Of a stretch of 64,000 nucleotides of DNA, positions 1 to 64,000 are shown piece after piece. Made by a program: the position numbers and the translations under genes. Origin of the DNA: Aequorivita xiaoshiensis. GTDB taxonomy: Bacteria; Bacteroidota; Bacteroidia; Flavobacteriales; Flavobacteriaceae. Under the pieces are notes generated by a model that was not told where the DNA came from, made no database searches, and was given only the letters and a program-made list of their open reading frames with translations. The stretch lies in assembly GCF_022008395.1 (NCBI RefSeq), contig NZ_JAIRBB010000002.1, positions 62,001-126,000 on the forward strand, given 5' to 3'. The stretch's first letter is position 1; the number at the start of each line of letters is the position of its first letter.

Positions 1-1
1 A

Positions 2-1891
2 AAAAATCTTAAAGTTGTTCTGCGTGACGATGTAAATTCTTTAGAAACAGTAACAATTTCTGCAGGCTCCTTTTCAGCCGGTGATAATAGTAAAATTTCT
101 GTTTTAAAGCCGATGGATATAGTTACAACAGCAAGTGCGGTTGGTGATTTTGTAGGAGCACTACAAACGCTTCCAGGAACTACAACCGTTGCTGAGGATG
201 GACGCCTTTTTGTACGTGGTGGAGATGCAGGTGAAACGCAAATCTTTATTGATGGTATTCGAGTTTTTACACCCTATAGCCCTACAACCAATAACATCCC
301 AACTCGCGGAAGATACAGTCCCTTTTTGTTTGATGGCATAACATTTTCTACTGGAGGTTATTCTGCAGAATACGGACAAGCGTTATCCTCAGTCTTACTA
401 TTGAATACCATAGACGAACCTGTACAGGAAAAGACAAATATTGCTATTATGAGTGTTGGTGGAGGGGTAGGACACACCGAAAAGTGGGATAATTCATCAT
501 TGAGTCTGAATACATCTTATGTAAATCTTGCTCCTTACATTGCTGTGCTTCCTGATAGAAACACTTGGGAAAAACCCTTTGAAACAGCTTCTGGAGAGGC
601 TGTTTTTAGACAAAAAATTGGAGACGGATTATTAAAGGTTTATGGCGCTTTCGACTCTTCAAATTTTGAACTAACACAAGAAGATATTAATCTAGCAGAA
701 GGCTTGTATTTTAAGTTGAATAATAAGAACTTCTATACTAATGCTAGTTACTCTGAAAAACTTAATAAAGGCTGGTCAATTTTTGGAGGTGGGAGTTATA
801 CATACGCAAATACAAAGGTAAACATCGATAAAGCACATATAAAGGATGTTGAAAATTCGGCACATTTAAAATTAAAACTCAACAAACGTTTTAGTAATTA
901 TTTCAAACTGAATTTTGGTGTGGAACAGTTTCTTACCGATTTTGATGAAAAATATAATGCGTCTGATTTTTCAGCAAATATTAGGTTTAAAAATAATTTG
1001 TCTGCCTTTTTCACCGAAGCAGATATCATTTTCTCACGAAAACTTGCATTAAAACTAGGTGCTCGTGGGGAGTATAGTGAATTGTTTAAGGAAGTTACAG
1101 TTTCACCTAGAGTATCATTTGCTTTTAAAACAGGTAAAAATAGTCAGCTTTCATTAGCTTATGGAGATTTCTTTCAACAACCAGATAATGAAATTTTAAA
1201 GTTTACTACAGACGTAGAAGCTCAACACACCCAACACTACATACTGAATTATCAATATGCTGCAAACAATAGAATATTTCGTGCTGAGTTGTTCAGAAAG
1301 CAATACAATAAGCTTGTAACATACAACGAAACCATTCCCGATGTAAATAGTTTATTTAATAATACAGGAAATGGCTATGCCCAAGGATTGGATGTTTTCT
1401 GGCGTGATAACGAAAGTATAAAGAATGTAGATTATTGGGTAAGCTATTCATATTTGGATACCGAAAGAAAATATAAAGACTACCCAATTAAGGCCACACC
1501 AAACTTTGCAAATACACATAATCTTTCGGTTGTTGCAAAATATTGGATTGACGATTGGAAAAGTCAGATAGGATTTAGCTATCAATACGGCAGTGGTAGA
1601 ACTTACACCGATTTAAATTCGCCTGGCTTTCTTCAGAAAAAAACAAGAGATTATAACAGTGTAAGTTTAAACTGGGCGTATTTATTATCGCAACAAAAGA
1701 TACTTTATTTCTCCATAAACAATGCTTTCGCTTTTAAAAATGTGAATGGATATCAGTACGCAAATACTCCTGATGCCAATGGGAATTTTGCTAGAAGGAA
1801 ATTACTTCCAGCAGCAGATCAATTCTTTTTTGTTGGTTTCTTTTGGACTATTAGTGAAGACGGGAAAAATAATCAACTAGATAATCTGTAG
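2..1891 (+). CDS. TonB-dependent receptor, 5' end outside window
   Basis: Outer-membrane beta-barrel receptor for TonB-powered uptake; the substrate cannot be told from the sequence. The reading frame is open from base 2 through the internal ATG at 113, so the true start lies upstream. The visible N-terminal part is the plug domain (residues read as LQTLPGT, FVRGG, QIFIDGIRV and YSAEYGQALSS are typical plug motifs). The rest is a long barrel of alternating aromatic and polar strands ending near 1891. Any signal peptide, carboxypeptidase-like domain and TonB box would lie outside the window. The next gene, 123 bp downstream, is a secreted protein that may act with it. Family assignment is firm; the ligand is unknown. 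Confidence 0.93.
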   Translation, partial: KNLKVVLRDDVNSLETVTISAGSFSAGDNSKISVLKPMDIVTTASAVGDFVGALQTLPGTTTVAEDGRLFVRGGDAGETQIFIDGIRVFTPYSPTTNNIPTRGRYSPFLFDGITFSTGGYSAEYGQALSSVLLLNTIDEPVQEKTNIAIMSVGGGVGHTEKWDNSSLSLNTSYVNLAPYIAVLPDRNTWEKPFETASGEAVFRQKIGDGLLKVYGAFDSSNFELTQEDINLAEGLYFKLNNKNFYTNASYSEKLNKGWSIFGGGSYTYANTKVNIDKAHIKDVENSAHLKLKLNKRFSNYFKLNFGVEQFLTDFDEKYNASDFSANIRFKNNLSAFFTEADIIFSRKLALKLGARGEYSELFKEVTVSPRVSFAFKTGKNSQLSLAYGDFFQQPDNEILKFTTDVEAQHTQHYILNYQYAANNRIFRAELFRKQYNKLVTYNETIPDVNSLFNNTGNGYAQGLDVFWRDNESIKNVDYWVSYSYLDTERKYKDYPIKATPNFANTHNLSVVAKYWIDDWKSQIGFSYQYGSGRTYTDLNSPGFLQKKTRDYNSVSLNWAYLLSQQKILYFSINNAFAFKNVNGYQYANTPDANGNFARRKLLPAADQFFFVGFFWTISEDGKNNQLDNL

Positions 1892-2014
1892 GAGTTTAAT
1901 ATTACAATTCAGTCAATGTAATCAACATTTCAGCTGTTTCATTTTTAAATAATAGAAGTATTAAAGGAAATTTGAATAATAATAAAACTTTAAACCAAAA
2001 CTAAAATATCAATT

Positions 2015-2674
2015 ATGCAAAACGTACTCACTTACTTAAGTATAGTCTTAACTGCTTTTTTTATGCAGGTAGAGGCTCAAACAACTTCAACAGAAGTTTC
2101 GAAACCAACCAAATACCAACAAGGAATGCAAAAAGCATTTAAGCTTTGGCAGGAAGATAAATCTTGGGAAGCAGCCAACTTGTTTGAAAGAATTGCAACA
2201 GCAGAAACAGACAAATGGCTGCCGCCTTATTATGTAGCTCAAATAAATATTATAAACAGTTTCACAGAAAAAGACGCAGCGAAGTTGAAAGCGCAACTAG
2301 ACAAAGCACAGAATTTTATAAATGATGCTACAGCTATATCAAAAGGTAATCCTGAATTATTAGTGCTGCAAGCACAGTTGTATACCGCCTGGATAGTTTT
2401 TGACGGGCAGCAATACGGAATGACTTATTCTCCAAAAGCGGCTGCGCTTTACAATCAGGCTTTAGCTATCGCTCCAGAAAATCCAAGAATAATCTTGGCT
2501 AAAGCTGAGTGGGATATAGGAAGTGCGAAATATTTTAATCAAACAATAGATACTTACTGCAAAGACCTTCAGCGAGCGATAGAACTTTTTGCTAATTTTA
2601 AACCCGAAGGAGAGTTCTACCCAACCTATGGTGAAAAAAGAGCAAAACAAATTGTTGCAGAAAGCTGTAAGTAA
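2015..2674 (+). CDS. Secreted TPR-like protein of unknown function
   Basis: A 219-residue protein with an N-terminal signal peptide (hydrophobic stretch to about residue 21, ending VEAQ). The mature part is helical with alternating Ala/Leu-rich segments. The stretch AAALYNQALAIAPENPRIILAKA near residues 147-169 looks like a tetratricopeptide unit, so a periplasmic helical-repeat scaffold is likely. It follows the TonB-dependent receptor on the same strand with a 123-bp gap, which suggests a shared role in uptake, but no enzymatic motif is visible. Function is unknown. Confidence 0.75.
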   Translation: MQNVLTYLSIVLTAFFMQVEAQTTSTEVSKPTKYQQGMQKAFKLWQEDKSWEAANLFERIATAETDKWLPPYYVAQINIINSFTEKDAAKLKAQLDKAQNFINDATAISKGNPELLVLQAQLYTAWIVFDGQQYGMTYSPKAAALYNQALAIAPENPRIILAKAEWDIGSAKYFNQTIDTYCKDLQRAIELFANFKPEGEFYPTYGEKRAKQIVAESCK

Positions 2675-2743
2675 AACTTTTCCTAATTTCAAGATTATTA
2701 ATTAACTGATATTCTTGTGTATAATTTTTAAAATAATCATTCA

Positions 2744-4072
2744 ATGCGCATTTTTAAAGACATAGGGAAAGCATTTTTTGTAGGGACTATTGTGTTTATT
2801 ATTCTTGTGATAATTCAACATATAAATGGACATTTCTTTAAAAATGGTCGTCAGCTGCTAATTGCTTTTTCGTACAACCAATTATATTCTGTAATTCTAT
2901 ATTTGGCTAATGCATACTATTTTGGATTTTTACTCAAGACATTTCCCAATCAAGTCTTTAAAACTAAAAACCTTTTAAAAGGGCTTTTAGGAGGTGTTTT
3001 GGTTACATTAGTAGCGCTTTTTGTTATTCGTATAATAACACAAGTAGGAATAGAAGGAAAAGATTTTTCAGTATTTATTTCTTCTGAAAAGATTGATTAC
3101 TATTATCTCTCATTCATTATTTCTGTAGTAATTACTGCGATATTTTATTCTTTTTATTACTATCGAAATAAACAACAAACCATTGTAACAGAACAAAAAC
3201 TAATTGCTGGAACAGCATCAGCAAAGTTTGATGCTCTAAAAAATCAATTAGACCCTCATTTTCTCTTTAATAGCCTGAACGTACTTACTAGTTTAATAGA
3301 AGAAAATCCAGAAGCAGCTACTCGTTTTACAACTTCGCTTTCAAAAGTATATCGCTATGTTCTAGAACAAAAGAATAAAGATCTGGTTACCCTAGAAGAA
3401 GAACTAAAGTTTGCCGAACTCTACATGTCTCTTTTAGCAGTGAGATTTGAGGATAGCATCATTTTTAATACACCACAACATTTAAAAAATTCGCAAGCGA
3501 AGGTGGTGCCATTATCGCTGCAATTACTGTTGGAAAATGCTGTAAAACACAATCAAGTTATGCCATCGAAAAAACTTTATATTACTATAACCGAAAAAGA
3601 TGGGGTTTTAATGATAACCAATAACATTCAGCCTAAACAAGTTTTAAAACAAAATACAGGTTTGGGGCTGCGAAACATTCGAGAAAGGTATGCGCTTCTT
3701 ACTAAGCAACCCGTTACTTTTAGTAAAAATCTAGAGGAGTTTAGTGTTGCAATACCAATATTAACAGAAAACTTTGAAGTTATGAATTCACCAAAAATAT
3801 ATATTTCAGAAAAGAAATTTAAACAAGCTCAAAAGAGAGTGGAGAAGCTAAAATGGTTTTATGTGCATTTAGCTATTTTCGTGTTTTTTATTCCAGTACT
3901 TATTTACTTAAATATAATTTCACATGCAGGATTTCCTTGGGCGTTATTTCCAATTTTTGGATGGGGATTTGGAGTAATAGGTCACGCATCAGAAACATTT
4001 AATTACAATCCGTTCTTTAGCAAGTCTTGGGAAGAAAGAAAAATCCGTGAACTAATGCGTAAAGATGAATAA
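2744..4072 (+). CDS. LytS-type sensor histidine kinase with C-terminal 2TM domain
   Basis: Membrane sensor kinase of the LytS/YehU class. Four membrane segments occupy about residues 12-30, 45-65, 80-102 and 120-142. They are followed by a His_kinase domain with the phospho-acceptor His172 (LDPHFLFNSLN), an N-box around Asn264 (LLLENAVKHN) and a glycine box near 306-310 (TGLGLRNI). Residues 352-440 form an added 2TM domain: two membrane segments framed by a basic leader and an SWEERKI tail. It is followed by two free-standing 2TM proteins and a LytTR regulator on the same strand, the presumed partner. The C-terminal 2TM fusion is the unusual part; the kinase call is secure. Confidence 0.92.
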   Translation: MRIFKDIGKAFFVGTIVFIILVIIQHINGHFFKNGRQLLIAFSYNQLYSVILYLANAYYFGFLLKTFPNQVFKTKNLLKGLLGGVLVTLVALFVIRIITQVGIEGKDFSVFISSEKIDYYYLSFIISVVITAIFYSFYYYRNKQQTIVTEQKLIAGTASAKFDALKNQLDPHFLFNSLNVLTSLIEENPEAATRFTTSLSKVYRYVLEQKNKDLVTLEEELKFAELYMSLLAVRFEDSIIFNTPQHLKNSQAKVVPLSLQLLLENAVKHNQVMPSKKLYITITEKDGVLMITNNIQPKQVLKQNTGLGLRNIRERYALLTKQPVTFSKNLEEFSVAIPILTENFEVMNSPKIYISEKKFKQAQKRVEKLKWFYVHLAIFVFFIPVLIYLNIISHAGFPWALFPIFGWGFGVIGHASETFNYNPFFSKSWEERKIRELMRKDE

Positions 4073-4169
4073 ATTACAATTCGTCGCCTAATAATGACGA
4101 TTCAGTGCCTTTCTCTTTATAGCGAGCACATTATTCGATACTTTTAAGATAAGGTTTAAAATTACAGTT

Positions 4170-4478
4170 ATGGAAATAAATAAAGAAGATCGTAAATATA
4201 TCAAGGCAAAACGACGTGTAGAAGAAATGAAAAAGTTTTACACTAATGTTGCGATGTATGTTATTTTCATTTGTGCTTTAGCGGGATTAAATTACTATGT
4301 AAACGAATTTAAAAATCCTTGGTTTTTATGGGCTGCTTTTGGATGGGGAATCGGAATTTTTTTCCAAGCTATGAAAGTATTTAAATGGGCACCATTTATG
4401 GGTAAAGATTGGGAAAATCGTAAGATTAAGCAGTATATGGAAGAAGAGGAAAGGCGAGAAAATAAAAGCGATTTTTAA
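4170..4478 (+). CDS. 2TM domain protein
   Basis: A 102-residue membrane protein consisting of a single 2TM domain. A charged leader (KAKRRVEEMKKFY) precedes two hydrophobic segments (about 26-44 and 50-70). The tail DWENRKIKQYMEEEE matches the C-terminus of the upstream histidine kinase. The 2TM domain is a Bacteroidota-typical module of unknown function. It lies between the LytS kinase and the LytTR regulator, so a role in membrane signalling or kinase oligomerisation is inferred from context only. Confidence 0.85.
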   Translation: MEINKEDRKYIKAKRRVEEMKKFYTNVAMYVIFICALAGLNYYVNEFKNPWFLWAAFGWGIGIFFQAMKVFKWAPFMGKDWENRKIKQYMEEEERRENKSDF

Positions 4479-4489
4479 TCAAATTAAAA

Positions 4490-4792
4490 ATGGAAGACAA
4501 GAAAAGATTATCATATTTACGAGCTAAGAAAAAGGTGGAAACTCTAAAAGCATTTTATGGACATTTGTTGATATATGTGATTGTTAACCTTATAGTTGTT
4601 CTTATTTCGGCTAATGTTTTTAATAGCAAGCCATTAGACTTTAAACACTGGAGTAATTACGCGATTGCTTCTTTCTGGGGTATAGGATTATTTTCGCATG
4701 CTATTTATGTTTTTTTTGAATTCAAATTCAATAATGTGTTTTTGAAACGATGGGAAGAAAAGAAAATCAAACAGTTTTTAGAAGAGCAATAG
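4490..4792 (+). CDS. 2TM domain protein, second copy
   Basis: A 100-residue protein with the same architecture as its upstream neighbour: basic leader (RAKKKVETLKAFY), two membrane segments (about 24-42 and 58-78) and the tail RWEEKKIKQFLEEQ. It starts 11 bp after the preceding gene, so the two are almost certainly co-transcribed. Together with the domain fused to the kinase it makes three 2TM domains in one operon. No catalytic motif is present. Confidence 0.85.
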   Translation: MEDKKRLSYLRAKKKVETLKAFYGHLLIYVIVNLIVVLISANVFNSKPLDFKHWSNYAIASFWGIGLFSHAIYVFFEFKFNNVFLKRWEEKKIKQFLEEQ

Positions 4793-4860
4793 CAAATTGA
4801 TTTTCAAATAACATGAATTAAAATTTAAATAATACTATTAAATAATGGTAGCTAAGTAGT

Positions 4861-4909
4861 TTTAGTGTGAAAACACCTAGATGAAAACGCTACATTTACC
4901 CACACTAAA
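4861..4909 (+). repeat. Inverted repeat in the LytTR gene leader
   Basis: TTTAGTGTG (4861-4869) and CACACTAAA (4901-4909) are perfect 9-bp complementary arms separated by 31 bases, ending 13 bases before ATG 4923. This could be an RNA stem in the leader or an operator. It argues against the alternative start at 4881. Confidence 0.5.
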
Positions 4910-4922
4910 TTCACGGAACCAC

Positions 4923-5678
4923 ATGAATGTAATAATTATTGAAGATGAAAAACCATCAGCTCGTTATCTTCAACGTATGTTAGCGAAACAAGATGTAAAT
5001 GTAAGTCAAATGCTACACAGTGTTGAAGAAGCAGTAACGTGGTTTAAAACAAACGAGCATCCAGATTTAATTTTTTTAGACATTCAATTAAGTGATGGAC
5101 TTTCTTTTGAAATATTTGATATTGTAGAGGTTAATAGTGCTATAATTTTCACTACAGCTTTTGATGAATATGCTTTACAAGCTTTTAAGCTTAATAGTAT
5201 AGATTATTTATTAAAACCAATAGATGAAGAAGAGTTACAAGCTGCCGTTAAAAAATACATGTTTTTAAAGCCTTCAAATAATAATCTACAAATTAATTTT
5301 GAGGACATTAAAAAGCTTCTTGTCAATCCAGTTGAGCGCGAGTATAAAAAACGATTTACAACTAAAATAGGGCAGCATATCAAAATGATTTTGGTAGATG
5401 AGATAGAGTGTTTTTATTCTGAAAATAAAGGTACATATGCACACACTGTAGATGGGCGAAATTATCTTTTAGAAACAACTTTAGAACAGCTTGAGCAAGA
5501 ACTTTCTCCAGAACTTTTTTTCAGAATTAGCCGTAAATATATCATAAATATAAACTCAATCGAGGATATAATATCTTACACAAACTCTAGACTTCAATTG
5601 AAGTTAAATAGCTATAAACAACAAGAAGTTGTTGTGGCTCGTGAGCGAGTGAAAGACTTTAAACTTTGGTTGGAGTAA
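4923..5678 (+). CDS. LytTR family response regulator
   Basis: Two-component response regulator, 251 residues from the preferred start. A receiver domain covers about residues 1-120 with acidic residues E7/D8, phospho-acceptor Asp53 (IFLDIQLSDG) and the conserved Lys in LLKPID. A LytTR DNA-binding domain covers about 150-250 (FRISRKYIININSIEDI). The frame also allows a start at 4881, but ATG 4923 gives the standard MNVIIIEDEK receiver start, and the extra 14 residues would overlap a 9-bp inverted repeat. It closes the cassette begun by the LytS kinase. Its stop lies 10 bp from the convergent LETM1-like gene. Confidence 0.92.
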   Translation: MNVIIIEDEKPSARYLQRMLAKQDVNVSQMLHSVEEAVTWFKTNEHPDLIFLDIQLSDGLSFEIFDIVEVNSAIIFTTAFDEYALQAFKLNSIDYLLKPIDEEELQAAVKKYMFLKPSNNNLQINFEDIKKLLVNPVEREYKKRFTTKIGQHIKMILVDEIECFYSENKGTYAHTVDGRNYLLETTLEQLEQELSPELFFRISRKYIININSIEDIISYTNSRLQLKLNSYKQQEVVVARERVKDFKLWLE

Positions 5679-5688
5679 AAAATAAAAG

Positions 5689-6894
5689 TCATTTAATTCT
5701 ATTGTCCTGAAAAGAAGACGGTAATAATTTCGGAATAAATTTAACTAATAGCGGTAGTAGCAAGCTTCCCCCTGGTAAGAGAAAAATAGTGAGCGAAGGA
5801 ATAGACTTGCAAATGTCTAATAATTGCTCTTTCACTTTATTTTTTTCTTCTGTTGTTAGATCACGAATTGTCGAATGTCCAAGTAAAATAACCAATTCAC
5901 CACTTTCTTCAAGTTCTTTAGCAATTCTATCTTTATTTCTAAGAATTAGTAACTTAACCGTTGCAGAGGATTGCTTGTAAAATTGCTTTACGGGGTGTGA
6001 ATATTCAAAGAGTAGAATTTTTTCCGTGTATTTTTCAGCAAAATTTTTAAGAGATAAAAGACTTCCCGCTAAATCCTTTTGAGAGAAATTTAAGGTGACT
6101 AATAATTGTTGTAAAAACTGATGTTCAGAAATATCCATTGTAAGATCTTCCCAAACAGTAAGGCAGCACAAGTCCAGGATAAACTGTTTTTCTAATGAGT
6201 TTTTATCGCTGTTTAAGTAGTTTAAACTCTCTAAAAAAGTAGCCGCACCACCTTCACTATAATCTATTATATAATCTGATGATGATTCAAAAAATGCTAC
6301 TAATAACTTATCGTATTTTGTTTTTTCTTTTTTGGAAATTAAGGTGTAAAAACAAGCAGTTAAGGTAGTGGATTCTAATTCACGATAATAAGTTTTCACC
6401 GAACTAGGATCTTTTTGCCATTGTTTAAATGCAAGAATATCAAGGTAGAGTAGGGCGTGGGTGAGTAAAGAAATTGTATTCTTCTTTAAAATGGTATTAA
6501 CCGACTGTAATCGCGCTGTTAATATATGTTCTAAAGTATTTGACGGACTTTGTGCTACAGAAAACATTTGAAAAAATCCTGTTTTCCCTTTTTCTAAGTG
6601 ATTATAAAATGTTAGAATACTTTTTATGGCATCATCGTAACTCCCCTTTTCGTTGTTTTGAAAATATTGAAAAAGTAAAGTATGAAAGAGATTAATTTTA
6701 GTAAGCTCTTCTTTTGTATATTTTAAATGTCCAAGAGATTTTTTTGGAATAACAGAAACAGTAACACCATAAATAAATCCTGTTTGCTTTAAAGCTTCGT
6801 AAAATTGATGATTGTTTTTAAAAGAATCAACTAACTCCTCCTTTTCAAATAGATTTAAGAATTTTAGTATCCAATCGGGTGCTGAAGGGTTCAT
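5689..6894 (-). CDS. LETM1-like protein
   Basis: Poorly known protein of 401 residues from ATG 6894; the frame stays open to an ATG at 6963. I prefer 6894 (MNPSAPDWI) because the extra 23 residues are basic and low in information. Most of the chain is helical with no clear membrane segment until the end. The C-terminus contains IFLLPGGSLLLPLLVKF followed by IPKLLPSSFQ. This matches the core of LETM1/YLH47 proteins, in which a 'VPF...LLPVALKLFPNMLPSTFQ'-type segment is diagnostic. From memory, flavobacterial relatives are annotated as LETM1-related biofilm-associated proteins. Biochemical function is unknown. Confidence 0.7.
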   Translation of the reverse strand: MNPSAPDWILKFLNLFEKEELVDSFKNNHQFYEALKQTGFIYGVTVSVIPKKSLGHLKYTKEELTKINLFHTLLFQYFQNNEKGSYDDAIKSILTFYNHLEKGKTGFFQMFSVAQSPSNTLEHILTARLQSVNTILKKNTISLLTHALLYLDILAFKQWQKDPSSVKTYYRELESTTLTACFYTLISKKEKTKYDKLLVAFFESSSDYIIDYSEGGAATFLESLNYLNSDKNSLEKQFILDLCCLTVWEDLTMDISEHQFLQQLLVTLNFSQKDLAGSLLSLKNFAEKYTEKILLFEYSHPVKQFYKQSSATVKLLILRNKDRIAKELEESGELVILLGHSTIRDLTTEEKNKVKEQLLDICKSIPSLTIFLLPGGSLLLPLLVKFIPKLLPSSFQDNRIK

Positions 6895-7042
6895 CGAATT
6901 TATTATAGTTATTTTTGACTGTTCAAGCCTTGATTTTTTCTTGTTTCCCAAAAAATATCGCATTTTTGAAAATCAAGATTGTACATTTAGACCTTCATTA
7001 AAATGAACAAGTAAAATTAATTAATAAAAACTTACTAAAAAG

Positions 7043-7741
7043 ATGAAAAAATCAAAACTTTTTGCAGCCATAGGTGGCCTTGGAATGGTTGCATTATCTG
7101 CTTTTTTGATGTCTGCAGATCATATGGATGCCCCATCGGTAAAAGGATCTTCTGCAGATATAGCAGATTTTTACGCCTTTCAAGGTGAAAACAATAATAA
7201 TTTTGTTTTTGTTGCTAATATTCAAGGATTACTGCCAGCAGGACAGGCTACCGAGCAAGCTGTTTTTGACGAATCAGTGCTTATAGAATTTAATATAGAC
7301 AAAGACAACGACCTTAAAGAAGATTTAGTTATCCAAGCTATCAAACGTGGAGATTCTATGCATTTCTTTGGTCCAGCAGTTCCTGAGTATACGGGGGAGG
7401 AAGGATTAAGAAGTACTATTTTAAGCTCAAGCGCAAGAAGAAGTGTAAAAATTTCTACTATAGATGATATTCAGGTAGCTGAAATAGATGGGATTAAACT
7501 ATTTGCAGGACCTCGTGAAGATCCTTTCTTTTTTGATCTAAACAAGTACAACAGCATCGTAGCTGGTGATGCAACAGAGTTCAGTACCGAAGGAACAGAT
7601 TATTACGCAGGAAAAAATGTTTTAAGTGTAGTAATTGAACTACCAAAATCAATGCTTCCAGGTGGTACAGTAGGGGTAAATCAGTTTTCACCTGATACTC
7701 CAATGTACAATGTTTGGGTAGAGTCTAAAAGAAAGATTTAA
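7043..7741 (+). CDS. DUF4331 protein, N-terminal-half type
   Basis: Exported protein of 232 residues. A signal peptide (about 1-25) is followed by SADHMDAPSVKG, the hallmark N-terminal motif of DUF4331, then ADIADFYAFQ and acidic loops such as NIDKDNDLKED. The usual DUF4331 protein is roughly twice as long. The matching C-terminal half appears as the next gene, 27 bp downstream. No enzymatic activity is established for the family. The GREDPFFFDLNKY segment is also typical. The call is firm, the role unknown. Confidence 0.88.
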   Translation: MKKSKLFAAIGGLGMVALSAFLMSADHMDAPSVKGSSADIADFYAFQGENNNNFVFVANIQGLLPAGQATEQAVFDESVLIEFNIDKDNDLKEDLVIQAIKRGDSMHFFGPAVPEYTGEEGLRSTILSSSARRSVKISTIDDIQVAEIDGIKLFAGPREDPFFFDLNKYNSIVAGDATEFSTEGTDYYAGKNVLSVVIELPKSMLPGGTVGVNQFSPDTPMYNVWVESKRKI

Positions 7742-7768
7742 AACGTTTTAATCAACAAAACAATAAAC

Positions 7769-8398
7769 ATGAAAACTTTAAAACATATAACGCTCTTTGC
7801 TGCTTTGGGTTCCTTATTATTATTCACCCAATGTAAAAATGATGACGATAATATTATAATTAATGCTACTTGTTCCGATGGTATAAAGAATGGGGATGAA
7901 ACTGGAATAGACTGCGGAGGAAGTAATTGTGAACCCTGTGATGAGAGTGGTTTAGATTTTACTGGTGTTTACATTCAGGAAGACCAAATGGGTAGACCGT
8001 CTATAAATACTGTGTTTGGAACATCAGGCTATAGAGATACTTACAATGTAACAGTACCTTCAAAAATGCAAGTTGAATTTCAAAGTATAATGGAAAGTAA
8101 ATTGTTGTTACTAAACCCAAATTATACAACAAACGTATGGGGATTAGATGCAGGTGCATTTTCTACTTTATTGTCAAACGATGTATTGTGGTTGGCTGAA
8201 ACAGGAGAAACAACTTATTCAAACGGAGTTGATCTATTAACAGGAAGAGCCTTAGGGGAAGATGTGATGAATACAACACTTCAATTAATTTATGGCGGTG
8301 CCGATGGTACAGAAAATCCAGGATTAACTGATGATGGCGTATCTTCAAATGATGCCGAATTCTCTAATAGTTTTCCTTATTTGGCTCCGCCATTTTAA
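7769..8398 (+). CDS. DUF4331 C-terminal-half lipoprotein
   Basis: A 209-residue lipoprotein. The signal ends at a lipobox (LLFTQC, Cys about residue 22). It is followed by a cysteine-rich linker with CSDGIKNGDETGIDCGG and a second CxxC, a motif frequent in secreted Bacteroidota proteins. The remainder (GRPSINTVF, YNVTVPSKM, NSFPYLAPPF at the end) corresponds to the C-terminal half of full-length DUF4331 proteins. It is therefore the likely partner of the preceding gene, with which it is surely co-transcribed. An intrinsic terminator follows 22 bp after the stop. Confidence 0.8.
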   Translation: MKTLKHITLFAALGSLLLFTQCKNDDDNIIINATCSDGIKNGDETGIDCGGSNCEPCDESGLDFTGVYIQEDQMGRPSINTVFGTSGYRDTYNVTVPSKMQVEFQSIMESKLLLLNPNYTTNVWGLDAGAFSTLLSNDVLWLAETGETTYSNGVDLLTGRALGEDVMNTTLQLIYGGADGTENPGLTDDGVSSNDAEFSNSFPYLAPPF

Positions 8399-8420
8399 TG
8401 GAATTACAATAAAACAAAAA

Positions 8421-8450
8421 AGAGAACTCAAAATGTTCTCTTTTTTTTTG
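8421..8450. terminator. Bidirectional intrinsic terminator
   Basis: A 7-bp stem AGAGAAC/GTTCTCT (8421-8427, 8435-8441) is flanked by A-rich and T-rich runs. It sits between the convergent DUF4331 lipoprotein and the anti-sigma-like gene. Confidence 0.8.
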
Positions 8451-8472
8451 GTTTTATATAATAGAAAAGCTA

Positions 8473-9054
8473 TTACTTAGCTATAGTTCCTAATGTGTAC
8501 AATTGTGAAAGATTAGGTGTTTCACTACCGCCTTCTTCTTCTAAAGTTATACCAATAGCCTCAGATAAAGAAAAATCTGAAAATTTATATATTCCATTAG
8601 CAACCTTGTTTTCAAGATTGATTAAGCCGATGCTTGTTGCGGTAAAGGGCTCCATTTTGAGTGTCCAAACTTGATAAGCCTTCCCATTAGGAGGTGCAGG
8701 TAGATTTTTAATATCTATATAAGTATTTCCTTCTTTTTGGTTTAAATATACCTTAACAAAAGCAGTAGGTGCTACAGCTTGATTACCTGCTAATGTAAAA
8801 GTTTGCACATCTTTAGCTCTTAAAATTTCAAGAATTTTATTACTTTCTTTTAATTGATTCTCTGTTTTAGAATTTTTGGTTTTTAAAACTGTATTCTGAA
8901 CGGTAGCATTTTGTAGCGCTTTATTCAAATCGTTATTTTGTTTTAGCATCCACAAAATTCCTCCCATAAAAAATATAGCTGCCGCCCATCCTAAAATAGC
9001 CGGTAAATTGCGTGGTTTTGATTTTTTGATATCAGAAGCTGTATTCTCGTTCAT
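8473..9054 (-). CDS. Anti-sigma-K (RskA-like) C-terminal domain membrane protein
   Basis: A 193-residue protein with one membrane segment (about 18-37), a coiled-coil stretch (about 40-75) and an extracytoplasmic RskA/anti-sigma-K domain (KAYQVWTLK, GITLEEEGGSETP). Normal anti-sigma factors of this class have an N-terminal cytoplasmic sigma-binding domain of about 80 residues. Here only 17 residues precede the membrane segment, and a stop codon (TAA) lies directly before the ATG, so the domain is absent rather than mis-called. No sigma factor gene is adjacent. It may have lost sigma control or bind another partner. Confidence 0.8.
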   Translation of the reverse strand: MNENTASDIKKSKPRNLPAILGWAAAIFFMGGILWMLKQNNDLNKALQNATVQNTVLKTKNSKTENQLKESNKILEILRAKDVQTFTLAGNQAVAPTAFVKVYLNQKEGNTYIDIKNLPAPPNGKAYQVWTLKMEPFTATSIGLINLENKVANGIYKFSDFSLSEAIGITLEEEGGSETPNLSQLYTLGTIAK

Positions 9055-9247
9055 TTAGATGATAATTTAATTTCTGTAAAAGTACTCATATTGTCGAAAC
9101 ATAATTAAGTATAAAAACTCTTGCTTAATAACGTTAAATAAATAAGGATGCTATTGTAAAGGTTGTAGCAGAAGTATTTTTTAATAGCTTTACAAGCACA
9201 AATAGTACAATTTATACATATTAATTAAAATCAACCCCCCAAAAAAC

Positions 9248-12200
9248 ATGAAAAAAGTTACAAGAAATTTATTTCTGGCGGCTGTCTGTTTGTTTTCAGG
9301 CAGTATGATTGCTCAGAATTTTTCAAAGACTATTTCCGACCAATTGAATCAATTTGTAGAGAAAGGAGAGTTATTACCTGAAGATCTTCAATGGCAAGTT
9401 ACAGACGAATCTAAAAGTCGTACAAGTGGAATTCAGCACGTATATTTCAGACAATTATTAAACGATATCGAGATTTACGGTACCGACTCTGGAATACATA
9501 CTTTACCAAATGGCGCTATTATTTCACAAGACAGTAAATTTATTAAAAGTACTTCCGAAAAATTATTTGGAAATACACAACCAGGATTAACAGCTTCACA
9601 AGCAGTTCAGGCAGCAGCAATGCAATTAGGTTTTACGCTTAATGAGTCCTTAACTGTATTAGAGAAAGCTAAAGGTGCTTCTAAAGAAACACTATTAAGT
9701 GATGGAGGTATTTCTTTAAGTCCTATCCCGGCAAAACTTGTGTATGCTATTACCGATGACAATCAATTAGTATTATCTTGGGATATTTCAATTCAAGAGA
9801 AAAGCCAACAAAACTGGTGGAGTTTAAGAGTTGATGCTACAACTGGTAAAGTTTTAGATAAAACAGATTGGATGGTAAGCTGTAATTTTGATCACGACCA
9901 TAGTAACGACGTGAAAGAAGTGAATTTTAACACCAATTTATTTGACGTGCCTAATTATTCAGAATTAGTAGCAAAATCTAATAGTACTAATTGTACCGAA
10001 TGTTATGAGGCATTCGCTTTACCTATTGAGAGCCCATATTTCGGAAATAGAACCATTGAAGTTCAACCGGCACACCCTGTGGCTTCTCCTTATGGATGGC
10101 ACGATACTGATGGAGTTCCTGGAGCAGAGTATACAGTTACACGCGGTAACAATGCAAATGCTTACGAAGATGGGAATAACCCAGGATATCAACCAAATGG
10201 TGGACCAAATTTAGATTTTACCGGTTATCCGTTTAGTCAAACATATTCAAGTTCTAACCAATATGAAGATGCTGCAATTACTAATTTGTTTTATTTAAAC
10301 AACATCATTCACGACGTAATGTATATGTACGGTTTTGATGAAGAAAGCGGTAACTTTCAAGAAAATAACTACGGTAATGGCGGTATTGGTGGCGATTCAG
10401 TAAACGCTGAGGCACAGGACGGTTCAGGTACTTGTAACGCAAACTTCGGAACTCCACCAGATGGAGGTAACCCAACAATGCAGATGTACATTTGTGGTGA
10501 TAAAGATGGCGATTACGATTCGTTAGTTGTAATACACGAATACGGACACGGTATTTCAAATAGATTAACTGGTGGTCCATCTGCTGCGGGATGTTTGCAG
10601 AATTCAGAACAAATGGGAGAAGGTTGGAGTGACTTTTTTGGAGCTTTATTAACAATTTCTCCAGGTGATGTAAGTACAGATTCTAGAGCTGTAGGAACAT
10701 ACTTATTTGGTCAAGGACCAAACGGGGGAGGTATTAGAGATTATCCTTATAGTACTGATATGAGTGTAAATCCTCAAACTTATGATTTTATTAAAACAGC
10801 TGCTGTACCACACGGAGTTGGTTCTGTATGGGCACAAATGTTATGGGAAGTAACTTGGGCTTTAATCGATGAGCATGGTTACGATCCGAATCCATATAAT
10901 TTTACTGGTGACGTAAACCAAGATGCTGGAAATATTATGGCTATGGCTATTGTAACGGAAGGATTGAAGTTACAACCTTGTAGCCCAGGGTTTGTTGACG
11001 GTCGTGATGCTATTATTGCAGCAGACCAAGCTATATACGGCGGTGCAAACGAGTGCTTGTTATGGGAAGCTTTTGCAAAAAGAGGTTTAGGCTACAGTGC
11101 AGACCAAGGATCTTCAGGAAGTAGAAGTGATGGAACTCAAGCTTTTGATACACCTCCTTCCAGTGCTTCATTAAGTGTTTTAGAAGAAGTATGTGTTTCT
11201 TCAAGTGTGATAACAGATTTAACTGGTGGCGCTCCAAGAGGTGGAGTTTATAGCGGACCAGGTGTAACAGATAATGGCGATGGTTCAACATTCACTTTCG
11301 ATCCTATTGCTGCCGGTGTTGGAGTTCATACAGTTACTTATACTGTTCAAGCTAGTAATTGTACAGTTGCATCTTCTGACACCGATACTATTGAAGTTCT
11401 TTCAGTTCCTGATGGACCAACTACTGTAGGAGCAACAGACGTTTGTATCGGTGAAGAGGTTACTGTAACTGCAACTCCTAATGATCCTTCAAACATTATT
11501 AGATGGTTCGACGCTCCAATAGGAGGAAACTTTTTACACGAAGGAACAACTTATACATTCACACCAACAGACGATAGTAATGTATATGCTCAAGAAAGTG
11601 AACCGGGATTATTATCTAAATTGGTTATTTCTGAAATAAGCGTTGAGACTCCAGATAGATTTGAAATTCAAAATATTGGAGTAGCTACAAATTATGTAGG
11701 ATATAAAGTTGCAATTAGTGATCAACCATATACAAACATAAATGCAGTTAATTCAATTGTAAGACCACTATTTCACATGGATGAAAATTCTGTAAGAGTT
11801 TTTAGTGATGAAAGTGGATCTGATTATTGGGGTAATAATATTTGGTGGGGTAATTCTGGTACTGGATGGATTATAATTATTGATCCCGACGGTAACGTTG
11901 TAGATTCTGTTTTTTGGGGCTTTAATGCTTCTCAAATTTCAAACCTCAATGTAACCATTGCTGGTTTTAACATTACTGCTTCCGATTTAGATTGGAGTGG
12001 TGCAGGTGCTGGCTTTATCAATGACTGTGGTTCTGATTCATTTAGAAGACACGGAGATACAGATTCAGCTGCTGATTGGTCTGGAATATGCGAGCCTTCA
12101 GATTTTGGAGTTCCTAACTCTGATATTAATATTGGCCCAACAGGATGCCAAGCATTAAGAACTTTAACTGAAATTACTGCAGAAACTGTAGCGCCAGTTA

Positions 12201-12700
12201 TTACTTGCCCTGCCGATGTGGAAGTTGAGGTACATCCAGGTACTCAGTTTACATTACCTGATTATACAGTCGACGCAGTAGTAACAGATAACTGTAATTT
12301 AACTCCTACTATTACACAAAACCCTGCTGTAGGAACTATGGTGGATGCTGGGATTACAACTATTACGTTAACTGCTACCGATGCTTCAGGAAATGAAAGC
12401 ACTTGTACTTTCACAGTTACAGTAGAAGATACTTTAGGTGTAGATGAAAATGAGTTTTTTAATAGTATTGCCCTTTATCCAAACCCTACTTCTGGTTACA
12501 TTACCTTAGCCAATAAAACATCTGAACAGCTTGTTAATGCTGTGATAACTGATGTTAAAGGAAGTGTTGTTAAAAGCATCGATTTAAGTAAGTCTGGTAC
12601 AGAAACTTCTATCTCAATGGAGAATCTAGCTGCAGGAATGTACTTTATGAAAATTAACACCCTTAATACAAGTATTGTTAAACGAATAGTGAAGCAATAA
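9248..12700 (+). CDS. Secreted M36 (fungalysin) metalloprotease with type IX sorting domain
   Basis: Large extracellular zinc protease, 1150 residues. Order of parts: signal peptide (1-22); FTP propeptide region (about 30-180); M36 catalytic domain with zinc ligands His430 and His434 (HEYGH) and Glu458 in GEGWSDFF; a lamin-tail-like region (about 800-960, starting LVISEISVETPDRFEIQN); a HYR-like Ig domain (about 985-1065, VITCPADVEVEVH); and a C-terminal type IX sorting domain (about 1075-1150, ALYPNPTSGYITL to KRIVKQ). It is expected to be secreted or surface-attached by the T9SS, whose PorQ and PorX components are also in this window. A strong terminator follows. Confidence 0.95.
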   Translation: MKKVTRNLFLAAVCLFSGSMIAQNFSKTISDQLNQFVEKGELLPEDLQWQVTDESKSRTSGIQHVYFRQLLNDIEIYGTDSGIHTLPNGAIISQDSKFIKSTSEKLFGNTQPGLTASQAVQAAAMQLGFTLNESLTVLEKAKGASKETLLSDGGISLSPIPAKLVYAITDDNQLVLSWDISIQEKSQQNWWSLRVDATTGKVLDKTDWMVSCNFDHDHSNDVKEVNFNTNLFDVPNYSELVAKSNSTNCTECYEAFALPIESPYFGNRTIEVQPAHPVASPYGWHDTDGVPGAEYTVTRGNNANAYEDGNNPGYQPNGGPNLDFTGYPFSQTYSSSNQYEDAAITNLFYLNNIIHDVMYMYGFDEESGNFQENNYGNGGIGGDSVNAEAQDGSGTCNANFGTPPDGGNPTMQMYICGDKDGDYDSLVVIHEYGHGISNRLTGGPSAAGCLQNSEQMGEGWSDFFGALLTISPGDVSTDSRAVGTYLFGQGPNGGGIRDYPYSTDMSVNPQTYDFIKTAAVPHGVGSVWAQMLWEVTWALIDEHGYDPNPYNFTGDVNQDAGNIMAMAIVTEGLKLQPCSPGFVDGRDAIIAADQAIYGGANECLLWEAFAKRGLGYSADQGSSGSRSDGTQAFDTPPSSASLSVLEEVCVSSSVITDLTGGAPRGGVYSGPGVTDNGDGSTFTFDPIAAGVGVHTVTYTVQASNCTVASSDTDTIEVLSVPDGPTTVGATDVCIGEEVTVTATPNDPSNIIRWFDAPIGGNFLHEGTTYTFTPTDDSNVYAQESEPGLLSKLVISEISVETPDRFEIQNIGVATNYVGYKVAISDQPYTNINAVNSIVRPLFHMDENSVRVFSDESGSDYWGNNIWWGNSGTGWIIIIDPDGNVVDSVFWGFNASQISNLNVTIAGFNITASDLDWSGAGAGFINDCGSDSFRRHGDTDSAADWSGICEPSDFGVPNSDINIGPTGCQALRTLTEITAETVAPVITCPADVEVEVHPGTQFTLPDYTVDAVVTDNCNLTPTITQNPAVGTMVDAGITTITLTATDASGNESTCTFTVTVEDTLGVDENEFFNSIALYPNPTSGYITLANKTSEQLVNAVITDVKGSVVKSIDLSKSGTETSISMENLAAGMYFMKINTLNTSIVKRIVKQ

Positions 12701-12724
12701 AAATTTATAAATTGAATACTTAAG

Positions 12725-12759
12725 AACCCGCGTCAAACTTGTTTGGCGCGGGTTTTTTT
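12725..12759 (+). terminator. Intrinsic terminator
   Basis: A 14-bp GC-rich stem (12725-12738 with 12741-12754, one G-U pair) has a two-base loop and a T run. It ends the M36 protease transcript. Confidence 0.93.
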
Positions 12760-12762
12760 CAA

Positions 12763-12770
12763 TAACTTTG
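12763..12770 (+). promoter_or_regulatory. -7 box TAACTTTG
   Basis: Matches the Bacteroidota -7 consensus TAnnTTTG, 21 bases before the FMN reductase ATG and directly after the preceding terminator. Confidence 0.7.
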
Positions 12771-12791
12771 TCGCCCAAATAAACTTATAGA

Positions 12792-13334
12792 ATGAGTAAA
12801 ATTCTTTTCCTAGCAGGTAGCAATAGCAGTACATCTATTAACCATAAACTTGTAAGCTTTGCTGCAACTCACATCCCAAATCACAATACTGAAATTATTA
12901 AATTAACAGATTATGATTTGCCAATGTTTGGGGTAGATCTTGAACGCGAAAAAGGTTATCCTGTTAATTTAAAAATGCTAAATAACAAGATACAAGAGTC
13001 TGATGCGCTTGTAATTTCAGTAAATGAACATAACGGAAATATTTCGGCTTATTTTAAAAATACGTTAGACTGGTTATCCCGTTTAGATAGAAAGTTTCTA
13101 GAAGGAAAAAAAGTGTTGTTAATGAGTACTTCTAATGGCAAACGCGGAGCAGCTTCAGCTCTGGAGTACACAAAAAATGTACTTCCACGCTTTGGTGCAA
13201 ATGTGGTTGAGAGCTTTAGTATCCCATCTTATTCTGAAAATTTCTCAGAACAGAAAAACACCATTACCAATGAAATTTTACTATTAGGTTTTATAGACGT
13301 TATTCAAAATTTTGTACATCAAATTGAAATTTAA
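12792..13334 (+). CDS. NADPH-dependent FMN reductase family protein
   Basis: Flavodoxin-like flavin reductase of 180 residues. The N-terminal FLAGSNSSTSINHKL is the FMN phosphate-binding loop. The segment VNEHNGNISAYFKNTLDWLSR corresponds to the family's conserved substrate/flavin site, and MSTSNGKRGA lines the second flavin loop. It is probably a cytosolic NAD(P)H:FMN or quinone/azo reductase; the physiological substrate is not evident. Its stop overlaps the start of the next gene (TAATG), implying translational coupling with pabB. Confidence 0.88.
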   Translation: MSKILFLAGSNSSTSINHKLVSFAATHIPNHNTEIIKLTDYDLPMFGVDLEREKGYPVNLKMLNNKIQESDALVISVNEHNGNISAYFKNTLDWLSRLDRKFLEGKKVLLMSTSNGKRGAASALEYTKNVLPRFGANVVESFSIPSYSENFSEQKNTITNEILLLGFIDVIQNFVHQIEI

Positions 13335-14635
13335 TGCGGACTGTTAAGAGTTTTTCTTTTTCTTTAACCGAAGCATCTAAACAAAGCTTCCTTCATTGGG
13401 CACAGCAATATGATGAGGTAGTATGGTTAGACTCAAACAGCTATAAACAAGCTCACGAAAGCTATCAAGCTATTCTTGCAGTTGATGCATTTACGGCTAT
13501 AAAAACCGATGCTTATAATGCATTTGATAAATTAAAAGAGTATCAAACCACAACTCTCGATTGGATTTTTGGTTACCTTTCTTACGACCTTAAAAATGAT
13601 GTCGAGCCGCTTCAATCCAATAACTTTGACGGGTTACACTTTCCTGACTTATATTTTTTTCAACCTAAAAAGCTTTTTCTTTTTACTGAAGAAAATGTTG
13701 AGGTTCATTATTTAAATATGGTCGATGATGAATTAGAATCAGATTGGAAGGAAATTTTAGAATTTCTACATTCATCTAATTATATTAACCCTCATAAAGC
13801 TTTGGATATAAAAGCTCGTACAGCTAAAACTAGTTATATTGAAAAGGTAGATAAGTTTTTAGAGCACATAAAAAGAGGAGATATTTATGAAGCAAACCTA
13901 TGTCAAGAGTTTTATTCTGAAAATACTGAAATAGACCCCTTAAATACCTTTTTCGAACTCAATAAAATCTCAAAACCACCATTTTCCGTTTTTTTGAAAC
14001 TGAATGAATTATATGCACTTTCTGCTTCCCCTGAACGATATATTAAAAGAAGCGGAAATACTATAGTCTCACAACCTATTAAAGGAACGGCTAAGCGTCT
14101 AGCTAATGAAGTTGATGATTTTAATATGATAAAACAGCTTCAAAATGATCCTAAAGAACGCAGTGAAAATATAATGATTACAGATCTTGTGCGTAATGAT
14201 TTATCTCGAATAGCTCAGAAGGGTACTGTAAAGGTGGAGGAGTTATGCGCTATTTATACATTTGAACAAGTGCATCAAATGATTTCTACAATTTCCTGTC
14301 AAGTGAGTTCAGAGACTACTAGTGTAGATATTTTAAAAAATTCATTCCCTATGGGAAGTATGACAGGCGCACCAAAAATTTCTGCAATGCAAATTATTGA
14401 AAGTACAGAAGATGCTAAACGCGGATTATATAGTGGTGCCATAGGCTATTTTACACCTTCAGGCGATTTCGATTTTAACGTAGTTATTCGGAGTATTTTA
14501 TATAATTCTCTTAAAAAGTATGTTAGCTTTTCGGTGGGAAGTGCGATTACAATAAATTCTTTACCAGAAAATGAATACCAAGAGTGTCTGCTGAAAGCAA
14601 AAGCAATGCGCTTGGTTCTTAATCCTTCCATATAA
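13334..14635 (+). CDS. pabB: Aminodeoxychorismate synthase component I
   Basis: Chorismate-using enzyme of the anthranilate synthase I family, 433 residues, acting in 4-aminobenzoate (folate) synthesis. The chorismate-binding domain fills the C-terminal two thirds: GDIYEANLCQ, SASPERY, the QPIKGTAKR loop, ITDLVRNDLSRIA, FPMGSMTGAPK and GYFTPSGDFDFN. The Lys in PIKGT distinguishes PabB from TrpE, which has Ala there. No glutamine amidotransferase (PabA) is adjacent, so that subunit must be encoded elsewhere. It overlaps the FMN reductase stop by one base. Confidence 0.92.
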   Translation: MRTVKSFSFSLTEASKQSFLHWAQQYDEVVWLDSNSYKQAHESYQAILAVDAFTAIKTDAYNAFDKLKEYQTTTLDWIFGYLSYDLKNDVEPLQSNNFDGLHFPDLYFFQPKKLFLFTEENVEVHYLNMVDDELESDWKEILEFLHSSNYINPHKALDIKARTAKTSYIEKVDKFLEHIKRGDIYEANLCQEFYSENTEIDPLNTFFELNKISKPPFSVFLKLNELYALSASPERYIKRSGNTIVSQPIKGTAKRLANEVDDFNMIKQLQNDPKERSENIMITDLVRNDLSRIAQKGTVKVEELCAIYTFEQVHQMISTISCQVSSETTSVDILKNSFPMGSMTGAPKISAMQIIESTEDAKRGLYSGAIGYFTPSGDFDFNVVIRSILYNSLKKYVSFSVGSAITINSLPENEYQECLLKAKAMRLVLNPSI

Positions 14636-14641
14636 TCTCAT

Positions 14642-14721
14642 TTATTAGCTTTTTAACTGATAAGCCTTATTTATTAGTGTTTAAGCTAATATAGTTTATT
14701 TATTAGTATTATGACTAATAA
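14642..14721 (+). promoter_or_regulatory. Triple palindromic operator array
   Basis: Three 22-bp imperfect palindromes of the form TTATTAGT-N6-ACTAATAA lie at 14642-14663, 14671-14692 and 14700-14721. Their starts are exactly 29 bp apart. The third has perfect 8-bp arms and ends 5 bp before the -7 box at 14727. The position suggests repression of the SatD-like gene, perhaps by its own product. The array is visible in the sequence; the binding protein is inferred. Confidence 0.75.
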
Positions 14722-14726
14722 ATTTG

Positions 14727-14734
14727 TATATTTG
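14727..14734 (+). promoter_or_regulatory. -7 box TATATTTG
   Basis: Consensus TAnnTTTG, 17 bases before the SatD-like ATG. The -33 region would fall inside the third operator. Confidence 0.75.
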
Positions 14735-14750
14735 AATAAATTTATAATGA

Positions 14751-15437
14751 ATGAAATATTCGGTTATATCTGGCGACATCATATCTTCTACTAGTTTAAC
14801 AGGGGAAGATCGTAAACTCGTAGAGGAAAGATTAAAGAGTCTTCTAAAAGATTTAAAGGAAGAATTTAATGTATATGGTCGTATTATTAAAGGCGACTAT
14901 ATAGAATGTGTAGTGCCAAATGCATCGGAAGGGTTACAAGTGGCTTTAGCTATAAAGAGTTTTGTAAAAGCAATTCCAATTGAAGTTAAAACCTACAAAA
15001 CATCCGACAGTAGAGTAAAACAATTTAAGACACACGGAATTCGTCTTGCTATAGGCTATGGTGAATTGAGTAGATATAGCCCTAAAAATGGAATAGTTGA
15101 TGGTGAGGCAATTTACTTATCAGGCCGCGAAATAAGTGGAGAAACGACCTATAATAAGGAGCGAATCGTTATAAAAAACACTTTGTTTTTTGCTTCAAAA
15201 GACGAGTCTTTAAATAAAAATTTCCAACCTTTACTAGCACTTTTAGATGTATTAATAAGTAAAGCAACATCTAGACAATGTGAGGTTTTATATTTAAAGC
15301 TGATGAATAATCAAGAAGATGAAATTGCAAAACGTTTAGGTATTGGGCAGTCTGCAGTAAATCAGCACTCGACTAGTGTAGGTTGGAATGCAATTGAAGA
15401 AGCTGTAAATTACTATAAAATAATAGTTACAAACTAA
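14751..15437 (+). CDS. SatD-like protein: cyclase-like domain plus helix-turn-helix
   Basis: A 228-residue soluble protein of the SatD type, function unknown. Residues 1-147 resemble a class III nucleotide cyclase fold: GDIISST with Asp9, GRIIKGDYIE with Asp49 at about the usual metal-site spacing, RLAIGYGEL, and DGEAIYLSGREI, where Arg126 is kept but the transition-state Asn is replaced by Tyr122. That suggests a nucleotide-sensing rather than catalytic domain. Residues about 173-212 form a sigma-70-region-4-like helix-turn-helix (EDEIAKRLGIGQSAVNQHS). It lies 6 bp before a DUF3307 membrane protein gene and behind a triple operator array, so autoregulation is plausible. The SatD label is from memory; the cyclase comparison is my reading of motifs. 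Confidence 0.75.
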   Translation: MKYSVISGDIISSTSLTGEDRKLVEERLKSLLKDLKEEFNVYGRIIKGDYIECVVPNASEGLQVALAIKSFVKAIPIEVKTYKTSDSRVKQFKTHGIRLAIGYGELSRYSPKNGIVDGEAIYLSGREISGETTYNKERIVIKNTLFFASKDESLNKNFQPLLALLDVLISKATSRQCEVLYLKLMNNQEDEIAKRLGIGQSAVNQHSTSVGWNAIEEAVNYYKIIVTN

Positions 15438-15443
15438 AACACT

Positions 15444-16157
15444 ATGGGAATAAAGGAATTATTGCTCCTCCAATTTATAGCACATTTGTGTTTGGATTAC
15501 TTTTTTCAAACTAATAAATTAGCTAAACAAAAAAACACAATAGGCTTTAAAAGTTCGTTTTTGTATTGGCACGCTTTAATGTGCTTTGTATTATCATGGC
15601 TATTTTCATTACAAGTTGAATTTGTTTGGGCTGCAGCAATAATAACAATAACTCATTTCTTAATTGATGGATTTAAACTCCACCTTAATAACAGTAAATA
15701 TTTGGGCAGGTACGCTTTTTTTATAGACCAGGCCTTACACTTAATAATCTTAACTGTAGTAGTACTTTTGTTTGATAAATGGCAAGGAATAAATCCCTAT
15801 GTAAACACCTTTATAGAATTTAAATACCTATTAATAATAGCGGGATATATGGTGTGTTTAAAGCCTGCGAATATTTTTATTAGAGAAGTATTTAAAGCAA
15901 CAGATATACAGGTTTCCAGCGATAATGAAATGCCCAACGCAGGAAAAGTAATTGGGGTGTTAGAAAGAATTCTAACGCTAACATTTATCATCGTTTCACA
16001 ATATTCAGCAGTAGGGTTTTTGATTGCTGCAAAATCAATTCTACGTTATAGAAATGATGAAACATTAAAAACAGAATACGTGCTTATAGGTACTATGTTG
16101 AGCTTCGGAATAGCAGTAATAGTAGGTATAATTATTAATTTATTTTTATTCATTTAA
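15444..16157 (+). CDS. DUF3307 membrane protein
   Basis: A 237-residue integral membrane protein with about six hydrophobic segments. The first half has DUF3307 features: the start LLLLQFIAHLCLDYFFQT, a conserved WHA, and a THFLIDGFKL motif with Asp/His in a membrane setting. It follows the SatD-like gene by 6 bp, a pairing I recall from other Bacteroidota genomes, and its stop abuts the GTG of tilS. Function is unknown; it may be the membrane partner or effector of the SatD-like protein. Confidence 0.8.
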   Translation: MGIKELLLLQFIAHLCLDYFFQTNKLAKQKNTIGFKSSFLYWHALMCFVLSWLFSLQVEFVWAAAIITITHFLIDGFKLHLNNSKYLGRYAFFIDQALHLIILTVVVLLFDKWQGINPYVNTFIEFKYLLIIAGYMVCLKPANIFIREVFKATDIQVSSDNEMPNAGKVIGVLERILTLTFIIVSQYSAVGFLIAAKSILRYRNDETLKTEYVLIGTMLSFGIAVIVGIIINLFLFI

Positions 16158-17462
16158 GTGCTAACTAACTTCAAAAAACATATCGAGGAAAACTTTTCAT
16201 TTTTAAAAGGAAAAAAAAATCTTATTGCTTGTAGTGGAGGAGTAGATAGTGTGGTTTTAACACACTTAACTAAAAATCTAAATCTTGAAATCGCTCTTGC
16301 ACACTGTAATTTTTCACTTAGAGGAGAAGAAAGTGACGGCGATGAGCAATTTGTAACAGCGGTAGCTGAAAAATTAGATATTCCCATTTTCACTGAAACA
16401 TTTGATACTCATAAGTATGCGGATGAACAAAAGGTTTCAACGCAAATGGCAGCCAGAACCTTGCGATATAATTGGTTTGAAGAGGTTTTATCCAATTTTA
16501 ATTACGATTATCTACTAACAGCTCATCATCTAGATGACGATTTGGAAACTTTTTTTATAAATCTTTCAAGAGGAACAGGCCTAAATGGGCTTACGGGAAT
16601 TCCAAAAAAGAATCATAAAGTAGTAAGACCATTATTGAATTTTTCAAGAGAAGAAATAATGAATTACGCTGAAGCAAATAAGCTTAAATGGCGAGAAGAT
16701 AGTACAAATCAAAAAACGGATTATCTTAGAAATAAATTGAGGCTCGAAGTTATTCCTTACTTTAAAGAGACTAATGAAAATATCCTTAAAAATTTTAAAA
16801 AGACACAAGACAACCTAATCGCATCTCAAAACTTGATAGACGATTATATATCATTGGTATACAAACTTGTTATTTCCAAAAAATCTGATTCCTATCATTT
16901 AAATATCCAAAAACTACAGGAGTTACCTCATACTGACGAGTTACTATATGAATTGCTTAAGGATTTTGGCTTTCCCGAATGGAATGATGTTTCCAACTTG
17001 TTAGATGCTCAAACCGGGAAACAAGTTCTATCAAAAACTCATAGACTTTTAAAAAATCGCGATGAATTGATTCTTTCTGAAGTTGTTAAAAATCCCAAAG
17101 AAGAGGAATACTTAGTTCCTGAAGAGGGAATTAGTGCACCAATTAAATTAGAAATTAATCAATCTATAGCTATTGGCGAAACAGAAAAAAATACTATTTA
17201 TTTAGATGCCGAAAAATTGAACTTTCCATTGAAATTAAGAAGATGGAAGAAAGGAGATAGTTTCAAGCCTTTTGGAATGAGTGGATCTAAGAAATTGAGT
17301 AAATTTTTTAAGGATGAGAAGCTTTCAGCAACCGAAAAGGAAAAAATTTGGGTTCTTGTAGATAAAAATAAAGTAGTTTGGATTGTAGGAAAAAGAATGG
17401 ATGACTCCTATAAAGTAACTGATAAAACAGAGAAAATAGTTGAGATTACTTACGTTAGCTAA
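16158..17462 (+). CDS. tilS: tRNA(Ile)-lysidine synthase
   Basis: ATP-dependent enzyme that converts C34 of the CAU-anticodon tRNA(Ile) to lysidine so that it reads AUA. It is essential in most bacteria. The 434-residue chain begins with an N-type ATP pyrophosphatase domain carrying the P-loop ACSGGVDS (about residues 24-31), then HCNFSLRGEES and LLTAHHLDDDLETF. A TilS C-terminal domain ends the chain (LRRWKKGDSFKPFGMSG, KLSKFFKDEK). The start codon is GTG, placed directly after the TAA of the DUF3307 gene, implying coupled translation. A 12-bp hairpin follows the stop. Confidence 0.95.
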   Translation: MLTNFKKHIEENFSFLKGKKNLIACSGGVDSVVLTHLTKNLNLEIALAHCNFSLRGEESDGDEQFVTAVAEKLDIPIFTETFDTHKYADEQKVSTQMAARTLRYNWFEEVLSNFNYDYLLTAHHLDDDLETFFINLSRGTGLNGLTGIPKKNHKVVRPLLNFSREEIMNYAEANKLKWREDSTNQKTDYLRNKLRLEVIPYFKETNENILKNFKKTQDNLIASQNLIDDYISLVYKLVISKKSDSYHLNIQKLQELPHTDELLYELLKDFGFPEWNDVSNLLDAQTGKQVLSKTHRLLKNRDELILSEVVKNPKEEEYLVPEEGISAPIKLEINQSIAIGETEKNTIYLDAEKLNFPLKLRRWKKGDSFKPFGMSGSKKLSKFFKDEKLSATEKEKIWVLVDKNKVVWIVGKRMDDSYKVTDKTEKIVEITYVS

Positions 17463-17475
17463 GTGCCTAAAAAGC

Positions 17476-17504
17476 GAAAATCTCGACTTGTGGTCGAGAT
17501 TTTC
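17476..17504 (+). terminator. Hairpin terminator after tilS
   Basis: Perfect 12-bp stem GAAAATCTCGAC/GTCGAGATTTTC with a 5-base loop. The T run is within the stem, so termination is likely but not certain. Confidence 0.75.
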
Positions 17505-17632
17505 TAACAAACCTAACTTTAGTAAACTTTATTTGCACTTTGAATATTTTCTATCCCCACAAAAAATATAAACAATGTGCATTATCCACTAATTCTATGA
17601 TTCAAATATACAGCACGTTATTGTATTTTTAT

Positions 17633-17655
17633 ATACGTACTAACACGTATTTTTG
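17633..17655 (+). promoter_or_regulatory. pfkA promoter with palindrome
   Basis: The -7 box TATTTTTG is at 17648-17655. A palindrome ATACGT-N6-ACGTAT (17633-17650) runs into it, so a bound regulator would compete with RNA polymerase. The leader to the pfkA ATG is about 45 bases. Confidence 0.6.
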
Positions 17656-17707
17656 TTTCTGACATTAATCATTAAATATTGTAAACATATATTGTAACTT
17701 TCCAATT

Positions 17708-18691
17708 ATGAAAAACTCGATGAAAATAGGAGTGTTAACAAGTGGTGGAGATTCTCCAGGGATGAATGCTGCAATTAGAGCGGTTGTCCGTGCTTGCGAA
17801 TATCAAGGTGTTCAATGTCTAGGTATTTACCGTGGATTTCAAGGATTGATAGAAGCAGATTTTAAGGAGTTAAATGCAAGATCGGTTAAGAACATTATTA
17901 ATCGTGGTGGAACTTTTTTAAAATCTGCACGATGTGATGAGTTTAAAAATTCTAAAGGAAGAAAAAAAGCCTATGACAATCTTATAAATGAAAACATTAA
18001 TGCTCTAGTAGTAATTGGAGGTGATGGAACTTTTAAAGGTGCTACAGCATTTCAGAAAGAATTTAATTTTCCAATTGTTGGTATTCCTGGAACTATTGAT
18101 AACGATATTAATGGAACAGATTATACAATTGGTTATGATACAGCTTTAAATACAGTTGTAGAGGCTATTGATAAAATTCGAGATACTGCTAATTCTCATA
18201 ATCGGCTTTTTTTGGTGGAAGTTATGGGACGTGATGCTGGAGATATAGCTCTTAATGCGGGAATTGGTGCCGGTGCTGAAGAAATATTGATTCCTGAGCA
18301 AGATATGGGCTTGGAACGTTTATTAGAATCGCTAGATAAAAGTAAAAAATCTGGTAAAACATCTAGCATAGTAGTAGTTTCTGAAGGAGATCAGATTGGA
18401 AAAAATATTTTTGAATTAGCCGAAAATATCGAGAAAAATTTAAAAAATTACGAAGTAAGAGTTTCTGTCTTAGGACATATTCAACGTGGTGGAGCGCCAA
18501 GTTGTTACGATCGTGTTTTGGCAAGTAGATTAGGAGTGGGAGCTGTAGACGCACTTTTAAATGGTGAAACTAATGTAATGGTAGGGATTGTTCATAATAA
18601 AGTAAAGTTAATTCCTTTTGCTGAAGCAATTAAATCTAGCAATCAATTTGATGTAAGTCTAGTACGTGTGGCTGATATTATCTCTATATAA
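17708..18691 (+). CDS. pfkA: ATP-dependent 6-phosphofructokinase
   Basis: Phosphorylates fructose 6-phosphate to the 1,6-bisphosphate, the committing step of glycolysis. It has the standard bacterial length (327 residues). Motifs: N-terminal TSGGDSPGMNA for ATP binding, IGGDGTFKGA near residue 105, catalytic Asp in GIPGTIDND near 130, VEVMGRDAG for fructose 6-phosphate, and LGHIQRGGAPSCYDR. The GGDGT glycine pattern indicates the ATP-dependent rather than the PPi-dependent enzyme. It heads a same-strand cluster with gap, a sugar kinase and pgi. Confidence 0.96.
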   Translation: MKNSMKIGVLTSGGDSPGMNAAIRAVVRACEYQGVQCLGIYRGFQGLIEADFKELNARSVKNIINRGGTFLKSARCDEFKNSKGRKKAYDNLINENINALVVIGGDGTFKGATAFQKEFNFPIVGIPGTIDNDINGTDYTIGYDTALNTVVEAIDKIRDTANSHNRLFLVEVMGRDAGDIALNAGIGAGAEEILIPEQDMGLERLLESLDKSKKSGKTSSIVVVSEGDQIGKNIFELAENIEKNLKNYEVRVSVLGHIQRGGAPSCYDRVLASRLGVGAVDALLNGETNVMVGIVHNKVKLIPFAEAIKSSNQFDVSLVRVADIISI

Positions 18692-18767
18692 GTAATACTT
18701 TCTCACATTCTATTTTTAAAAACTAATCAAATTCGCTAAATTAATTTTTATATTAAATAAAAAAACT

Positions 18768-19763
18768 ATGATAAAAACAGGAATAAATGGACTAGGCCGT
18801 ATAGGGCGTTTGGTTTTAAGAGCAGCATCAAAAAGAAATGATATCGAAGTAGTTGCTGTTAACGATTTACTAGATATAGAGCATTTGGCTTATTTATTAA
18901 AATACGATTCAGTACATGGAAAATTTCCGGGAACTATAACTGTAGATGACAATAACCTTGTTATTAATGGTAAAAAGATTCGAGTTACTGCTGAAAAAAA
19001 TCCTGAAAACTTAAAATGGAATGAGGTAGAAGCCGAAATTATTATGGATTGTACTGGGATTTTTAAGGAAGTAGATTCAGCTTCTGCTCATATTAAAGCT
19101 GGAGCAAAAAAAGTAGTCATTTCTGCACCTTCCAAAACTGCACCAATGTTTGTAATGGGAGTGAATCACAAAAATGTAAAAGCATCAGATACAATCATTT
19201 CAAATGCATCTTGTACAACCAATTGCTTGGCGCCATTAGCGAAAATTATCAATGACGAATACGGGATTGAAGAAGCCCTTATGACTACTGTACACGCAGT
19301 AACTACTTCACAATCAACGGTAGATAGTGCCTCAAAGAAAAACTATCGTATTGGAAGAAACGCATTAAACAACATTATTCCAACAACTACAGGTGCTGCA
19401 GTAGCAGTAACTAAAGTAATCCCAGAACTTGAAGGAAAATTAACAGGAATGGCTTTTCGCGTTCCAACAACAGACGTTTCCGTGGTAGATTTAACTCTTC
19501 GCACTAAAAAATCTACAAACTACAAGGCTATAAAACAACTTTTTAAAAACGCTTCAGAGAATGAATACAAAGGTCTTGTAAATTATACCGAAGACGAAGT
19601 GGTGTCTCAAGATTTTGTTTCAGATCCATATATTTGCACTTTTGATGCTAATGCTGGGATTGCGTTAAACGATATTTTTTTCAAATTAGTAGCTTGGTAC
19701 GATAATGAATATGGTTATTCGTCAAAATTAGTAGATTTGACAGTTCATATTGCAACGCTATAA
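18768..19763 (+). CDS. gap: Glyceraldehyde-3-phosphate dehydrogenase, type I
   Basis: Oxidises glyceraldehyde 3-phosphate to 1,3-bisphosphoglycerate with NAD. The 331 residues match the family length. Motifs: Rossmann [11 protein letters not shown] at 5-15, Asp33 in VNDLLD, which favours NAD over NADP, catalytic Cys149 in SNASCTTNC, general-base His174 in [10 protein letters not shown], and the C-terminal WYDNEYGYS. It lies 76 bp after pfkA and 3 bp before the sugar kinase, so it probably belongs to the glycolytic operon. Confidence 0.96.
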
Positions 19764-19766
19764 ACT

Positions 19767-20660
19767 ATGACCCTCATAACTGATGGTGGCTCGACAAAAT
19801 GCGATTGGGTCCTGCTAGATAATTCAGGAAATGTACTTTTTAAAACTACAACTTTAGGTTTAAATCCAACGGTTGTGCCTAAAGAAGAACTTTTGTTTCG
19901 AATTTCTTCCAACGAAAATTTAAAAAATGAATTTTCCCAAGTCGAAACACTTCACTTCTATGGAGCCGGTTGTGGTACTATAACTCCTAGAAGCGTTTTA
20001 AAGGAAGTTTTAGAAGCGCTATTTGTAAATGCATCTGTAAGTGTTTCAGAAGACTTAACTGCTGCGGTTTATTCTGCTACTTCAGAACCAGGAATTGTAT
20101 GTATTCTAGGTACTGGCAGTAATAGCTGTTACTTTGATGGAGAAGTAATCCATTCAAATATTCCTGCTTTAGGCTACATTTTAATGGACGAAGCTAGTGG
20201 TAATTATTTTGGGAAAAGACTGATTAGAGACTACTATTACAATAGAATGCCTGTCGAAATTGCATCTGAATTTGAAAATAACTTCAATCTGAACGCAGAC
20301 GATATCAAGGTGAATTTATATAAAAAAGCAAATCCGAATACATATTTAGCTTCATTTGCTCAGTTTATTTTTAATTCTTCTTCTCAAAACAATAACATAG
20401 AGGGAAATGATTTAGGTAAGGATAAAATAAACTCATATTTTTACGCTCTTATAAAAGAAGGAATTTCAAATTTTATAGAATGTCGTATTCTAAATTATGA
20501 AAATGCAAGAGTAGTGCCAATACATTTTGTTGGTTCAATAGCACATTTTTCAAAACAAATAATTAAAGAATGTTTTGACGAATACAATCTCGAATTGGGA
20601 AATATTGTACAACGACCAATCGATGGATTAATAGCGTATTATAAAAATATAATTAAGTAA
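19767..20660 (+). CDS. BadF/BadG-type ATPase, probable N-acetylglucosamine kinase
   Basis: ASKHA-fold sugar kinase of 297 residues. The phosphate-1 motif is at the extreme N-terminus (ITDGGSTKCDW). The phosphate-2 and adenosine elements appear as CILGTGSNSCYFDG and HFVGSIAHF. The family includes N-acetylglucosamine kinases; the exact sugar is not provable from sequence. It begins 3 bp after gap and ends 20 bp before pgi, which ties it to hexose phosphate metabolism and suggests that it feeds amino sugars or glucose into the pathway. Confidence 0.82.
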   Translation: MTLITDGGSTKCDWVLLDNSGNVLFKTTTLGLNPTVVPKEELLFRISSNENLKNEFSQVETLHFYGAGCGTITPRSVLKEVLEALFVNASVSVSEDLTAAVYSATSEPGIVCILGTGSNSCYFDGEVIHSNIPALGYILMDEASGNYFGKRLIRDYYYNRMPVEIASEFENNFNLNADDIKVNLYKKANPNTYLASFAQFIFNSSSQNNNIEGNDLGKDKINSYFYALIKEGISNFIECRILNYENARVVPIHFVGSIAHFSKQIIKECFDEYNLELGNIVQRPIDGLIAYYKNIIK

Positions 20661-20680
20661 AAACACCAATCACTTATAAA

Positions 20681-22249
20681 ATGCCCTTACCTGCAATAAA
20701 TCCTACAAAAACAAATGCTTGGAAAGCCCTTGAAGCTCATTTTCAGGAATTAAAAGATAAGCAAATGCAGGATGTATTTTCTAATGAACCTACTCGTGCA
20801 GGCCGTTTTAAAATAGAATGGAAAGACTTTTATGTAGACTACTCTAAAAATAGGATTACAGACAAAACAATTTCACTATTACTTAACTTGGCAGAAGAGG
20901 TAGGTTTAAAAGAAGCTATAAATCAACAGTTTTCTGGAAAACCTATAAACCAAACAGAAGGTAGAGCGGTTCTTCACACAGCACTTAGAGATTTAAATAA
21001 CCTTAAACCTGAAGTGGCTAGTACACTTCAAAAAATGAAGGGTTTTTCAGAAGAAATACTAAGTGGAAAGCATAAAGGATTTTCAGGGAAACCGATAACA
21101 GATGTTGTAAATATTGGAATTGGAGGCAGTCATTTGGGCCCGGAAATGGTCACTGATGCACTTCAGTATTATAGAAATCATTTAAATATTCACTTTATTG
21201 CGAATATCGATGGGGATGATGTAAAGGAAATATTAAAAAAACTAAATCCTGAAACTACATTATTCATTGTTGTTTCTAAAAGTTTTACTACTCAAGAAAC
21301 TATCGTAAACGCTACAGTTGTCCGAGATTGGTTCTTAAAAACTACAGTTGAAGAAAATATTCAAAGTCACTTTGTTGCGGTTTCGGCTAATATACAAGGT
21401 GCAATAGATTTCGGAATTTCAGAAGATAATATCTTCCCAATGTGGGATTGGGTAGGAGGTCGTTTTTCTCTATGGAGTTCCGTAGGTCTATCTATTTGTT
21501 GCGCTGTTGGTTATCATAATTTTGAAGCTATATTAAAGGGGGCTTCAGAAATGGATGGCCATTTTAAAAATGAAGAGTTCGATAAAAACATTCCTATAGT
21601 ACTTGCTTTATTGTCAATATGGTACAATAACTTTTTTAAAGTTGAAAGTGAAGCCGTTGTAGCATATTCTCAATACCTAAATAAACTTGTGCCTTACCTT
21701 CAACAGGCTATAATGGAAAGCAATGGGAAGAATATTGATAGAAACGGGGACAAGATTGACTATCAAACTGGAACAATAGTTTGGGGGAATGTAGGTAGTA
21801 ATTCGCAACACGCATACTTCCAACTTTTACACCAAGGTACCAAACTTATTCCAACCGATTTTATTGGCTTTTCAAAGCCATTACAAGGTAATTTCAAGAA
21901 CCACAATATTTTAATGGCAAATTATCTTGCTCAAACTGAGGCATTGTGGGAGGGGACGTACAATAAGGAGGTTGAAAATCCTTTTAAATTCTTCGAAGGA
22001 AATAAACCTACAAATTCAATTTTGATTAAAAAGCTCACACCAAACAGTCTCGGAAAACTTATTGCGATGTATGAGCACAAGCTTTTTGTTCAGGGTATCA
22101 TTTGGAATATCTTCAGTTACGACCAATGGGGTGTTGAATTAGGCAAAACCGTTGCCAAGGGAACCCTAAGTTCTATCGAGAATAAAAATGCTTCTGAAAT
22201 TAAAAATTCATCCACTCAAAATTTGATTAAAAAATTATTAGACTCTTAG
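20681..22249 (+). CDS. pgi: Glucose-6-phosphate isomerase
   Basis: Interconverts glucose 6-phosphate and fructose 6-phosphate. The 522-residue length is that of the classic bacterial enzyme. Motifs: NIGIGGSHLGPEM, VSKSFTTQET for phosphate binding, GGRFSLWSSVGL (family signature), catalytic Glu in GNVGSNSQHAYFQLLHQGT, and the C-terminal Lys in LGKTVAKG. It is the last gene of the pfkA-gap-kinase-pgi run. Confidence 0.96.
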   Translation: MPLPAINPTKTNAWKALEAHFQELKDKQMQDVFSNEPTRAGRFKIEWKDFYVDYSKNRITDKTISLLLNLAEEVGLKEAINQQFSGKPINQTEGRAVLHTALRDLNNLKPEVASTLQKMKGFSEEILSGKHKGFSGKPITDVVNIGIGGSHLGPEMVTDALQYYRNHLNIHFIANIDGDDVKEILKKLNPETTLFIVVSKSFTTQETIVNATVVRDWFLKTTVEENIQSHFVAVSANIQGAIDFGISEDNIFPMWDWVGGRFSLWSSVGLSICCAVGYHNFEAILKGASEMDGHFKNEEFDKNIPIVLALLSIWYNNFFKVESEAVVAYSQYLNKLVPYLQQAIMESNGKNIDRNGDKIDYQTGTIVWGNVGSNSQHAYFQLLHQGTKLIPTDFIGFSKPLQGNFKNHNILMANYLAQTEALWEGTYNKEVENPFKFFEGNKPTNSILIKKLTPNSLGKLIAMYEHKLFVQGIIWNIFSYDQWGVELGKTVAKGTLSSIENKNASEIKNSSTQNLIKKLLDS

Positions 22250-22374
22250 TTTAAATAAATTCAAAGGATTTTAATTATAACTCATACACTTTCTAAGGTT
22301 GTAAGTTTTTAATAGTGAGGGTTTTAAAGATTTTTGTTATCTTACTTAAAAATCTATTCTAAAACCTCAAGCAT

Positions 22375-23916
22375 ATGCTCACAAAAGTTTATGGAAGTGC
22401 CGTTTTTGGTGTAGAAGCTACTACTATTACCGTTGAGGTCAATGTAGATAAGGGAGTTGGTTACCATTTAGTTGGACTACCAGACAACGCTATTCGCGAA
22501 AGCAACTATAGAATTGCAGCAGCGCTTCAAAATAATGGATATAAAATTCCAGGAAAGAAGTTAATTCTCAATATGTCGCCAGCAGATTTGAGAAAAGAAG
22601 GTTCGGCTTACGACCTAACTTTGGCTATGGGAATACTTATCGCAACAGAACAGATACAACAACGGAATCCACTTTCAGATTTTATTATAATGGGAGAGTT
22701 GTCCTTGGATGGCAATTTACAACCAATTCGAGGGGCATTACCAATAGCTATTAAAGCAAAAGAAGAAGGTTTTAAAGGGATTGTTTTACCAAATCAAAAC
22801 GCCAAAGAAGCCGCTATTGTTGAAGGTTTAAATGTATATGGAATCGATAACATTAAAGAAGTAATCGATTATTTCAATGAAGATATTCCATTAGAAAAAA
22901 CTATAGTTGATATGGAAGCTGAGTTCTATAATCATCTAGAACACCCAGAATTTGACTTTGCTGATGTAAAAGGTCAAGAATCTATTAAACGCTGTATGGA
23001 AATCGCTGCTGCTGGAGGACATAACATTATATTAATAGGACCACCAGGTTCTGGAAAAACTATGCTAGCCAAACGATTGCCAAGTGTATTGCCTCCTATG
23101 ACACTTCAAGAAAGTCTCGAAACCACTAAAATACACAGTGTAGCTGGGCGAACTATGGAAAAAGGTGGGATTATGACTTCTAGACCTTTTCGCAGTCCTC
23201 ATCATACTATTTCGGATGTAGCCCTTGTAGGAGGTGGGCAATATCCACAACCTGGAGAAATAAGTCTTGCTCATAATGGAGTGTTATTTTTAGATGAACT
23301 TCCTGAGTTTAAACGTGGAGTTCTCGAAGTAATGCGGCAACCTTTAGAAGATCGAGAAGTGACTATCTCTCGAGCAAAATTTACAGTTACCTACCCCTCA
23401 AGCTTTATGTTGGTAGCTAGTATGAATCCTAGTCCAGGCGGGTATTTTAATGATCCTGATGCCCCTGTGATGTCCTCACCAGCCGAAATGCAGCGTTATT
23501 TGAGTAAGATTTCAGGTCCGTTATTAGATAGAATCGATATACATATTGAGGTTACTCCAGTTCCATTTGAAAAACTTAGCGAAGAACGCCGTGGTGAAGC
23601 AAGTGTGGTTATTCGAGAGAGAGTTACTAATGCCAGGAAAATTCAGTCTCAACGCTTTTCTGATTTCGATAATATCCACTACAATGCGCAAATGGGAGTA
23701 AAGCAAATACGTCAGTTTTGTAAACTAGATGAAGATTCTTTAGGGCTGTTAAAAACAGCAATGGAAAAATTAAATCTATCCGCTCGAGCTTACGATCGAA
23801 TTTTAAAAGTAGCAAGAACTATTGCCGATTTAGAAGCTTCTGAAAGAATAAACGGCAACCATATTTCTGAGGCAATTCAGTATAGAAGTTTGGATAGAGA
23901 TGGTTGGTTTGGATAA
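22375..23916 (+). CDS. YifB family Mg-chelatase-like AAA ATPase (ComM type)
   Basis: A 513-residue AAA+ ATPase. Parts: N-terminal Lon-like domain (1-190) with [24 protein letters not shown] domain with Walker [10 protein letters not shown] near residue 224 and Walker [12 protein letters not shown] near 303; C-terminal Mg-chelatase helical domain (about 415-510). ComM proteins are hexameric helicases that promote branch migration during natural transformation in some bacteria; here the role is inferred from family. It stands alone between pgi and a lipoprotein gene. Confidence 0.92.
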
Positions 23917-24014
23917 AAGATGACTGAGTGATTATGCCATTTTTTTTATTTAATTTTACTAAAGTCTAGATTTTAATTGTTGGTTCGTTTCTTGAACATA
24001 AGGTTTTAGTAGTA

Positions 24015-24066
24015 CCTAATATTAGGAATTAAATCAATTGATTAGGTGATTTTATTTTAAAATAAT
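24015..24066. repeat. AT-rich palindromes before the DUF2891 gene
   Basis: Two perfect palindromes lie in the 221-bp gap: CCTAATATTAGG (24015-24026) and TTATTTTAAAATAA near 24053-24066. They may be operators, but short AT-rich palindromes arise by chance in such DNA. Confidence 0.3.
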
Positions 24067-24137
24067 TTTCAGCTAATTGATGGAAATGTTTATATCCCAG
24101 CTATAATCTATTTATCTTGCACTAAACTTTCTTATTT

Positions 24138-25259
24138 ATGAAAAATCACTTGCTATATATTTTTTCAGCTTTAATAGTAATTAGTTGTAATAACCCCTCA
24201 AATAAAAATTCTGAAATTTCTAAAACAGAAGTTGTATCAATGGAAAAATTTGAAGATCCATCATTTACACTAGCTGAAGCGAACAAATTAATTGAACTTC
24301 CTTTACATTGTGTTGCTACAGAATATCCATATAAGCCTGGTGAAGTTTTAGAAAGTGAAGCAGATTTAGTAGAACCTATTAAGGTACATCCAATTTTTTA
24401 TGGCTGCTTTGATTGGCATAGTGCTGTACATGGTTATTGGTCGATGGTTACACTTTTAAAGCAATTTCCAGATATGGACAAAGCCGAAGAGGTAAAGAAT
24501 ATTCTACAAGAGAAGATTACTGCAGAAAATGTAGCTACAGAGGTTGAGTATTTTAAAAAGCCTATCAACAGTTCCTTCGAAAGAACCTATGGTTGGGCTT
24601 GGCTATTAAAACTTGCGGAAGAATTACATAACTGGGATGATCCTACGGCTCGACAACTTGAAGAAAACTTAAAACCACTAGCTGATATTATTATTACTAG
24701 GTATAAAGAGTTTCTGCCGAAATTAAATTACCCAATTAGAGTAGGAGAACACTCGAATACCGCTTTTGGGTTAACCTTTGCTTACGATTATGCTAAAACA
24801 ATAGGGGATGATGAGTTGAAACAACTTATAGAAAAACGAGCTAAAGACTTTTATTTAAATGATATAGATTGTCCTATTACTTGGGAGCCTAGCGGCTTTG
24901 ATTTTTTGTCTCCTTGCTTAGAAGAGATAGATATTATGCAACGCGTACTTTCTAAAGATGAGTTTTTGAATTGGATAGATGCATTTTTGCCAGAATTGGC
25001 TAATGAAAATTATCAATTAAAAGTAGGAGAAGTAAGTGATAGAACTGATGGAAAATTAGTTCATCTAGACGGCTTAAACTTCAGTAGAGCGTGGGTTTTC
25101 TATGCCTTAGCTCGGGATTATCCAAAATACAAACACCTTAAAAATGTAGCTAATGAGCACTTAGCCTATTCATATCCTAATTTGGTGGGGGATAGTTACG
25201 AAGGTGGACATTGGTTAGGAAGCTTTGCTATTCTTGCTTTAAATACGCTTCATAAATAG
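24138..25259 (+). CDS. DUF2891 family lipoprotein
   Basis: A 373-residue protein with a lipoprotein signal (ALIVISC, Cys near residue 17). The mature part carries the DUF2891 pattern: HPIFYGCFDWHSAVHGYW, RTYGWAWLLKLAEEL, GEHSNTAFGLTFAYDYA, CPITWEPSGFDFLSPCLEE and EGGHWLGSFA at the end. The conserved His, Asp and Trp residues suggest an alpha/alpha-toroid enzyme or sugar-binding fold, but no activity is known to me. It is probably anchored to the periplasmic side of a membrane. Confidence 0.85.
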   Translation: MKNHLLYIFSALIVISCNNPSNKNSEISKTEVVSMEKFEDPSFTLAEANKLIELPLHCVATEYPYKPGEVLESEADLVEPIKVHPIFYGCFDWHSAVHGYWSMVTLLKQFPDMDKAEEVKNILQEKITAENVATEVEYFKKPINSSFERTYGWAWLLKLAEELHNWDDPTARQLEENLKPLADIIITRYKEFLPKLNYPIRVGEHSNTAFGLTFAYDYAKTIGDDELKQLIEKRAKDFYLNDIDCPITWEPSGFDFLSPCLEEIDIMQRVLSKDEFLNWIDAFLPELANENYQLKVGEVSDRTDGKLVHLDGLNFSRAWVFYALARDYPKYKHLKNVANEHLAYSYPNLVGDSYEGGHWLGSFAILALNTLHK

Positions 25260-25298
25260 TAAGAATAGTTCTGAGTTCAATTATTTTGGAGCTCTAAA

Positions 25299-26000
25299 CT
25301 ATTTACAAACATCCCAAAGCACATCAGTGGGAGTAGGGGCTTCAAATGTGAATTCTTCTTTTTGTACGGGATGAACTAAAGTTAGTTTTCTTGCGTGTAG
25401 ATGAATGCTTCCATCGGGATTACTTCTGTCGAAACCGTATTTTAAATCCCCTTTTATCGGGCAACCAATAGAAGAAAGTTGTGAACGAATTTGATGATGT
25501 CTACCAGTTTCTAACTCAATTTCTAATAAGTAATAATTGTCTAGCTTCTGAATTAATTTATAATGAAGAATAGCTTTTTTACTTTCTGGAACTTCTTTTA
25601 TGTGAGCATAAGACTTGTTTTGTTTAGGGTTTCGCTTCAAAAAATGAATTAAAGTATCTTCCGTTTTTGGTGGAGCGTTTTTCACAAGTGCCCAGTATAT
25701 TTTTTGAGTTTCTCTTTTGGCAAACAGTTTATTTAAGCGGGTTAGTGCTTTTGATGTTTTAGCAAATAAAACAATTCCGCTTGTAGGTCTGTCTAATCGA
25801 TGAACAACACCCAAATATACCGCTCCAGGTTTATTATACTTTTCTGCGATATATTCTTTTACCACTTCGGAAAGAGGCATATCTCCGGTTTTATCTCCTT
25901 GAACGATATCGCCAGGACGTTTGTTTATAACTATTAGGTGATTGTCTTCATATACAACTTGAAGATTCTCTTTAGTGCTGTGATTTTTTGAAGTTCCGAT
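25299..26000 (-). CDS. RluA-family pseudouridine synthase, apparent non-AUG start
   Basis: rRNA/tRNA pseudouridine synthase. Catalytic motif GVVHRLDRPTSGIVLFAKT holds the nucleophilic Asp; RHHQIRSQL and HLHARKLTLVHP are also family motifs. The first ATG is at 25880, but homologous-looking sequence continues upstream in frame (VVYEDNHLIVINKRPGDIVQ, the normal first strand of the fold) to a stop at 26013-26015. No ATG, GTG or TTG occurs in that stretch; in-frame ATC (26000) and ATA (26003) are the only near-cognate starts. A -7 box at 26029-26036 places the transcript start near 26022. I give the ATC start; the ATG at 25880 would remove part of the fold. Confidence 0.8.
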   Translation of the reverse strand: MGTSKNHSTKENLQVVYEDNHLIVINKRPGDIVQGDKTGDMPLSEVVKEYIAEKYNKPGAVYLGVVHRLDRPTSGIVLFAKTSKALTRLNKLFAKRETQKIYWALVKNAPPKTEDTLIHFLKRNPKQNKSYAHIKEVPESKKAILHYKLIQKLDNYYLLEIELETGRHHQIRSQLSSIGCPIKGDLKYGFDRSNPDGSIHLHARKLTLVHPVQKEEFTFEAPTPTDVLWDVCK

Positions 26001-26028
26001 TATTAAGTAATTTTAGAATTCAACTTTT

Positions 26029-26036
26029 CAAAAATA
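26029..26036 (-). promoter_or_regulatory. -7 box TATTTTTG for the RluA-type gene
   Basis: CAAAAATA on the plus strand reads TATTTTTG on the minus strand, about 29 bases before the presumed non-AUG start. Confidence 0.6.
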
Positions 26037-26115
26037 AGGAAAAGAAAATTTACTTAGTTTGTAAAAAAATGAATAATAAATAAAATAACTATGGTTATAG
26101 GACGCTCTTAAGCAC

Positions 26116-26123
26116 TACCTTTG
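26116..26123 (+). promoter_or_regulatory. -7 box TACCTTTG
   Basis: Consensus TAnnTTTG ahead of the helicase. It contains the TTG at 26121 that could be mistaken for a start codon. Confidence 0.75.
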
Positions 26124-26138
26124 CGCCAAACTATTAAA

Positions 26139-27485
26139 ATGGAATCTTTTAACGACTTTAACCTAAATAAACAACTACAATTCGCAATAGACGATTTAGG
26201 CTTTGAAAAACCTACACCTATTCAGGCACAATCGTATTCGGTTATTTTGTCTGGTACAGATATGGTGGGTATTGCTCAAACAGGTACTGGAAAGACTTTT
26301 GCGTATATGCTGCCTATTCTTCAAGATTTGAAATTCTCGAAGGATATACATCCACGTGTTTTAGTAATGGTTCCTACGCGTGAACTAGTAATACAGGTTG
26401 TTGAAGAAATTGAAAAGTTTGGTAAATACTCTTCTGTACGTGTGATTGGAGTTTATGGCGGTACAAACATAAACAGACAAAAAGAAGCTGTTGCCGAAGG
26501 TGCAGATATAATAGTTGCTACTCCAGGACGATTGTACGATTTAGTGATTAGCCGAGCATTACAGCTTAAATCGGTTAAAAAAATGGTGATAGATGAAGTA
26601 GATGTTATGCTTGATTTAGGTTTCCGTTTTCAGCTTACCAATATTTTGGAACTGCTTCCAAACAAGCGTCAAAATATTATGTTTTCTGCAACAATGACAG
26701 ATGATGTGAATGTATTTATTCACGATTTCTTTATTGCGCCAACTACTGTTTCGGTTTCGGTAAGTGGAACTCCTTTAGATAATATTTCACAATACGCATA
26801 TAAAGTTAAGAACTTTTACACCAAAGCGAATTTGCTAAAGCACATCCTTCAGGATGAAAAAGATTTTAAGAAAGTACTTGTTTTTGTTCCTAATAAGAAG
26901 AGTGCCGATTTACTTTTCGATATTTTAGATGAATTTTTTGGAAGTGAAGTAGCCGTAATCCATTCAAATAAAACACAGAATTACAGGCTGCGTTCTATAG
27001 AAAACTTTAATGACGAAAAGACGCGTATTCTTGTGACTACAGATGTTATGGCGCGTGGGCTTGATTTAGATAAGGTTTCACACGTTATAAATTTCGACAC
27101 ACCATTGTATCCAGAAAACTATATGCACCGTATAGGAAGAACTGGTCGAGCGGAGCAGAAGGGAACGTCAATATTGCTTTATACGGAAGATGAAAATGAA
27201 GCGAAACAAGCCATTGAGAATTTGATGGATTTGAAGATTACTGAATTAAATTTTCCTGAAGAAGTTGAAATATCAAAGCAGTTAACCTACGAGGAGCAAC
27301 CTAAGGTTTTAGAAATAAACAACCCCAATAATATAGAAGAGGTTGGACCTGCATTTCACGAAAAAAAGGAGAAAAACAGAAAAGAAAACTTAGGAGGTTC
27401 GTACAAACGAATAATTAAGCAGAAATATAAAAAACCTAAAACTAGAGGTGATAAAAATTATAACAAGAGGAATAAACGTAAATAA
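26139..27485 (+). CDS. DEAD-box ATP-dependent RNA helicase
   Basis: RNA helicase of 448 residues for RNA remodelling, ribosome assembly or cold adaptation. Motifs in order: Q-motif (FEKPTPIQ), AQTGTGKT (I), PTREL (Ia), TPGRL (Ib), DEVD in place of DEAD (II), SAT (III), RILVTTDVMARGLD (V) and HRIGRTGR (VI). A lysine-rich C-terminal tail (about 395-448) would bind RNA. The start at 26139 is chosen because the upstream TTG at 26121 is part of a -7 box. The DEVD Walker B is a minor variant seen in flavobacterial members. Confidence 0.93.
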   Translation: MESFNDFNLNKQLQFAIDDLGFEKPTPIQAQSYSVILSGTDMVGIAQTGTGKTFAYMLPILQDLKFSKDIHPRVLVMVPTRELVIQVVEEIEKFGKYSSVRVIGVYGGTNINRQKEAVAEGADIIVATPGRLYDLVISRALQLKSVKKMVIDEVDVMLDLGFRFQLTNILELLPNKRQNIMFSATMTDDVNVFIHDFFIAPTTVSVSVSGTPLDNISQYAYKVKNFYTKANLLKHILQDEKDFKKVLVFVPNKKSADLLFDILDEFFGSEVAVIHSNKTQNYRLRSIENFNDEKTRILVTTDVMARGLDLDKVSHVINFDTPLYPENYMHRIGRTGRAEQKGTSILLYTEDENEAKQAIENLMDLKITELNFPEEVEISKQLTYEEQPKVLEINNPNNIEEVGPAFHEKKEKNRKENLGGSYKRIIKQKYKKPKTRGDKNYNKRNKRK

Positions 27486-27601
27486 GCTATAACTATTTAT
27501 CGAAATAGTAAGTTTTGAGTAAATTCTAAAAGGAAAAATCCAACTCACCCATAATTAATTTTAACTGATAACAGAATACTAATTACGAATCCTCGATTAA
27601 C

Positions 27602-28555
27602 TTGAACTCAGAATCCCGTAATCCGATTTTAATAATTTTAGCGTTTTTCTCCATATATGTTATTTGGGGTTCTACGTATATGCTTAATAAAGTAGCTGTT
27701 ACTGAGCTATCTCCGTTTTTTTTAGCTTCCATTCGCTTTACAACTGCAGGTGTACTTATCTTCATAATTGCTAAGGCAATGGGTAAAAGTCTTGCTATAA
27801 CGCGTAAACAACTATTAAATACCATTATCGTTGGATTTCTTTTTCTTTCCTTTGGAAATGGAGTAATTGTTTGGGCATTAAAATACGTAGATAGTGGTTT
27901 TGCTGCATTGGAAATTTCTGCTCAGCCCTTGGTTGTCCTTTTTTTAATGAGAATTTTACAAGGAAAAAAGATTAAACTCATGTCTCTTATTGGGGTGGGG
28001 CTTGGTATACTAGGGATAACACTATTGGTTACTCAACAACAGATAGTAACTCAAGAAGGTTCAATAGTTGGAATGATAATGATTTTTGCCTGTATGCTTA
28101 GTTGGGCATTTGGTAGCTTATTTGTGGGAAAAGCAGAGTTTCCTAAAAACTTCTTTGTAAATACAGGGTATCAGATGTTTACGGGTGGAATTACACTTGC
28201 AATAGCCAGTTTGGCTTTTGGAGAAGCTTGGCTCGCACCAAACGAATGGAGTATGCAAGTACAATGGAGTATGGTATTATTAATAATTTTTGGAAGTATT
28301 GTAGCTTTTACATCTTTCAATTATTTATTAAAATCTGTTTCCCCAGATAAAGTTGCTACATCTACCTATGTGAATCCTCTTATAGCTTTATTTTTAGGAT
28401 GGTATTTTTTAGATGAAGAAATAACCTCGCAGTCTTTAATCGCAGCTGCAGTGTTATTAACCGGAGTTTATTTTATAAATACGGCAAAGACAACTGTTAC
28501 ATTACCACGATTTACTAGTAAAATATTTAATAAGCATAAAAAAGAAGAGTTTTAG
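27602..28555 (+). CDS. EamA family (DMT superfamily) transporter
   Basis: Inner-membrane permease of 317 residues with ten predicted membrane segments forming two EamA repeats. The first repeat starts at IYVIWGSTYMLNKVAV and the second contains WAFGSLFVGK and STYVNPLIALFLGWYFLDEE, a typical EamA repeat ending. Members export amino acids, metabolites or drugs; the substrate is unknown. The start codon is TTG: the frame is closed by a stop at 27569 and the first ATG lies within membrane segment 1. It converges on the GNAT gene with a terminator between. Confidence 0.9.
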   Translation: MNSESRNPILIILAFFSIYVIWGSTYMLNKVAVTELSPFFLASIRFTTAGVLIFIIAKAMGKSLAITRKQLLNTIIVGFLFLSFGNGVIVWALKYVDSGFAALEISAQPLVVLFLMRILQGKKIKLMSLIGVGLGILGITLLVTQQQIVTQEGSIVGMIMIFACMLSWAFGSLFVGKAEFPKNFFVNTGYQMFTGGITLAIASLAFGEAWLAPNEWSMQVQWSMVLLIIFGSIVAFTSFNYLLKSVSPDKVATSTYVNPLIALFLGWYFLDEEITSQSLIAAAVLLTGVYFINTAKTTVTLPRFTSKIFNKHKKEEF

Positions 28556-28599
28556 TAACGTCATTCACAAGGTCTAAAACTCCCTTTGTAAAAATAAAA

Positions 28600-28639
28600 A
28601 AGTCAGAAAATAATTGAATCATCGATTATTTCCTGACTT
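28600..28639. terminator. Bidirectional terminator
   Basis: A 16-position stem (28600-28615 with 28624-28639, one mismatch and one G-U pair) lies between the convergent EamA and GNAT genes. Confidence 0.75.
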
Positions 28640-28656
28640 AATTTTTTAGAAGAAGG

Positions 28657-29775
28657 TTATAGGTTTTTCTTAAAAGTACTTCGTTCCTTATGCTGCTCTG
28701 GTGAATAGTCTTTCCAAAGTAATTGTACAGCAGTATTTTCTTTTAATTCAGGATTTGTTTCAACGGTATGAATTCCTTTTGAATTAAATAAATTTTGCAT
28801 TTCTTCGAAAATAATGGCTGTAACCCCCTTACCTTGGTATTCTGGATCAATTCCAATTAAGTAAAATGCAGCGGTATCATTCTTTTTCTGAGCTTTCAAT
28901 ATATGAGTCCAACCAAATGGAAAAAGCTTTCCATTGGCTTTTTTCAAGGCTTTAGAAAATGAAGGCATTACTATTGAAAAGGCAATTAGTTTTCCAGTTT
29001 CATCCTTAATACAACAAATGTAATCTGGATGAATAAAGTTGAAATACTTTTTTTTGTAATAATCTATTTGATATTGTTGAATGGGTACAAATGTTTGAAG
29101 TGTATTATAGGTTTTATTCAATAATCCAAACATCTCATCTACATAAGGTAAAATTTCTTTTTTATCCTTAAAACGAATTACCGAAAGCTTATATCGATCA
29201 CGTACAATTTTCGAAAACTTAGCAACTTTTTCAAAAATTGTTTCTGGGATTCTTAACCTATATTCTACCCAAGTCGCTTGTTTTTCAAAGCCTAGTTTTT
29301 CAAAATGTTCGGCATAATAGGGGTAGTGATACCAAGTAATCATGGTATTCATTTCATCAAACCCCATTGTTAGTATTCCAGCTTTTTCCATATTGCTGAA
29401 ACCAACTGGCCCCTCGGTGTATTCTAAGTTGTGCTCTCTGCCTTTTTCATAAACTCTTTCCAATAGCGCTTTGGTAACTTCAATATCGTCTACCATATCA
29501 AGCCAACCGAATCGGATTTTCTTTTTTCCTTGTTCGTTAACTTCAAGATGGTTTAAAATTACGGCTATACGTCCAACAACTTTGTTGTTCTTATAAGCAA
29601 GGTAATACCAAGATTCTGCATTTTTAAAAACAGGATTTTTAGCCTTATCTAGCGTTTCCATTTCATCTTTAATAAGAGGAGGAACCCAATGCTTACAGTC
29701 TTTATATAGTTTAAATGGAAAAGTGACAAATTTTTTAAGATCACTTTTTGAGGAAATTAATTGAGTAGTAATCAT
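28657..29775 (-). CDS. GNAT-like N-acetyltransferase
   Basis: A 372-residue soluble protein. The C-terminal part has a GNAT acetyl-CoA motif (FYLIGIDPEYQGKGVTAIIFEEM) and an N-terminal region with a second GNAT-like strand (WYYLAYKNNKVVGRIAVILN). The length and two-lobed layout resemble YghO-type acetyltransferases. The substrate is unknown. It lies 18 bp after the outer-membrane protein gene on the same strand, so the two are probably co-transcribed. Confidence 0.8.
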   Translation of the reverse strand: MITTQLISSKSDLKKFVTFPFKLYKDCKHWVPPLIKDEMETLDKAKNPVFKNAESWYYLAYKNNKVVGRIAVILNHLEVNEQGKKKIRFGWLDMVDDIEVTKALLERVYEKGREHNLEYTEGPVGFSNMEKAGILTMGFDEMNTMITWYHYPYYAEHFEKLGFEKQATWVEYRLRIPETIFEKVAKFSKIVRDRYKLSVIRFKDKKEILPYVDEMFGLLNKTYNTLQTFVPIQQYQIDYYKKKYFNFIHPDYICCIKDETGKLIAFSIVMPSFSKALKKANGKLFPFGWTHILKAQKKNDTAAFYLIGIDPEYQGKGVTAIIFEEMQNLFNSKGIHTVETNPELKENTAVQLLWKDYSPEQHKERSTFKKNL

Positions 29776-29793
29776 ATTGATTAATGCTATTTT

Positions 29794-30786
29794 TTAGCCG
29801 TTATTATCAGGAGTGAAGTCGTCTAAACGCTTTTCTTTTTTCTCTTTCTTTTTATCCTTTTTAGATTTCAATTTGTCTTTGGCTTCATCTTCCAAATACT
29901 CATCTTGTTTATGCATATCAAATCTATATGCCGCACCAACACGACCATAAAACATAGAAGGAGTGTCTTTTAAGCTATAAGTAAGCGAAAGGTCTACGTG
30001 AAAATCTTTATTAACTAAAACTGCTGCTCCGCCACGTATTAGTTGATCTGAGTAGAAATCACTTTTAAATCCTTGGTTTTCTAGAAAGATAGAGAAATAT
30101 CGGTTGGTAGCGTGTGTAAGGGTAACGATATATCCGTAGGTAGGATAATCTGTAGTAACACGATCTACAATTAAGTTTGTTACAAATACCCAACCTCCAA
30201 TCCAGTTATTTTGGGTGGATAATACAAACTTAGGGCTTATAGTGTTATCGCGTGGGGGTACAAAAGGATTAACAACATCTTCATCTATATAATCAAAGTT
30301 TGCACCTACATAGAGTGCCACAGCAGGAATTAAATCTTCTACTTGAAATCTATTATTCTTTTTCCAGCTATAAAGATTTGGACCTTCTAGTACTTTTTTA
30401 CGATACGGGTCATAAATAAGGTATTTTAAGCCTAACGTATTACTCTTAAAATTTGCGACACTTCTTTTTTCTTCGGGTGTAAAATTGGTATAAGTGATAT
30501 TATTTGATTGAAAATCTCCTATAAAGCTCACTTCTAATCGTTCTTTCCAAAACCCATATCTGATAGAATAATCAATATTTAATCCATTAGTTTCGGTATT
30601 TAGAAGAGAGTGTTTTTCTTTTCCAAGGCTCATACCTGCTTCAAACTGAAGTACATTTTTACCCACAGAAAAAGCACCTTGTGACACACCTGGACGATTG
30701 GTATTTATCATTTCGGTGTACTGGCCAAATGAATATTGACTAATAATTGTCGTGATAAATAATGTAAATAAAAGCTTTATTTGCAT
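29794..30786 (-). CDS. Phenol_MetA_deg-type outer membrane protein
   Basis: A 330-residue protein with a signal peptide (1-21, ending SFGQ) and a beta-rich body beginning TEMINTNRPGVSQGAF, the entry motif of the 'MetA-pathway phenol degradation' barrel family. Alternating strands support a small outer-membrane barrel. The C-terminal 35 residues are very lysine/aspartate-rich (KDKLKSKKDKKKEKKEKRL), an unusual charged tail that would face the periplasm or cell surface. The substrate is unknown. Confidence 0.78.
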   Translation of the reverse strand: MQIKLLFTLFITTIISQYSFGQYTEMINTNRPGVSQGAFSVGKNVLQFEAGMSLGKEKHSLLNTETNGLNIDYSIRYGFWKERLEVSFIGDFQSNNITYTNFTPEEKRSVANFKSNTLGLKYLIYDPYRKKVLEGPNLYSWKKNNRFQVEDLIPAVALYVGANFDYIDEDVVNPFVPPRDNTISPKFVLSTQNNWIGGWVFVTNLIVDRVTTDYPTYGYIVTLTHATNRYFSIFLENQGFKSDFYSDQLIRGGAAVLVNKDFHVDLSLTYSLKDTPSMFYGRVGAAYRFDMHKQDEYLEDEAKDKLKSKKDKKKEKKEKRLDDFTPDNNG

Positions 30787-30805
30787 AGTGAGTCAGGTTT
30801 AAATT

Positions 30806-30813
30806 CAAAGATA
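30806..30813 (-). promoter_or_regulatory. -7 box TATCTTTG
   Basis: Minus-strand TAnnTTTG 20 bases before the outer-membrane protein start. Confidence 0.6.
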
Positions 30814-30868
30814 GAAGATTTTACCATTTATTTAATAATCTATATTCGTCTTTTTGCACCCCAATCCT

Positions 30869-30876
30869 TATTTTTG
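30869..30876 (+). promoter_or_regulatory. -7 box TATTTTTG
   Basis: TAnnTTTG match 19 bases before the DUF4834 ATG. Confidence 0.65.
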
Positions 30877-30894
30877 GAGACAATTTAGATTATT

Positions 30895-31158
30895 ATGATT
30901 TCATTTCTTAAAACGATTTTAATCGTTCTATTGATATATTTCGGACTTAAATTTTTATTTAGGCTCGCTACTCCTTATTTAATGCGTTACATTTCTAAAA
31001 AAGCTAATCAAAAGTTTGAAGAGTTTTTTAATACAAATTCAACTGCAGCTTCTCATCAACAACGTGAAGGAGATATAAGTATCGATAAAATGCCCTCACG
31101 AAACTCTCGAACCGCTAATAAAGTAGGGGAGTATGTTGACTATGAAGAAGTAGAGTAA
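30895..31158 (+). CDS. DUF4834 family small membrane protein
   Basis: An 87-residue protein with one N-terminal membrane segment (about 4-24) followed by PYLMRYISKKANQKFEEFF and an acidic end, VGEYVDYEEVE. This matches the DUF4834 pattern of Bacteroidota. No function is known. It lies alone between a divergent outer-membrane protein and a convergent ABC-F gene, with its own promoter. Confidence 0.82.
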   Translation: MISFLKTILIVLLIYFGLKFLFRLATPYLMRYISKKANQKFEEFFNTNSTAASHQQREGDISIDKMPSRNSRTANKVGEYVDYEEVE

Positions 31159-31202
31159 ATTTGGTTACCTATTTCTTCATAGCAACCACCTAATTATTTA
31201 TT

Positions 31203-33074
31203 TTAACTTTCAAGTTTAGCGGAAAGCTCGAACCAACGTTCAGTTTTTTTATCTATTTCATCTATAATTTCCTGAAGTTTAATAGACTGCTTATCTATTT
31301 CTTCACCATCCCAATTTTCTGTTGCAAATTTATTTTGAAGCGTTTCTCGTCTGTTCTCTAAATTCGCTATTTCCTTTTCAAGTTTATTGTATTCCTTTTG
31401 CTCGTTATACGTTAGTTTAGCAGGACTTGAAGATTGTTTCCAATCTTTTTTTACTTTTGTAGCTGCTTCACTAGCCTCACGCTTCTCTTGAATATTGCTG
31501 TCTTCATAAGTCCTAAAATCGGAATAATTTCCAGGGAAATCTTCGACTTCTGCGTTTCCACGGAACACAAAAAGGTGATCTACAATCTTATCCATAAAGT
31601 ATCTATCGTGGGAAACCACTAATAAACACCCAGGGAAATCTAACAGAAAACTTTCTAAAACATTTAAAGTAACTATGTCTAAATCGTTTGTGGGCTCATC
31701 CAGAATTAAAAAGTTTGGGTTTTTGATTAGTACCGTACATAAATACAGACGTTTTCTTTCACCGCCACTAAGCTTTTCTACATAATCGTATTGTTTCTTA
31801 GGATCGAAAAGAAAACGTTCTAATAACTGCGAAGCTGAAATCTGTCTTCCTTTTTTAAGTGGAATATACTCCCCGAATTCGCGAATAACATCTATAACCT
31901 TCTGACCCTCTTTTATATTGATACCTGCTTGGGTGTAATATCCAAACTTAACGGTTTCTCCTATTACAACTTTCCCCGAATCTGGTTTTAAGGCACCTGT
32001 AAGGATATTTAAGAACGAAGATTTTCCAGTTCCATTTTTTCCAATAATCCCTACACGTTCACCACGGTTAAAATTATATTCAAACTTGTCTAAAATTTTC
32101 TTTTCACCAAAAGATTTTGAAACACTGTGAAACTCAACAACCTTAGTTCCCATTCGTTCCATATTTAGCTCAAGTTGAACTTGGTGGTCGTTTCTTCGCT
32201 TGCTTGCACGTTCCTTTATATCGTGAAAGTCATCAATTCGACTTTTGCTTTTAGTTGTTCGCGCTTTTGGTTGACGACGCATCCAATCTAATTCTTTTTT
32301 GAATAGTTGTTTTGCTTTTCCAGTTTCGGTAGCTTCATTTTCTATTCTAGCATCACGCTTTTCAAGATAGTAGCTATAATTTCCTTTGTAGTTATAAAGT
32401 ACTCCTTCATCAAGTTCTACTATTTCATTACATACGCGCTCCAAGAAATATCTATCGTGCGTAACCATAAATAGGGTGAAGTTTTCCTTTGCAAATAGAT
32501 TCTCTAACCATTCAATCATTTCGAGATCCAAATGGTTTGTAGGTTCATCCATTATTAGCAAGTCAGGTGTGGTAAGCAGAGCGTTTGCCAGTGCTAATCG
32601 TTTTTTCTGTCCGCCACTAAGCTTGCCAACTTTAGCGTGTAAATCTTCAAGCTTTAATTTAAAGAGGATTTGTTTGTAACGTGTTTCGAAATCCCAAGCT
32701 TGATGTGCTTCCATATCGTCAAAAGCTTTTTGATAGGCTTCTGAATCGTTAGGGTTTTCTATTGCGTGTTCGTATCGCTCTATTATTTTAAGAATAGGGT
32801 TATCTGAAGAAAAAATAGTTTGCTCTACAGTAAGCTCAGGATTTAAATCTGGTTCTTGAGGGAGATAAGAAATTTTTAGTCCTTTTCTAAAAACAACATT
32901 TCCGGTATCGGCTTTGTCATTTCCAGCGATAATATTTAGGAGGGAAGTTTTTCCTGTTCCATTTTTGGCTACGAAACCTATTTTTTGTCCCTCGTTAATT
33001 CCGAAGGAAATATTTTCAAACAATACCCGCATCCCAAAGGATTTAGATATATTTTCTACTGAAAGATAATTCAC
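31203..33074 (-). CDS. ABC-F family ATPase, Uup-like
   Basis: Soluble twin-ABC ATPase of 623 residues with no membrane domain. Domain 1 has Walker A FVAKNGTGKTS and signature LSGGQKKRLALANALL. Domain 2 has Walker A GIIGKNGTGKSS and signature LSGGERKRLYLCTVL. An arginine-rich linker (MRRQPKARTTKSKSRIDDF) and a C-terminal coiled coil (about 555-623, EYNKLEKEIANLENRRETL) are Uup features. ABC-F proteins act on stalled or assembling ribosomes; Uup types are linked to branched DNA and ribosome function. It is not obviously an antibiotic-resistance member. Confidence 0.9.
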   Translation of the reverse strand: MNYLSVENISKSFGMRVLFENISFGINEGQKIGFVAKNGTGKTSLLNIIAGNDKADTGNVVFRKGLKISYLPQEPDLNPELTVEQTIFSSDNPILKIIERYEHAIENPNDSEAYQKAFDDMEAHQAWDFETRYKQILFKLKLEDLHAKVGKLSGGQKKRLALANALLTTPDLLIMDEPTNHLDLEMIEWLENLFAKENFTLFMVTHDRYFLERVCNEIVELDEGVLYNYKGNYSYYLEKRDARIENEATETGKAKQLFKKELDWMRRQPKARTTKSKSRIDDFHDIKERASKRRNDHQVQLELNMERMGTKVVEFHSVSKSFGEKKILDKFEYNFNRGERVGIIGKNGTGKSSFLNILTGALKPDSGKVVIGETVKFGYYTQAGINIKEGQKVIDVIREFGEYIPLKKGRQISASQLLERFLFDPKKQYDYVEKLSGGERKRLYLCTVLIKNPNFLILDEPTNDLDIVTLNVLESFLLDFPGCLLVVSHDRYFMDKIVDHLFVFRGNAEVEDFPGNYSDFRTYEDSNIQEKREASEAATKVKKDWKQSSSPAKLTYNEQKEYNKLEKEIANLENRRETLQNKFATENWDGEEIDKQSIKLQEIIDEIDKKTERWFELSAKLES

Positions 33075-33089
33075 AATTTTAATTTTTCA

Positions 33090-33097
33090 CAAATGTA
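33090..33097 (-). promoter_or_regulatory. -7 box TACATTTG
   Basis: Minus-strand TAnnTTTG 16 bases before the ABC-F start. Confidence 0.6.
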
Positions 33098-33261
33098 ATG
33101 AAATAGCAGATAGGGTTTCATTATTTGCAAGTCTATAAAACGCCAAACTAAGATAATAAAAGAATATTAAGTATTCTTTTTTATTTTTAAGGTTGTTTTG
33201 ATGAGATACTGTTGTAATTAACTTTCAGTTTCGATATTAACACCTATTTTAGTTATAAATG

Positions 33262-33300
33262 TAATAATGTTTCATTATTAATTGTGTTAGTTTATATTTG
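33262..33300 (+). promoter_or_regulatory. Export-locus promoter with palindrome
   Basis: The -7 box TATATTTG is at 33293-33300. A perfect palindrome TAATAATG-TTT-CATTATTA at 33262-33280 sits where the -33 region would be, so it could be an operator controlling the polysaccharide genes. Confidence 0.55.
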
Positions 33301-33323
33301 TTCATCAACACTCTAAGCTCTTT

Positions 33324-34118
33324 ATGAAGTTTACATATATATTATTGTTTTTATTTTTGGTTATCTGTACTAGTTCATGTATTTCTACAAAGCAACTTAC
33401 CTATTTACAGGAAAATCAGTCGAAAACAGACACCCTTTCAATTTTACGTAAAAGACCAGAACCTTACAGGCTGCAGATTAATGATCTATTAAGTATTCGC
33501 GTAAAAGCTTTAGATCAAGAAACAGTGGGTATATTTAATCCCATAAGTGATGCTAATCCCAATGCAACTGGTGAGGAAAAATTGTACTATGATGGTTTTG
33601 TAGTAAACGACCATGGTAACATTCGAATTCCAAGTCTTGGAGAAATAAATGTATTAGGTTATACAGTCGAAGAAGTGCGTGAAAAGCTCGAAGATAGACT
33701 GTTAAAAGATTACTTTAAAGCAGAAGCCAATGTTTTTGTAACTGTAAAATTAGCTGGTATTCGTTATACCATTAATGGAGAAATAGGAAGACCTGGTTCA
33801 AATATCATTTATCGCGACCAAGTAAGTATTATGGAAGCAATCGCAAATAGTGGTGATATTTTAATGACTGGCGATAAAAGTGATGTTGTAATAATAAGGC
33901 AGTATCCCGCAGGACAAAAAGTACATCATATCGATTTAACTTCTATTGATGCAATGAGCTCGGATTATTATTTTATTAAACCCAACGATTTAATTTTGGT
34001 TAATCCACTGCCACAAAAGTCTATTGGAACAGGCACAACGGGGTTACAGTCATTTACAACAATTGTATCCATTACCTCGGCGTTGATAACTACTATTTTA
34101 CTTTTTACCAGATTATAA
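33324..34118 (+). CDS. Wza-like polysaccharide export lipoprotein
   Basis: Outer-membrane polysaccharide export protein, 264 residues. A lipoprotein signal (ICTSSC, Cys about 19) is followed by the Poly_export domain (YRLQINDLLSIRV) and an SLBB-type domain (YTINGEIGRPGSNIIYRDQVSIMEAI). A hydrophobic C-terminal helix ends the chain. In Wza the C-terminal helix forms the outer-membrane pore. It begins the export locus and lies 3 bp before the Wzc-like kinase, its usual partner. Confidence 0.93.
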   Translation: MKFTYILLFLFLVICTSSCISTKQLTYLQENQSKTDTLSILRKRPEPYRLQINDLLSIRVKALDQETVGIFNPISDANPNATGEEKLYYDGFVVNDHGNIRIPSLGEINVLGYTVEEVREKLEDRLLKDYFKAEANVFVTVKLAGIRYTINGEIGRPGSNIIYRDQVSIMEAIANSGDILMTGDKSDVVIIRQYPAGQKVHHIDLTSIDAMSSDYYFIKPNDLILVNPLPQKSIGTGTTGLQSFTTIVSITSALITTILLFTRL

Positions 34119-34121
34119 GTT

Positions 34122-36566
34122 ATGAACGACGAATTTGAAATAAACGAATCTCACGCTACTTTTGATTTCAAAGGATTTTTAATACGACTATTGCGTCACT
34201 GGCCTTTGTTTTTAATTTCGTTAGCAATTGGATTCACAATAGCCTATTTTGTAAATATCCGGAAACAGCCAATTTATTTAATAGATAATGTAATTTCTAT
34301 CAAAGACGATCAGAATCCATTTTTCACATCTAATACAAGCCTTACTTTTAATTGGGGAGGGACTACAGATAAGGTAAATACGGCTATAATTACTTTAAAA
34401 TCAAGATCTCATAATGAAAAAGTAGTTGAGCGATTACAATATTATACCAACTATCTTAAAGATGGAAAATACGAGCAGATAGATGCTTATCAACAAACGC
34501 CATTTTATGTAAGTGTGGACACGGTAGGCCCACAAATGCTAGGTCATCAAATTCAAATAATTTTTAAAGACTCGGTAAATTTTGAGTTTAGCACTACTTT
34601 TCCTGAAAGTGGTAGTATTACAGTGCAAGACTACACTACTAAGGAGAAACAAAATATAGCAGTTACACCAGGTAGTTTCTCGAAAAACTTTAAAATAGGC
34701 ACTCATATTAAACTTCCGTTTTTTAACGGAACATTTATGCCAAACCCTGAAGTAGGGGTGAACCCTGGTGTTAAATACTATATTTCGTTTGGTGATTTTG
34801 ATGCTGTAGTAAGAAGATATCTTGGCATTCGCGTAGAACCAGAAAGCAAAGGTTCTTCGGTGTTGAAAATGAGGCTAACAGGTCACAACAAAATGCGTTT
34901 AGTAGATTATTTAAATACATCTGTGAGCGTGTTAAGTGAAAACATGTTAGAACGAAAGAACCTTTTTGCAACGAAAACTATAAAGTTTATTGACAGTAGT
35001 CTAGCTCAAAAATCGGAAGAATTATCTAATGTTGAAGATGAGTTAAATAGATTTAAAAATAAAAATGCCATTTTTAATCTTGAAGCTGAAGGGTCTGATA
35101 TTACTGCTAAATTAAGTGAGTTAGATTTGCGTAAAGAATCAGTTAATCGAGAGCTAAATTATTACGAAACTTTAGAAAGTTACCTTATTAGTCGTTCCGA
35201 CTATAGAGATGTGCCGGCGCCTTCAGTTGCAGGAATTTCTGAAGCGAGTATTGTAAGTGGTGTAAGCAGAATTGTAAATTTAGCGGAAGAACGAAATAAA
35301 CTTCAATATTCATTTAAAGAAGGAGCACCTATATTCAGTGATATAGATCGAAAAATTGATGCAGTAAAATCGGTTTTACTCGAAAATATTCGTTCATCAA
35401 AAAGTTTAAAAAAGGAGGAGTTAAGATATATTAATGGTGAAATAGGTCGCAATGAAGGCAAAATCCGGAAGTTGCCTAAAGAACAACAAGATTTACTTAA
35501 AATTGAAAGACGCTATAACTTAAGTCAAGGTACTTACAATCTCTTTCTAGCAAAAAGAAGTGAAGCAGGACTGGTAAAAGCGGCAAACGTTAGTGATGTT
35601 ATGGTAATCGATTCGGCCAAGGATACTGGTGGTGGGAAAATTGGCCCAAACACACAACTCAACTATATGATGGCAGCATTGTTGGGCTTGCTATTTCCAT
35701 TTTTGATAGTATTTGCACGTTTTTTCCTAGATACAAAAGTAAATGGCATTGATGAATTAAAACGATTAACTCCAATTCCTGTATTAGGAGTTATTGGAAA
35801 CAATCCAATAAAATCGAATTTAGCGGTAATTTCAAAACCAAAATCCTCAATTGCTGAAGCTTTTAGAGCTTTGCGATCGAGTTTACAGTTTATCTATAGA
35901 AAACAAGGAATTAAAGGGTCAAAAACAGTATTAATAACAAGTTCTATTAGTGGTGAAGGAAAAACGTTTTGCTCTATAAATATGGCTACTGTTTTTGCAC
36001 TAAGCGGCAAAAAAACTGTTTTACTCGGGCTAGACCTTAGAAAGCCTAAGATATATGGGGATTTTAACTTACATAATGAGAAAGGAGCGGTTAACTATCT
36101 TATAGGTGAGTCTGAAATTGATGAAATAATTCAAAACACAGAATTGGAAAACCTAGATATTATAACCTCAGGTCCAATTCCACCAAACCCATCGGAGTTG
36201 TTAATCGATTCGCCTTTAGAGAGTCTTATAGAAACTTTAAAAGAAAGATACGACTACATTATTATCGACTCCCCACCTTTAGGATTAGTATCTGATTCCC
36301 TAGAGCTTATTAGATATGCGGATGCTACTTTGTATGTTGTAAGATTTAATTATACTCATAAAAACATGCTCACATTTGTAAATGAAAAGTATAAGTCTGG
36401 TGAAATTAAACATATAAGTATTGTACTTAATGACTATGTTGAGAAAGCAGGAAAAGGATATGGGTATGGTTACGGATATACATATGGCTATGGTGTAGAT
36501 GGATATCATGAAAACGACAAAAAGCCTTCAATTTCTGAAAGAATTAAGAAGACTTTAAAGAGGTAG
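34122..36566 (+). CDS. Wzc-like polysaccharide co-polymerase tyrosine kinase
   Basis: Inner-membrane chain-length regulator and BY-kinase, 814 residues. An N-terminal Wzz domain has membrane segment 1 near 27-46 and periplasmic coiled coils (about 290-480). The second membrane segment is near 512-532. A cytoplasmic BY-kinase domain (about 580-770) has Walker A SSISGEGKT, Walker A' GLDLRKPK and Walker B YIIIDSPPLG. A C-terminal tyrosine cluster (GYGYGYGYTYGYG) is the expected autophosphorylation site. Works with the Wza-like protein in exopolysaccharide or capsule export. Confidence 0.95.
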   Translation: MNDEFEINESHATFDFKGFLIRLLRHWPLFLISLAIGFTIAYFVNIRKQPIYLIDNVISIKDDQNPFFTSNTSLTFNWGGTTDKVNTAIITLKSRSHNEKVVERLQYYTNYLKDGKYEQIDAYQQTPFYVSVDTVGPQMLGHQIQIIFKDSVNFEFSTTFPESGSITVQDYTTKEKQNIAVTPGSFSKNFKIGTHIKLPFFNGTFMPNPEVGVNPGVKYYISFGDFDAVVRRYLGIRVEPESKGSSVLKMRLTGHNKMRLVDYLNTSVSVLSENMLERKNLFATKTIKFIDSSLAQKSEELSNVEDELNRFKNKNAIFNLEAEGSDITAKLSELDLRKESVNRELNYYETLESYLISRSDYRDVPAPSVAGISEASIVSGVSRIVNLAEERNKLQYSFKEGAPIFSDIDRKIDAVKSVLLENIRSSKSLKKEELRYINGEIGRNEGKIRKLPKEQQDLLKIERRYNLSQGTYNLFLAKRSEAGLVKAANVSDVMVIDSAKDTGGGKIGPNTQLNYMMAALLGLLFPFLIVFARFFLDTKVNGIDELKRLTPIPVLGVIGNNPIKSNLAVISKPKSSIAEAFRALRSSLQFIYRKQGIKGSKTVLITSSISGEGKTFCSINMATVFALSGKKTVLLGLDLRKPKIYGDFNLHNEKGAVNYLIGESEIDEIIQNTELENLDIITSGPIPPNPSELLIDSPLESLIETLKERYDYIIIDSPPLGLVSDSLELIRYADATLYVVRFNYTHKNMLTFVNEKYKSGEIKHISIVLNDYVEKAGKGYGYGYGYTYGYGVDGYHENDKKPSISERIKKTLKR

Positions 36567-36591
36567 TAACTCTTAATCTAAATTTTTCCTT

Positions 36592-36599
36592 TAATTTTG
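36592..36599 (+). promoter_or_regulatory. -7 box TAATTTTG
   Basis: TAnnTTTG match 37 bases before the nucleotide-sugar dehydrogenase, suggesting that the sugar genes have their own promoter apart from the export genes. Confidence 0.6.
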
Positions 36600-36635
36600 C
36601 AGTCTTAAAAATTTATCATAACTAAAACATTGTAA

Positions 36636-37922
36636 ATGATTCAAAATCCCACAATTGCTGTTATTGGCCTTGGATATGTAGGTTTACCACTTGCTGCTGC
36701 CTTTGCTGAAAAATATAAAGTAATAGGTTTCGATATTAATGCAGAACGCATTTCGCAATTACAAAACGGAGAAGACCTTACATTAGAACTTTCTTCGGAA
36801 GCATTAAAAAACGTTTTATCCAAAAATGACGGCATTGGGTTAACAGTTACAGATAATCCAGCTGACATGGAAAGTGCAACTGTATATATTGTAACCGTAC
36901 CAACTCCAACAAATAAATACAATCAACCTGTTTTAATTCCTCTAGAGCGCGCAAGTGAAACAGTAGGGAAAATATTGAAAAAAGATGATGTGGTTATATA
37001 CGAGTCTACTGTATATCCAGGGGTTACAGAAGATATTTGTGTTCCTATTTTGGAAGAACATTCAGGATTGAAGTTCAATAAGGACTTTTACGCTGGTTAT
37101 TCTCCAGAACGTATTAATCCGGGAGATAAAGAACATACTGTAACTAAAATTATGAAAGTTACATCAGGTTCTACACCAGAATCAGCAAAATATATCGATG
37201 AGTTATACGCTTCTGTAATCACGGCTGGAACACATCTAGCATCGTCTATTAAGGTAGCGGAAGCTGCAAAAGTTATTGAAAACTCTCAACGTGATATCAA
37301 TATAGCATTCGTGAATGAGTTGTCTAAAATATTCCGTCTATTAGATATTAATACAAACGATGTTTTGGAAGCTGCAGGAACAAAATGGAATTTCTTAAAA
37401 TATAGTCCAGGTTTAGTTGGTGGGCATTGTATAGGTGTAGATCCATATTATCTAGCACAAAAGGCTCAAGAAGAAGGGTATAACCCTGAAATTATTCTAG
37501 CTGGACGTCGTATGAATGACGGAATGGGACAATATGTGGCTCAAGAAGTTGTAAAGCTTATGATTCGTAAAGAATGTAAAGTTAAAAACGGAAATATCTT
37601 AGTTATGGGTATAACGTTTAAAGAAAACTGTCCCGATATAAGAAATACTAAAGTTATAGACGTAATTACTGAATTAGAAAAATATAACTTAAATATTGAT
37701 GTTTACGATCCTTGGGCTAATCCAAGTGAAGTTGAAAAGGAATTTGGAATTTCAATGATAACTGATGCTTCTAAATTACAAAAAGATTATAACGCAGTTG
37801 TTGTAGCTGTTCCACATAATGAGTTTAGAAGTTTTGAAATTAAAAATCACATGTCTGAACCATGTGTGGTATTTGACGTAAAGTCTTTATATCCTAAAAA
37901 CACCGTTGACGGCACTTTATAA
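36636..37922 (+). CDS. Nucleotide-sugar dehydrogenase (UDP-HexNAc 6-dehydrogenase type)
   Basis: Oxidises a UDP-hexosamine to its uronic acid with two NAD. The 428 residues contain an N-terminal Rossmann motif (VIGLGYVGLPLAAAFAE), the central domain with SPERINPGDKEH, the catalytic Cys in GGHCIGVDPYYL, and a C-terminal UDP-binding domain (GITFKENCPDIRNTK). SPERINPGD and the length place it with TviB/WbpO-type UDP-GlcNAc or UDP-GalNAc dehydrogenases rather than UDP-glucose dehydrogenase. Its stop overlaps the next start (TAATG); the neighbour is the matching epimerase. Confidence 0.92.
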   Translation: MIQNPTIAVIGLGYVGLPLAAAFAEKYKVIGFDINAERISQLQNGEDLTLELSSEALKNVLSKNDGIGLTVTDNPADMESATVYIVTVPTPTNKYNQPVLIPLERASETVGKILKKDDVVIYESTVYPGVTEDICVPILEEHSGLKFNKDFYAGYSPERINPGDKEHTVTKIMKVTSGSTPESAKYIDELYASVITAGTHLASSIKVAEAAKVIENSQRDINIAFVNELSKIFRLLDINTNDVLEAAGTKWNFLKYSPGLVGGHCIGVDPYYLAQKAQEEGYNPEIILAGRRMNDGMGQYVAQEVVKLMIRKECKVKNGNILVMGITFKENCPDIRNTKVIDVITELEKYNLNIDVYDPWANPSEVEKEFGISMITDASKLQKDYNAVVVAVPHNEFRSFEIKNHMSEPCVVFDVKSLYPKNTVDGTL

Positions 37923-38905
37923 TGAAAGAAAACATATATCACAATAACGACTTATCTTCTTTTTCCTTTTTAGTTACTGGTGGTGCAGGATTTATAGGTT
38001 CGAACCTTGTAGCTTATTTGTTAGAGAATAACGCAAAAAAAGTACGTGTATTAGACAACCTTTCTACAGGTTCCTTAGATAATCTTGCAGAGTTTAATGA
38101 TGACTCTCGTTTTGAATTTCTTGAAGGAGATATCCGTGATTTACAAACCTGTAAAGATGCTATGGATGGGATAGATTACGTTTCTCATCAAGCTGCTCTA
38201 GGGTCTGTACCTCGTTCTATCAATGATCCTGTTACTTCCAATGAAGTAAATGTTTCAGGGTTTCTTAATATGTTGGTTGCTCAGAACGAAAGTAAGACAG
38301 TAAAGAGATTAGCTTATGCAGCCTCTAGTTCAACTTATGGTGATAGTAAATCATTACCCAAGATTGAAGATAACATAGGAAAACCACTTTCTCCGTATGC
38401 AGTTACTAAATTGGTAAATGAATTATACGCAGACGTTTTTTATAAAACCTATGGCACACCAACAATAGGGTTGAGATATTTTAATGTCTTTGGACCAAAA
38501 CAAAGTCCAACAGGCGCTTATGCAGCGGTAATTCCATTGTTTATGCAGGCATTAAAAGATGGGAAATCTCCAACTATGCACGGCGATGGTGAACAGACTC
38601 GTGACTTTACATTTGTTCAAAATGCTGTTCAAGCAAATGTTAGAGCATTTTTCGCTGAAGATAAAGCTGTAAACGAGGTTTTTAATATTGCATTTGGTGA
38701 AAGAACAAGCTTAAATCAATTATGGGATAAGCTGAAAAGTATTTCAGAAAAAGAAATTGAAGCAACTTATGGACCACCAAGAAGAGGGGATGTAAGAGAT
38801 TCTCTTGCTAATATTGAAAAAGCAAATAATTTAATGAATTACAAGCCTTTATATTCAGTTTCTGAAGGACTTAAAATTACGTGGGAAGCATTTATGAAGC
38901 AGTAA
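37922..38905 (+). CDS. NAD-dependent epimerase (UDP-GlcNAc 4-epimerase type)
   Basis: Extended short-chain dehydrogenase, 327 residues. NAD motif VTGGAGFIGSNLVAYL near 19-34; catalytic Ser/Thr in AASSSTYGDS and the YxxxK motif in SPYAVTKLVNELYADVF. The signature GLRYFNVFGPKQSP marks UDP-sugar 4-epimerases; homologues such as WbpP/TviC convert UDP-GlcNAc to UDP-GalNAc. It overlaps the dehydrogenase by one base, so together they probably supply a UDP-GalNAcA-type sugar. Confidence 0.9.
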   Translation: MKENIYHNNDLSSFSFLVTGGAGFIGSNLVAYLLENNAKKVRVLDNLSTGSLDNLAEFNDDSRFEFLEGDIRDLQTCKDAMDGIDYVSHQAALGSVPRSINDPVTSNEVNVSGFLNMLVAQNESKTVKRLAYAASSSTYGDSKSLPKIEDNIGKPLSPYAVTKLVNELYADVFYKTYGTPTIGLRYFNVFGPKQSPTGAYAAVIPLFMQALKDGKSPTMHGDGEQTRDFTFVQNAVQANVRAFFAEDKAVNEVFNIAFGERTSLNQLWDKLKSISEKEIEATYGPPRRGDVRDSLANIEKANNLMNYKPLYSVSEGLKITWEAFMKQ

Positions 38906-38934
38906 GTTTCTCACTCATTAAATGATAAAATATT

Positions 38935-38981
38935 AAAGCTCCAAATTTCAAAATTTATTGTTTTGAAACTTGGAGCTTTTA
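38935..38981. terminator. Bidirectional terminator
   Basis: A 19-bp stem with one mismatch (38935-38953 with 38961-38979) starts AAAGCTCC and ends GGAGCTTT. It separates the epimerase from the convergent msrB. Confidence 0.9.
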
Positions 38982-38999
38982 CTTTATAGCTATTTGTAT

Positions 39000-39404
39000 T
39001 TATTTCTTTTTAAAGTCTAATGAAAGTGAATTAACGCAGTATCGTTGACCTGTTGAAGTAGGGCCATCATTAAAAATATGTCCTAAATGGCTGCCACAAC
39101 TAGCACAGAGTATTTCCGTACGAATCATTCCGTGTGAAGTATCTTTTACGTATTCTATTGATCCTTCAATAGAATCGTCGAAAGAAGGCCAACCACAATT
39201 ACTTTCAAACTTATTGTTGCTTTCAAAAAGTGGGGTGTTACAAGCTCCACACACATAGGTTCCGTCTTCAAATGTCAGATTGTATTCCCCAGTTCGAGGA
39301 AATTCAGTCCCTTTTTCGCGTAGAATGTGATAGCGTTTGTCACCTAATTCTTTTCGCCATTCGGCTTCAGATTTACTAATTGGATATTTTTTTGAATCAC
39401 TCAT
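39000..39404 (-). CDS. msrB: Peptide-methionine (R)-S-oxide reductase, cytosolic
   Basis: Reduces the R form of methionine sulfoxide in proteins. The 134 residues form a bare MsrB domain with two zinc CxxC pairs (VCGACN and CASCGSHLGHIFNDGP) and the catalytic Cys in QRYCVNSLSLDF. There is no signal peptide, so it acts in the cytosol. Its ATG overlaps the stop of the lipoprotein MsrB by 8 bases (ATGAGTGA), implying coupled translation of a periplasmic and a cytosolic enzyme. Confidence 0.95.
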   Translation of the reverse strand: MSDSKKYPISKSEAEWRKELGDKRYHILREKGTEFPRTGEYNLTFEDGTYVCGACNTPLFESNNKFESNCGWPSFDDSIEGSIEYVKDTSHGMIRTEILCASCGSHLGHIFNDGPTSTGQRYCVNSLSLDFKKK

Positions 39405-39885
39405 CTTTTGGAATAAATTTTAATGCAACGCCGTTAATACAATGTCTTTTACCCGTGGTTTCTTTTGGACCATCATTAAACACATGACCTAAATGACCAC
39501 CGCAGGTAGCACAATGTTCTTCAACTCGTGTATAGCCTAGTTTTTTGTCGGTAGAAAAACCAACATTACCTTTTATTTCTCTATCAAAACTTGGCCAACC
39601 TGTACCACTATCAAATTTATGTTCGCTTTTAAAAACTGCTGTTCCGCAACCTGCACAAACATAAACACCTTCTTCATTGTTGTTGTTCAAGTCGCTAGAA
39701 AATGCACGTTCAGTAGCTTCTTGTCGCAAAACACTATATGCTAGGGGTGAAAGTTGAGCTTTCCATTCGGCATCGGTTTTTGTTACCTCAAACGGAATTT
39801 GTTGCTCCTCCTTACTTTTTTGAGCAGGTGAATTACAACTAATAAGTAATGAAGTCAATATTATTATTGAACTTAATAACTTCAT
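39397..39885 (-). CDS. msrB: Peptide-methionine (R)-S-oxide reductase, lipoprotein form
   Basis: Second MsrB of 162 residues from ATG 39885, with a lipoprotein signal (LTSLLISC) and a short linker. The catalytic domain has CAGCG, CATCGGHLGHVFNDGP and the catalytic Cys in KRHCINGVAL. It would repair envelope proteins. The frame allows a start at 39918, but ATG 39885 begins right after the preceding gene's stop and gives a normal lipoprotein signal (MKLLSSIIIL). Confidence 0.93.
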   Translation of the reverse strand: MKLLSSIIILTSLLISCNSPAQKSKEEQQIPFEVTKTDAEWKAQLSPLAYSVLRQEATERAFSSDLNNNNEEGVYVCAGCGTAVFKSEHKFDSGTGWPSFDREIKGNVGFSTDKKLGYTRVEEHCATCGGHLGHVFNDGPKETTGKRHCINGVALKFIPKDE

Positions 39886-39886
39886 C

Positions 39887-40414
39887 TTAAAATTCGATTT
39901 TTTCAACTTCAGAATCATCTATTTGCATAAGTTCTAATAAATCCTCCATCGATGGATTTGTTTTGGCAAACTCTGCAGGTACAACAGCAATTCGAAATGT
40001 TTGATTATCTAATACAGACCCATCGTTTAATGTAGAAAGGTCGAAATTACCCTCAATAATCATTTGGACATCTACAAATGTATTGGTAAAAATATACTGA
40101 ATTATATCACCATTGTTATAAAATATGTTTTGTGGTAAAGGGCTCCAAACATCAGCCATATTACCGCCACCAATTCCAGCTTGACCTTCATATCTATAAA
40201 CCAGAACTACATCACTTTCATAAACTGTAAAAGGAAATCCTATATATGGTGAACTAAATATGTTATTTCCATTTTCATATTGGAAATCCACGGTTGTTTC
40301 AAAAACTTGAGCCAAAAAGTCTTGTCCGTCTTGTCCTGGAGGTCCTGGATCGCCTTCACAAGAAGTAAATAAAATGGTTGAAGACAGTGCTAAAAAGAGA
40401 AGTAAATTTTTCAT
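39887..40414 (-). CDS. Flavobacterial lipoprotein with collagen-like GPPGQDG segment
   Basis: A 175-residue lipoprotein with signal and lipobox (LFTSCEGD) followed directly by a short collagen-like run GDPGPPGQDGQD. The remaining domain (FETTVDFQYENGNNIF, VLVYRYEGQ) is beta-rich and of unknown function. Such proteins are common in Flavobacteriaceae. It starts the operon with both MsrB genes: its stop is 1 base before the lipoprotein MsrB ATG. Confidence 0.75.
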   Translation of the reverse strand: MKNLLLFLALSSTILFTSCEGDPGPPGQDGQDFLAQVFETTVDFQYENGNNIFSSPYIGFPFTVYESDVVLVYRYEGQAGIGGGNMADVWSPLPQNIFYNNGDIIQYIFTNTFVDVQMIIEGNFDLSTLNDGSVLDNQTFRIAVVPAEFAKTNPSMEDLLELMQIDDSEVEKIEF

Positions 40415-40624
40415 AATGCTATATTTTAAGATTTCATATCAAAGTTTACAAAAGTCATTCCAACTTTATAAAGTCTATAAATATAAGGGCTTAAAACGTC
40501 TTCATATATTAAAGAAACAATAAAATTTTCATTTGTGGAACAATATTTGAATTTTAGAATTTTTTTATAATATTAATCAATTTTATATATCTAAATTTAA
40601 CTTTTTAACATAACACTTATATTT

Positions 40625-41443
40625 ATGATACTTAGAAAATCACTTATAACACTCTTATTAGGAGTAATGGTTGTTGCTTGTAGCACCAATCCATTTACAG
40701 GAAAGCAAACATTGGCTTTGGTTCCAAATTCGCAAATTTTACCAATGGCTTTTCAGCAATACGATCAGTTTTTATCTGAAAATAAAGTTGTTAAAGGTAC
40801 GGCAGATGCTAATATGGTTAAAAGTGTTGGTCAAAAAATGGCTGCGGCAGCAGAGCGTTATCTCAATGCAAATGGTTATGCAGGTTACCTAACAGATTAT
40901 CGTTGGGAATACAATCTTATTGAAAGTAAAGACGTAAATGCTTGGTGTATGCCTGGTGGTAAAATTGTAGTTTATACAGGTATTCTTCCTGTAACTAAAA
41001 CCGAAGCTGGACTTGCTGCAGTAATGGGGCACGAGGTTGCTCATGCCTTGGCAAACCACGGACAACAGCGTATGAGTGCTGCACAATTACAACAATTAGG
41101 AGCAGTAGCAGGAAATGTTGCCTTGGCTAATAACCCTGAAAATCAACAAATCTTTAATACCGCTTATGGTCTTGGAAGTAATTTGGGTGTAATGCTTCCT
41201 TTTAGTAGAAGTCACGAAACAGAAGCAGATCATATTGGATTGATATTAATGGCAATTGCTGGATACGAGCCTATGGCAGCTGCACAACTATGGGAGCGTA
41301 TGCAAGCGCAATCACAAGGAGCACCACCAGAATTTTTAAGCACTCACCCTGCTAGTACTACAAGAATTCAAAATATTAAAGGTTGGGCTGCAAGTGCAAA
41401 AGCAGAAGCCAGAAAATTTGGAGTTACAACTTTTAAAAATTAG
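40625..41443 (+). CDS. M48 family metallopeptidase lipoprotein
   Basis: Periplasmic zinc protease of 272 residues resembling LoiP/YcaL. The signal ends at a lipobox (VMVVAC), followed by STNPFTGKQTLALV, which is typical of this subfamily. Zinc ligands are His136 and His140 (HEVAHALANHG) and a downstream Glu in SHETEADHIGL. It probably performs outer-membrane protein quality control. It has its own terminator. Confidence 0.92.
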   Translation: MILRKSLITLLLGVMVVACSTNPFTGKQTLALVPNSQILPMAFQQYDQFLSENKVVKGTADANMVKSVGQKMAAAAERYLNANGYAGYLTDYRWEYNLIESKDVNAWCMPGGKIVVYTGILPVTKTEAGLAAVMGHEVAHALANHGQQRMSAAQLQQLGAVAGNVALANNPENQQIFNTAYGLGSNLGVMLPFSRSHETEADHIGLILMAIAGYEPMAAAQLWERMQAQSQGAPPEFLSTHPASTTRIQNIKGWAASAKAEARKFGVTTFKN

Positions 41444-41467
41444 TATTTAAAATATTTCAACTTAATT

Positions 41468-41495
41468 AAAATCCCGTTTGTAGCGGGATTTTTTT
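41468..41495 (+). terminator. Intrinsic terminator
   Basis: Stem AAATCCCG/CGGGATTT with a 7-base loop and T run after the M48 gene. Confidence 0.88.
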
Positions 41496-41534
41496 ATTAG
41501 TTTAGCGACTTATAAATTTAACCGAATATTTTTT

Positions 41535-42854
41535 ATGCCATATTTACCTAAAGGAAGTAAAAAACTTTTGAATGCTTGGGCATTTTATGATTGGGCTAAT
41601 TCGGTTTATAGTTTGGTAATTGCTTCGGCAATTTTTCCTATATACTACCAAGCATTATTTAAATCTGCTAATGTAGAGATTGTAAATGTTTTAGGAGGTG
41701 CTATCAGAAGCACTCCTTTAATTAGTTACACCACTGCAGCAGCATTTTTAGTTGTCGCTTTAATTTCACCCATACTTTCAGGAATTGCCGATTATGTAGG
41801 TAATAAGAAGAGCTTTATGAAATTTTTCTGTTATCTCGGGTCTGTTTCTTGCATGGGACTTTATTTTTTTAGTATTGAAAATATTTACATTAGCCTGCTG
41901 TTTTATTTCTTCGGACTAATTGGCTTTTGGGGAAGTTTAGTTTTCTACAATTCGTATTTGCCAGACGTTGCATTTCCTGAACAACAGGACAGAATTAGTG
42001 CTAGAGGATATTCAATGGGATATGTAGGAAGTGTTATTTTATTGCTTTTTAATTTGGCAATGGTAATGAAACCTGAGCTTTTTGGATTTGGAGAGGGCGG
42101 TGAAGCAAGTATGAAAGCTATGAAATGGTCTTTTGTAACTGTGGGGATTTGGTGGATTGTTTTCAGTCAATATTCCTTTTATTTTCTTCCTAAAGGTAAC
42201 AAAAGTGGAAAAAAGGTTAGTGCCCAAATATTTTTAAATGGATTTAAAGAATTAAAAGGTGTTTACAATTCCCTATCAGAAAATATTCAACTTAAAAGAT
42301 ATTTAGCGGCCTTCTTTGTTTATAGTATGGCGGTTCAAACAGTAATGTTAGTTGCCACGTATTTTGGAGAACAGGAAATAGCTTGGGGTGGAGATGATAA
42401 TAAAACAATGGGGTTGATTGTAAGTATTCTTATAATTCAATTGGTAGCAGTAGGTGGAGCTACATTAACCTCACGTGCTTCAGAAAAATATGGAAATATC
42501 TTTGTGTTAATTTCGATTAATATAATCTGGGTTTTTATTTGTGTTGTAGCCTTTTTCATAGAATCTCCGACACAGTTTTATGTTACGGCCGGAGTTGTAG
42601 GTTTGGTAATGGGAGGAATTCAGTCGTTATCTCGCTCTACATATTCAAAGTTTTTACCTGAAACAAAGGATACAACTTCATACTTTAGTTTTTATGATGT
42701 TGCTGAAAAAGTTGGTATCGTAATAGGAATGATGATATATGGTTTTATAGACCAAATAACTGGGAGTATGCGTAACTCAATTTTATTTTTAGTTTTATTT
42801 TTTATTACAGGAGTAATTTTACTCTTAAGAGTTCCAAGAAATAAAAACTTTTAA
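41535..42854 (+). CDS. MFS transporter, UMF1/Atg22-like
   Basis: Inner-membrane transporter of 439 residues with about twelve membrane segments. The start NAWAFYDWANSVYSLVIASAIFP is the family hallmark, followed by GIADYVGNKKSFMKFF and the second-half motif GGIQSLSRSTYSKFLPE. The UMF1 family resembles the yeast vacuolar amino acid exporter Atg22; the bacterial substrate is unknown. Confidence 0.9.
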   Translation: MPYLPKGSKKLLNAWAFYDWANSVYSLVIASAIFPIYYQALFKSANVEIVNVLGGAIRSTPLISYTTAAAFLVVALISPILSGIADYVGNKKSFMKFFCYLGSVSCMGLYFFSIENIYISLLFYFFGLIGFWGSLVFYNSYLPDVAFPEQQDRISARGYSMGYVGSVILLLFNLAMVMKPELFGFGEGGEASMKAMKWSFVTVGIWWIVFSQYSFYFLPKGNKSGKKVSAQIFLNGFKELKGVYNSLSENIQLKRYLAAFFVYSMAVQTVMLVATYFGEQEIAWGGDDNKTMGLIVSILIIQLVAVGGATLTSRASEKYGNIFVLISINIIWVFICVVAFFIESPTQFYVTAGVVGLVMGGIQSLSRSTYSKFLPETKDTTSYFSFYDVAEKVGIVIGMMIYGFIDQITGSMRNSILFLVLFFITGVILLLRVPRNKNF

Positions 42855-42866
42855 ACAATTTTTGTT

Positions 42867-42874
42867 TAAGTTTG
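42867..42874 (+). promoter_or_regulatory. -7 box TAAGTTTG
   Basis: TAnnTTTG match 30 bases before the DUF6252 lipoprotein ATG at 42904. It argues against the in-frame TTG start at 42862. Confidence 0.65.
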
Positions 42875-42903
42875 TCTCTATTATATTCCAAACAACCTAC
42901 CGG

Positions 42904-44289
42904 ATGAAGAAAATTAATTTTTTTAAAGTTGTACTTTTGGCATTACTTACTTTTCAATTTATTGCCTGTGAAGACGAGCCTCTAACTGGAGATTTTCCAC
43001 AAGATGATGATACAAACGCTGAAATAGGCCAATTTAAAGCTTTAGTGGATGGCAATCAATTTATAGCAGCCACTACAGACGCTTCATTGTCATCAGAAAA
43101 TGAATTGGTAATTACTGGAACAAAAGTTACTGGCGAAAAAATTAAACTTACAGTATTTAATGCTGCTGTAGGAGTTTTTGATTTAAGTGCAAATCAAAAC
43201 CTAGGGTCTTACTATGATACTTCTATAAATGAAAGGCCATTTAATTCATCATTAGCAAATGGTGGTTCTGGAGAAATTGAAATCACTGAAATAAATACTC
43301 AAGAGTTAACTATATCTGGAACTTTTAAATTTGTTGGGTTTAGAGTAAAAGTGGATAGTAATGGCGAAACAGTTTTAGATGGCAATGGAGATCCTGTTTT
43401 AGAAAGCATTGATATTACTAAAGGAACCTTTAATGCCATTCCTTATCTTGACGGCGGAAGTGGAAATGGTGGAAACGGCGGAAATCCATTAGATGAATTC
43501 TTCGCAAAAGTTGACGAAGTTGGGTTTATAGCTGATAGCATTTCTGTTACAGAACCTATTGTTGCAAATACTAGAATGCTTAAGATTGAAGCATTTAACG
43601 ATGAAGGAGCTTCTATACGAATAGACATACCAAAGTCCTTAGGAATAGGAACTCACAATATGGTGAATATATCAAACGGTACAGACTTAATTGGGCTTTA
43701 CAATGCTGGTGGTGGTTCAGAGTTTTTAACTTCAAACCCGGGAACACTAACAATCACAGAGTTTGATTTAGAGTTAGGTATTTTAAAGGCTAACTTCTCC
43801 TTTAGAGCAAATGACCCATTAGGACAAGTTGGTGATGAAGTGCTAGTTACTGAAGGTAGATTAACTGCTCATTTTGAAGGAGTGCCTGGGGGTAATAACT
43901 TATTTAAGGCAAAAATAGGAGATGCATCGTATAATCCTTTAGATATTGAGGTAACTACTGATGTTGTTAACCAATATCCTACAATAACCATTACTACAAA
44001 TATAGAAAGCCAACGTATGGTTTTAACCTTCCCTGCGACTATTTCAGAGGGTACTTATGCAATGGGTACAGAAGTAATTGAAGGAAATGAAATTGTTGGG
44101 ACTTATACTCCTGAAGTAGGTACATCAATAGATTTTATCTCAAATCCAGGTACGCTTACAATTACTAATTATAACTATCAAGAAAATACAATTCAGGGAA
44201 TTTTTACATTTAAAGCCAAGGACTTAAATGAAGTAGATCCTACAATCTACAATATTACTGAGGGTTCTTTCTATCTCGAATTAGAGTAA
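42904..44289 (+). CDS. DUF6252-type lipoprotein with three repeated domains
   Basis: A 461-residue lipoprotein with signal and lipobox (FQFIACED). The mature part holds three related domains: first starting FKALVDGNQFIAATT, second FFAKVDEVGFIAD, third LFKAKIGDASYNP. Each ends in a GTLTITEF- or GEIEITEI-type strand and an 'ISGTFKF' or 'IFTFKAKD' strand. A Gly/Asn linker (GGSGNGGNGGNP) separates domains 1 and 2. This matches DUF6252, normally a single domain. The role is unknown; probably an outer-membrane or surface binding protein. Confidence 0.78.
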   Translation: MKKINFFKVVLLALLTFQFIACEDEPLTGDFPQDDDTNAEIGQFKALVDGNQFIAATTDASLSSENELVITGTKVTGEKIKLTVFNAAVGVFDLSANQNLGSYYDTSINERPFNSSLANGGSGEIEITEINTQELTISGTFKFVGFRVKVDSNGETVLDGNGDPVLESIDITKGTFNAIPYLDGGSGNGGNGGNPLDEFFAKVDEVGFIADSISVTEPIVANTRMLKIEAFNDEGASIRIDIPKSLGIGTHNMVNISNGTDLIGLYNAGGGSEFLTSNPGTLTITEFDLELGILKANFSFRANDPLGQVGDEVLVTEGRLTAHFEGVPGGNNLFKAKIGDASYNPLDIEVTTDVVNQYPTITITTNIESQRMVLTFPATISEGTYAMGTEVIEGNEIVGTYTPEVGTSIDFISNPGTLTITNYNYQENTIQGIFTFKAKDLNEVDPTIYNITEGSFYLELE

Positions 44290-44308
44290 TTTCTACATAA
44301 TATTTTTT

Positions 44309-44345
44309 AAAAGTCGTTTTTATAATATTTAAAAACGACTTTTTT
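44309..44345 (+). terminator. Intrinsic terminator
   Basis: Perfect 14-bp stem (44309-44322 with 44330-44343) and T run after the DUF6252 lipoprotein gene. Confidence 0.9.
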
Positions 44346-44389
44346 ATTGGTGATTTTTGTGCTTGAACTTCTAAACTTATATCATAGAC

Positions 44390-44405
44390 TGGCACAACTC
44401 TTGAA
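44390..44405 (+). promoter_or_regulatory. Possible sigma-54-like site before lon
   Basis: TGGCAC-N5-TTGAA at 44390-44405 matches the sigma-54 -24 element and spacing, but the -12 element lacks its GC. The leader would be about 120 bases. Confidence 0.35.
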
Positions 44406-44484
44406 TTACTATAGGTGGAAGACTGGAGATAGTTTGATTTTCAGGGTTTTTACGCAAAAAAGTTAAAAAAAATCAATAATAAGA

Positions 44485-44513
44485 ATTGTGTTTGCTTTTA
44501 AAAGTGACACAAT
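44485..44513 (+). repeat. Inverted repeat just before lon
   Basis: ATTGTGT (44485-44491) and ACACAAT (44507-44513) flank the palindrome CTTTTAAAAG, ending 15 bases before the lon ATG. It may be an operator or a leader hairpin. A near-consensus -7 box TGTGTTTG overlaps it. Confidence 0.45.
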
Positions 44514-44528
44514 GTCCTAATACAATAT

Positions 44529-46979
44529 ATGGCTAAATCAAAATTCACATCAATAGACAAGTTGTCATTTCAAGATTTACATGAAGATTCTGAGTTCATT
44601 CCGTTAATGTCTGCTGAAGACGAAGACGCAATGCACAAGGAGGAACTTCCTGAAATACTTCCTATTTTACCTTTAAGAAACACAGTGTTGTTTCCAGGAG
44701 TTGTAATTCCAATTACTGCTGGAAGAGATAAATCTATTAAGTTAATTAATGAAACAAATAAAGGAAACAAGGTAATAGGTGTAGTTTCTCAAAAAGATGA
44801 AAATGAGGAAGAACCAGGTGTGTCTGATATCAATACCGTTGGTACAGTTGCTCAAATACTTCGTGTTCTTAAAATGCCTGATGGTAATACTACAGTAATA
44901 ATTCAAGGTAAAAAACGCTTTGAAGTTGCTGAAGTTATAACTACAGAACCTTATATGACTGCTACAATTAGAGAAGTAGCAGAAGCAAGACCAGAGAAGG
45001 ATAGCGATGAGTTTAATGCTATTATCGATAGCATTAAAGAAATGGCTTTGCAAATCATTAAGCAAAGTCCTAACATTCCAACTGAAGCTTCATTTGCAAT
45101 AAAAAACATAGAAAGCCCAAGCTTTCTTATAAACTTTGTTTCATCAAATTTAAATATTGAAGTAGAACAGAAACAAGCGCTTTTAGAAATTAACAATCTA
45201 AAAGAACGCGCTTTGGAAACGCTTCGATATATGAATATGGAAATTCAAAAGTTGTCGTTGCGAAATGATATCCAAAGCAAGGTTCAGAGTGATATTAATC
45301 AGCAACAACGCGAGTATTTTCTTCAGCAACAAATGAAAACTATCCAAGAGGAATTGGGAGGTTCTTCTATGGAGCAGGAAATCGAAGAAATTCGCGAACG
45401 TTCTAAAGACAAAAAATGGAGTGAAGAAGTAAACAAGCACTTCCAAAAAGAACTTTCTAAGTTACAGCGAATGAATCCGCAGGTTGCCGAATTCAGCATT
45501 CAGCGTAACTACTTAGACTTATTGCTTGAACTTCCATGGAATATATACAGCAAAGATAAATTCGATTTAAAAAGAGCTAGAAAAATCCTCGATCGCGATC
45601 ACTATGGTCTTGACGATGTTAAAAAACGTATTATTGAATACCTCGCTGTTTTGAAACTTCGAAACGATATGAAGTCGCCAATTCTTTGCCTTTACGGACC
45701 TCCAGGTGTTGGTAAAACATCCTTAGGAAAATCGGTAGCAGAAGCTCTAGGTAGAAAATATGTAAGAATGAGTTTGGGAGGACTACGTGATGAGGCAGAA
45801 ATTCGAGGTCATAGAAAAACTTACATAGGCGCTATGCCTGGAAGAATTATTCAAAGTATAAAAAAGGCAGAAACAAGTAACCCAGTCTTTGTTTTGGATG
45901 AAATAGATAAGATTTCTGCAAGTAATCAAGGAGATCCTTCATCAGCTATGCTTGAAGTGCTTGATCCGGAGCAAAACAATGCGTTTTACGATAACTTCTT
46001 AGAGTTAGGCTACGACCTTTCAAAAGTTATGTTTATCGCTACGTCTAACAGTTTAAGCACCATTCAGCCAGCTTTATTGGATAGGATGGAGATTATAAAT
46101 GTAACTGGTTATACTGTTGAAGAAAAAGTTGAAATTGCTAAAAGACACTTATTGCCAAAGCAATTAAAAGAACATGGATTAACTGGTGATTCTTTAAAAA
46201 TCGCAAAACCTCAACTTGAAAAAATTGTGGAAGGCTATACTCGTGAAAGTGGGGTTCGTGGTCTTGAGAAACAAATTGCTAAAATGGTGCGTTATGCAGC
46301 TATGAAAATAGCAATGGAGGAAGAATACGATGTAAAAGTAAGCAATGAAATAATTGTTGAAGTATTAGGTGCTCCAAAAATGGAACGTGACAAATACGAA
46401 AACAACGAAGTTGCAGGAGTAGTAACCGGATTAGCTTGGACTCGTGTAGGTGGTGATATATTATTTATAGAATCGGCACTTTCAAAAGGTAAAGGAGCAT
46501 TAAATATGACTGGTAACCTTGGGAAAGTAATGAAGGAGTCTGCTACAATTGCATTAGAATACATTAAGTCTAATGCAGAAAAACTAGGAATAGATCCAGA
46601 GATTTTTGACAAGTACAATGTTCATATTCACGTGCCAGAAGGAGCAACCCCTAAGGATGGCCCAAGTGCGGGAATTACAATGCTTACTTCTTTAGTGTCG
46701 TTATTTACACAAAGAAAAGTAAAGAAATCTATTGCAATGACAGGAGAAATTACGCTTCGAGGAAAAGTATTACCTGTTGGAGGAATTAAAGAAAAAATCC
46801 TTGCTGCCAAACGCGCTAGAATTAAAGAAATTCTACTTTGTGAAGACAATAGGCGAGATATTGAAGAAATAAAAGATGAATATCTAAAAGGCTTAACCTT
46901 TCATTATGTGAAAGATATGAGCGATGTTTTAGAGTTGGCACTTACAGATGAAAAAGTAAAGAACGCTAAAACACTTTAA
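44529..46979 (+). CDS. lon: ATP-dependent protease Lon
   Basis: Cytosolic AAA+ serine protease for misfolded and regulatory proteins, 816 residues. The N-terminal substrate domain (about 40-245) starts [20 protein letters not shown] coiled coil (about 250-345) precedes the AAA module with Walker [10 protein letters not shown] near 394 and Walker [11 protein letters not shown]. The proteolytic domain has catalytic Ser713 ([10 protein letters not shown]) and Lys near 756 ([10 protein letters not shown]). It is a stand-alone gene. It has an upstream inverted repeat and a possible sigma-54-like site. Confidence 0.97.
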
Positions 46980-46991
46980 GGTAACCTAATA

Positions 46992-47043
46992 AAAGATGAT
47001 TAATGTATTTTTGTTTTTATGCAAATGTGCATTAATCATCTTT
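46992..47043 (+). terminator. Long-loop hairpin after lon
   Basis: Perfect 14-bp arms AAAGATGATTAATG and CATTAATCATCTTT with a 24-base loop, 12 bases after the lon stop. Probable terminator, though the T run is short. Confidence 0.65.
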
Positions 47044-47093
47044 GTTTTCTTTTCTTTGCAAAAATAAATTACACTTGCATTCGTTTAGACTTT

Positions 47094-47106
47094 AGTTACG
47101 GTAACT
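47094..47106 (+). promoter_or_regulatory. Palindrome AGTTACGGTAACT before porQ
   Basis: Perfect 13-bp palindrome ending 7 bases before the porQ ATG. Possible operator or coincidence. Confidence 0.35.
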
Positions 47107-47113
47107 CACACTT

Positions 47114-48133
47114 ATGACCCAAAAGGTTTTCTTGGTAATTTTTGTATTAATTTCTCAGCTATTAGAAGCTCAGGTGGGAGGTAAGGCGACTTATCAATTC
47201 CTGAATCTAGTTAATAGTCCAAGAATGGCCGCTCTAGGAGGTAAAGTTGTTACAAATTACGATTACGACCCGTCACAAGCATTGTTTAATCCTGCAACTA
47301 TTAATGCAGAGATGGACAATCAATTATCGCTAAACTACACAAACTATATTGGTGATGTAAATTATGGGACAGCAAGCTACGCTTACCTTTGGGACAGACG
47401 TACTCAGGTATTACACGCAGGTGTTAGCTATGTAAATTACGGGAAATTTGATGGATATGATGAAGCAGGAACCCCAACAAATAGTTTTAGTGGTGGTGAA
47501 GTAGCTCTTTCTTTGGGTCACGCAAGAAATATTCCTTATACCGACTTTCACGTAGGATTAAATGTAAAGCTTATATCTTCAAAACTAGAGCAATACTCGT
47601 CATTTGGAGCTGCTGTAGATATTGGACTTATGTACGTTTATGAAGATTGGGACCTTCAAATTACTGGAGTTGCAAGAAACTTGGGGACACAAATCACCCC
47701 TTATCATGAAGAATACGAACCATTACCATTTGAGCTAATATTCGGAATATCTCAAACGCTAGAGCATATTCCCATTCGATGGCATCTTACTTTAGAAAAT
47801 ATGCAGCAATGGAATGTAGCCTTTTCTAACCCTGCTAGGGAACAAACCGACCTTGAAGGTAATGTTCAAAAAGAAAACATTAATTTCCTAGACAATGCAT
47901 TTAGACATACTATAGTGGGAATCGAGCTATTTCCAGAAAGTGGGTTTAATATTAGGTTGGGATATAATTTCAGAAGAGGTGAAGAGCTTCGTATAGTAGA
48001 TAAACGTGCATTTGCAGGAGTAAGTGCGGGTTTTGGTATTAAACTTAATAAATTTCGCTTAAGCTATTCATATTCCAAATATAGCGCTGCAGCTACATCT
48101 AGTTTCTTTGGATTAAATTTAGATCTTCAATAA
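47114..48133 (+). CDS. porQ: Type IX secretion system protein PorQ
   Basis: Outer-membrane barrel of the type IX secretion system, 339 residues. A signal peptide (1-20, ending EAQ) is followed by GGKATYQFLNLVNSPRMAALGG, the characteristic PorQ start, and beta strands throughout. PorQ, with PorV/PorU/PorZ, takes part in releasing and anchoring cargo at the surface. The stop overlaps the cmk start (TAATG), a neighbour pair I recall as common in this group. Confidence 0.93.
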   Translation: MTQKVFLVIFVLISQLLEAQVGGKATYQFLNLVNSPRMAALGGKVVTNYDYDPSQALFNPATINAEMDNQLSLNYTNYIGDVNYGTASYAYLWDRRTQVLHAGVSYVNYGKFDGYDEAGTPTNSFSGGEVALSLGHARNIPYTDFHVGLNVKLISSKLEQYSSFGAAVDIGLMYVYEDWDLQITGVARNLGTQITPYHEEYEPLPFELIFGISQTLEHIPIRWHLTLENMQQWNVAFSNPAREQTDLEGNVQKENINFLDNAFRHTIVGIELFPESGFNIRLGYNFRRGEELRIVDKRAFAGVSAGFGIKLNKFRLSYSYSKYSAAATSSFFGLNLDLQ

Positions 48134-48828
48134 TGAAAAAAATTACTATTGCTATTGACGGTTATTCTTCTACAGGTAAAAGTACAGTTGCGAAACAACT
48201 TGCAGATTACTTAGGCTACATATATGTTGATAGCGGTGCGATGTATCGAGCAGTTACCTTATTCGCAATGCAAAATGGAATAATATCGAAAGAAAATTTT
48301 GATTTTGAAAAACTTAAAAAATTACTTCCTTCAATTCAATTAGAGTTTAAAAAAAAACCAGATTGGAGTAAGGCACATATTTTTTTAAATGGGAAAGATG
48401 TGGAAAATGATATTCGAAATTTAGAAGTTTCAGAGTTTGTAAGTCCTATTGCAACAATTCCAGAAGTACGCACTAAATTAGTGGCACAACAACAAGAAAT
48501 GGGTTTGTTGAAAGGAGTAGTAATGGATGGTAGAGATATTGGTACCGTAGTTTTCCCAAATGCCGAACTAAAGATATTTATGAATGCTTCAGCTGAAAAA
48601 AGAGCTGAAAGAAGATATAAAGAACTTACAGATCGTGGCGACTCTGTTAAATTTAAGGATGTTTTAAGGAACATTGAAGAAAGAGACAACATTGATACTA
48701 CTCGTAAGGATTCCCCGCTTAAAAAAGCTTCAGATGCCATCGAAATTGATAACTCTGATATCAATATAGAAGATCAATTTCATACAGTACTCCAATTAGC
48801 TAAGGATAGGATAGCAGGGCGTGTTTAA
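48133..48828 (+). CDS. cmk: (d)CMP kinase
   Basis: Phosphorylates CMP and dCMP with ATP for nucleotide and lipid synthesis. The 231 residues include P-loop GYSSTGKST near 10, DSGAMYRAVTLFA, VVMDGRDIGTVVFPNA and RRYKELTDRGD, all standard Cmk motifs. It overlaps porQ by one base, implying coupled translation. Confidence 0.96.
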   Translation: MKKITIAIDGYSSTGKSTVAKQLADYLGYIYVDSGAMYRAVTLFAMQNGIISKENFDFEKLKKLLPSIQLEFKKKPDWSKAHIFLNGKDVENDIRNLEVSEFVSPIATIPEVRTKLVAQQQEMGLLKGVVMDGRDIGTVVFPNAELKIFMNASAEKRAERRYKELTDRGDSVKFKDVLRNIEERDNIDTTRKDSPLKKASDAIEIDNSDINIEDQFHTVLQLAKDRIAGRV

Positions 48829-48898
48829 ATTACAACGGCGTACTTTTTCTACTATTTAAAAAAATTTCTATTATTTCACTTTCCAAAAACAACATAAA

Positions 48899-49333
48899 AT
48901 GAGTTTTTTAAAAGAATTTAAAAACTTCGCCATCAAAGGTAATATGATTGATATGGCGGTTGGTATCGTTATAGGAACTGCTTTTAACAATGTAGTTAGC
49001 ACTATAGTTAAAAAGGTTGTAATGCCTCCGTTATCCTTACTTACGGAAGGAGTAAAGCTTTCAGATAAGGAATACGTATTGCGTGAAGCTTCTGAAGCTT
49101 CTGATGAAGTTGCAATTGGTTATGGAGAATTAATGGAGGTTCTAATAGACTTTCTAATAATCTCTTTTACCATTTTTGTGATAATAAAGTTTATCAATCG
49201 TTTTAAAACGAAGTCTGAAAACCCTAAGGATAAAACCGTAGAAACTCCTAAAAATATTCAACTCCTTTCCAATATTGAAAAGTTACTAGAAGAGCAAAAC
49301 AGCTACATTAAGAATAAGGGAGCTAAGGACTAA
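48899..49333 (+). CDS. mscL: Large-conductance mechanosensitive channel
   Basis: Inner-membrane pentameric channel that opens under osmotic downshock. The 144 residues include the N-terminal helix FLKEFKNFAIKGNMIDMA, TM1 VGIVIGTAFNNVVSTIV (pore), a periplasmic loop, TM2 (about 83-102) and the C-terminal helical bundle. Its 3' end overlaps the convergent lipoprotein gene by 11 bases. Confidence 0.95.
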   Translation: MSFLKEFKNFAIKGNMIDMAVGIVIGTAFNNVVSTIVKKVVMPPLSLLTEGVKLSDKEYVLREASEASDEVAIGYGELMEVLIDFLIISFTIFVIIKFINRFKTKSENPKDKTVETPKNIQLLSNIEKLLEEQNSYIKNKGAKD

Positions 49334-49697
49334 CTTTTCGTGCCGTAGCCTTACTAGAACTCGTTTTACCTACTTCTCTAAACTCAAAAGTGTATGTGTC
49401 CTTATCTGTGGTTAAAATCTTAATTTGAATCGCTTTCTTTTCAGCTTGATTCTTAGGGTTTATTTTTTGTAGTACGTATTCACAATCGTTTATCCAACGT
49501 ATAGAGGAGGTATCAGCTTTCCCTTCATAATAATCTATTTCTATAGAATCGTTACGTGTGATGGTAGTTTTAAAGACCTCAGTTCCTGAAAGTGCTTCGA
49601 ATTCAAAGGTTCCTGTTTTAAAATTTGAGCAGTTACGCTCTTTTTCATAACAACTACTGAATAAAAACAGCGGTAATAAAAGTAGATAAAAACGCAT
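49323..49697 (-). CDS. Small lipoprotein of unknown function
   Basis: A 124-residue lipoprotein with signal and lipobox (LFLFSSC, about residue 16). The mature part is beta-rich with charged strands (FKTGTFEFEAL, TYTFEFREVGK). No family function is known to me. Its 3' end overlaps mscL by 11 bases, so the two transcripts would be antisense there. Confidence 0.75.
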   Translation of the reverse strand: MRFYLLLLPLFLFSSCYEKERNCSNFKTGTFEFEALSGTEVFKTTITRNDSIEIDYYEGKADTSSIRWINDCEYVLQKINPKNQAEKKAIQIKILTTDKDTYTFEFREVGKTSSSKATARKVSP

Positions 49698-49740
49698 TTT
49701 TAATTTTTTATGCGAATTTCCGAAAAATTACTGAGATGAA

Positions 49741-50181
49741 TTAGTTTTGGTAGGCTTTAAAAGTTCCATCGCGATAAAATATCACAATTTTATCAATCTC
49801 TTTTCCCGAGTCAAGATTTTGCTCAACACTTTTTATTGATGAAACACTCTTCTTTTCATCATTCGAAGTGGTTGTCGAAAATAGGTCTAAACTTTTCTCA
49901 CTCGTATTTGAAGGTTTAAGTTTTTGTTCTTCTTTCTCTTTAGAATTTTCTAAAGTAGAAGGGAAGCTTCCTTTTCCATAGAGCAACCAATTCATTTCAA
50001 TTTCTGGAAATTCCTTCAATAATTTCATGACAAAATCTAAACTTGGCTTATTTCTACCCGATAATAAATGGGAAATTGTCGAGCGATTAAAATCCATTTT
50101 TTCAGCAAAAGCCGTTGCTGAAATACCGTAATATTCCAGAATTTTTTCAAGTCGTTTTACAAAATCTTTACTGTTTACCAT
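49741..50181 (-). CDS. XRE-family helix-turn-helix regulator
   Basis: A 146-residue DNA-binding protein with an XRE helix-turn-helix in residues about 8-60 (GISATAFAEKMDFNRSTISHLLSGRN). A serine/lysine-rich linker follows, and a short C-terminal strand segment (IDKIVIFYRDGTFKAYQ). It is transcribed divergently from the M14 peptidase. Operator-like sites overlap both its -7 box and its start codon, which points to autorepression. Confidence 0.9.
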   Translation of the reverse strand: MVNSKDFVKRLEKILEYYGISATAFAEKMDFNRSTISHLLSGRNKPSLDFVMKLLKEFPEIEMNWLLYGKGSFPSTLENSKEKEEQKLKPSNTSEKSLDLFSTTTSNDEKKSVSSIKSVEQNLDSGKEIDKIVIFYRDGTFKAYQN

Positions 50182-50223
50182 TGTAACAAATATCGCATCA
50201 AAATAACTATTACAAATGTAAAC
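50173..50223 (-). promoter_or_regulatory. XRE promoter and operator sites A and B
   Basis: Site A, GTTTAC-CATT-GTAACA (50173-50188), spans the XRE start codon. Site B, TATTAC-AAAT-GTAAAC (50208-50223), contains the minus-strand -7 box TACATTTG (50213-50220). Confidence 0.65.
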
Positions 50224-50385
50224 TATTATTTTAAACTAAACTAATATGTGTATATAAACCTTATTTTTAATTAAATTAAAGGTTTAATTATAAGCCAATA
50301 ACTATTTGATTATAAATATTTTAAATTAAATATATAAAAAATTGATTTTCAGTGGGCTGTAATTGAGGGCAGAAGACTGGAATTT

Positions 50386-50460
50386 GTTTACTAATGTAAC
50401 AGATGGTAACTAACTCTCTTGTTTACTTTTGTAAACAATGCAATGTTTAACTTTGTAAAC
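50386..50460 (+). promoter_or_regulatory. M14 peptidase promoter and operator sites C, D and E
   Basis: Sites are C, GTTTAC-TAAT-GTAACA (50386-50401); D, GTTTAC-TTTT-GTAAAC, a perfect palindrome (50421-50436); and E, GTTTAA-CTTT-GTAAAC (50445-50460). The plus-strand -7 box TAACTTTG (50448-50455) lies inside E. The product of the divergent XRE gene is the likely binder. Confidence 0.7.
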
Positions 50461-50473
50461 TTCAAAAATTATT

Positions 50474-51640
50474 ATGAAATTAAATGATTGGTATACCCGC
50501 AATTTTGAAAGTGCTTTAAGTGGTAGATATATTACATTAAATCACATTAATCCATTATTGGAACTTTATAAAAATGATTACAATATTACAGTTGTTGGTC
50601 AGTCAGAAAATGGTCAAGATATCCCCCTTGTAAAAATTGGAACTGGAAAAAAAGTTGTTTTGGCTTGGTCGCAAATGCACGGAAATGAATCTACCACCAC
50701 CAAAGCTTTATTTGATTTTTTAAAATTTATAAATCAAAAACATTTTTATCAAACTGAAATTGAAAATTTCTTAAGTAGTTACACCTTATATATAATCCCA
50801 ATTTTAAATCCAGATGGTGCGCAATCTTATACAAGAGTTAATGCAAACGACATTGACTTAAATCGAGATGCACAAAATTTATCACAAAAGGAAAGTAAGT
50901 GCCTTAACAGGCTCTTCAGTGAGCTAAAGCCTGAATTATGCCTTAATATGCACGATCAACGTTCTATTTTTGGCTTAAATACAGGAAAACCGGCTACTGT
51001 TTCCTTCTTATCACCTGCTGCAGATGAAAGTAGATCTCTTACAGAGGCAAGAAAATTGGCGATGGAGAAGATTGTAAAGATGAATAATTATCTTCAAAAC
51101 ATTATTCCTGGCCAGGTGGGAAGGTATGATGATAGCTTTAATGCAGCATGTGTAGGTGACACTTTTCAAAAAGCTGGTGTTGCTACTATACTTTTTGAAG
51201 CGGGGCACTTCGAGTTAGATTATGAAAGAGAAAAAACTCGTGAGTTTATATTTTATGCGCTTTTATCATTATTCGATATTATTGGTAATGAAAAGGAACT
51301 TATTGACTATGAGGATTACTTTAAAATCGGTGAAAATCAAAAAAATTATAATGACATTATTTTAAGAAATGTAAAAATCGAAACCGAAAAGAAGTCCATT
51401 GATATCGCAATTCAGTATAAAGAAGTGCTAAAAGGTGATAAAATTCGTTTTGAGCCTATAATAGATGCATTTGGCGATTTGGAAAACCGTAAAGGGCATA
51501 AAGAGAAAAATATAAAAAACAAAAATATTTTAACAAAAACCCAACAAAATTTAACAATTGGCACTCAAATTTCAGAATTATTTGATAAAAGTGATGAATT
51601 GATGATATTTTTTCAAAAAAAAGCTTCCATAATAAGGTAA
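50474..51640 (+). CDS. M14 family zinc carboxypeptidase
   Basis: Zinc peptidase of 388 residues without a signal peptide, so probably cytosolic. Zinc ligands: His and Glu in SQMHGNESTTTKAL, and a His in LCLNMHDQR. The IIPILNPDGAQSYTRVNANDIDLNRD segment is the M14 substrate loop, and the catalytic Glu is likely in TILFEAGHFE. The C-terminal 100 residues are unassigned. It lies 33 bp before an AsnC/Lrp regulator, hinting at peptide or amino acid metabolism. Confidence 0.9.
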   Translation: MKLNDWYTRNFESALSGRYITLNHINPLLELYKNDYNITVVGQSENGQDIPLVKIGTGKKVVLAWSQMHGNESTTTKALFDFLKFINQKHFYQTEIENFLSSYTLYIIPILNPDGAQSYTRVNANDIDLNRDAQNLSQKESKCLNRLFSELKPELCLNMHDQRSIFGLNTGKPATVSFLSPAADESRSLTEARKLAMEKIVKMNNYLQNIIPGQVGRYDDSFNAACVGDTFQKAGVATILFEAGHFELDYEREKTREFIFYALLSLFDIIGNEKELIDYEDYFKIGENQKNYNDIILRNVKIETEKKSIDIAIQYKEVLKGDKIRFEPIIDAFGDLENRKGHKEKNIKNKNILTKTQQNLTIGTQISELFDKSDELMIFFQKKASIIR

Positions 51641-51650
51641 AACTACCTAA

Positions 51651-51660
51651 TTTCGCGAAA
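51651..51660 (+). promoter_or_regulatory. Palindrome TTTCGCGAAA before the Lrp gene
   Basis: Perfect 10-bp palindrome in the 33-bp gap, with another CGAAA half-site a few bases downstream. Possible autoregulatory site of the Lrp-type protein. Confidence 0.35.
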
Positions 51661-51673
51661 AAAATATACGAAA

Positions 51674-52153
51674 ATGGGTAAATTCAAATTAGACGAAACG
51701 GATCACAAAATTTTAGATCTATTAATTGACAATACACGTATTCCTTTCACAGATATCGCTAAGAAGCTTGAAATATCTGCAGGTACTGTACACGTTAGAG
51801 TTAAGAAAATGGAAGATGCAGGAATAATCACAGGTTCTTCATTACAAGTAGATTATCAAAAACTGGGATACTCTTTCATTGCTTATGTTGGAATCTTTAT
51901 TTTCAAAACCTCTCAAACACAATTTGTTTTAGAACGCATTAGTGAAATTCCATTTATCACAGTTGCTCACGTAACTACAGGAAAATTCAATATTTTCTGT
52001 AAAATTAGAGCAAGAGATACAGCTCACGCTAAAGAAATTATCTACGAAATTGACGATATAGAAGGTGTAAGTCGTACAGAAACAATGATTTCTATGGAAG
52101 AAAGCATTAATGATAAGAAGAGAATGTTACACTCAATCTTTAATGAGATGTAA
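51674..52153 (+). CDS. Lrp/AsnC family transcriptional regulator
   Basis: A 159-residue regulator. The winged helix-turn-helix (residues about 6-60) begins LDETDHKILDLLIDNTRIPFTDIA. The ligand-sensing RAM domain (about 70-150) contains VAHVTTGKFNIFCKIRARD. Such proteins respond to amino acids and often control their own gene. It is followed by a strong terminator. Confidence 0.93.
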   Translation: MGKFKLDETDHKILDLLIDNTRIPFTDIAKKLEISAGTVHVRVKKMEDAGIITGSSLQVDYQKLGYSFIAYVGIFIFKTSQTQFVLERISEIPFITVAHVTTGKFNIFCKIRARDTAHAKEIIYEIDDIEGVSRTETMISMEESINDKKRMLHSIFNEM

Positions 52154-52174
52154 TCTTATTAAATAAACGCTATT

Positions 52175-52207
52175 AAAACCTTTACCACTTGGTAAAGGTT
52201 TTTTTTT
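52175..52207 (+). terminator. Intrinsic terminator
   Basis: 12-bp stem AAAACCTTTACC/GGTAAAGGTTTT with a 4-base loop and a T run after the Lrp gene. Confidence 0.93.
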
Positions 52208-52212
52208 ATTTC

Positions 52213-52244
52213 AAAACTTAAGGAGTTGTAATTACTTAAGTTTT
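52213..52244. repeat. Second inverted repeat before the YihY gene
   Basis: Perfect 10-bp arms AAAACTTAAG and CTTAAGTTTT separated by 12 bases, directly after the previous terminator and 29 bases before the YihY ATG. It is either an operator or a back-up terminator. Confidence 0.45.
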
Positions 52245-52273
52245 TCTAAATTTATAAAAATCAACAATTGAAT

Positions 52274-53230
52274 ATGAAGCTATTCAAACTCTTAAAGAAT
52301 ACCTATTTAAGTTGGGACAAAAATGATCCTTGGGCTAAAAGTGCGATTATCGCTTATTATGCATTATTCTCACTGCCTTCCTTACTGATTATTACTGTTC
52401 ATTTTGCAGGCGTATTTTTCGGTAGAGAAGCGGTAGAGGGAAAAATTACAGAAGAAATAAGTGGCTTAATAGGAAAGGGAAGTGCAGATCTTATTCAAAC
52501 AATGATAATAAATTCAGCATTATCTGAAAGTTCGCTACTATTTATAATCTTTGGTGTAGGGGTTCTTATTTTTGGTGCTACAGGAGTGTTTTTTCAGCTT
52601 CAAAAAGCTTTGAATAATATTTGGAGCGTTCGTGCACTAAAAAATAACATTTTAGATACCTTAAAACGAAGAGCGGTTTCTTTTGGAATGGTGCTAATTA
52701 TAGGTTTATTGTTATTAATATCATTAGTATTAAGCACAGCTGTAAATGCATTAAGTGATTTAATTGGAAACTATTTTGACGAGTTTTCTACATTTTTTAT
52801 AAAACTGCTGAATTTTGTCATTTCACAAGTTATAATAACCTCTTTATTTGCATCAATTTTTACGTTACTTCCAGATGTAAAAGTTAAGTGGAAAACCAAT
52901 CTAATTGGTGCGTTTATGACTTCCTTGCTATTCTTAGTAGGAAAGTACTTAATAGGATTTTACTTTTCAGAGTCAGATCCAGCTTCAGTTTATGGTGCTG
53001 CAGGAAGTGTTGTTTTGGTTTTATTATGGGTGTATTATACTTGTTTAATATTATTTTTTGGTGCTGAATTTACCGTCAACTGGGCGCTTTATAAGAACAT
53101 TAAAATTGAACCCACTGAAAATGCAACGCTATCATACGAATTAGAAATGCAGGAACTTAGAGAATATAAACGTAAAGTTGAGGAAGATAAAAAAAAAGCC
53201 TTAGCCTTAAAAAATAATGCGAAGAAATGA
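52274..53230 (+). CDS. YihY/BrkB family inner membrane protein
   Basis: A 318-residue protein with about six membrane segments, the YihY (formerly 'RNase BN') family. Motifs: SAIIAYYALFSLPSLLII, FGATGVFFQLQKALNNIW, and YGAAGSVVLVLLWVYYTCLILFFGAEF with its conserved Ala/Gly helix. A charged coiled C-terminal tail follows. The function is not settled. ATG 52274 is preferred over the TTG at 52268. A bidirectional terminator follows. Confidence 0.9.
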   Translation: MKLFKLLKNTYLSWDKNDPWAKSAIIAYYALFSLPSLLIITVHFAGVFFGREAVEGKITEEISGLIGKGSADLIQTMIINSALSESSLLFIIFGVGVLIFGATGVFFQLQKALNNIWSVRALKNNILDTLKRRAVSFGMVLIIGLLLLISLVLSTAVNALSDLIGNYFDEFSTFFIKLLNFVISQVIITSLFASIFTLLPDVKVKWKTNLIGAFMTSLLFLVGKYLIGFYFSESDPASVYGAAGSVVLVLLWVYYTCLILFFGAEFTVNWALYKNIKIEPTENATLSYELEMQELREYKRKVEEDKKKALALKNNAKK

Positions 53231-53245
53231 GCATTGCCTATAAAG

Positions 53246-53276
53246 AAAAAAGAGGCTTTATTGAGCCTCTTTTTTT
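53246..53276. terminator. Bidirectional terminator
   Basis: Stem AGAGGCT/AGCCTCT with flanking A and T runs between the YihY gene and the convergent acidic protein gene. Confidence 0.88.
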
Positions 53277-53297
53277 ATAAATGTATTCTAAAAAGGA

Positions 53298-53591
53298 TTA
53301 CTCCTCCTCATCCATTTTTCTCTTATCTAACATTTCGCTAATTGGTTCGTTGAAGTCTGCTTCTTCGTAATCGTCTTCATCAAAATTAGCCATGGACACT
53401 TCAAGTCGAGAGCTTACTTTTACCAGATATATGGCATCCTCTGTTCTTACCTCAACCGCTTCAACTAATTCGTTTTTTGCGTTTTTAAAGGTAATAACAT
53501 GGTCATCATCATACCCATCAGGGTATTTTTCAACTAATAAAGAAAGTATCTCGGGGGTCAACTTTCGGTAATCTACAATTATGCGCTTCAT
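53298..53591 (-). CDS. Conserved acidic flavobacterial protein
   Basis: A 97-residue soluble acidic protein beginning MKRIIVDYRKLTPEILSLL and containing YPDGYDDDHVITFKNAKNE and an acidic C-terminus (DEDDYEEADFNEP). I recall similar small proteins in many Flavobacteriaceae, but no function. It stands 75 bp after aroB on the same strand and may be transcribed with it. Confidence 0.75.
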   Translation of the reverse strand: MKRIIVDYRKLTPEILSLLVEKYPDGYDDDHVITFKNAKNELVEAVEVRTEDAIYLVKVSSRLEVSMANFDEDDYEEADFNEPISEMLDKRKMDEEE

Positions 53592-53666
53592 GTAATTTTT
53601 AATCTTTAAATTATGGGATAAAACTATTTAAAATATGATTACTTAAAAATGTTTTAAAGAATTTTT

Positions 53667-54737
53667 TTACAAATTTTTATAGTACTCGAAAGCTTTGTAA
53701 ATCAATTCATTGTTAACAGTGCAATTGGTTTGATATGCACCAATGTCCTCTAAAAGTACAAAAAGAACCTTTCCGTTTCTGTTTTTCTTGTCAAACACCA
53801 GCAATTTAATGATGTTTTCAATGTCCATATTAGTGAATTCTACCTTTGAAAAATAATTTAAAATGCTTTTAGAAACTTCCTCTAAGGTGTTTTTTGAAAA
53901 ATTATGTGTTTCCGATGAAATGTAAGTTGCTAAAATAATACCTATCGCAATAGCTTCCCCATGTAATAATGTTTTTTTCTCTGAACTTTCAAGAAAGTAG
54001 GATTCTATTGCGTGACCAAGTGTATGGCCGTAATTTAAAGTTTTTCTTAAATCCTTTTCAAAAGGATCTTTCGAGACAACTTCTTTTTTAATGTTTATAG
54101 AACCCCAAATTAATTTTTCAAACTCATCTTTATTGTACACATTTATAATCTTAACTTCATTCCAATATGCCTTACTGTGTATAACTCCGTGTTTCAACAT
54201 TTCAGCAATCCCGGAAGTTAAGTGCTCTGAAGGTAGTGTTTTTAAGAACGCTGTATCAATAATCACCATTTCTGGAGAGTTGATAACTCCAATTTGATTT
54301 TTTAGATGTCCTAGGTCTATTCCGTTTTTTCCTCCTACTGAAGCATCAACTATAGCGAGTAGGGAAGTAGGTATATTAATAAAATTTACACCTCTATTAT
54401 ATGTAGATGCCACAAAACCACCTAAATCAGTTACCACACCACCTCCAAGGTTTATTATTAAGCTGTTTCTATCGGCTCCATTTTCTGAAAGTGTATTCCA
54501 AACATCCACACAGGTAGAAATGTTTTTATACTTTTCTCCGGCTGGTATCGTAATAATATAAGGAGTAAATTCAAAAATAGCCTTTTCTAAAAAGTAAGGA
54601 ATGCAGTGTTTGCGCGTATTTTTGTCGGTTAGAATGAAGAGATTAGAAGGATTTGATTTCTTGATAAAATTATCCAAGGCTATCCAAGCTTCTTTGCTGT
54701 TGTAAATCAATTCTTTATCCTTTTTATTTGTAGACAT
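53667..54737 (-). CDS. aroB: 3-dehydroquinate synthase
   Basis: Second enzyme of the shikimate pathway; NAD-dependent and metal-dependent. From ATG 54737 it has 356 residues. Motifs: NLGGGVVTDLGGFVASTYNRG, IPTSLLAIVDASVGGKNGID, a metal Glu in SGIAEMLKHG, and metal His residues in LNYGHTLGHAIE and LLHGEAIAIG. An upstream TTG at 54773 lies inside a -7 box and is rejected as start. It is divergent from the proline dehydrogenase gene with nearly touching promoters. Confidence 0.95.
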   Translation of the reverse strand: MSTNKKDKELIYNSKEAWIALDNFIKKSNPSNLFILTDKNTRKHCIPYFLEKAIFEFTPYIITIPAGEKYKNISTCVDVWNTLSENGADRNSLIINLGGGVVTDLGGFVASTYNRGVNFINIPTSLLAIVDASVGGKNGIDLGHLKNQIGVINSPEMVIIDTAFLKTLPSEHLTSGIAEMLKHGVIHSKAYWNEVKIINVYNKDEFEKLIWGSINIKKEVVSKDPFEKDLRKTLNYGHTLGHAIESYFLESSEKKTLLHGEAIAIGIILATYISSETHNFSKNTLEEVSKSILNYFSKVEFTNMDIENIIKLLVFDKKNRNGKVLFVLLEDIGAYQTNCTVNNELIYKAFEYYKNL

Positions 54738-54770
54738 TAATTTCTTGAATTTTATGGTGTAAACACAATT

Positions 54771-54778
54771 CAAATCTA
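54771..54778 (-). promoter_or_regulatory. -7 box TAGATTTG for aroB
   Basis: Minus-strand TAnnTTTG, two bases from the divergent -7 box at 54781. Confidence 0.65.
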
Positions 54779-54780
54779 AG

Positions 54781-54788
54781 TATATTTG
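54781..54788 (+). promoter_or_regulatory. -7 box TATATTTG for proline dehydrogenase
   Basis: Plus-strand TAnnTTTG 20 bases before the ATG. Shared occupancy with the aroB promoter seems impossible. Confidence 0.7.
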
Positions 54789-54808
54789 TACACTTTATTT
54801 CCCCTTTT

Positions 54809-55981
54809 ATGTCAACAAATTCTCTTTTCGATAATACGGAAACTGCATTTCAGTTAAAAAGCGATTCAGAACTAGAACGCGCTTATTTCCTGTTTAAAAT
54901 GATTTCTAACGAACCTCTAGTAAAAATAGGTTCTGCGGTTACAAAGTTTGCATTAAATATAAACTTGCCTGTAGAAGGGTTAATACGTTCTACAGTATTC
55001 GACCATTTTTGTGGTGGTGTGAATGAATTAGACTGTATGCCTACGGTGGATAGACTGCAGGAGGTGGGTGTGTCTTCGGTACTTGATTACTCTGTAGAGG
55101 GTAAAGAGGAAGAGGAGCAATTTGAAGCAACTACTAAAAAAGTAATTGAACTAACAAAATTTGCCAAGAATAAGGAAGCAATGCCTTTTTCAGTATTTAA
55201 ACCTACGGGTCTTGGAATGTTCAAAATTTGGCAAAAGCTTACAGAAAAAGAAGCTTTAACAAATGAAGAGAAAGATCTATGGAATAATATCGTGTCTAGA
55301 TACGATAGAATTTCTAAGGTGGCTCACGAGTGTAATATTCGTATTTTAATTGATGCTGAGGAATCTTGGATGCAAGACGCAGCAGATGATCTTTGCGAAA
55401 AGATGATGGAGAAATACAATAAGGAGCGACCAATTATATTTAATACTTTACAATGCTATCGTTGGGATAGATTAGACTATCTAAAAGGATTGCATAAACG
55501 CGCTAAAGAAAAAGGATTTAAGCTAGGGTTTAAGGTTGTTCGTGGCGCATATATGGAAAAAGAAAATGATCGCGCCCTTGAAAAAGGTTATAAAACGCCT
55601 ATTTGTGAAAGTAAAAAAGCAACCGATGATAACTTCAATAATGTTTTAAAATACATTTTTGATAATCTAGATGATATCGAGTTGTTCGCTGGAACTCATA
55701 ATGAATCCAGTACTTATATTGCAATGGATATAATGAAACAAAAAAGCATTTCTAAAAGTGATGACAGGGTTTGGTTCGGTCAGTTATTTGGTATGAGTGA
55801 TCATATTTCATTTAATCTTGGTGCTGAAGGATATAATGTAGGAAAATACATTCCATTCGGACCTGTAAAAGATGTTATGCCTTACTTGATTCGTCGTGCT
55901 GAAGAAAACACATCTGTGGCTGGGCAAACTAGTAGGGAGCTTACTTTACTTAAAAAAGAAAAAGAGCGTAGAAACCTCTAA
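54809..55981 (+). CDS. Proline dehydrogenase, single-domain
   Basis: FAD-dependent enzyme oxidising proline to pyrroline-5-carboxylate. The 390-residue chain has only the dehydrogenase domain, not fused to P5C dehydrogenase as in PutA. Motifs: FKPTGLG, DAEESWMQ, FNTLQCYRWDRLDYL, KLGFKVVRGAYMEKE, AGTHNESS and GMSDHISFNL, ending YLIRRAEENTSV. It uses the typical Bacteroidota monofunctional form. Confidence 0.95.
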   Translation: MSTNSLFDNTETAFQLKSDSELERAYFLFKMISNEPLVKIGSAVTKFALNINLPVEGLIRSTVFDHFCGGVNELDCMPTVDRLQEVGVSSVLDYSVEGKEEEEQFEATTKKVIELTKFAKNKEAMPFSVFKPTGLGMFKIWQKLTEKEALTNEEKDLWNNIVSRYDRISKVAHECNIRILIDAEESWMQDAADDLCEKMMEKYNKERPIIFNTLQCYRWDRLDYLKGLHKRAKEKGFKLGFKVVRGAYMEKENDRALEKGYKTPICESKKATDDNFNNVLKYIFDNLDDIELFAGTHNESSTYIAMDIMKQKSISKSDDRVWFGQLFGMSDHISFNLGAEGYNVGKYIPFGPVKDVMPYLIRRAEENTSVAGQTSRELTLLKKEKERRNL

Positions 55982-55987
55982 GAAATT

Positions 55988-56017
55988 AAAAAGCCTCTTA
56001 ATTAAGAGGCTTTTTTT
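55988..56017. terminator. Bidirectional terminator
   Basis: 12-bp stem AAAAAGCCTCTT/AAGAGGCTTTTT with a 4-base loop between the convergent proline dehydrogenase and DUF4258 genes. Confidence 0.92.
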
Positions 56018-56026
56018 ATGTTTTTA

Positions 56027-56404
56027 TTATTTCTGAATTACTTCCGCATTTGAAACAGTTGCCGTTTTATTGCAATTTTCAATTCTAATCTTTAGCGTTT
56101 TCTCTGAAAACTTCTTCTCAATTACATATTGATTACAGGAGTCTAAATTGGTGATACTTTGAGAGAATATTACATCTCCATCAACTAATAAATTAGATAC
56201 AGCCGAAGTGTCCATTTTGTTTTCGCGAAGGACTCTCAAGCTTTCTTCGGTAAACGCTCGTTCTTTGTTGCGAATGTTTTTTAATGTCCGAGATTCTGGA
56301 CCATAATCACAAGATGTCTTTTTTCCGCTTAAAATAAAAAACAATAAAAGTATTCCTAATAAGAACCCCCCTGAAAAATAGGCGAATCGGTGTGTTAATT
56401 TCAT
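56027..56404 (-). CDS. DUF4258-type small membrane protein
   Basis: A 125-residue protein with one N-terminal membrane segment (about 8-26) followed by GKKTSCDYGPESRTLKNIRNKERAF, recalled from flavobacterial proteins labelled DUF4258. The globular part ends IRIENCNKTATV. No activity is known. It lies 58 bp after ald on the same strand. Confidence 0.7.
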   Translation of the reverse strand: MKLTHRFAYFSGGFLLGILLLFFILSGKKTSCDYGPESRTLKNIRNKERAFTEESLRVLRENKMDTSAVSNLLVDGDVIFSQSITNLDSCNQYVIEKKFSEKTLKIRIENCNKTATVSNAEVIQK

Positions 56405-56462
56405 TTTATGGGATTAGAGTTTTGGTATGTGTATTTATTAAAGTAGAATTTTATATCTAAAT

Positions 56463-57662
56463 TTAAAAAATCAATAAATTGATATCGCTATAAGACATAT
56501 CAAACCAATCGGCAATTGCTTTGTTGGTTAAAATTCCGCGGTAAAAGTACAAACCATTTTTCAAACCGTTGTCAAAACGAACAGCATTTTCTAATCCACC
56601 ACTTTCGGCAATTTCTAAAAGATAGGGGGTGAATATATTACTAATAGAAATTGAAGCGGTTTTCGGGTATCGTGCCGGAATATTAGGCACCCCGTAATGT
56701 ATTACATTGTGCTTAATTATTGTTGGGTTATCGTGACTGGTAGTTTCTGTAGTTTCAAAACACCCTCCCATGTCTACGCACACATCTATCACTACAGCAC
56801 CTTTCTTCATATTCTCCACCATATCTTCTGTTACAATAATAGGGGCGCGGTTGTGACCTCTAACGGCGCCTATCGCCACATCACAACGTCGTAAGGCTTT
56901 CATTAAATTCTTTGGTTGTATAGTAGAGGTGTATAATATACGACCAACATTGGTCTGAATTTTTCGAAGTTTGGTTATTGAGCTATCAAAAACTTTAACG
57001 TTGGCACCTAATCCAAGAGCAGATCGCACTGCAAACTCACCAACTGTGCCAGCACCGATAACTACAACTTCAATTGGGGGGACGCCGCTAATATTTCCGA
57101 AAAGTAAGCCGTTACCTTTTTTTGCGTTTACCATTAATTCTGCAGCTATAAGAACAGAAGCAGTTCCTGCAATTTCACTTAAAGCTTTAACTGCAGGGTA
57201 GGTGTGATCTTCGTCTTTTATAAATTCAAAGGCCAGAGCGGTAATTTTCTTTTTTGCAAGAGCGTCAAAATATGATTTTTGACGTGTTTTTAATTGTAGT
57301 GCAGATATTAAAACAGTTTTAGGTTTTATAAGCTCTAATTCGTCAAGAGTTGGTGGCTCGACTTTTAATACCATCGGGCATCCAAACACTTTTGTTTTAT
57401 CTTCCGTAATCTGAGCTCCAGCTTCTGAGTAATCTTTATCTGTAAACCCTGCATCATCTCCAGCGCCTCGTTCAATCAAAACTTTATGCCCGTTGTTAAC
57501 CATTGCATTCACGGCATCTGGTGTAAGACAAATTCTTTTTTCTTGAAAATAAGCTTCCTTAGGAATACCTATAAGGAGTTCACCCTTTTGTCTGGTTATT
57601 TCAAGGGTTTCCTCTTGAGGAATTAATTGAGCGTGTGTGAAAGGAGAAGTGGGATGAGACAT
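56463..57662 (-). CDS. ald: Alanine dehydrogenase
   Basis: NAD-dependent L-alanine dehydrogenase/pyruvate transhydrogenase-like enzyme, 399 residues, longer than the usual 370 because of an N-terminal extension of about 25 residues. Motifs: IGIPKEAYFQEKRICLTPDAV, KVEPPT, GAGTVGEFAVRSALGLGANVKVFD (NAD Rossmann) and HYGVPNIPARYPKTAS. It belongs to a same-strand run with tsaE and porX. Confidence 0.92.
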   Translation of the reverse strand: MSHPTSPFTHAQLIPQEETLEITRQKGELLIGIPKEAYFQEKRICLTPDAVNAMVNNGHKVLIERGAGDDAGFTDKDYSEAGAQITEDKTKVFGCPMVLKVEPPTLDELELIKPKTVLISALQLKTRQKSYFDALAKKKITALAFEFIKDEDHTYPAVKALSEIAGTASVLIAAELMVNAKKGNGLLFGNISGVPPIEVVVIGAGTVGEFAVRSALGLGANVKVFDSSITKLRKIQTNVGRILYTSTIQPKNLMKALRRCDVAIGAVRGHNRAPIIVTEDMVENMKKGAVVIDVCVDMGGCFETTETTSHDNPTIIKHNVIHYGVPNIPARYPKTASISISNIFTPYLLEIAESGGLENAVRFDNGLKNGLYFYRGILTNKAIADWFDMSYSDINLLIF

Positions 57663-57765
57663 AGTACTAGTTTAACCGTCTCAATTTACGAATAATTTTC
57701 ATTTTTGATAAGGAAATTTCAATAGCAATTAGACTTCAGAAATTTATAAACTATAAGAAGTGAAC

Positions 57766-58173
57766 TTAGTTATCAATCTTTAAAAATCTACTTCCGTCGT
57801 CATTTTTGGATAAGTAGACTTTTGTCGCATTTTCAGGTAGTAATGAAGAAATTTTTTCTGGCCATTCAATAAAAACGTAATCTCCAGTTTCAAAATATTC
57901 TTCAACTCCCATATCAAAAGCTTCTGATGGATTTTCTAATCTATAAAAGTCGAAATGATAAATTTGTATATCTTCAGATTGATACTCATTTACTATTGAA
58001 AATGTTGGGCTTCCAACTGTGTCTGTGCAACCGAGTTGTTTTATTAATTCTTTAATGAGTGTTGTTTTACCAACACCCATTTTCGCAAAGAATAAAAATA
58101 TATTATGAGGTGCCTTCTTAAGTAGCTGTTTAGCGACTTCAGCAATGTTTTCTTCAGTATAAACAATCTCCAT
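57766..58173 (-). CDS. tsaE: tRNA threonylcarbamoyladenosine biosynthesis ATPase TsaE
   Basis: ATPase of the t6A tRNA modification complex, working with TsaD and TsaB. The 135 residues are of family length: Walker A AKMGVGKTTLIKEL near 32-45, SPTFSIVNEY, and YHFDFYRLENPSEAFDMG. It lies between ald and porX on the minus strand. Confidence 0.94.
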   Translation of the reverse strand: MEIVYTEENIAEVAKQLLKKAPHNIFLFFAKMGVGKTTLIKELIKQLGCTDTVGSPTFSIVNEYQSEDIQIYHFDFYRLENPSEAFDMGVEEYFETGDYVFIEWPEKISSLLPENATKVYLSKNDDGSRFLKIDN

Positions 58174-58195
58174 TATAAATGTCTATTTATCGAGT

Positions 58196-58203
58196 CAAAA
58201 ATA
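58196..58203 (-). promoter_or_regulatory. -7 box TATTTTTG for tsaE
   Basis: Minus-strand TAnnTTTG 23 bases before the tsaE start. Confidence 0.6.
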
Positions 58204-58241
58204 AATTAAGGAAAGCAATTGAACACCTTAAATTCATTTTT

Positions 58242-59792
58242 TTATTTAGGTGTAAATACAGAAAATGGAATTATCATCTCTTCTAAAGAAACACCTCCGT
58301 GCTGGTATGTGTTTCGGTAATAACTAACGTAATGATTGTAATTGTTAGGATATGCAAAAAAGTAATCTCCTTTAGCAAAAATAAACGAACTACTCATGTT
58401 TATAGTTGGTAAGCACAGTTTCTTAGGGTCTTTAGCTGCTAGGACTTCCTTGTCTTCATAGGTTAAACTTCTACCTGTTTTATAACGTAAGTTCAAACTA
58501 GTGTTTTTATCACCGATAACTTTAGACGGGTTTTTTACATTAATTGTTCCGTGGTCGGTAGTGATAATAAGTTTAAAACCTAAACGTGCAGCTTGTTGAA
58601 TAACTTCTAATAAAGGCGAATTTTTGAACCAACTTTGGGTTAACGAACGGTACGACTTATCCGTAGAAGCAAGTTCCTTAATTACTTCCATCTCGGTTTT
58701 GGAGTGTGAAAGCATATCAACGAAATTATAAACTACTACAGTTAGGTCTTCGTCTTTGTGGCTTTTAAAATTTTCAACAAGTTTTTTTCCTTGTTTTAAA
58801 CTTGATATTTTGTGGTAACTCCAATTTATATTTATTCCCAATCTTTTTAATTGTGCAGTTAGGAACTCTTCTTCCTTCATGTTTTTTCCACCTTCATCTG
58901 TATCATTTAACCATAAGTCTGGGTGAAGTTTTTCCATTTCACTAGGCATTAAACCTGAGAAAATGGCATTTCTAGCATATTGCGTAGCCGTTGGAAGAAT
59001 ACTGCAAAACAGTTCCTCTGAAGTTTTTTTGTAAATGTTGGCTACAGTAGGCTCGAAGGCTTTCCATTGGTCAAACCTTAGGTTGTCCACAACAACTAAA
59101 AGGGTAGGAGTGCCTGTTTTTAGCTCTGGCTGTATTTTATCTCTAAAAAGTGTATGCGACATTACTGGCGCTTCACTTGTATCTTCAAACCAAGAAGGAT
59201 AATTTTTATCTATAAACTTACAGAACTGATTATTGGCTTCAGTTTTTTGTGATTCTAAAATTTCAAACATCCCCGAATCTTCAATTCCTTCCAATTCTAA
59301 TTCCCAGTAAACTAATTTTTGATAAAGATCTTTCCATTCATCAAAACTATTTACCATAGAAAGATCCATCGCAATTTTTCTAAATTCTTGCTGATAGTTT
59401 GAAGTTGTTTTTTCAGAAACTAACCTGCTGTGGTCTAAGTTTTTCTTAAGACTAAGAAGAATCTGATGTGGATTTACGGGTTTAATTAAGTAATCGGCTA
59501 TTTTAGAACCAATTGCTTCTTCCATAATATACTCCTCTTCACTTTTTGTTATCATTACAATAGGAATCGAAGCTTGTTGTTCTTTAATTTCAGCTAAAGT
59601 TTCAAGTCCACTAAGGCCTGGCATATTTTCATCTAAAAAAACAATATCGAAAACTTGTTTTTTTATTTCTTCTAGGGCTTCCATACCGCTTTGTGCAGTA
59701 GTTACTTTATAGTTTTTATTTTCTAAGAAAAGAATATGTGGTTTAAGTAAATCTATTTCATCATCTACCCATAGTACTTTTATGTTGCTCAT
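58242..59792 (-). CDS. porX: PorX: response regulator with PglZ domain
   Basis: Regulator of type IX secretion, 516 residues. The N-terminal receiver (1-120) has VLWVDDEIDLL with the acidic pair and the phospho-acceptor Asp in VFLDENMPGLSG. The C-terminal PglZ/alkaline-phosphatase-like domain (about 215-516) has LLVVVDNLRFDQW and IITTDHGTIN as metal-site motifs. In Porphyromonas, PorX with PorY and SigP controls T9SS genes. It begins the minus-strand run porX-tsaE-ald. Confidence 0.95.
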   Translation of the reverse strand: MSNIKVLWVDDEIDLLKPHILFLENKNYKVTTAQSGMEALEEIKKQVFDIVFLDENMPGLSGLETLAEIKEQQASIPIVMITKSEEEYIMEEAIGSKIADYLIKPVNPHQILLSLKKNLDHSRLVSEKTTSNYQQEFRKIAMDLSMVNSFDEWKDLYQKLVYWELELEGIEDSGMFEILESQKTEANNQFCKFIDKNYPSWFEDTSEAPVMSHTLFRDKIQPELKTGTPTLLVVVDNLRFDQWKAFEPTVANIYKKTSEELFCSILPTATQYARNAIFSGLMPSEMEKLHPDLWLNDTDEGGKNMKEEEFLTAQLKRLGININWSYHKISSLKQGKKLVENFKSHKDEDLTVVVYNFVDMLSHSKTEMEVIKELASTDKSYRSLTQSWFKNSPLLEVIQQAARLGFKLIITTDHGTINVKNPSKVIGDKNTSLNLRYKTGRSLTYEDKEVLAAKDPKKLCLPTINMSSSFIFAKGDYFFAYPNNYNHYVSYYRNTYQHGGVSLEEMIIPFSVFTPK

Positions 59793-59978
59793 ATATGTAT
59801 ATTTGTGTTGTTGCTCCTTTGCAATTAGCCTATATATTAATTATTATAAAAGATGCTAGCCTAGGAGTGTTGTTAAAATCAATTTGGTATAATTCTCACA
59901 AATTTGCGAAGAATCACTTCAAAAATAGCCCCGAATTGTGTCAAAAGAATATTGTAGCTATTAATTTAAAGTTAAAGT

Positions 59979-61223
59979 TTGAAAACCTTTCCCAAACTCA
60001 AGATTATAAACGATCCTATCTATGGTTTTATTACCATACCAAGTAAATTGGTTTTCGATTTGATAGAGCATAGATACTTTCAAAGATTGCGCAGAATTTC
60101 ACAAATGGGTTTTTCGTATATTGTATATCCAGGAGCCCATCACACTAGATTTCATCATGCATTAGGTGCCATGTTCTTAATGCAGAAAGCTGTGCAAACC
60201 CTCAAGTCTAAAGGAGTTGATATTTCCACTAAGGAAGAAGAAGGTTTGTATATAGCTATACTTTTACACGATATCGGTCACGGTCCCTTTTCACATGCTA
60301 TGGAAAACAGCATAGTAGAAAGTGTGAGTCACGAGCATATTTCACTACTGTTTATGGAAGCTTTAAACAGTGAGTTTAATAATCGTTTAGCTTTGGCTAT
60401 TAAGATATTTAAAGATGAATACACTCGTAAATTTTTCCATCAATTGGTATCTGGCCAATTGGATATGGACCGATTGGATTATTTAAAACGCGATAGTTTC
60501 TTTACAGGAGTTCCAGAGGGAACTGTAAATGCTCAACGTTTAATTGCAATGTTGAATGTAAAAAACGATGCTTTAGTTGTAGATGAAAAAGGAATATATT
60601 CGGTAGAAAATTTTCTTGTAGCAAGGCGTTTGATGTATTGGCAGGTTTATCTTCATAAAACAGGGATAGTAGCAGAACAACTTTTAGTTAGAGTTTTAAA
60701 ACGTGCAAAACAGCTTACTGCACAAGGAGTTGAGTTGCATGCTAGTAAAAACTTACAGTTTTTCTTAAAGAATAACATAACCTTAGATAGTTTTTCGGAG
60801 GAGGTGCTCGATACGTTTTCTAAGTTAGATGATTACGATATTGTATCAGCAATGAAGGTTTGGGTGGAAAGTGACGACTTTGTATTAAAGAATTTATCTG
60901 CAATGCTACTTAATCGCGACTTATTAAAAGTGAAAGTTAAGCCGAAACCTTATTTGGATAAAAAAGTAAAAAGTAAAAGAGAGAAGTTGATGGATAAATA
61001 TCAGCTTTCAGAAGAAGAAGCTGCTTACTTTATTTTCAGCGGTACGCTACAGAATCAGGCTTATAGTATGGAAAAGGAAACCATTAATCTATTGTTGAAA
61101 AATGGAAAAATTATAGATGTTGCAAAGGCTAGTGATCAGCTAAACTTAGAGGCTTTATCTAAGTCTGTGGTTAAGTACTATATGTGTTATCCAAAAAACA
61201 ATACTGATAGCTATAGAGACTAA
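59979..61223 (+). CDS. HD domain phosphohydrolase (dGTPase-like)
   Basis: A 414-residue cytosolic hydrolase. The HD core: IEHRYFQRLRRISQMG, the metal-site His in TRFHHALGAMFL, the HD pair in ILLHDIGHGPFSHAMEN, and the Asp in QLDMDRLDYLKRDSFFTG. Related proteins hydrolyse dNTPs. The start is TTG: the frame is closed by a TAA at 59973 and the first ATG would remove the first family motif. It lies ahead of the lipid A genes. Confidence 0.88.
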   Translation: MKTFPKLKIINDPIYGFITIPSKLVFDLIEHRYFQRLRRISQMGFSYIVYPGAHHTRFHHALGAMFLMQKAVQTLKSKGVDISTKEEEGLYIAILLHDIGHGPFSHAMENSIVESVSHEHISLLFMEALNSEFNNRLALAIKIFKDEYTRKFFHQLVSGQLDMDRLDYLKRDSFFTGVPEGTVNAQRLIAMLNVKNDALVVDEKGIYSVENFLVARRLMYWQVYLHKTGIVAEQLLVRVLKRAKQLTAQGVELHASKNLQFFLKNNITLDSFSEEVLDTFSKLDDYDIVSAMKVWVESDDFVLKNLSAMLLNRDLLKVKVKPKPYLDKKVKSKREKLMDKYQLSEEEAAYFIFSGTLQNQAYSMEKETINLLLKNGKIIDVAKASDQLNLEALSKSVVKYYMCYPKNNTDSYRD

Positions 61224-61235
61224 GCCCTTTTTTTC

Positions 61236-61243
61236 TATTTTTG
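61236..61243 (+). promoter_or_regulatory. -7 box TATTTTTG before the lpxD leader
   Basis: TAnnTTTG match 6 bases before a small ORF and 100 bases before lpxD. Confidence 0.65.
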
Positions 61244-61248
61244 CAGGA

Positions 61249-61347
61249 ATGAAAATTAACAACCAATATTTAAATCATTTTATTAATGCTAATTTGCGGT
61301 TGATTATTTTCCGAAATTCGGTTGAAGAAAATCCACTCGCATTATGA
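61249..61347 (+). CDS. Putative 32-codon leader peptide upstream of lpxD
   Basis: Open frame beginning [16 protein letters not shown] and ending ENPLAL. It starts just after a -7 box, and its TGA stop overlaps the lpxD ATG in an ATGA junction. The position fits a translationally coupled leader. Its codons include no obvious attenuator-type run. It may be fortuitous; conservation in relatives would decide. Confidence 0.4.
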
Positions 61348-62369
61348 AATTTACAGCAGCCCAAATAGCAGGAATACTTGACGGAACCGTAGAGGGAAAC
61401 GACAGTGTAGAAGTTTCTGAATTATCTAAGATTGAAGAAGGTAGTGAAGGAAGCTTAACCTTTTTGGCAAACCCTAAGTATACGCATTTTATATATTCAA
61501 CAAAGGCTTCGGTAACTATTGTTAATAATGATTTTGTTGCCACCGATAAAATTTCAACTACGCTTATCCGTGTTGAAAATGCCTATAATGCATTTTCTAA
61601 ACTACTAGAATATTATAATCAGGTAAAGATGAATAAAACGGGTATTGAAAATCCTGTTTTTATTTCAGAAAGTGCCAAATACGGAGAGAACTTGTATTTA
61701 GGCGCTTTTTCATATATAGGTGAAAATGTTAGGATTGGGAATAATGTAAAAATCTATCCAAATTCATATTTAGGAGACAATGTGTCTATTGGCGATAATA
61801 CTGTGATTTTTACTGGTGCAAAACTGTATTCAGAAACTAAAGTAGGCGAGTCCTGCGTTATTAATAGTGGCGTTGTTATTGGTGCTGATGGTTTTGGCTT
61901 TACTCCAAATGAAAAAGGGGAATATAAAAAAGTTCCTCAAACTGGAAATGTAATTTTAGAGGACAACGTAGATGTAGGTCCAGGAACGACAATAGATCGC
62001 GCTACATTAGGTTCTACATTAATTAAGAAAGGGGTTAAGTTAGACAATCAAATTCAGATTGCTCATAATGTTACCATTGGAGAAAATACCGTTATAGCCG
62101 CTCAAACTGGAGTAGCAGGTTCTACCAAGATAGGAAAAAATTGTATTATTGGTGGCCAAGTAGGAATAGCTGGGCATATTGTAATTGGAGACAATGTAAA
62201 AATACAAGCTCAGAGTGGTATAGGAAGAAATGTAAAAGACAATGAAACCTTACAAGGCTCTCCAGCATTAAATTATGGCGATTTTAATAAAAGTTATGTA
62301 TATTTTAAAAACCTTCCTAAAATAATGGAAAGGTTTAATATAGTGGAAAAAAAACTTGATAATGAATAA
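61344..62369 (+). CDS. lpxD: UDP-3-O-acylglucosamine N-acyltransferase
   Basis: Third step of lipid A synthesis: adds the second acyl chain from acyl-ACP. The 341 residues show an N-terminal uridine-binding domain ([20 protein letters not shown]), then hexapeptide repeats of a left-handed beta helix ([20 protein letters not shown]), the catalytic His in [14 protein letters not shown], and a C-terminal helix. It overlaps lpxC-fabZ by 8 bases (ATGAATAA), so the genes are coupled. Confidence 0.96.
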
Positions 62370-63768
62370 AAGTGTGGTAAAACAACGCACCATTGGTAAA
62401 GAGGTATCTCTTACTGGGGTAGGCCTACATACTGGCAAGGAAGTTACAATTACGTTTAAACCTGCACCTGAAAACCATGGCTATTCTTTTGTAAGAATAG
62501 ATTTGGAAGGTCATCCTGAGATTGAAGCAGATGCCAATTTTGTAGTTAATACGCAACGCGGAACCAATTTGGAAAAGCGAGGTGTAAAAATCCAAACTTC
62601 AGAACACGTTCTTGCTGCATTAGTAGGACTTGAGGTTGATAACTGTATTATGGAGCTTAACGCTTCAGAACCGCCAATTATGGACGGGTCATCTAAGTAT
62701 TTTGTTGAAGCTATTGAAAAAGCTGGAATTGTAGAACAAGAAGCTGAAAGAGATGAGTATGTCGTAACTGAAGTTATTTCGTATGTAGATGAAGAATCAG
62801 GCAGTGAAATTATAGTTATGCCATCGGATGAATACCAAGTAACTACAATGGTAGATTTTGGCACTATGGTTTTAGGTACTCAAAATGCTTCATTAAAAAA
62901 GATTTCAGACTTTAAGGACGAAATTGCAAATGCACGAACTTTTAGTTTCCTTCACGAAATTGAAATGTTGTTAGAACACGGCCTAATTAAAGGTGGTGAT
63001 TTAAACAATGCTATTGTATATGTAGATAAAGAGCTTTCTCCAAATACTATGGAAAAGCTTCGCAAGGCTTTTGGGAAAGATAATATCTCGGTTAAGCCAA
63101 ATGGAATTCTAGACAACCTTACGCTTCATTATCCAAACGAAGCAGCTAGACATAAGTTGTTAGATGTTATTGGTGATTTAGCGCTGATTGGTACTCGAAT
63201 TCGCGGGAAGGTTATAGCTAATAAGCCAGGCCACCATGTAAATACACAATTTGCTAAAAAGCTTTCAAAGAGAATTAAAATTGAAAGACGAAATAAAGTT
63301 CCTAAATTTGATATCAACCAACCACCAGTAAAAGATGTAAATGAAATAATGGCTATGCTTCCACATAGACCACCATTTTTATTGGTTGACAAAATTATGG
63401 AAATGACCGAAACAGGGGTGGTAGGTCTTAAAAATGTGACTATGAACGAACCTTTCTTCGTTGGTCACTTCCCAGGAGCACCAGTTATGCCAGGAGTTTT
63501 AATTGTTGAAGCTATGGCACAAACAGGTGGTATTTTAGCATTAAGCACTGTACCAGACCCTGAAAACTACCTTACATTCTTTATGAAAATAAACAATGTA
63601 AAGTTTAAACAACAGGTTAATCCTGGAGATACACTTATATTTAAATTAGAACTAATTACCCCTATCCGCCGAGGAATTGTACATATGCAAGGAAACGCTT
63701 ATGCGAATGGTAAATTAGTTACAGAAGCTGAGCTTATGGCTCAAATGGTTAAAACAAAAAATTTATAA
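62362..63768 (+). CDS. lpxC/fabZ: LpxC-FabZ fusion: UDP-3-O-acyl-GlcNAc deacetylase / 3-hydroxyacyl-ACP dehydratase
   Basis: Bifunctional protein of 468 residues joining the committed lipid A deacetylase to a fatty-acid dehydratase. The LpxC part (1-300) has zinc ligands His in [15 protein letters not shown] and His/Asp in [14 protein letters not shown]. The FabZ part (about 320-465) has [14 protein letters not shown] and catalytic His/Glu in [21 protein letters not shown]. The fusion is typical of Bacteroidota and couples the two pathways that compete for 3-hydroxyacyl-ACP. ATG 62362 is preferred over TTG 62356. Confidence 0.97.
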
Positions 63769-64000
63769 ATGAACCAACCACTTGCATACGTCCATCCGGG
63801 CGCAAAAATTGCCAAAAACGTTGTGATAGAACCTTTCACAACAATCCATAATAACGTCGTAATTGGCGAAGGAACTTGGATTGGAAGTAATGTAACTATT
63901 ATGGAAGGTGCACGTATTGGTAAAAACTGTAATATTTTTCCAGGTGCTGTAATTTCTGCAGTTCCTCAAGATTTGAAATTTAAAGACGAAGAAACAACGG
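63769..64000 (+). CDS. lpxA: Acyl-ACP--UDP-GlcNAc O-acyltransferase, 3' end outside window
   Basis: The first 77 residues of LpxA, the first step of lipid A synthesis. They start MNQPLAYVHPGAKIAKNVV and continue as hexapeptide repeats (VIGEGTWIGSNVTIMEGARIG) with SAVPQDLKFKDEETT, the typical LpxA loop. The ATG immediately follows the lpxC-fabZ stop. The gene runs past the window end. Confidence 0.93.
   Translation, partial: MNQPLAYVHPGAKIAKNVVIEPFTTIHNNVVIGEGTWIGSNVTIMEGARIGKNCNIFPGAVISAVPQDLKFKDEETT

Follow-up and report, generated by a model that had tools for sequence, protein, structure and literature searches.

The intergenic DNA ahead of a SatD-like gene in Aequorivita xiaoshiensis carries three palindromes at constant pitch, and the same kind of array recurs before homologous genes in many other genera. 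The core bases of these sites change in step with the DNA-reading helix of SatD, so SatD most likely binds them and switches its own gene pair. Judging from the sequence comparisons, we hold with a little better than even confidence that the array serves as operator for the SatD-DUF3307 genes and is bound by SatD itself, which most likely represses its own synthesis. A likely DNA target would in this way be assigned to a gene pair that is widespread and has no known function. The features in question lie within a stretch of 64,000 nucleotides, here called the window:

14642 to 14663, no strand assigned: palindrome 1, putative operator, TTATTAGC-N6-ACTGATAA, 2 mismatches
14671 to 14692, no strand assigned: palindrome 2, putative operator, TTATTAGT-N6-GCTAATAT, 2 mismatches
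14700 to 14721, no strand assigned: palindrome 3, putative operator, perfect (0 mismatches), arms reaching 14698 to 14723
14719 to 14726: second TAnnTTTG match, TAAATTTG, overlapping palindrome 3 and 8 bp upstream of the TATATTTG box
14727 to 14734, forward strand: TAnnTTTG -7 box, TATATTTG, 5 bp past palindrome 3
14751 to 15437, forward strand: SatD-like protein of 228 aa, with a predicted class III cyclase-like N-domain (about residues 1-150) and a C-terminal helix-turn-helix (HTH; about residues 174-227)
15345 to 15380, forward strand: codons of the predicted recognition helix, residues 199-210, supported by covariation with the half-site core
15363 to 15365, forward strand: codon of residue 205 (Gln), within the recognition helix
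15444 to 16157, forward strand: DUF3307 membrane protein (PF11750), co-directional and 6 bp past the SatD-like gene

Mismatches were counted against TTATTAGT-N6-ACTAATAA, and palindrome 3 is flawless across 10-bp arms. The gap between the pabB stop (14635) and the ATG of the SatD-like gene (14751) is filled almost entirely by the three palindromes, the first of which starts 6 bp past the end of pabB, and the TATATTTG box; the offset of the palindromes before the ATG is similar in orthologues from the genus. The original prediction, which named three 22-bp palindromes (the last of them perfect) at an exact 29-bp period with a -7 box 5 bp further on, is confirmed by the starts at 14642, 14671 and 14700, by mismatch counts of 2, 2 and 0, and by the box at 14727-14734; that prediction did not name the second TAnnTTTG match at 14719-14726. 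Its further claim that the sites lie on nearly the same DNA face fails, since 29 bp corresponds to 2.76 turns at 10.5 bp per turn, short of three turns, which rotates successive sites by about 86 degrees and puts them off the same face.

Lone palindromes are only mildly enriched in the window, with 6 matches at up to 3 mismatches versus 2.4 expected, and 5 of 100 shuffles also reached 6 matches. Single sites that barely exceed expectation would suit a reading of the array as chance repeats in AT-rich intergenic DNA, but this reading is refuted by the in-register conservation of the array across many genera and its near absence from the control stretches described below. Matches to the two-site pattern (up to 3 mismatches) in the window's own genome were confined to the satD array, and a reversed-pattern control of this search returned 0 matches in any of 28 genomes of the genus; looser patterns matched about as often as their control in the own genome (158 and 186 matches versus 205 and 187 for the control). 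The in-register array is not a product of chance. A lone palindrome at 41494-41515 (1 mismatch, before an MFS gene) was considered as a second target and rejected as chance; it was kept in only 2 of 28 genus orthologues, those of the own genome and one close relative, the shared part is a terminator tail, and the palindrome stands next to a conserved terminator.

The nearest named proteins to the SatD-like protein come from Aequorivita species. Loss of the palindromes in close relatives would have refuted the original prediction, and the palindromes and their pitch are kept in relatives: a SatD-like homologue was found in 27 of the 28 genus genomes and the two-site pattern in 26. One of the two genomes lacking the pattern is 69% complete, with no homologue found, and the other carries a distant homologue with a pitch of 28. 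Within the genus the pattern occurs only at satD, apart from a 3-mismatch match in one genome (G016) and an array at a contig end in another (G020). The extra match with 3 mismatches (L229, 1868-1918) lies between small genes that appear, from their open reading frames, to derive from a Mu-like prophage. A MAG contig (L005) has foreign-looking GC-rich DNA before satD and the array ends another contig (L230), a split that is likely a misassembly.

The earlier observation proved real yet understated, and the array extends far beyond one genome. When two-site palindrome scores were averaged over 97 distinct upstream regions, the mean peaked at a period of 29 (13.3), compared with 10.8-11.5 at other periods between 23 and 45 and 10.0 for shuffles at period 29; when pitch-29 scoring was carried out with no assumed sequence, 89 of the 97 regions exceeded every one of 60 shuffles by one or both of the two scores used. 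A larger set comprised 218 loci representing 189 distinct SatD-like proteins, 188 of them with enough upstream DNA. Here, 168 of 188 regions beat all 20 shuffles (best of 15 periods), 104 at pitch 29, 63 at pitch 28 and 1 at period 22, and the remaining 20 did not rise above the shuffles. A significant array at pitch 28 or 29 was therefore present in 167 of the 188 scored regions. The same test was applied to 250-bp control stretches on either side of satD, roughly 1 kb upstream and 0.8 kb downstream, of which 11/122 and 6/125, respectively, were significant at any period; at pitch 28 or 29 there were 0 upstream and 3 downstream (3/247 in total). For two loci (L120 and L125) the downstream stretch contains a second array that is genuine.

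Twenty-two of the 189 loci had no usable significant array. They include two whose arrays start beyond the 220 bp scanned upstream (L033 and L125), one at a contig break (L005), one at a contig end (L129) and one with a disrupted C-terminus (L128), as well as 10 real or borderline misses, among them L104 (top period 22, formally significant). The other seven (L163, L165, L209, L211, L212, L218 and L223), all of genus group g190, have an insertion beside the recognition helix and no significant array, and these insertion-bearing homologues are a natural negative control.

The palindrome is 22 bp long in both branches, with a gap between palindromes of 7 bp at pitch 29 or 6 bp at pitch 28, and half-site orientation alternates at 14/15 bp or 14/14 bp, respectively. 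Half-sites fit a TTAT anchor at 94.5%, a figure aided by the choice of a register that favours the anchor. The sites look like a set of operators, as predicted, standing in register before the regulator's own gene and conserved in relatives, as expected of a tandem-operator autoregulator. MetJ, a ribbon-helix-helix protein acting on met boxes, is a regulator of this kind, and the likeness lies in several in-register operators at constant pitch with the own gene as target, an arrangement that suits cooperative loading. The SatD array differs in its predicted HTH binder, in its 22-bp palindromes at a pitch of 28 or 29 bp and in the cyclase-like sensor domain of the protein. Pitch also follows the length of the HTH loop: a loop of 12 goes with pitch 29 (91/93 significant arrays), a loop of 14 with pitch 28 (55/64), and a loop of 13 with both (6 at 28 and 3 at 29). 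Loop length as the cause of pitch was nevertheless rejected, because the tree offers just 1-3 independent contrasts and shared ancestry suffices.

A link between the array and SatD is the variation of the three bases that follow TTAT, which differ by lineage (TAG, AAG, CGG, AGG, GTG, AGA, CTG, TCC, AAC and others) and remain matched between the two arms of the palindrome as they change. SatD was searched for the region that best predicts how similar two operators are once the effect of N-domain distance is removed. For 87 of the 97 distinct loci (8 had no array, and L047 and L054 were dropped as AT-only), the best of 224 five-residue windows was 202-206, in the recognition helix (partial r 0.34; p 0.001 in a permutation that does not preserve ancestry). 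Single-column, contingency and tree tests used 167 of the 189 loci. Column 205 was the best of all SatD columns (N-domain-corrected r 0.451, n=167) and came first again in the pitch-28 set (r 0.565, n=63), and in the pitch-29 set (n=104) it was second at 0.341 to column 202 at 0.342. DUF3307 columns, which share the same ancestry, reached 0.26 at best, with a usable DUF3307 in 114 of the 167 loci.

Particular residues go with particular bases. Gln205 was accompanied by xAG in 61/82 loci versus 14/85 for other residues, Lys or Arg205 by xxC in 21/31 versus 3/136, Glu or Asp205 by Cxx in 18/19 versus 23/148, and Thr202 by CGx in 14/21 versus 11/146. An N-domain tree requires at least 41 changes at residue 205 and at least 63 in the core. 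Independent pairs on supported branches changed in the predicted direction for Lys/Arg (5.4 versus 0.0; 7 pairs, median p 0.06), Gln (2.7 versus 0.1; 5 pairs, median p 0.25), Thr202 with CGx (2.0 versus 0.0; 6 pairs, median p 0.5) and Glu/Asp (1.2 versus 0.0; 3 pairs, median p 1); with so few pairs, the p values are not firm. Residue 205 and the core base may thus be read as a recognition code, on a pitch that is fixed yet specific to each branch, and tandem-operator regulators with changed specificities offer a case for studying how regulator and operator change together under fixed spacing.

On these data, SatD very probably binds the array. The original proposal that the sites are operators of the HTH product holds best for the binder, since the core covaries with residues 202 and 205, and in that respect it stands as likely. 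The sites are AT-rich and binding by SatD is itself a prediction, both of which give some room to a protein encoded outside the operon that would bind the array with SatD as merely one of its targets. We consider such a binder very improbable, because the operator core tracks SatD residues 202 and 205, the two-site pattern within the genus is found only at satD save for the G016 and G020 matches, and none of the seven homologues in which an insertion adjoins the recognition helix has an array.

Six further records of plasmid or chromid sequences, from Vibrio lentus, two Salinivibrio, two Pseudoalteromonas and Segatella copri, provided an out-of-sample check, and DUF3307 is annotated beside the homologue in all four of the six that have gene tables. 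At pitch 28, three palindromes are present in V. lentus (score 13.9 versus a maximum of 7.2 in 12 shuffles) and two in each Pseudoalteromonas (6.7 and 6.1 versus 4.3); both Salinivibrio scores fell below the null maximum and that of Segatella equalled it. Arrays were individually significant in 3 of the 5 gammaproteobacterial loci, which represent three genera. All five gammaproteobacterial proteins carry Lys205 and all five operators have C as the third core base, as the code from Bacteroidota predicts, and Segatella (Tyr205, core GAT) falls outside the code.

The placement of the array relative to the promoter bears on the sign of regulation. TAnnTTTG boxes are strongly enriched at the array end, with 90 of 167 arrays having one within -12 to +40 versus 7.3 expected. 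A palindrome end followed by TTTG yields some false TAnnTTTG matches, the window included, and boxes were for this reason recounted, taking the box furthest downstream and setting a stricter standard for the last site. So counted, a box lies near 98 of 167 arrays, and 69 of 167 have no exact TAnnTTTG box nearby. The last palindrome overlaps the -7 box in 20/98 arrays (-33 TTG in 8/20), ends 4-6 bp before it in 36/98, the class of the window (-33 TTG in 1/36; 24/36 from the window's genus), lies 24-27 bp before it in 29/98 (-33 TTG, just past the array, in 20/29), and stands at other distances in 13/98 (-33 TTG in 5/13). When the nearest box was counted instead (n=110), the last site overlapped it in 35 arrays, ended 4-6 bp before it in 28 and 24-27 bp before it in 20; the recount shifted the balance from repression towards activation.

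The principal rival, accordingly, is that SatD binds the array and activates its own operon, recruiting RNA polymerase when liganded; the last palindrome would replace a missing -33 element in a class II-like manner in the window's class and abut the -33 element elsewhere. A Bacteroidota housekeeping promoter pairs a TAnnTTTG -7 box with a -33 TTG; a TTG was sought 15-25 bp upstream of both window boxes (14727-14734 and 14719-14726) and none was found. At 17-23 bp before the box, a TTG is absent from the window (TATATTTG) and from 35 of the 36 arrays of this class, and the missing -33 TTG suits activation. So does the 24-27 bp class, in which the array stands just upstream of a good promoter, directly before a -33 TTG in 20 of 29. 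On the other hand, arrays that overlap the -7 box or cover the -33 region suit repression; within the window's class, palindrome 3 occupies the place expected for the -33 element, 20/98 arrays have their last site over the -7 box itself, where activators rarely work, and the position of the array relative to the promoter varies by lineage, which repression tolerates better. Because one repression mechanism covers all three placements, autorepression is favoured, though at odds short of two to one, and we regard activation as a serious but less probable reading; the original expectation that binding blocks the promoter is accordingly the more probable one, by that narrow margin.

The palindromes could also fold into hairpins, and pabB ends just upstream of them (6 bp), as would be expected if the array acted as an RNA or DNA element such as a terminator, attenuator, recombination site or partition site. 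However, AT-rich arms make poor terminators, such an element predicts neither the covariation with the HTH nor a fixed pitch of 28 or 29, and the window array, being upstream of the TATATTTG box, should lie outside the satD transcript. We judge this reading to be, if anything, even less probable than that of an outside binder.

The gene pair itself is almost constant. Of 124 loci, which represent 98 distinct SatD proteins and include duplicates between sources, 123 have a DUF3307-like gene next after the SatD gene, the exception being L128. The best Pfam match of the window protein is SatD (PF16264, a family that takes its name from a gene in the streptococcal sat locus, satD), over residues 4-208 with 27.3 bits, under the curated gathering cut-off of 29, and we therefore call it SatD-like; only 10 of 60 aligned relatives match PF16264 at E 0.01 or better. 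Membership of the second protein in PF11750 is clear (90.7 bits, cut-off 23), and it extends past the Pfam match by a conserved C-terminal half. This half, outside the Pfam match, is strongly conserved among homologues of the gene at 15444-16157. Its model is all-helical (pLDDT 89.9), and a fold search of the model against the PDB gave no match at E <= 0.001. An anti-phage role was considered for the pair and rejected, since PADLOC gave a weak HTH match only for SatD (E 0.003) and none for DUF3307; in phage records, no match was found to SatD (tblastn) or to a gammaproteobacterial DUF3307.

In the SatD model, which is confident (pLDDT 92.3), an alpha/beta domain leads through a long helix into a helical HTH. 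Each of the 50 PDB matches listed for it is an adenylyl cyclase, a guanylyl cyclase or a cyclic UMP synthase (best E 3e-4, E of at most 0.001 in 7, query TM-score 0.30-0.41), and the predicted N-terminal half resembles class III cyclases in fold, at these modest TM-scores. Asp9 (187/187) and Asp49 (188/188) are invariant in non-gap rows of the alignment, and they may correspond to the places where class III cyclases hold metal. Residue 122, which we assume to be the position of the usual transition-state Asn of class III cyclases, is variable, and Arg126 is kept in 120/189. The SatD-like protein thus differs from class III cyclases in its HTH fusion, its variable residue 122 and its partly kept Arg126. 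Cyclase catalysis appears doubtful on this model, and we infer that the N-domain may serve as a nucleotide- or metal-binding sensor rather than as a proven cyclase.

From the array, its conservation, the gene order, the covariation and the predicted fold, a mechanism can be proposed for autorepression by SatD. One SatD dimer would occupy each palindrome through the C-terminal HTH, dimers being implied by palindromic sites, and recognition-helix residues 202 and 205 would read the base triplet that follows TTAT. Contacts between neighbouring dimers would account for the fixed pitch, which is 29 bp here and 28 bp in another branch; half-sites alternating at 14/15 or 14/14 bp form an ordered ladder that favours such contacts, and cooperative binding is plausible given the fixed pitch. 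SatD would assemble on the DNA in a short, ordered row that covers or adjoins the core promoter, and would most likely repress its own operon. A signal at the cyclase-like domain, at a guess a nucleotide or a metal, would then bring about release and lead to more SatD and DUF3307 protein. On this basis, binding by SatD, the identity of its ligand and the part played by DUF3307 can be tested directly.

A bolder and, in our view, unlikely extension is that SatD, gated by a nucleotide or a metal, polymerises on DNA and tightly locks an ancient two-gene module with a harmful or costly DUF3307 membrane protein. If so, two dimer interfaces (the HTH and the cyclase-like domain) could alternate to form a helical filament of 4-10 subunits, and DUF3307 would be harmful or costly once released, in the manner of a repressor-guarded effector. 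In the literature searched, neither DNA binding nor operators were found described for SatD, and no study of the SatD-DUF3307 gene pair was found. In Streptococcus pyogenes, satD is reported to be an accessory gene and nonetheless essential (PMC11323703), which would fit the guard of a harmful partner, if the partner is present there; sat genes of S. mutans are linked to acid tolerance (PMC11323703, the label being repeated in PMC10326533), and a phage DUF3307 protein is listed (PMC8504454).

Additionally, in two related Bacteroidales (L120, at 2721-2830 and 4488-4600, and L125 alike), a second genuine array with the same AAC core lies about 150 bp past DUF3307, so that arrays bracket the operon though the next genes differ, and looping between the bracketing arrays is possible.
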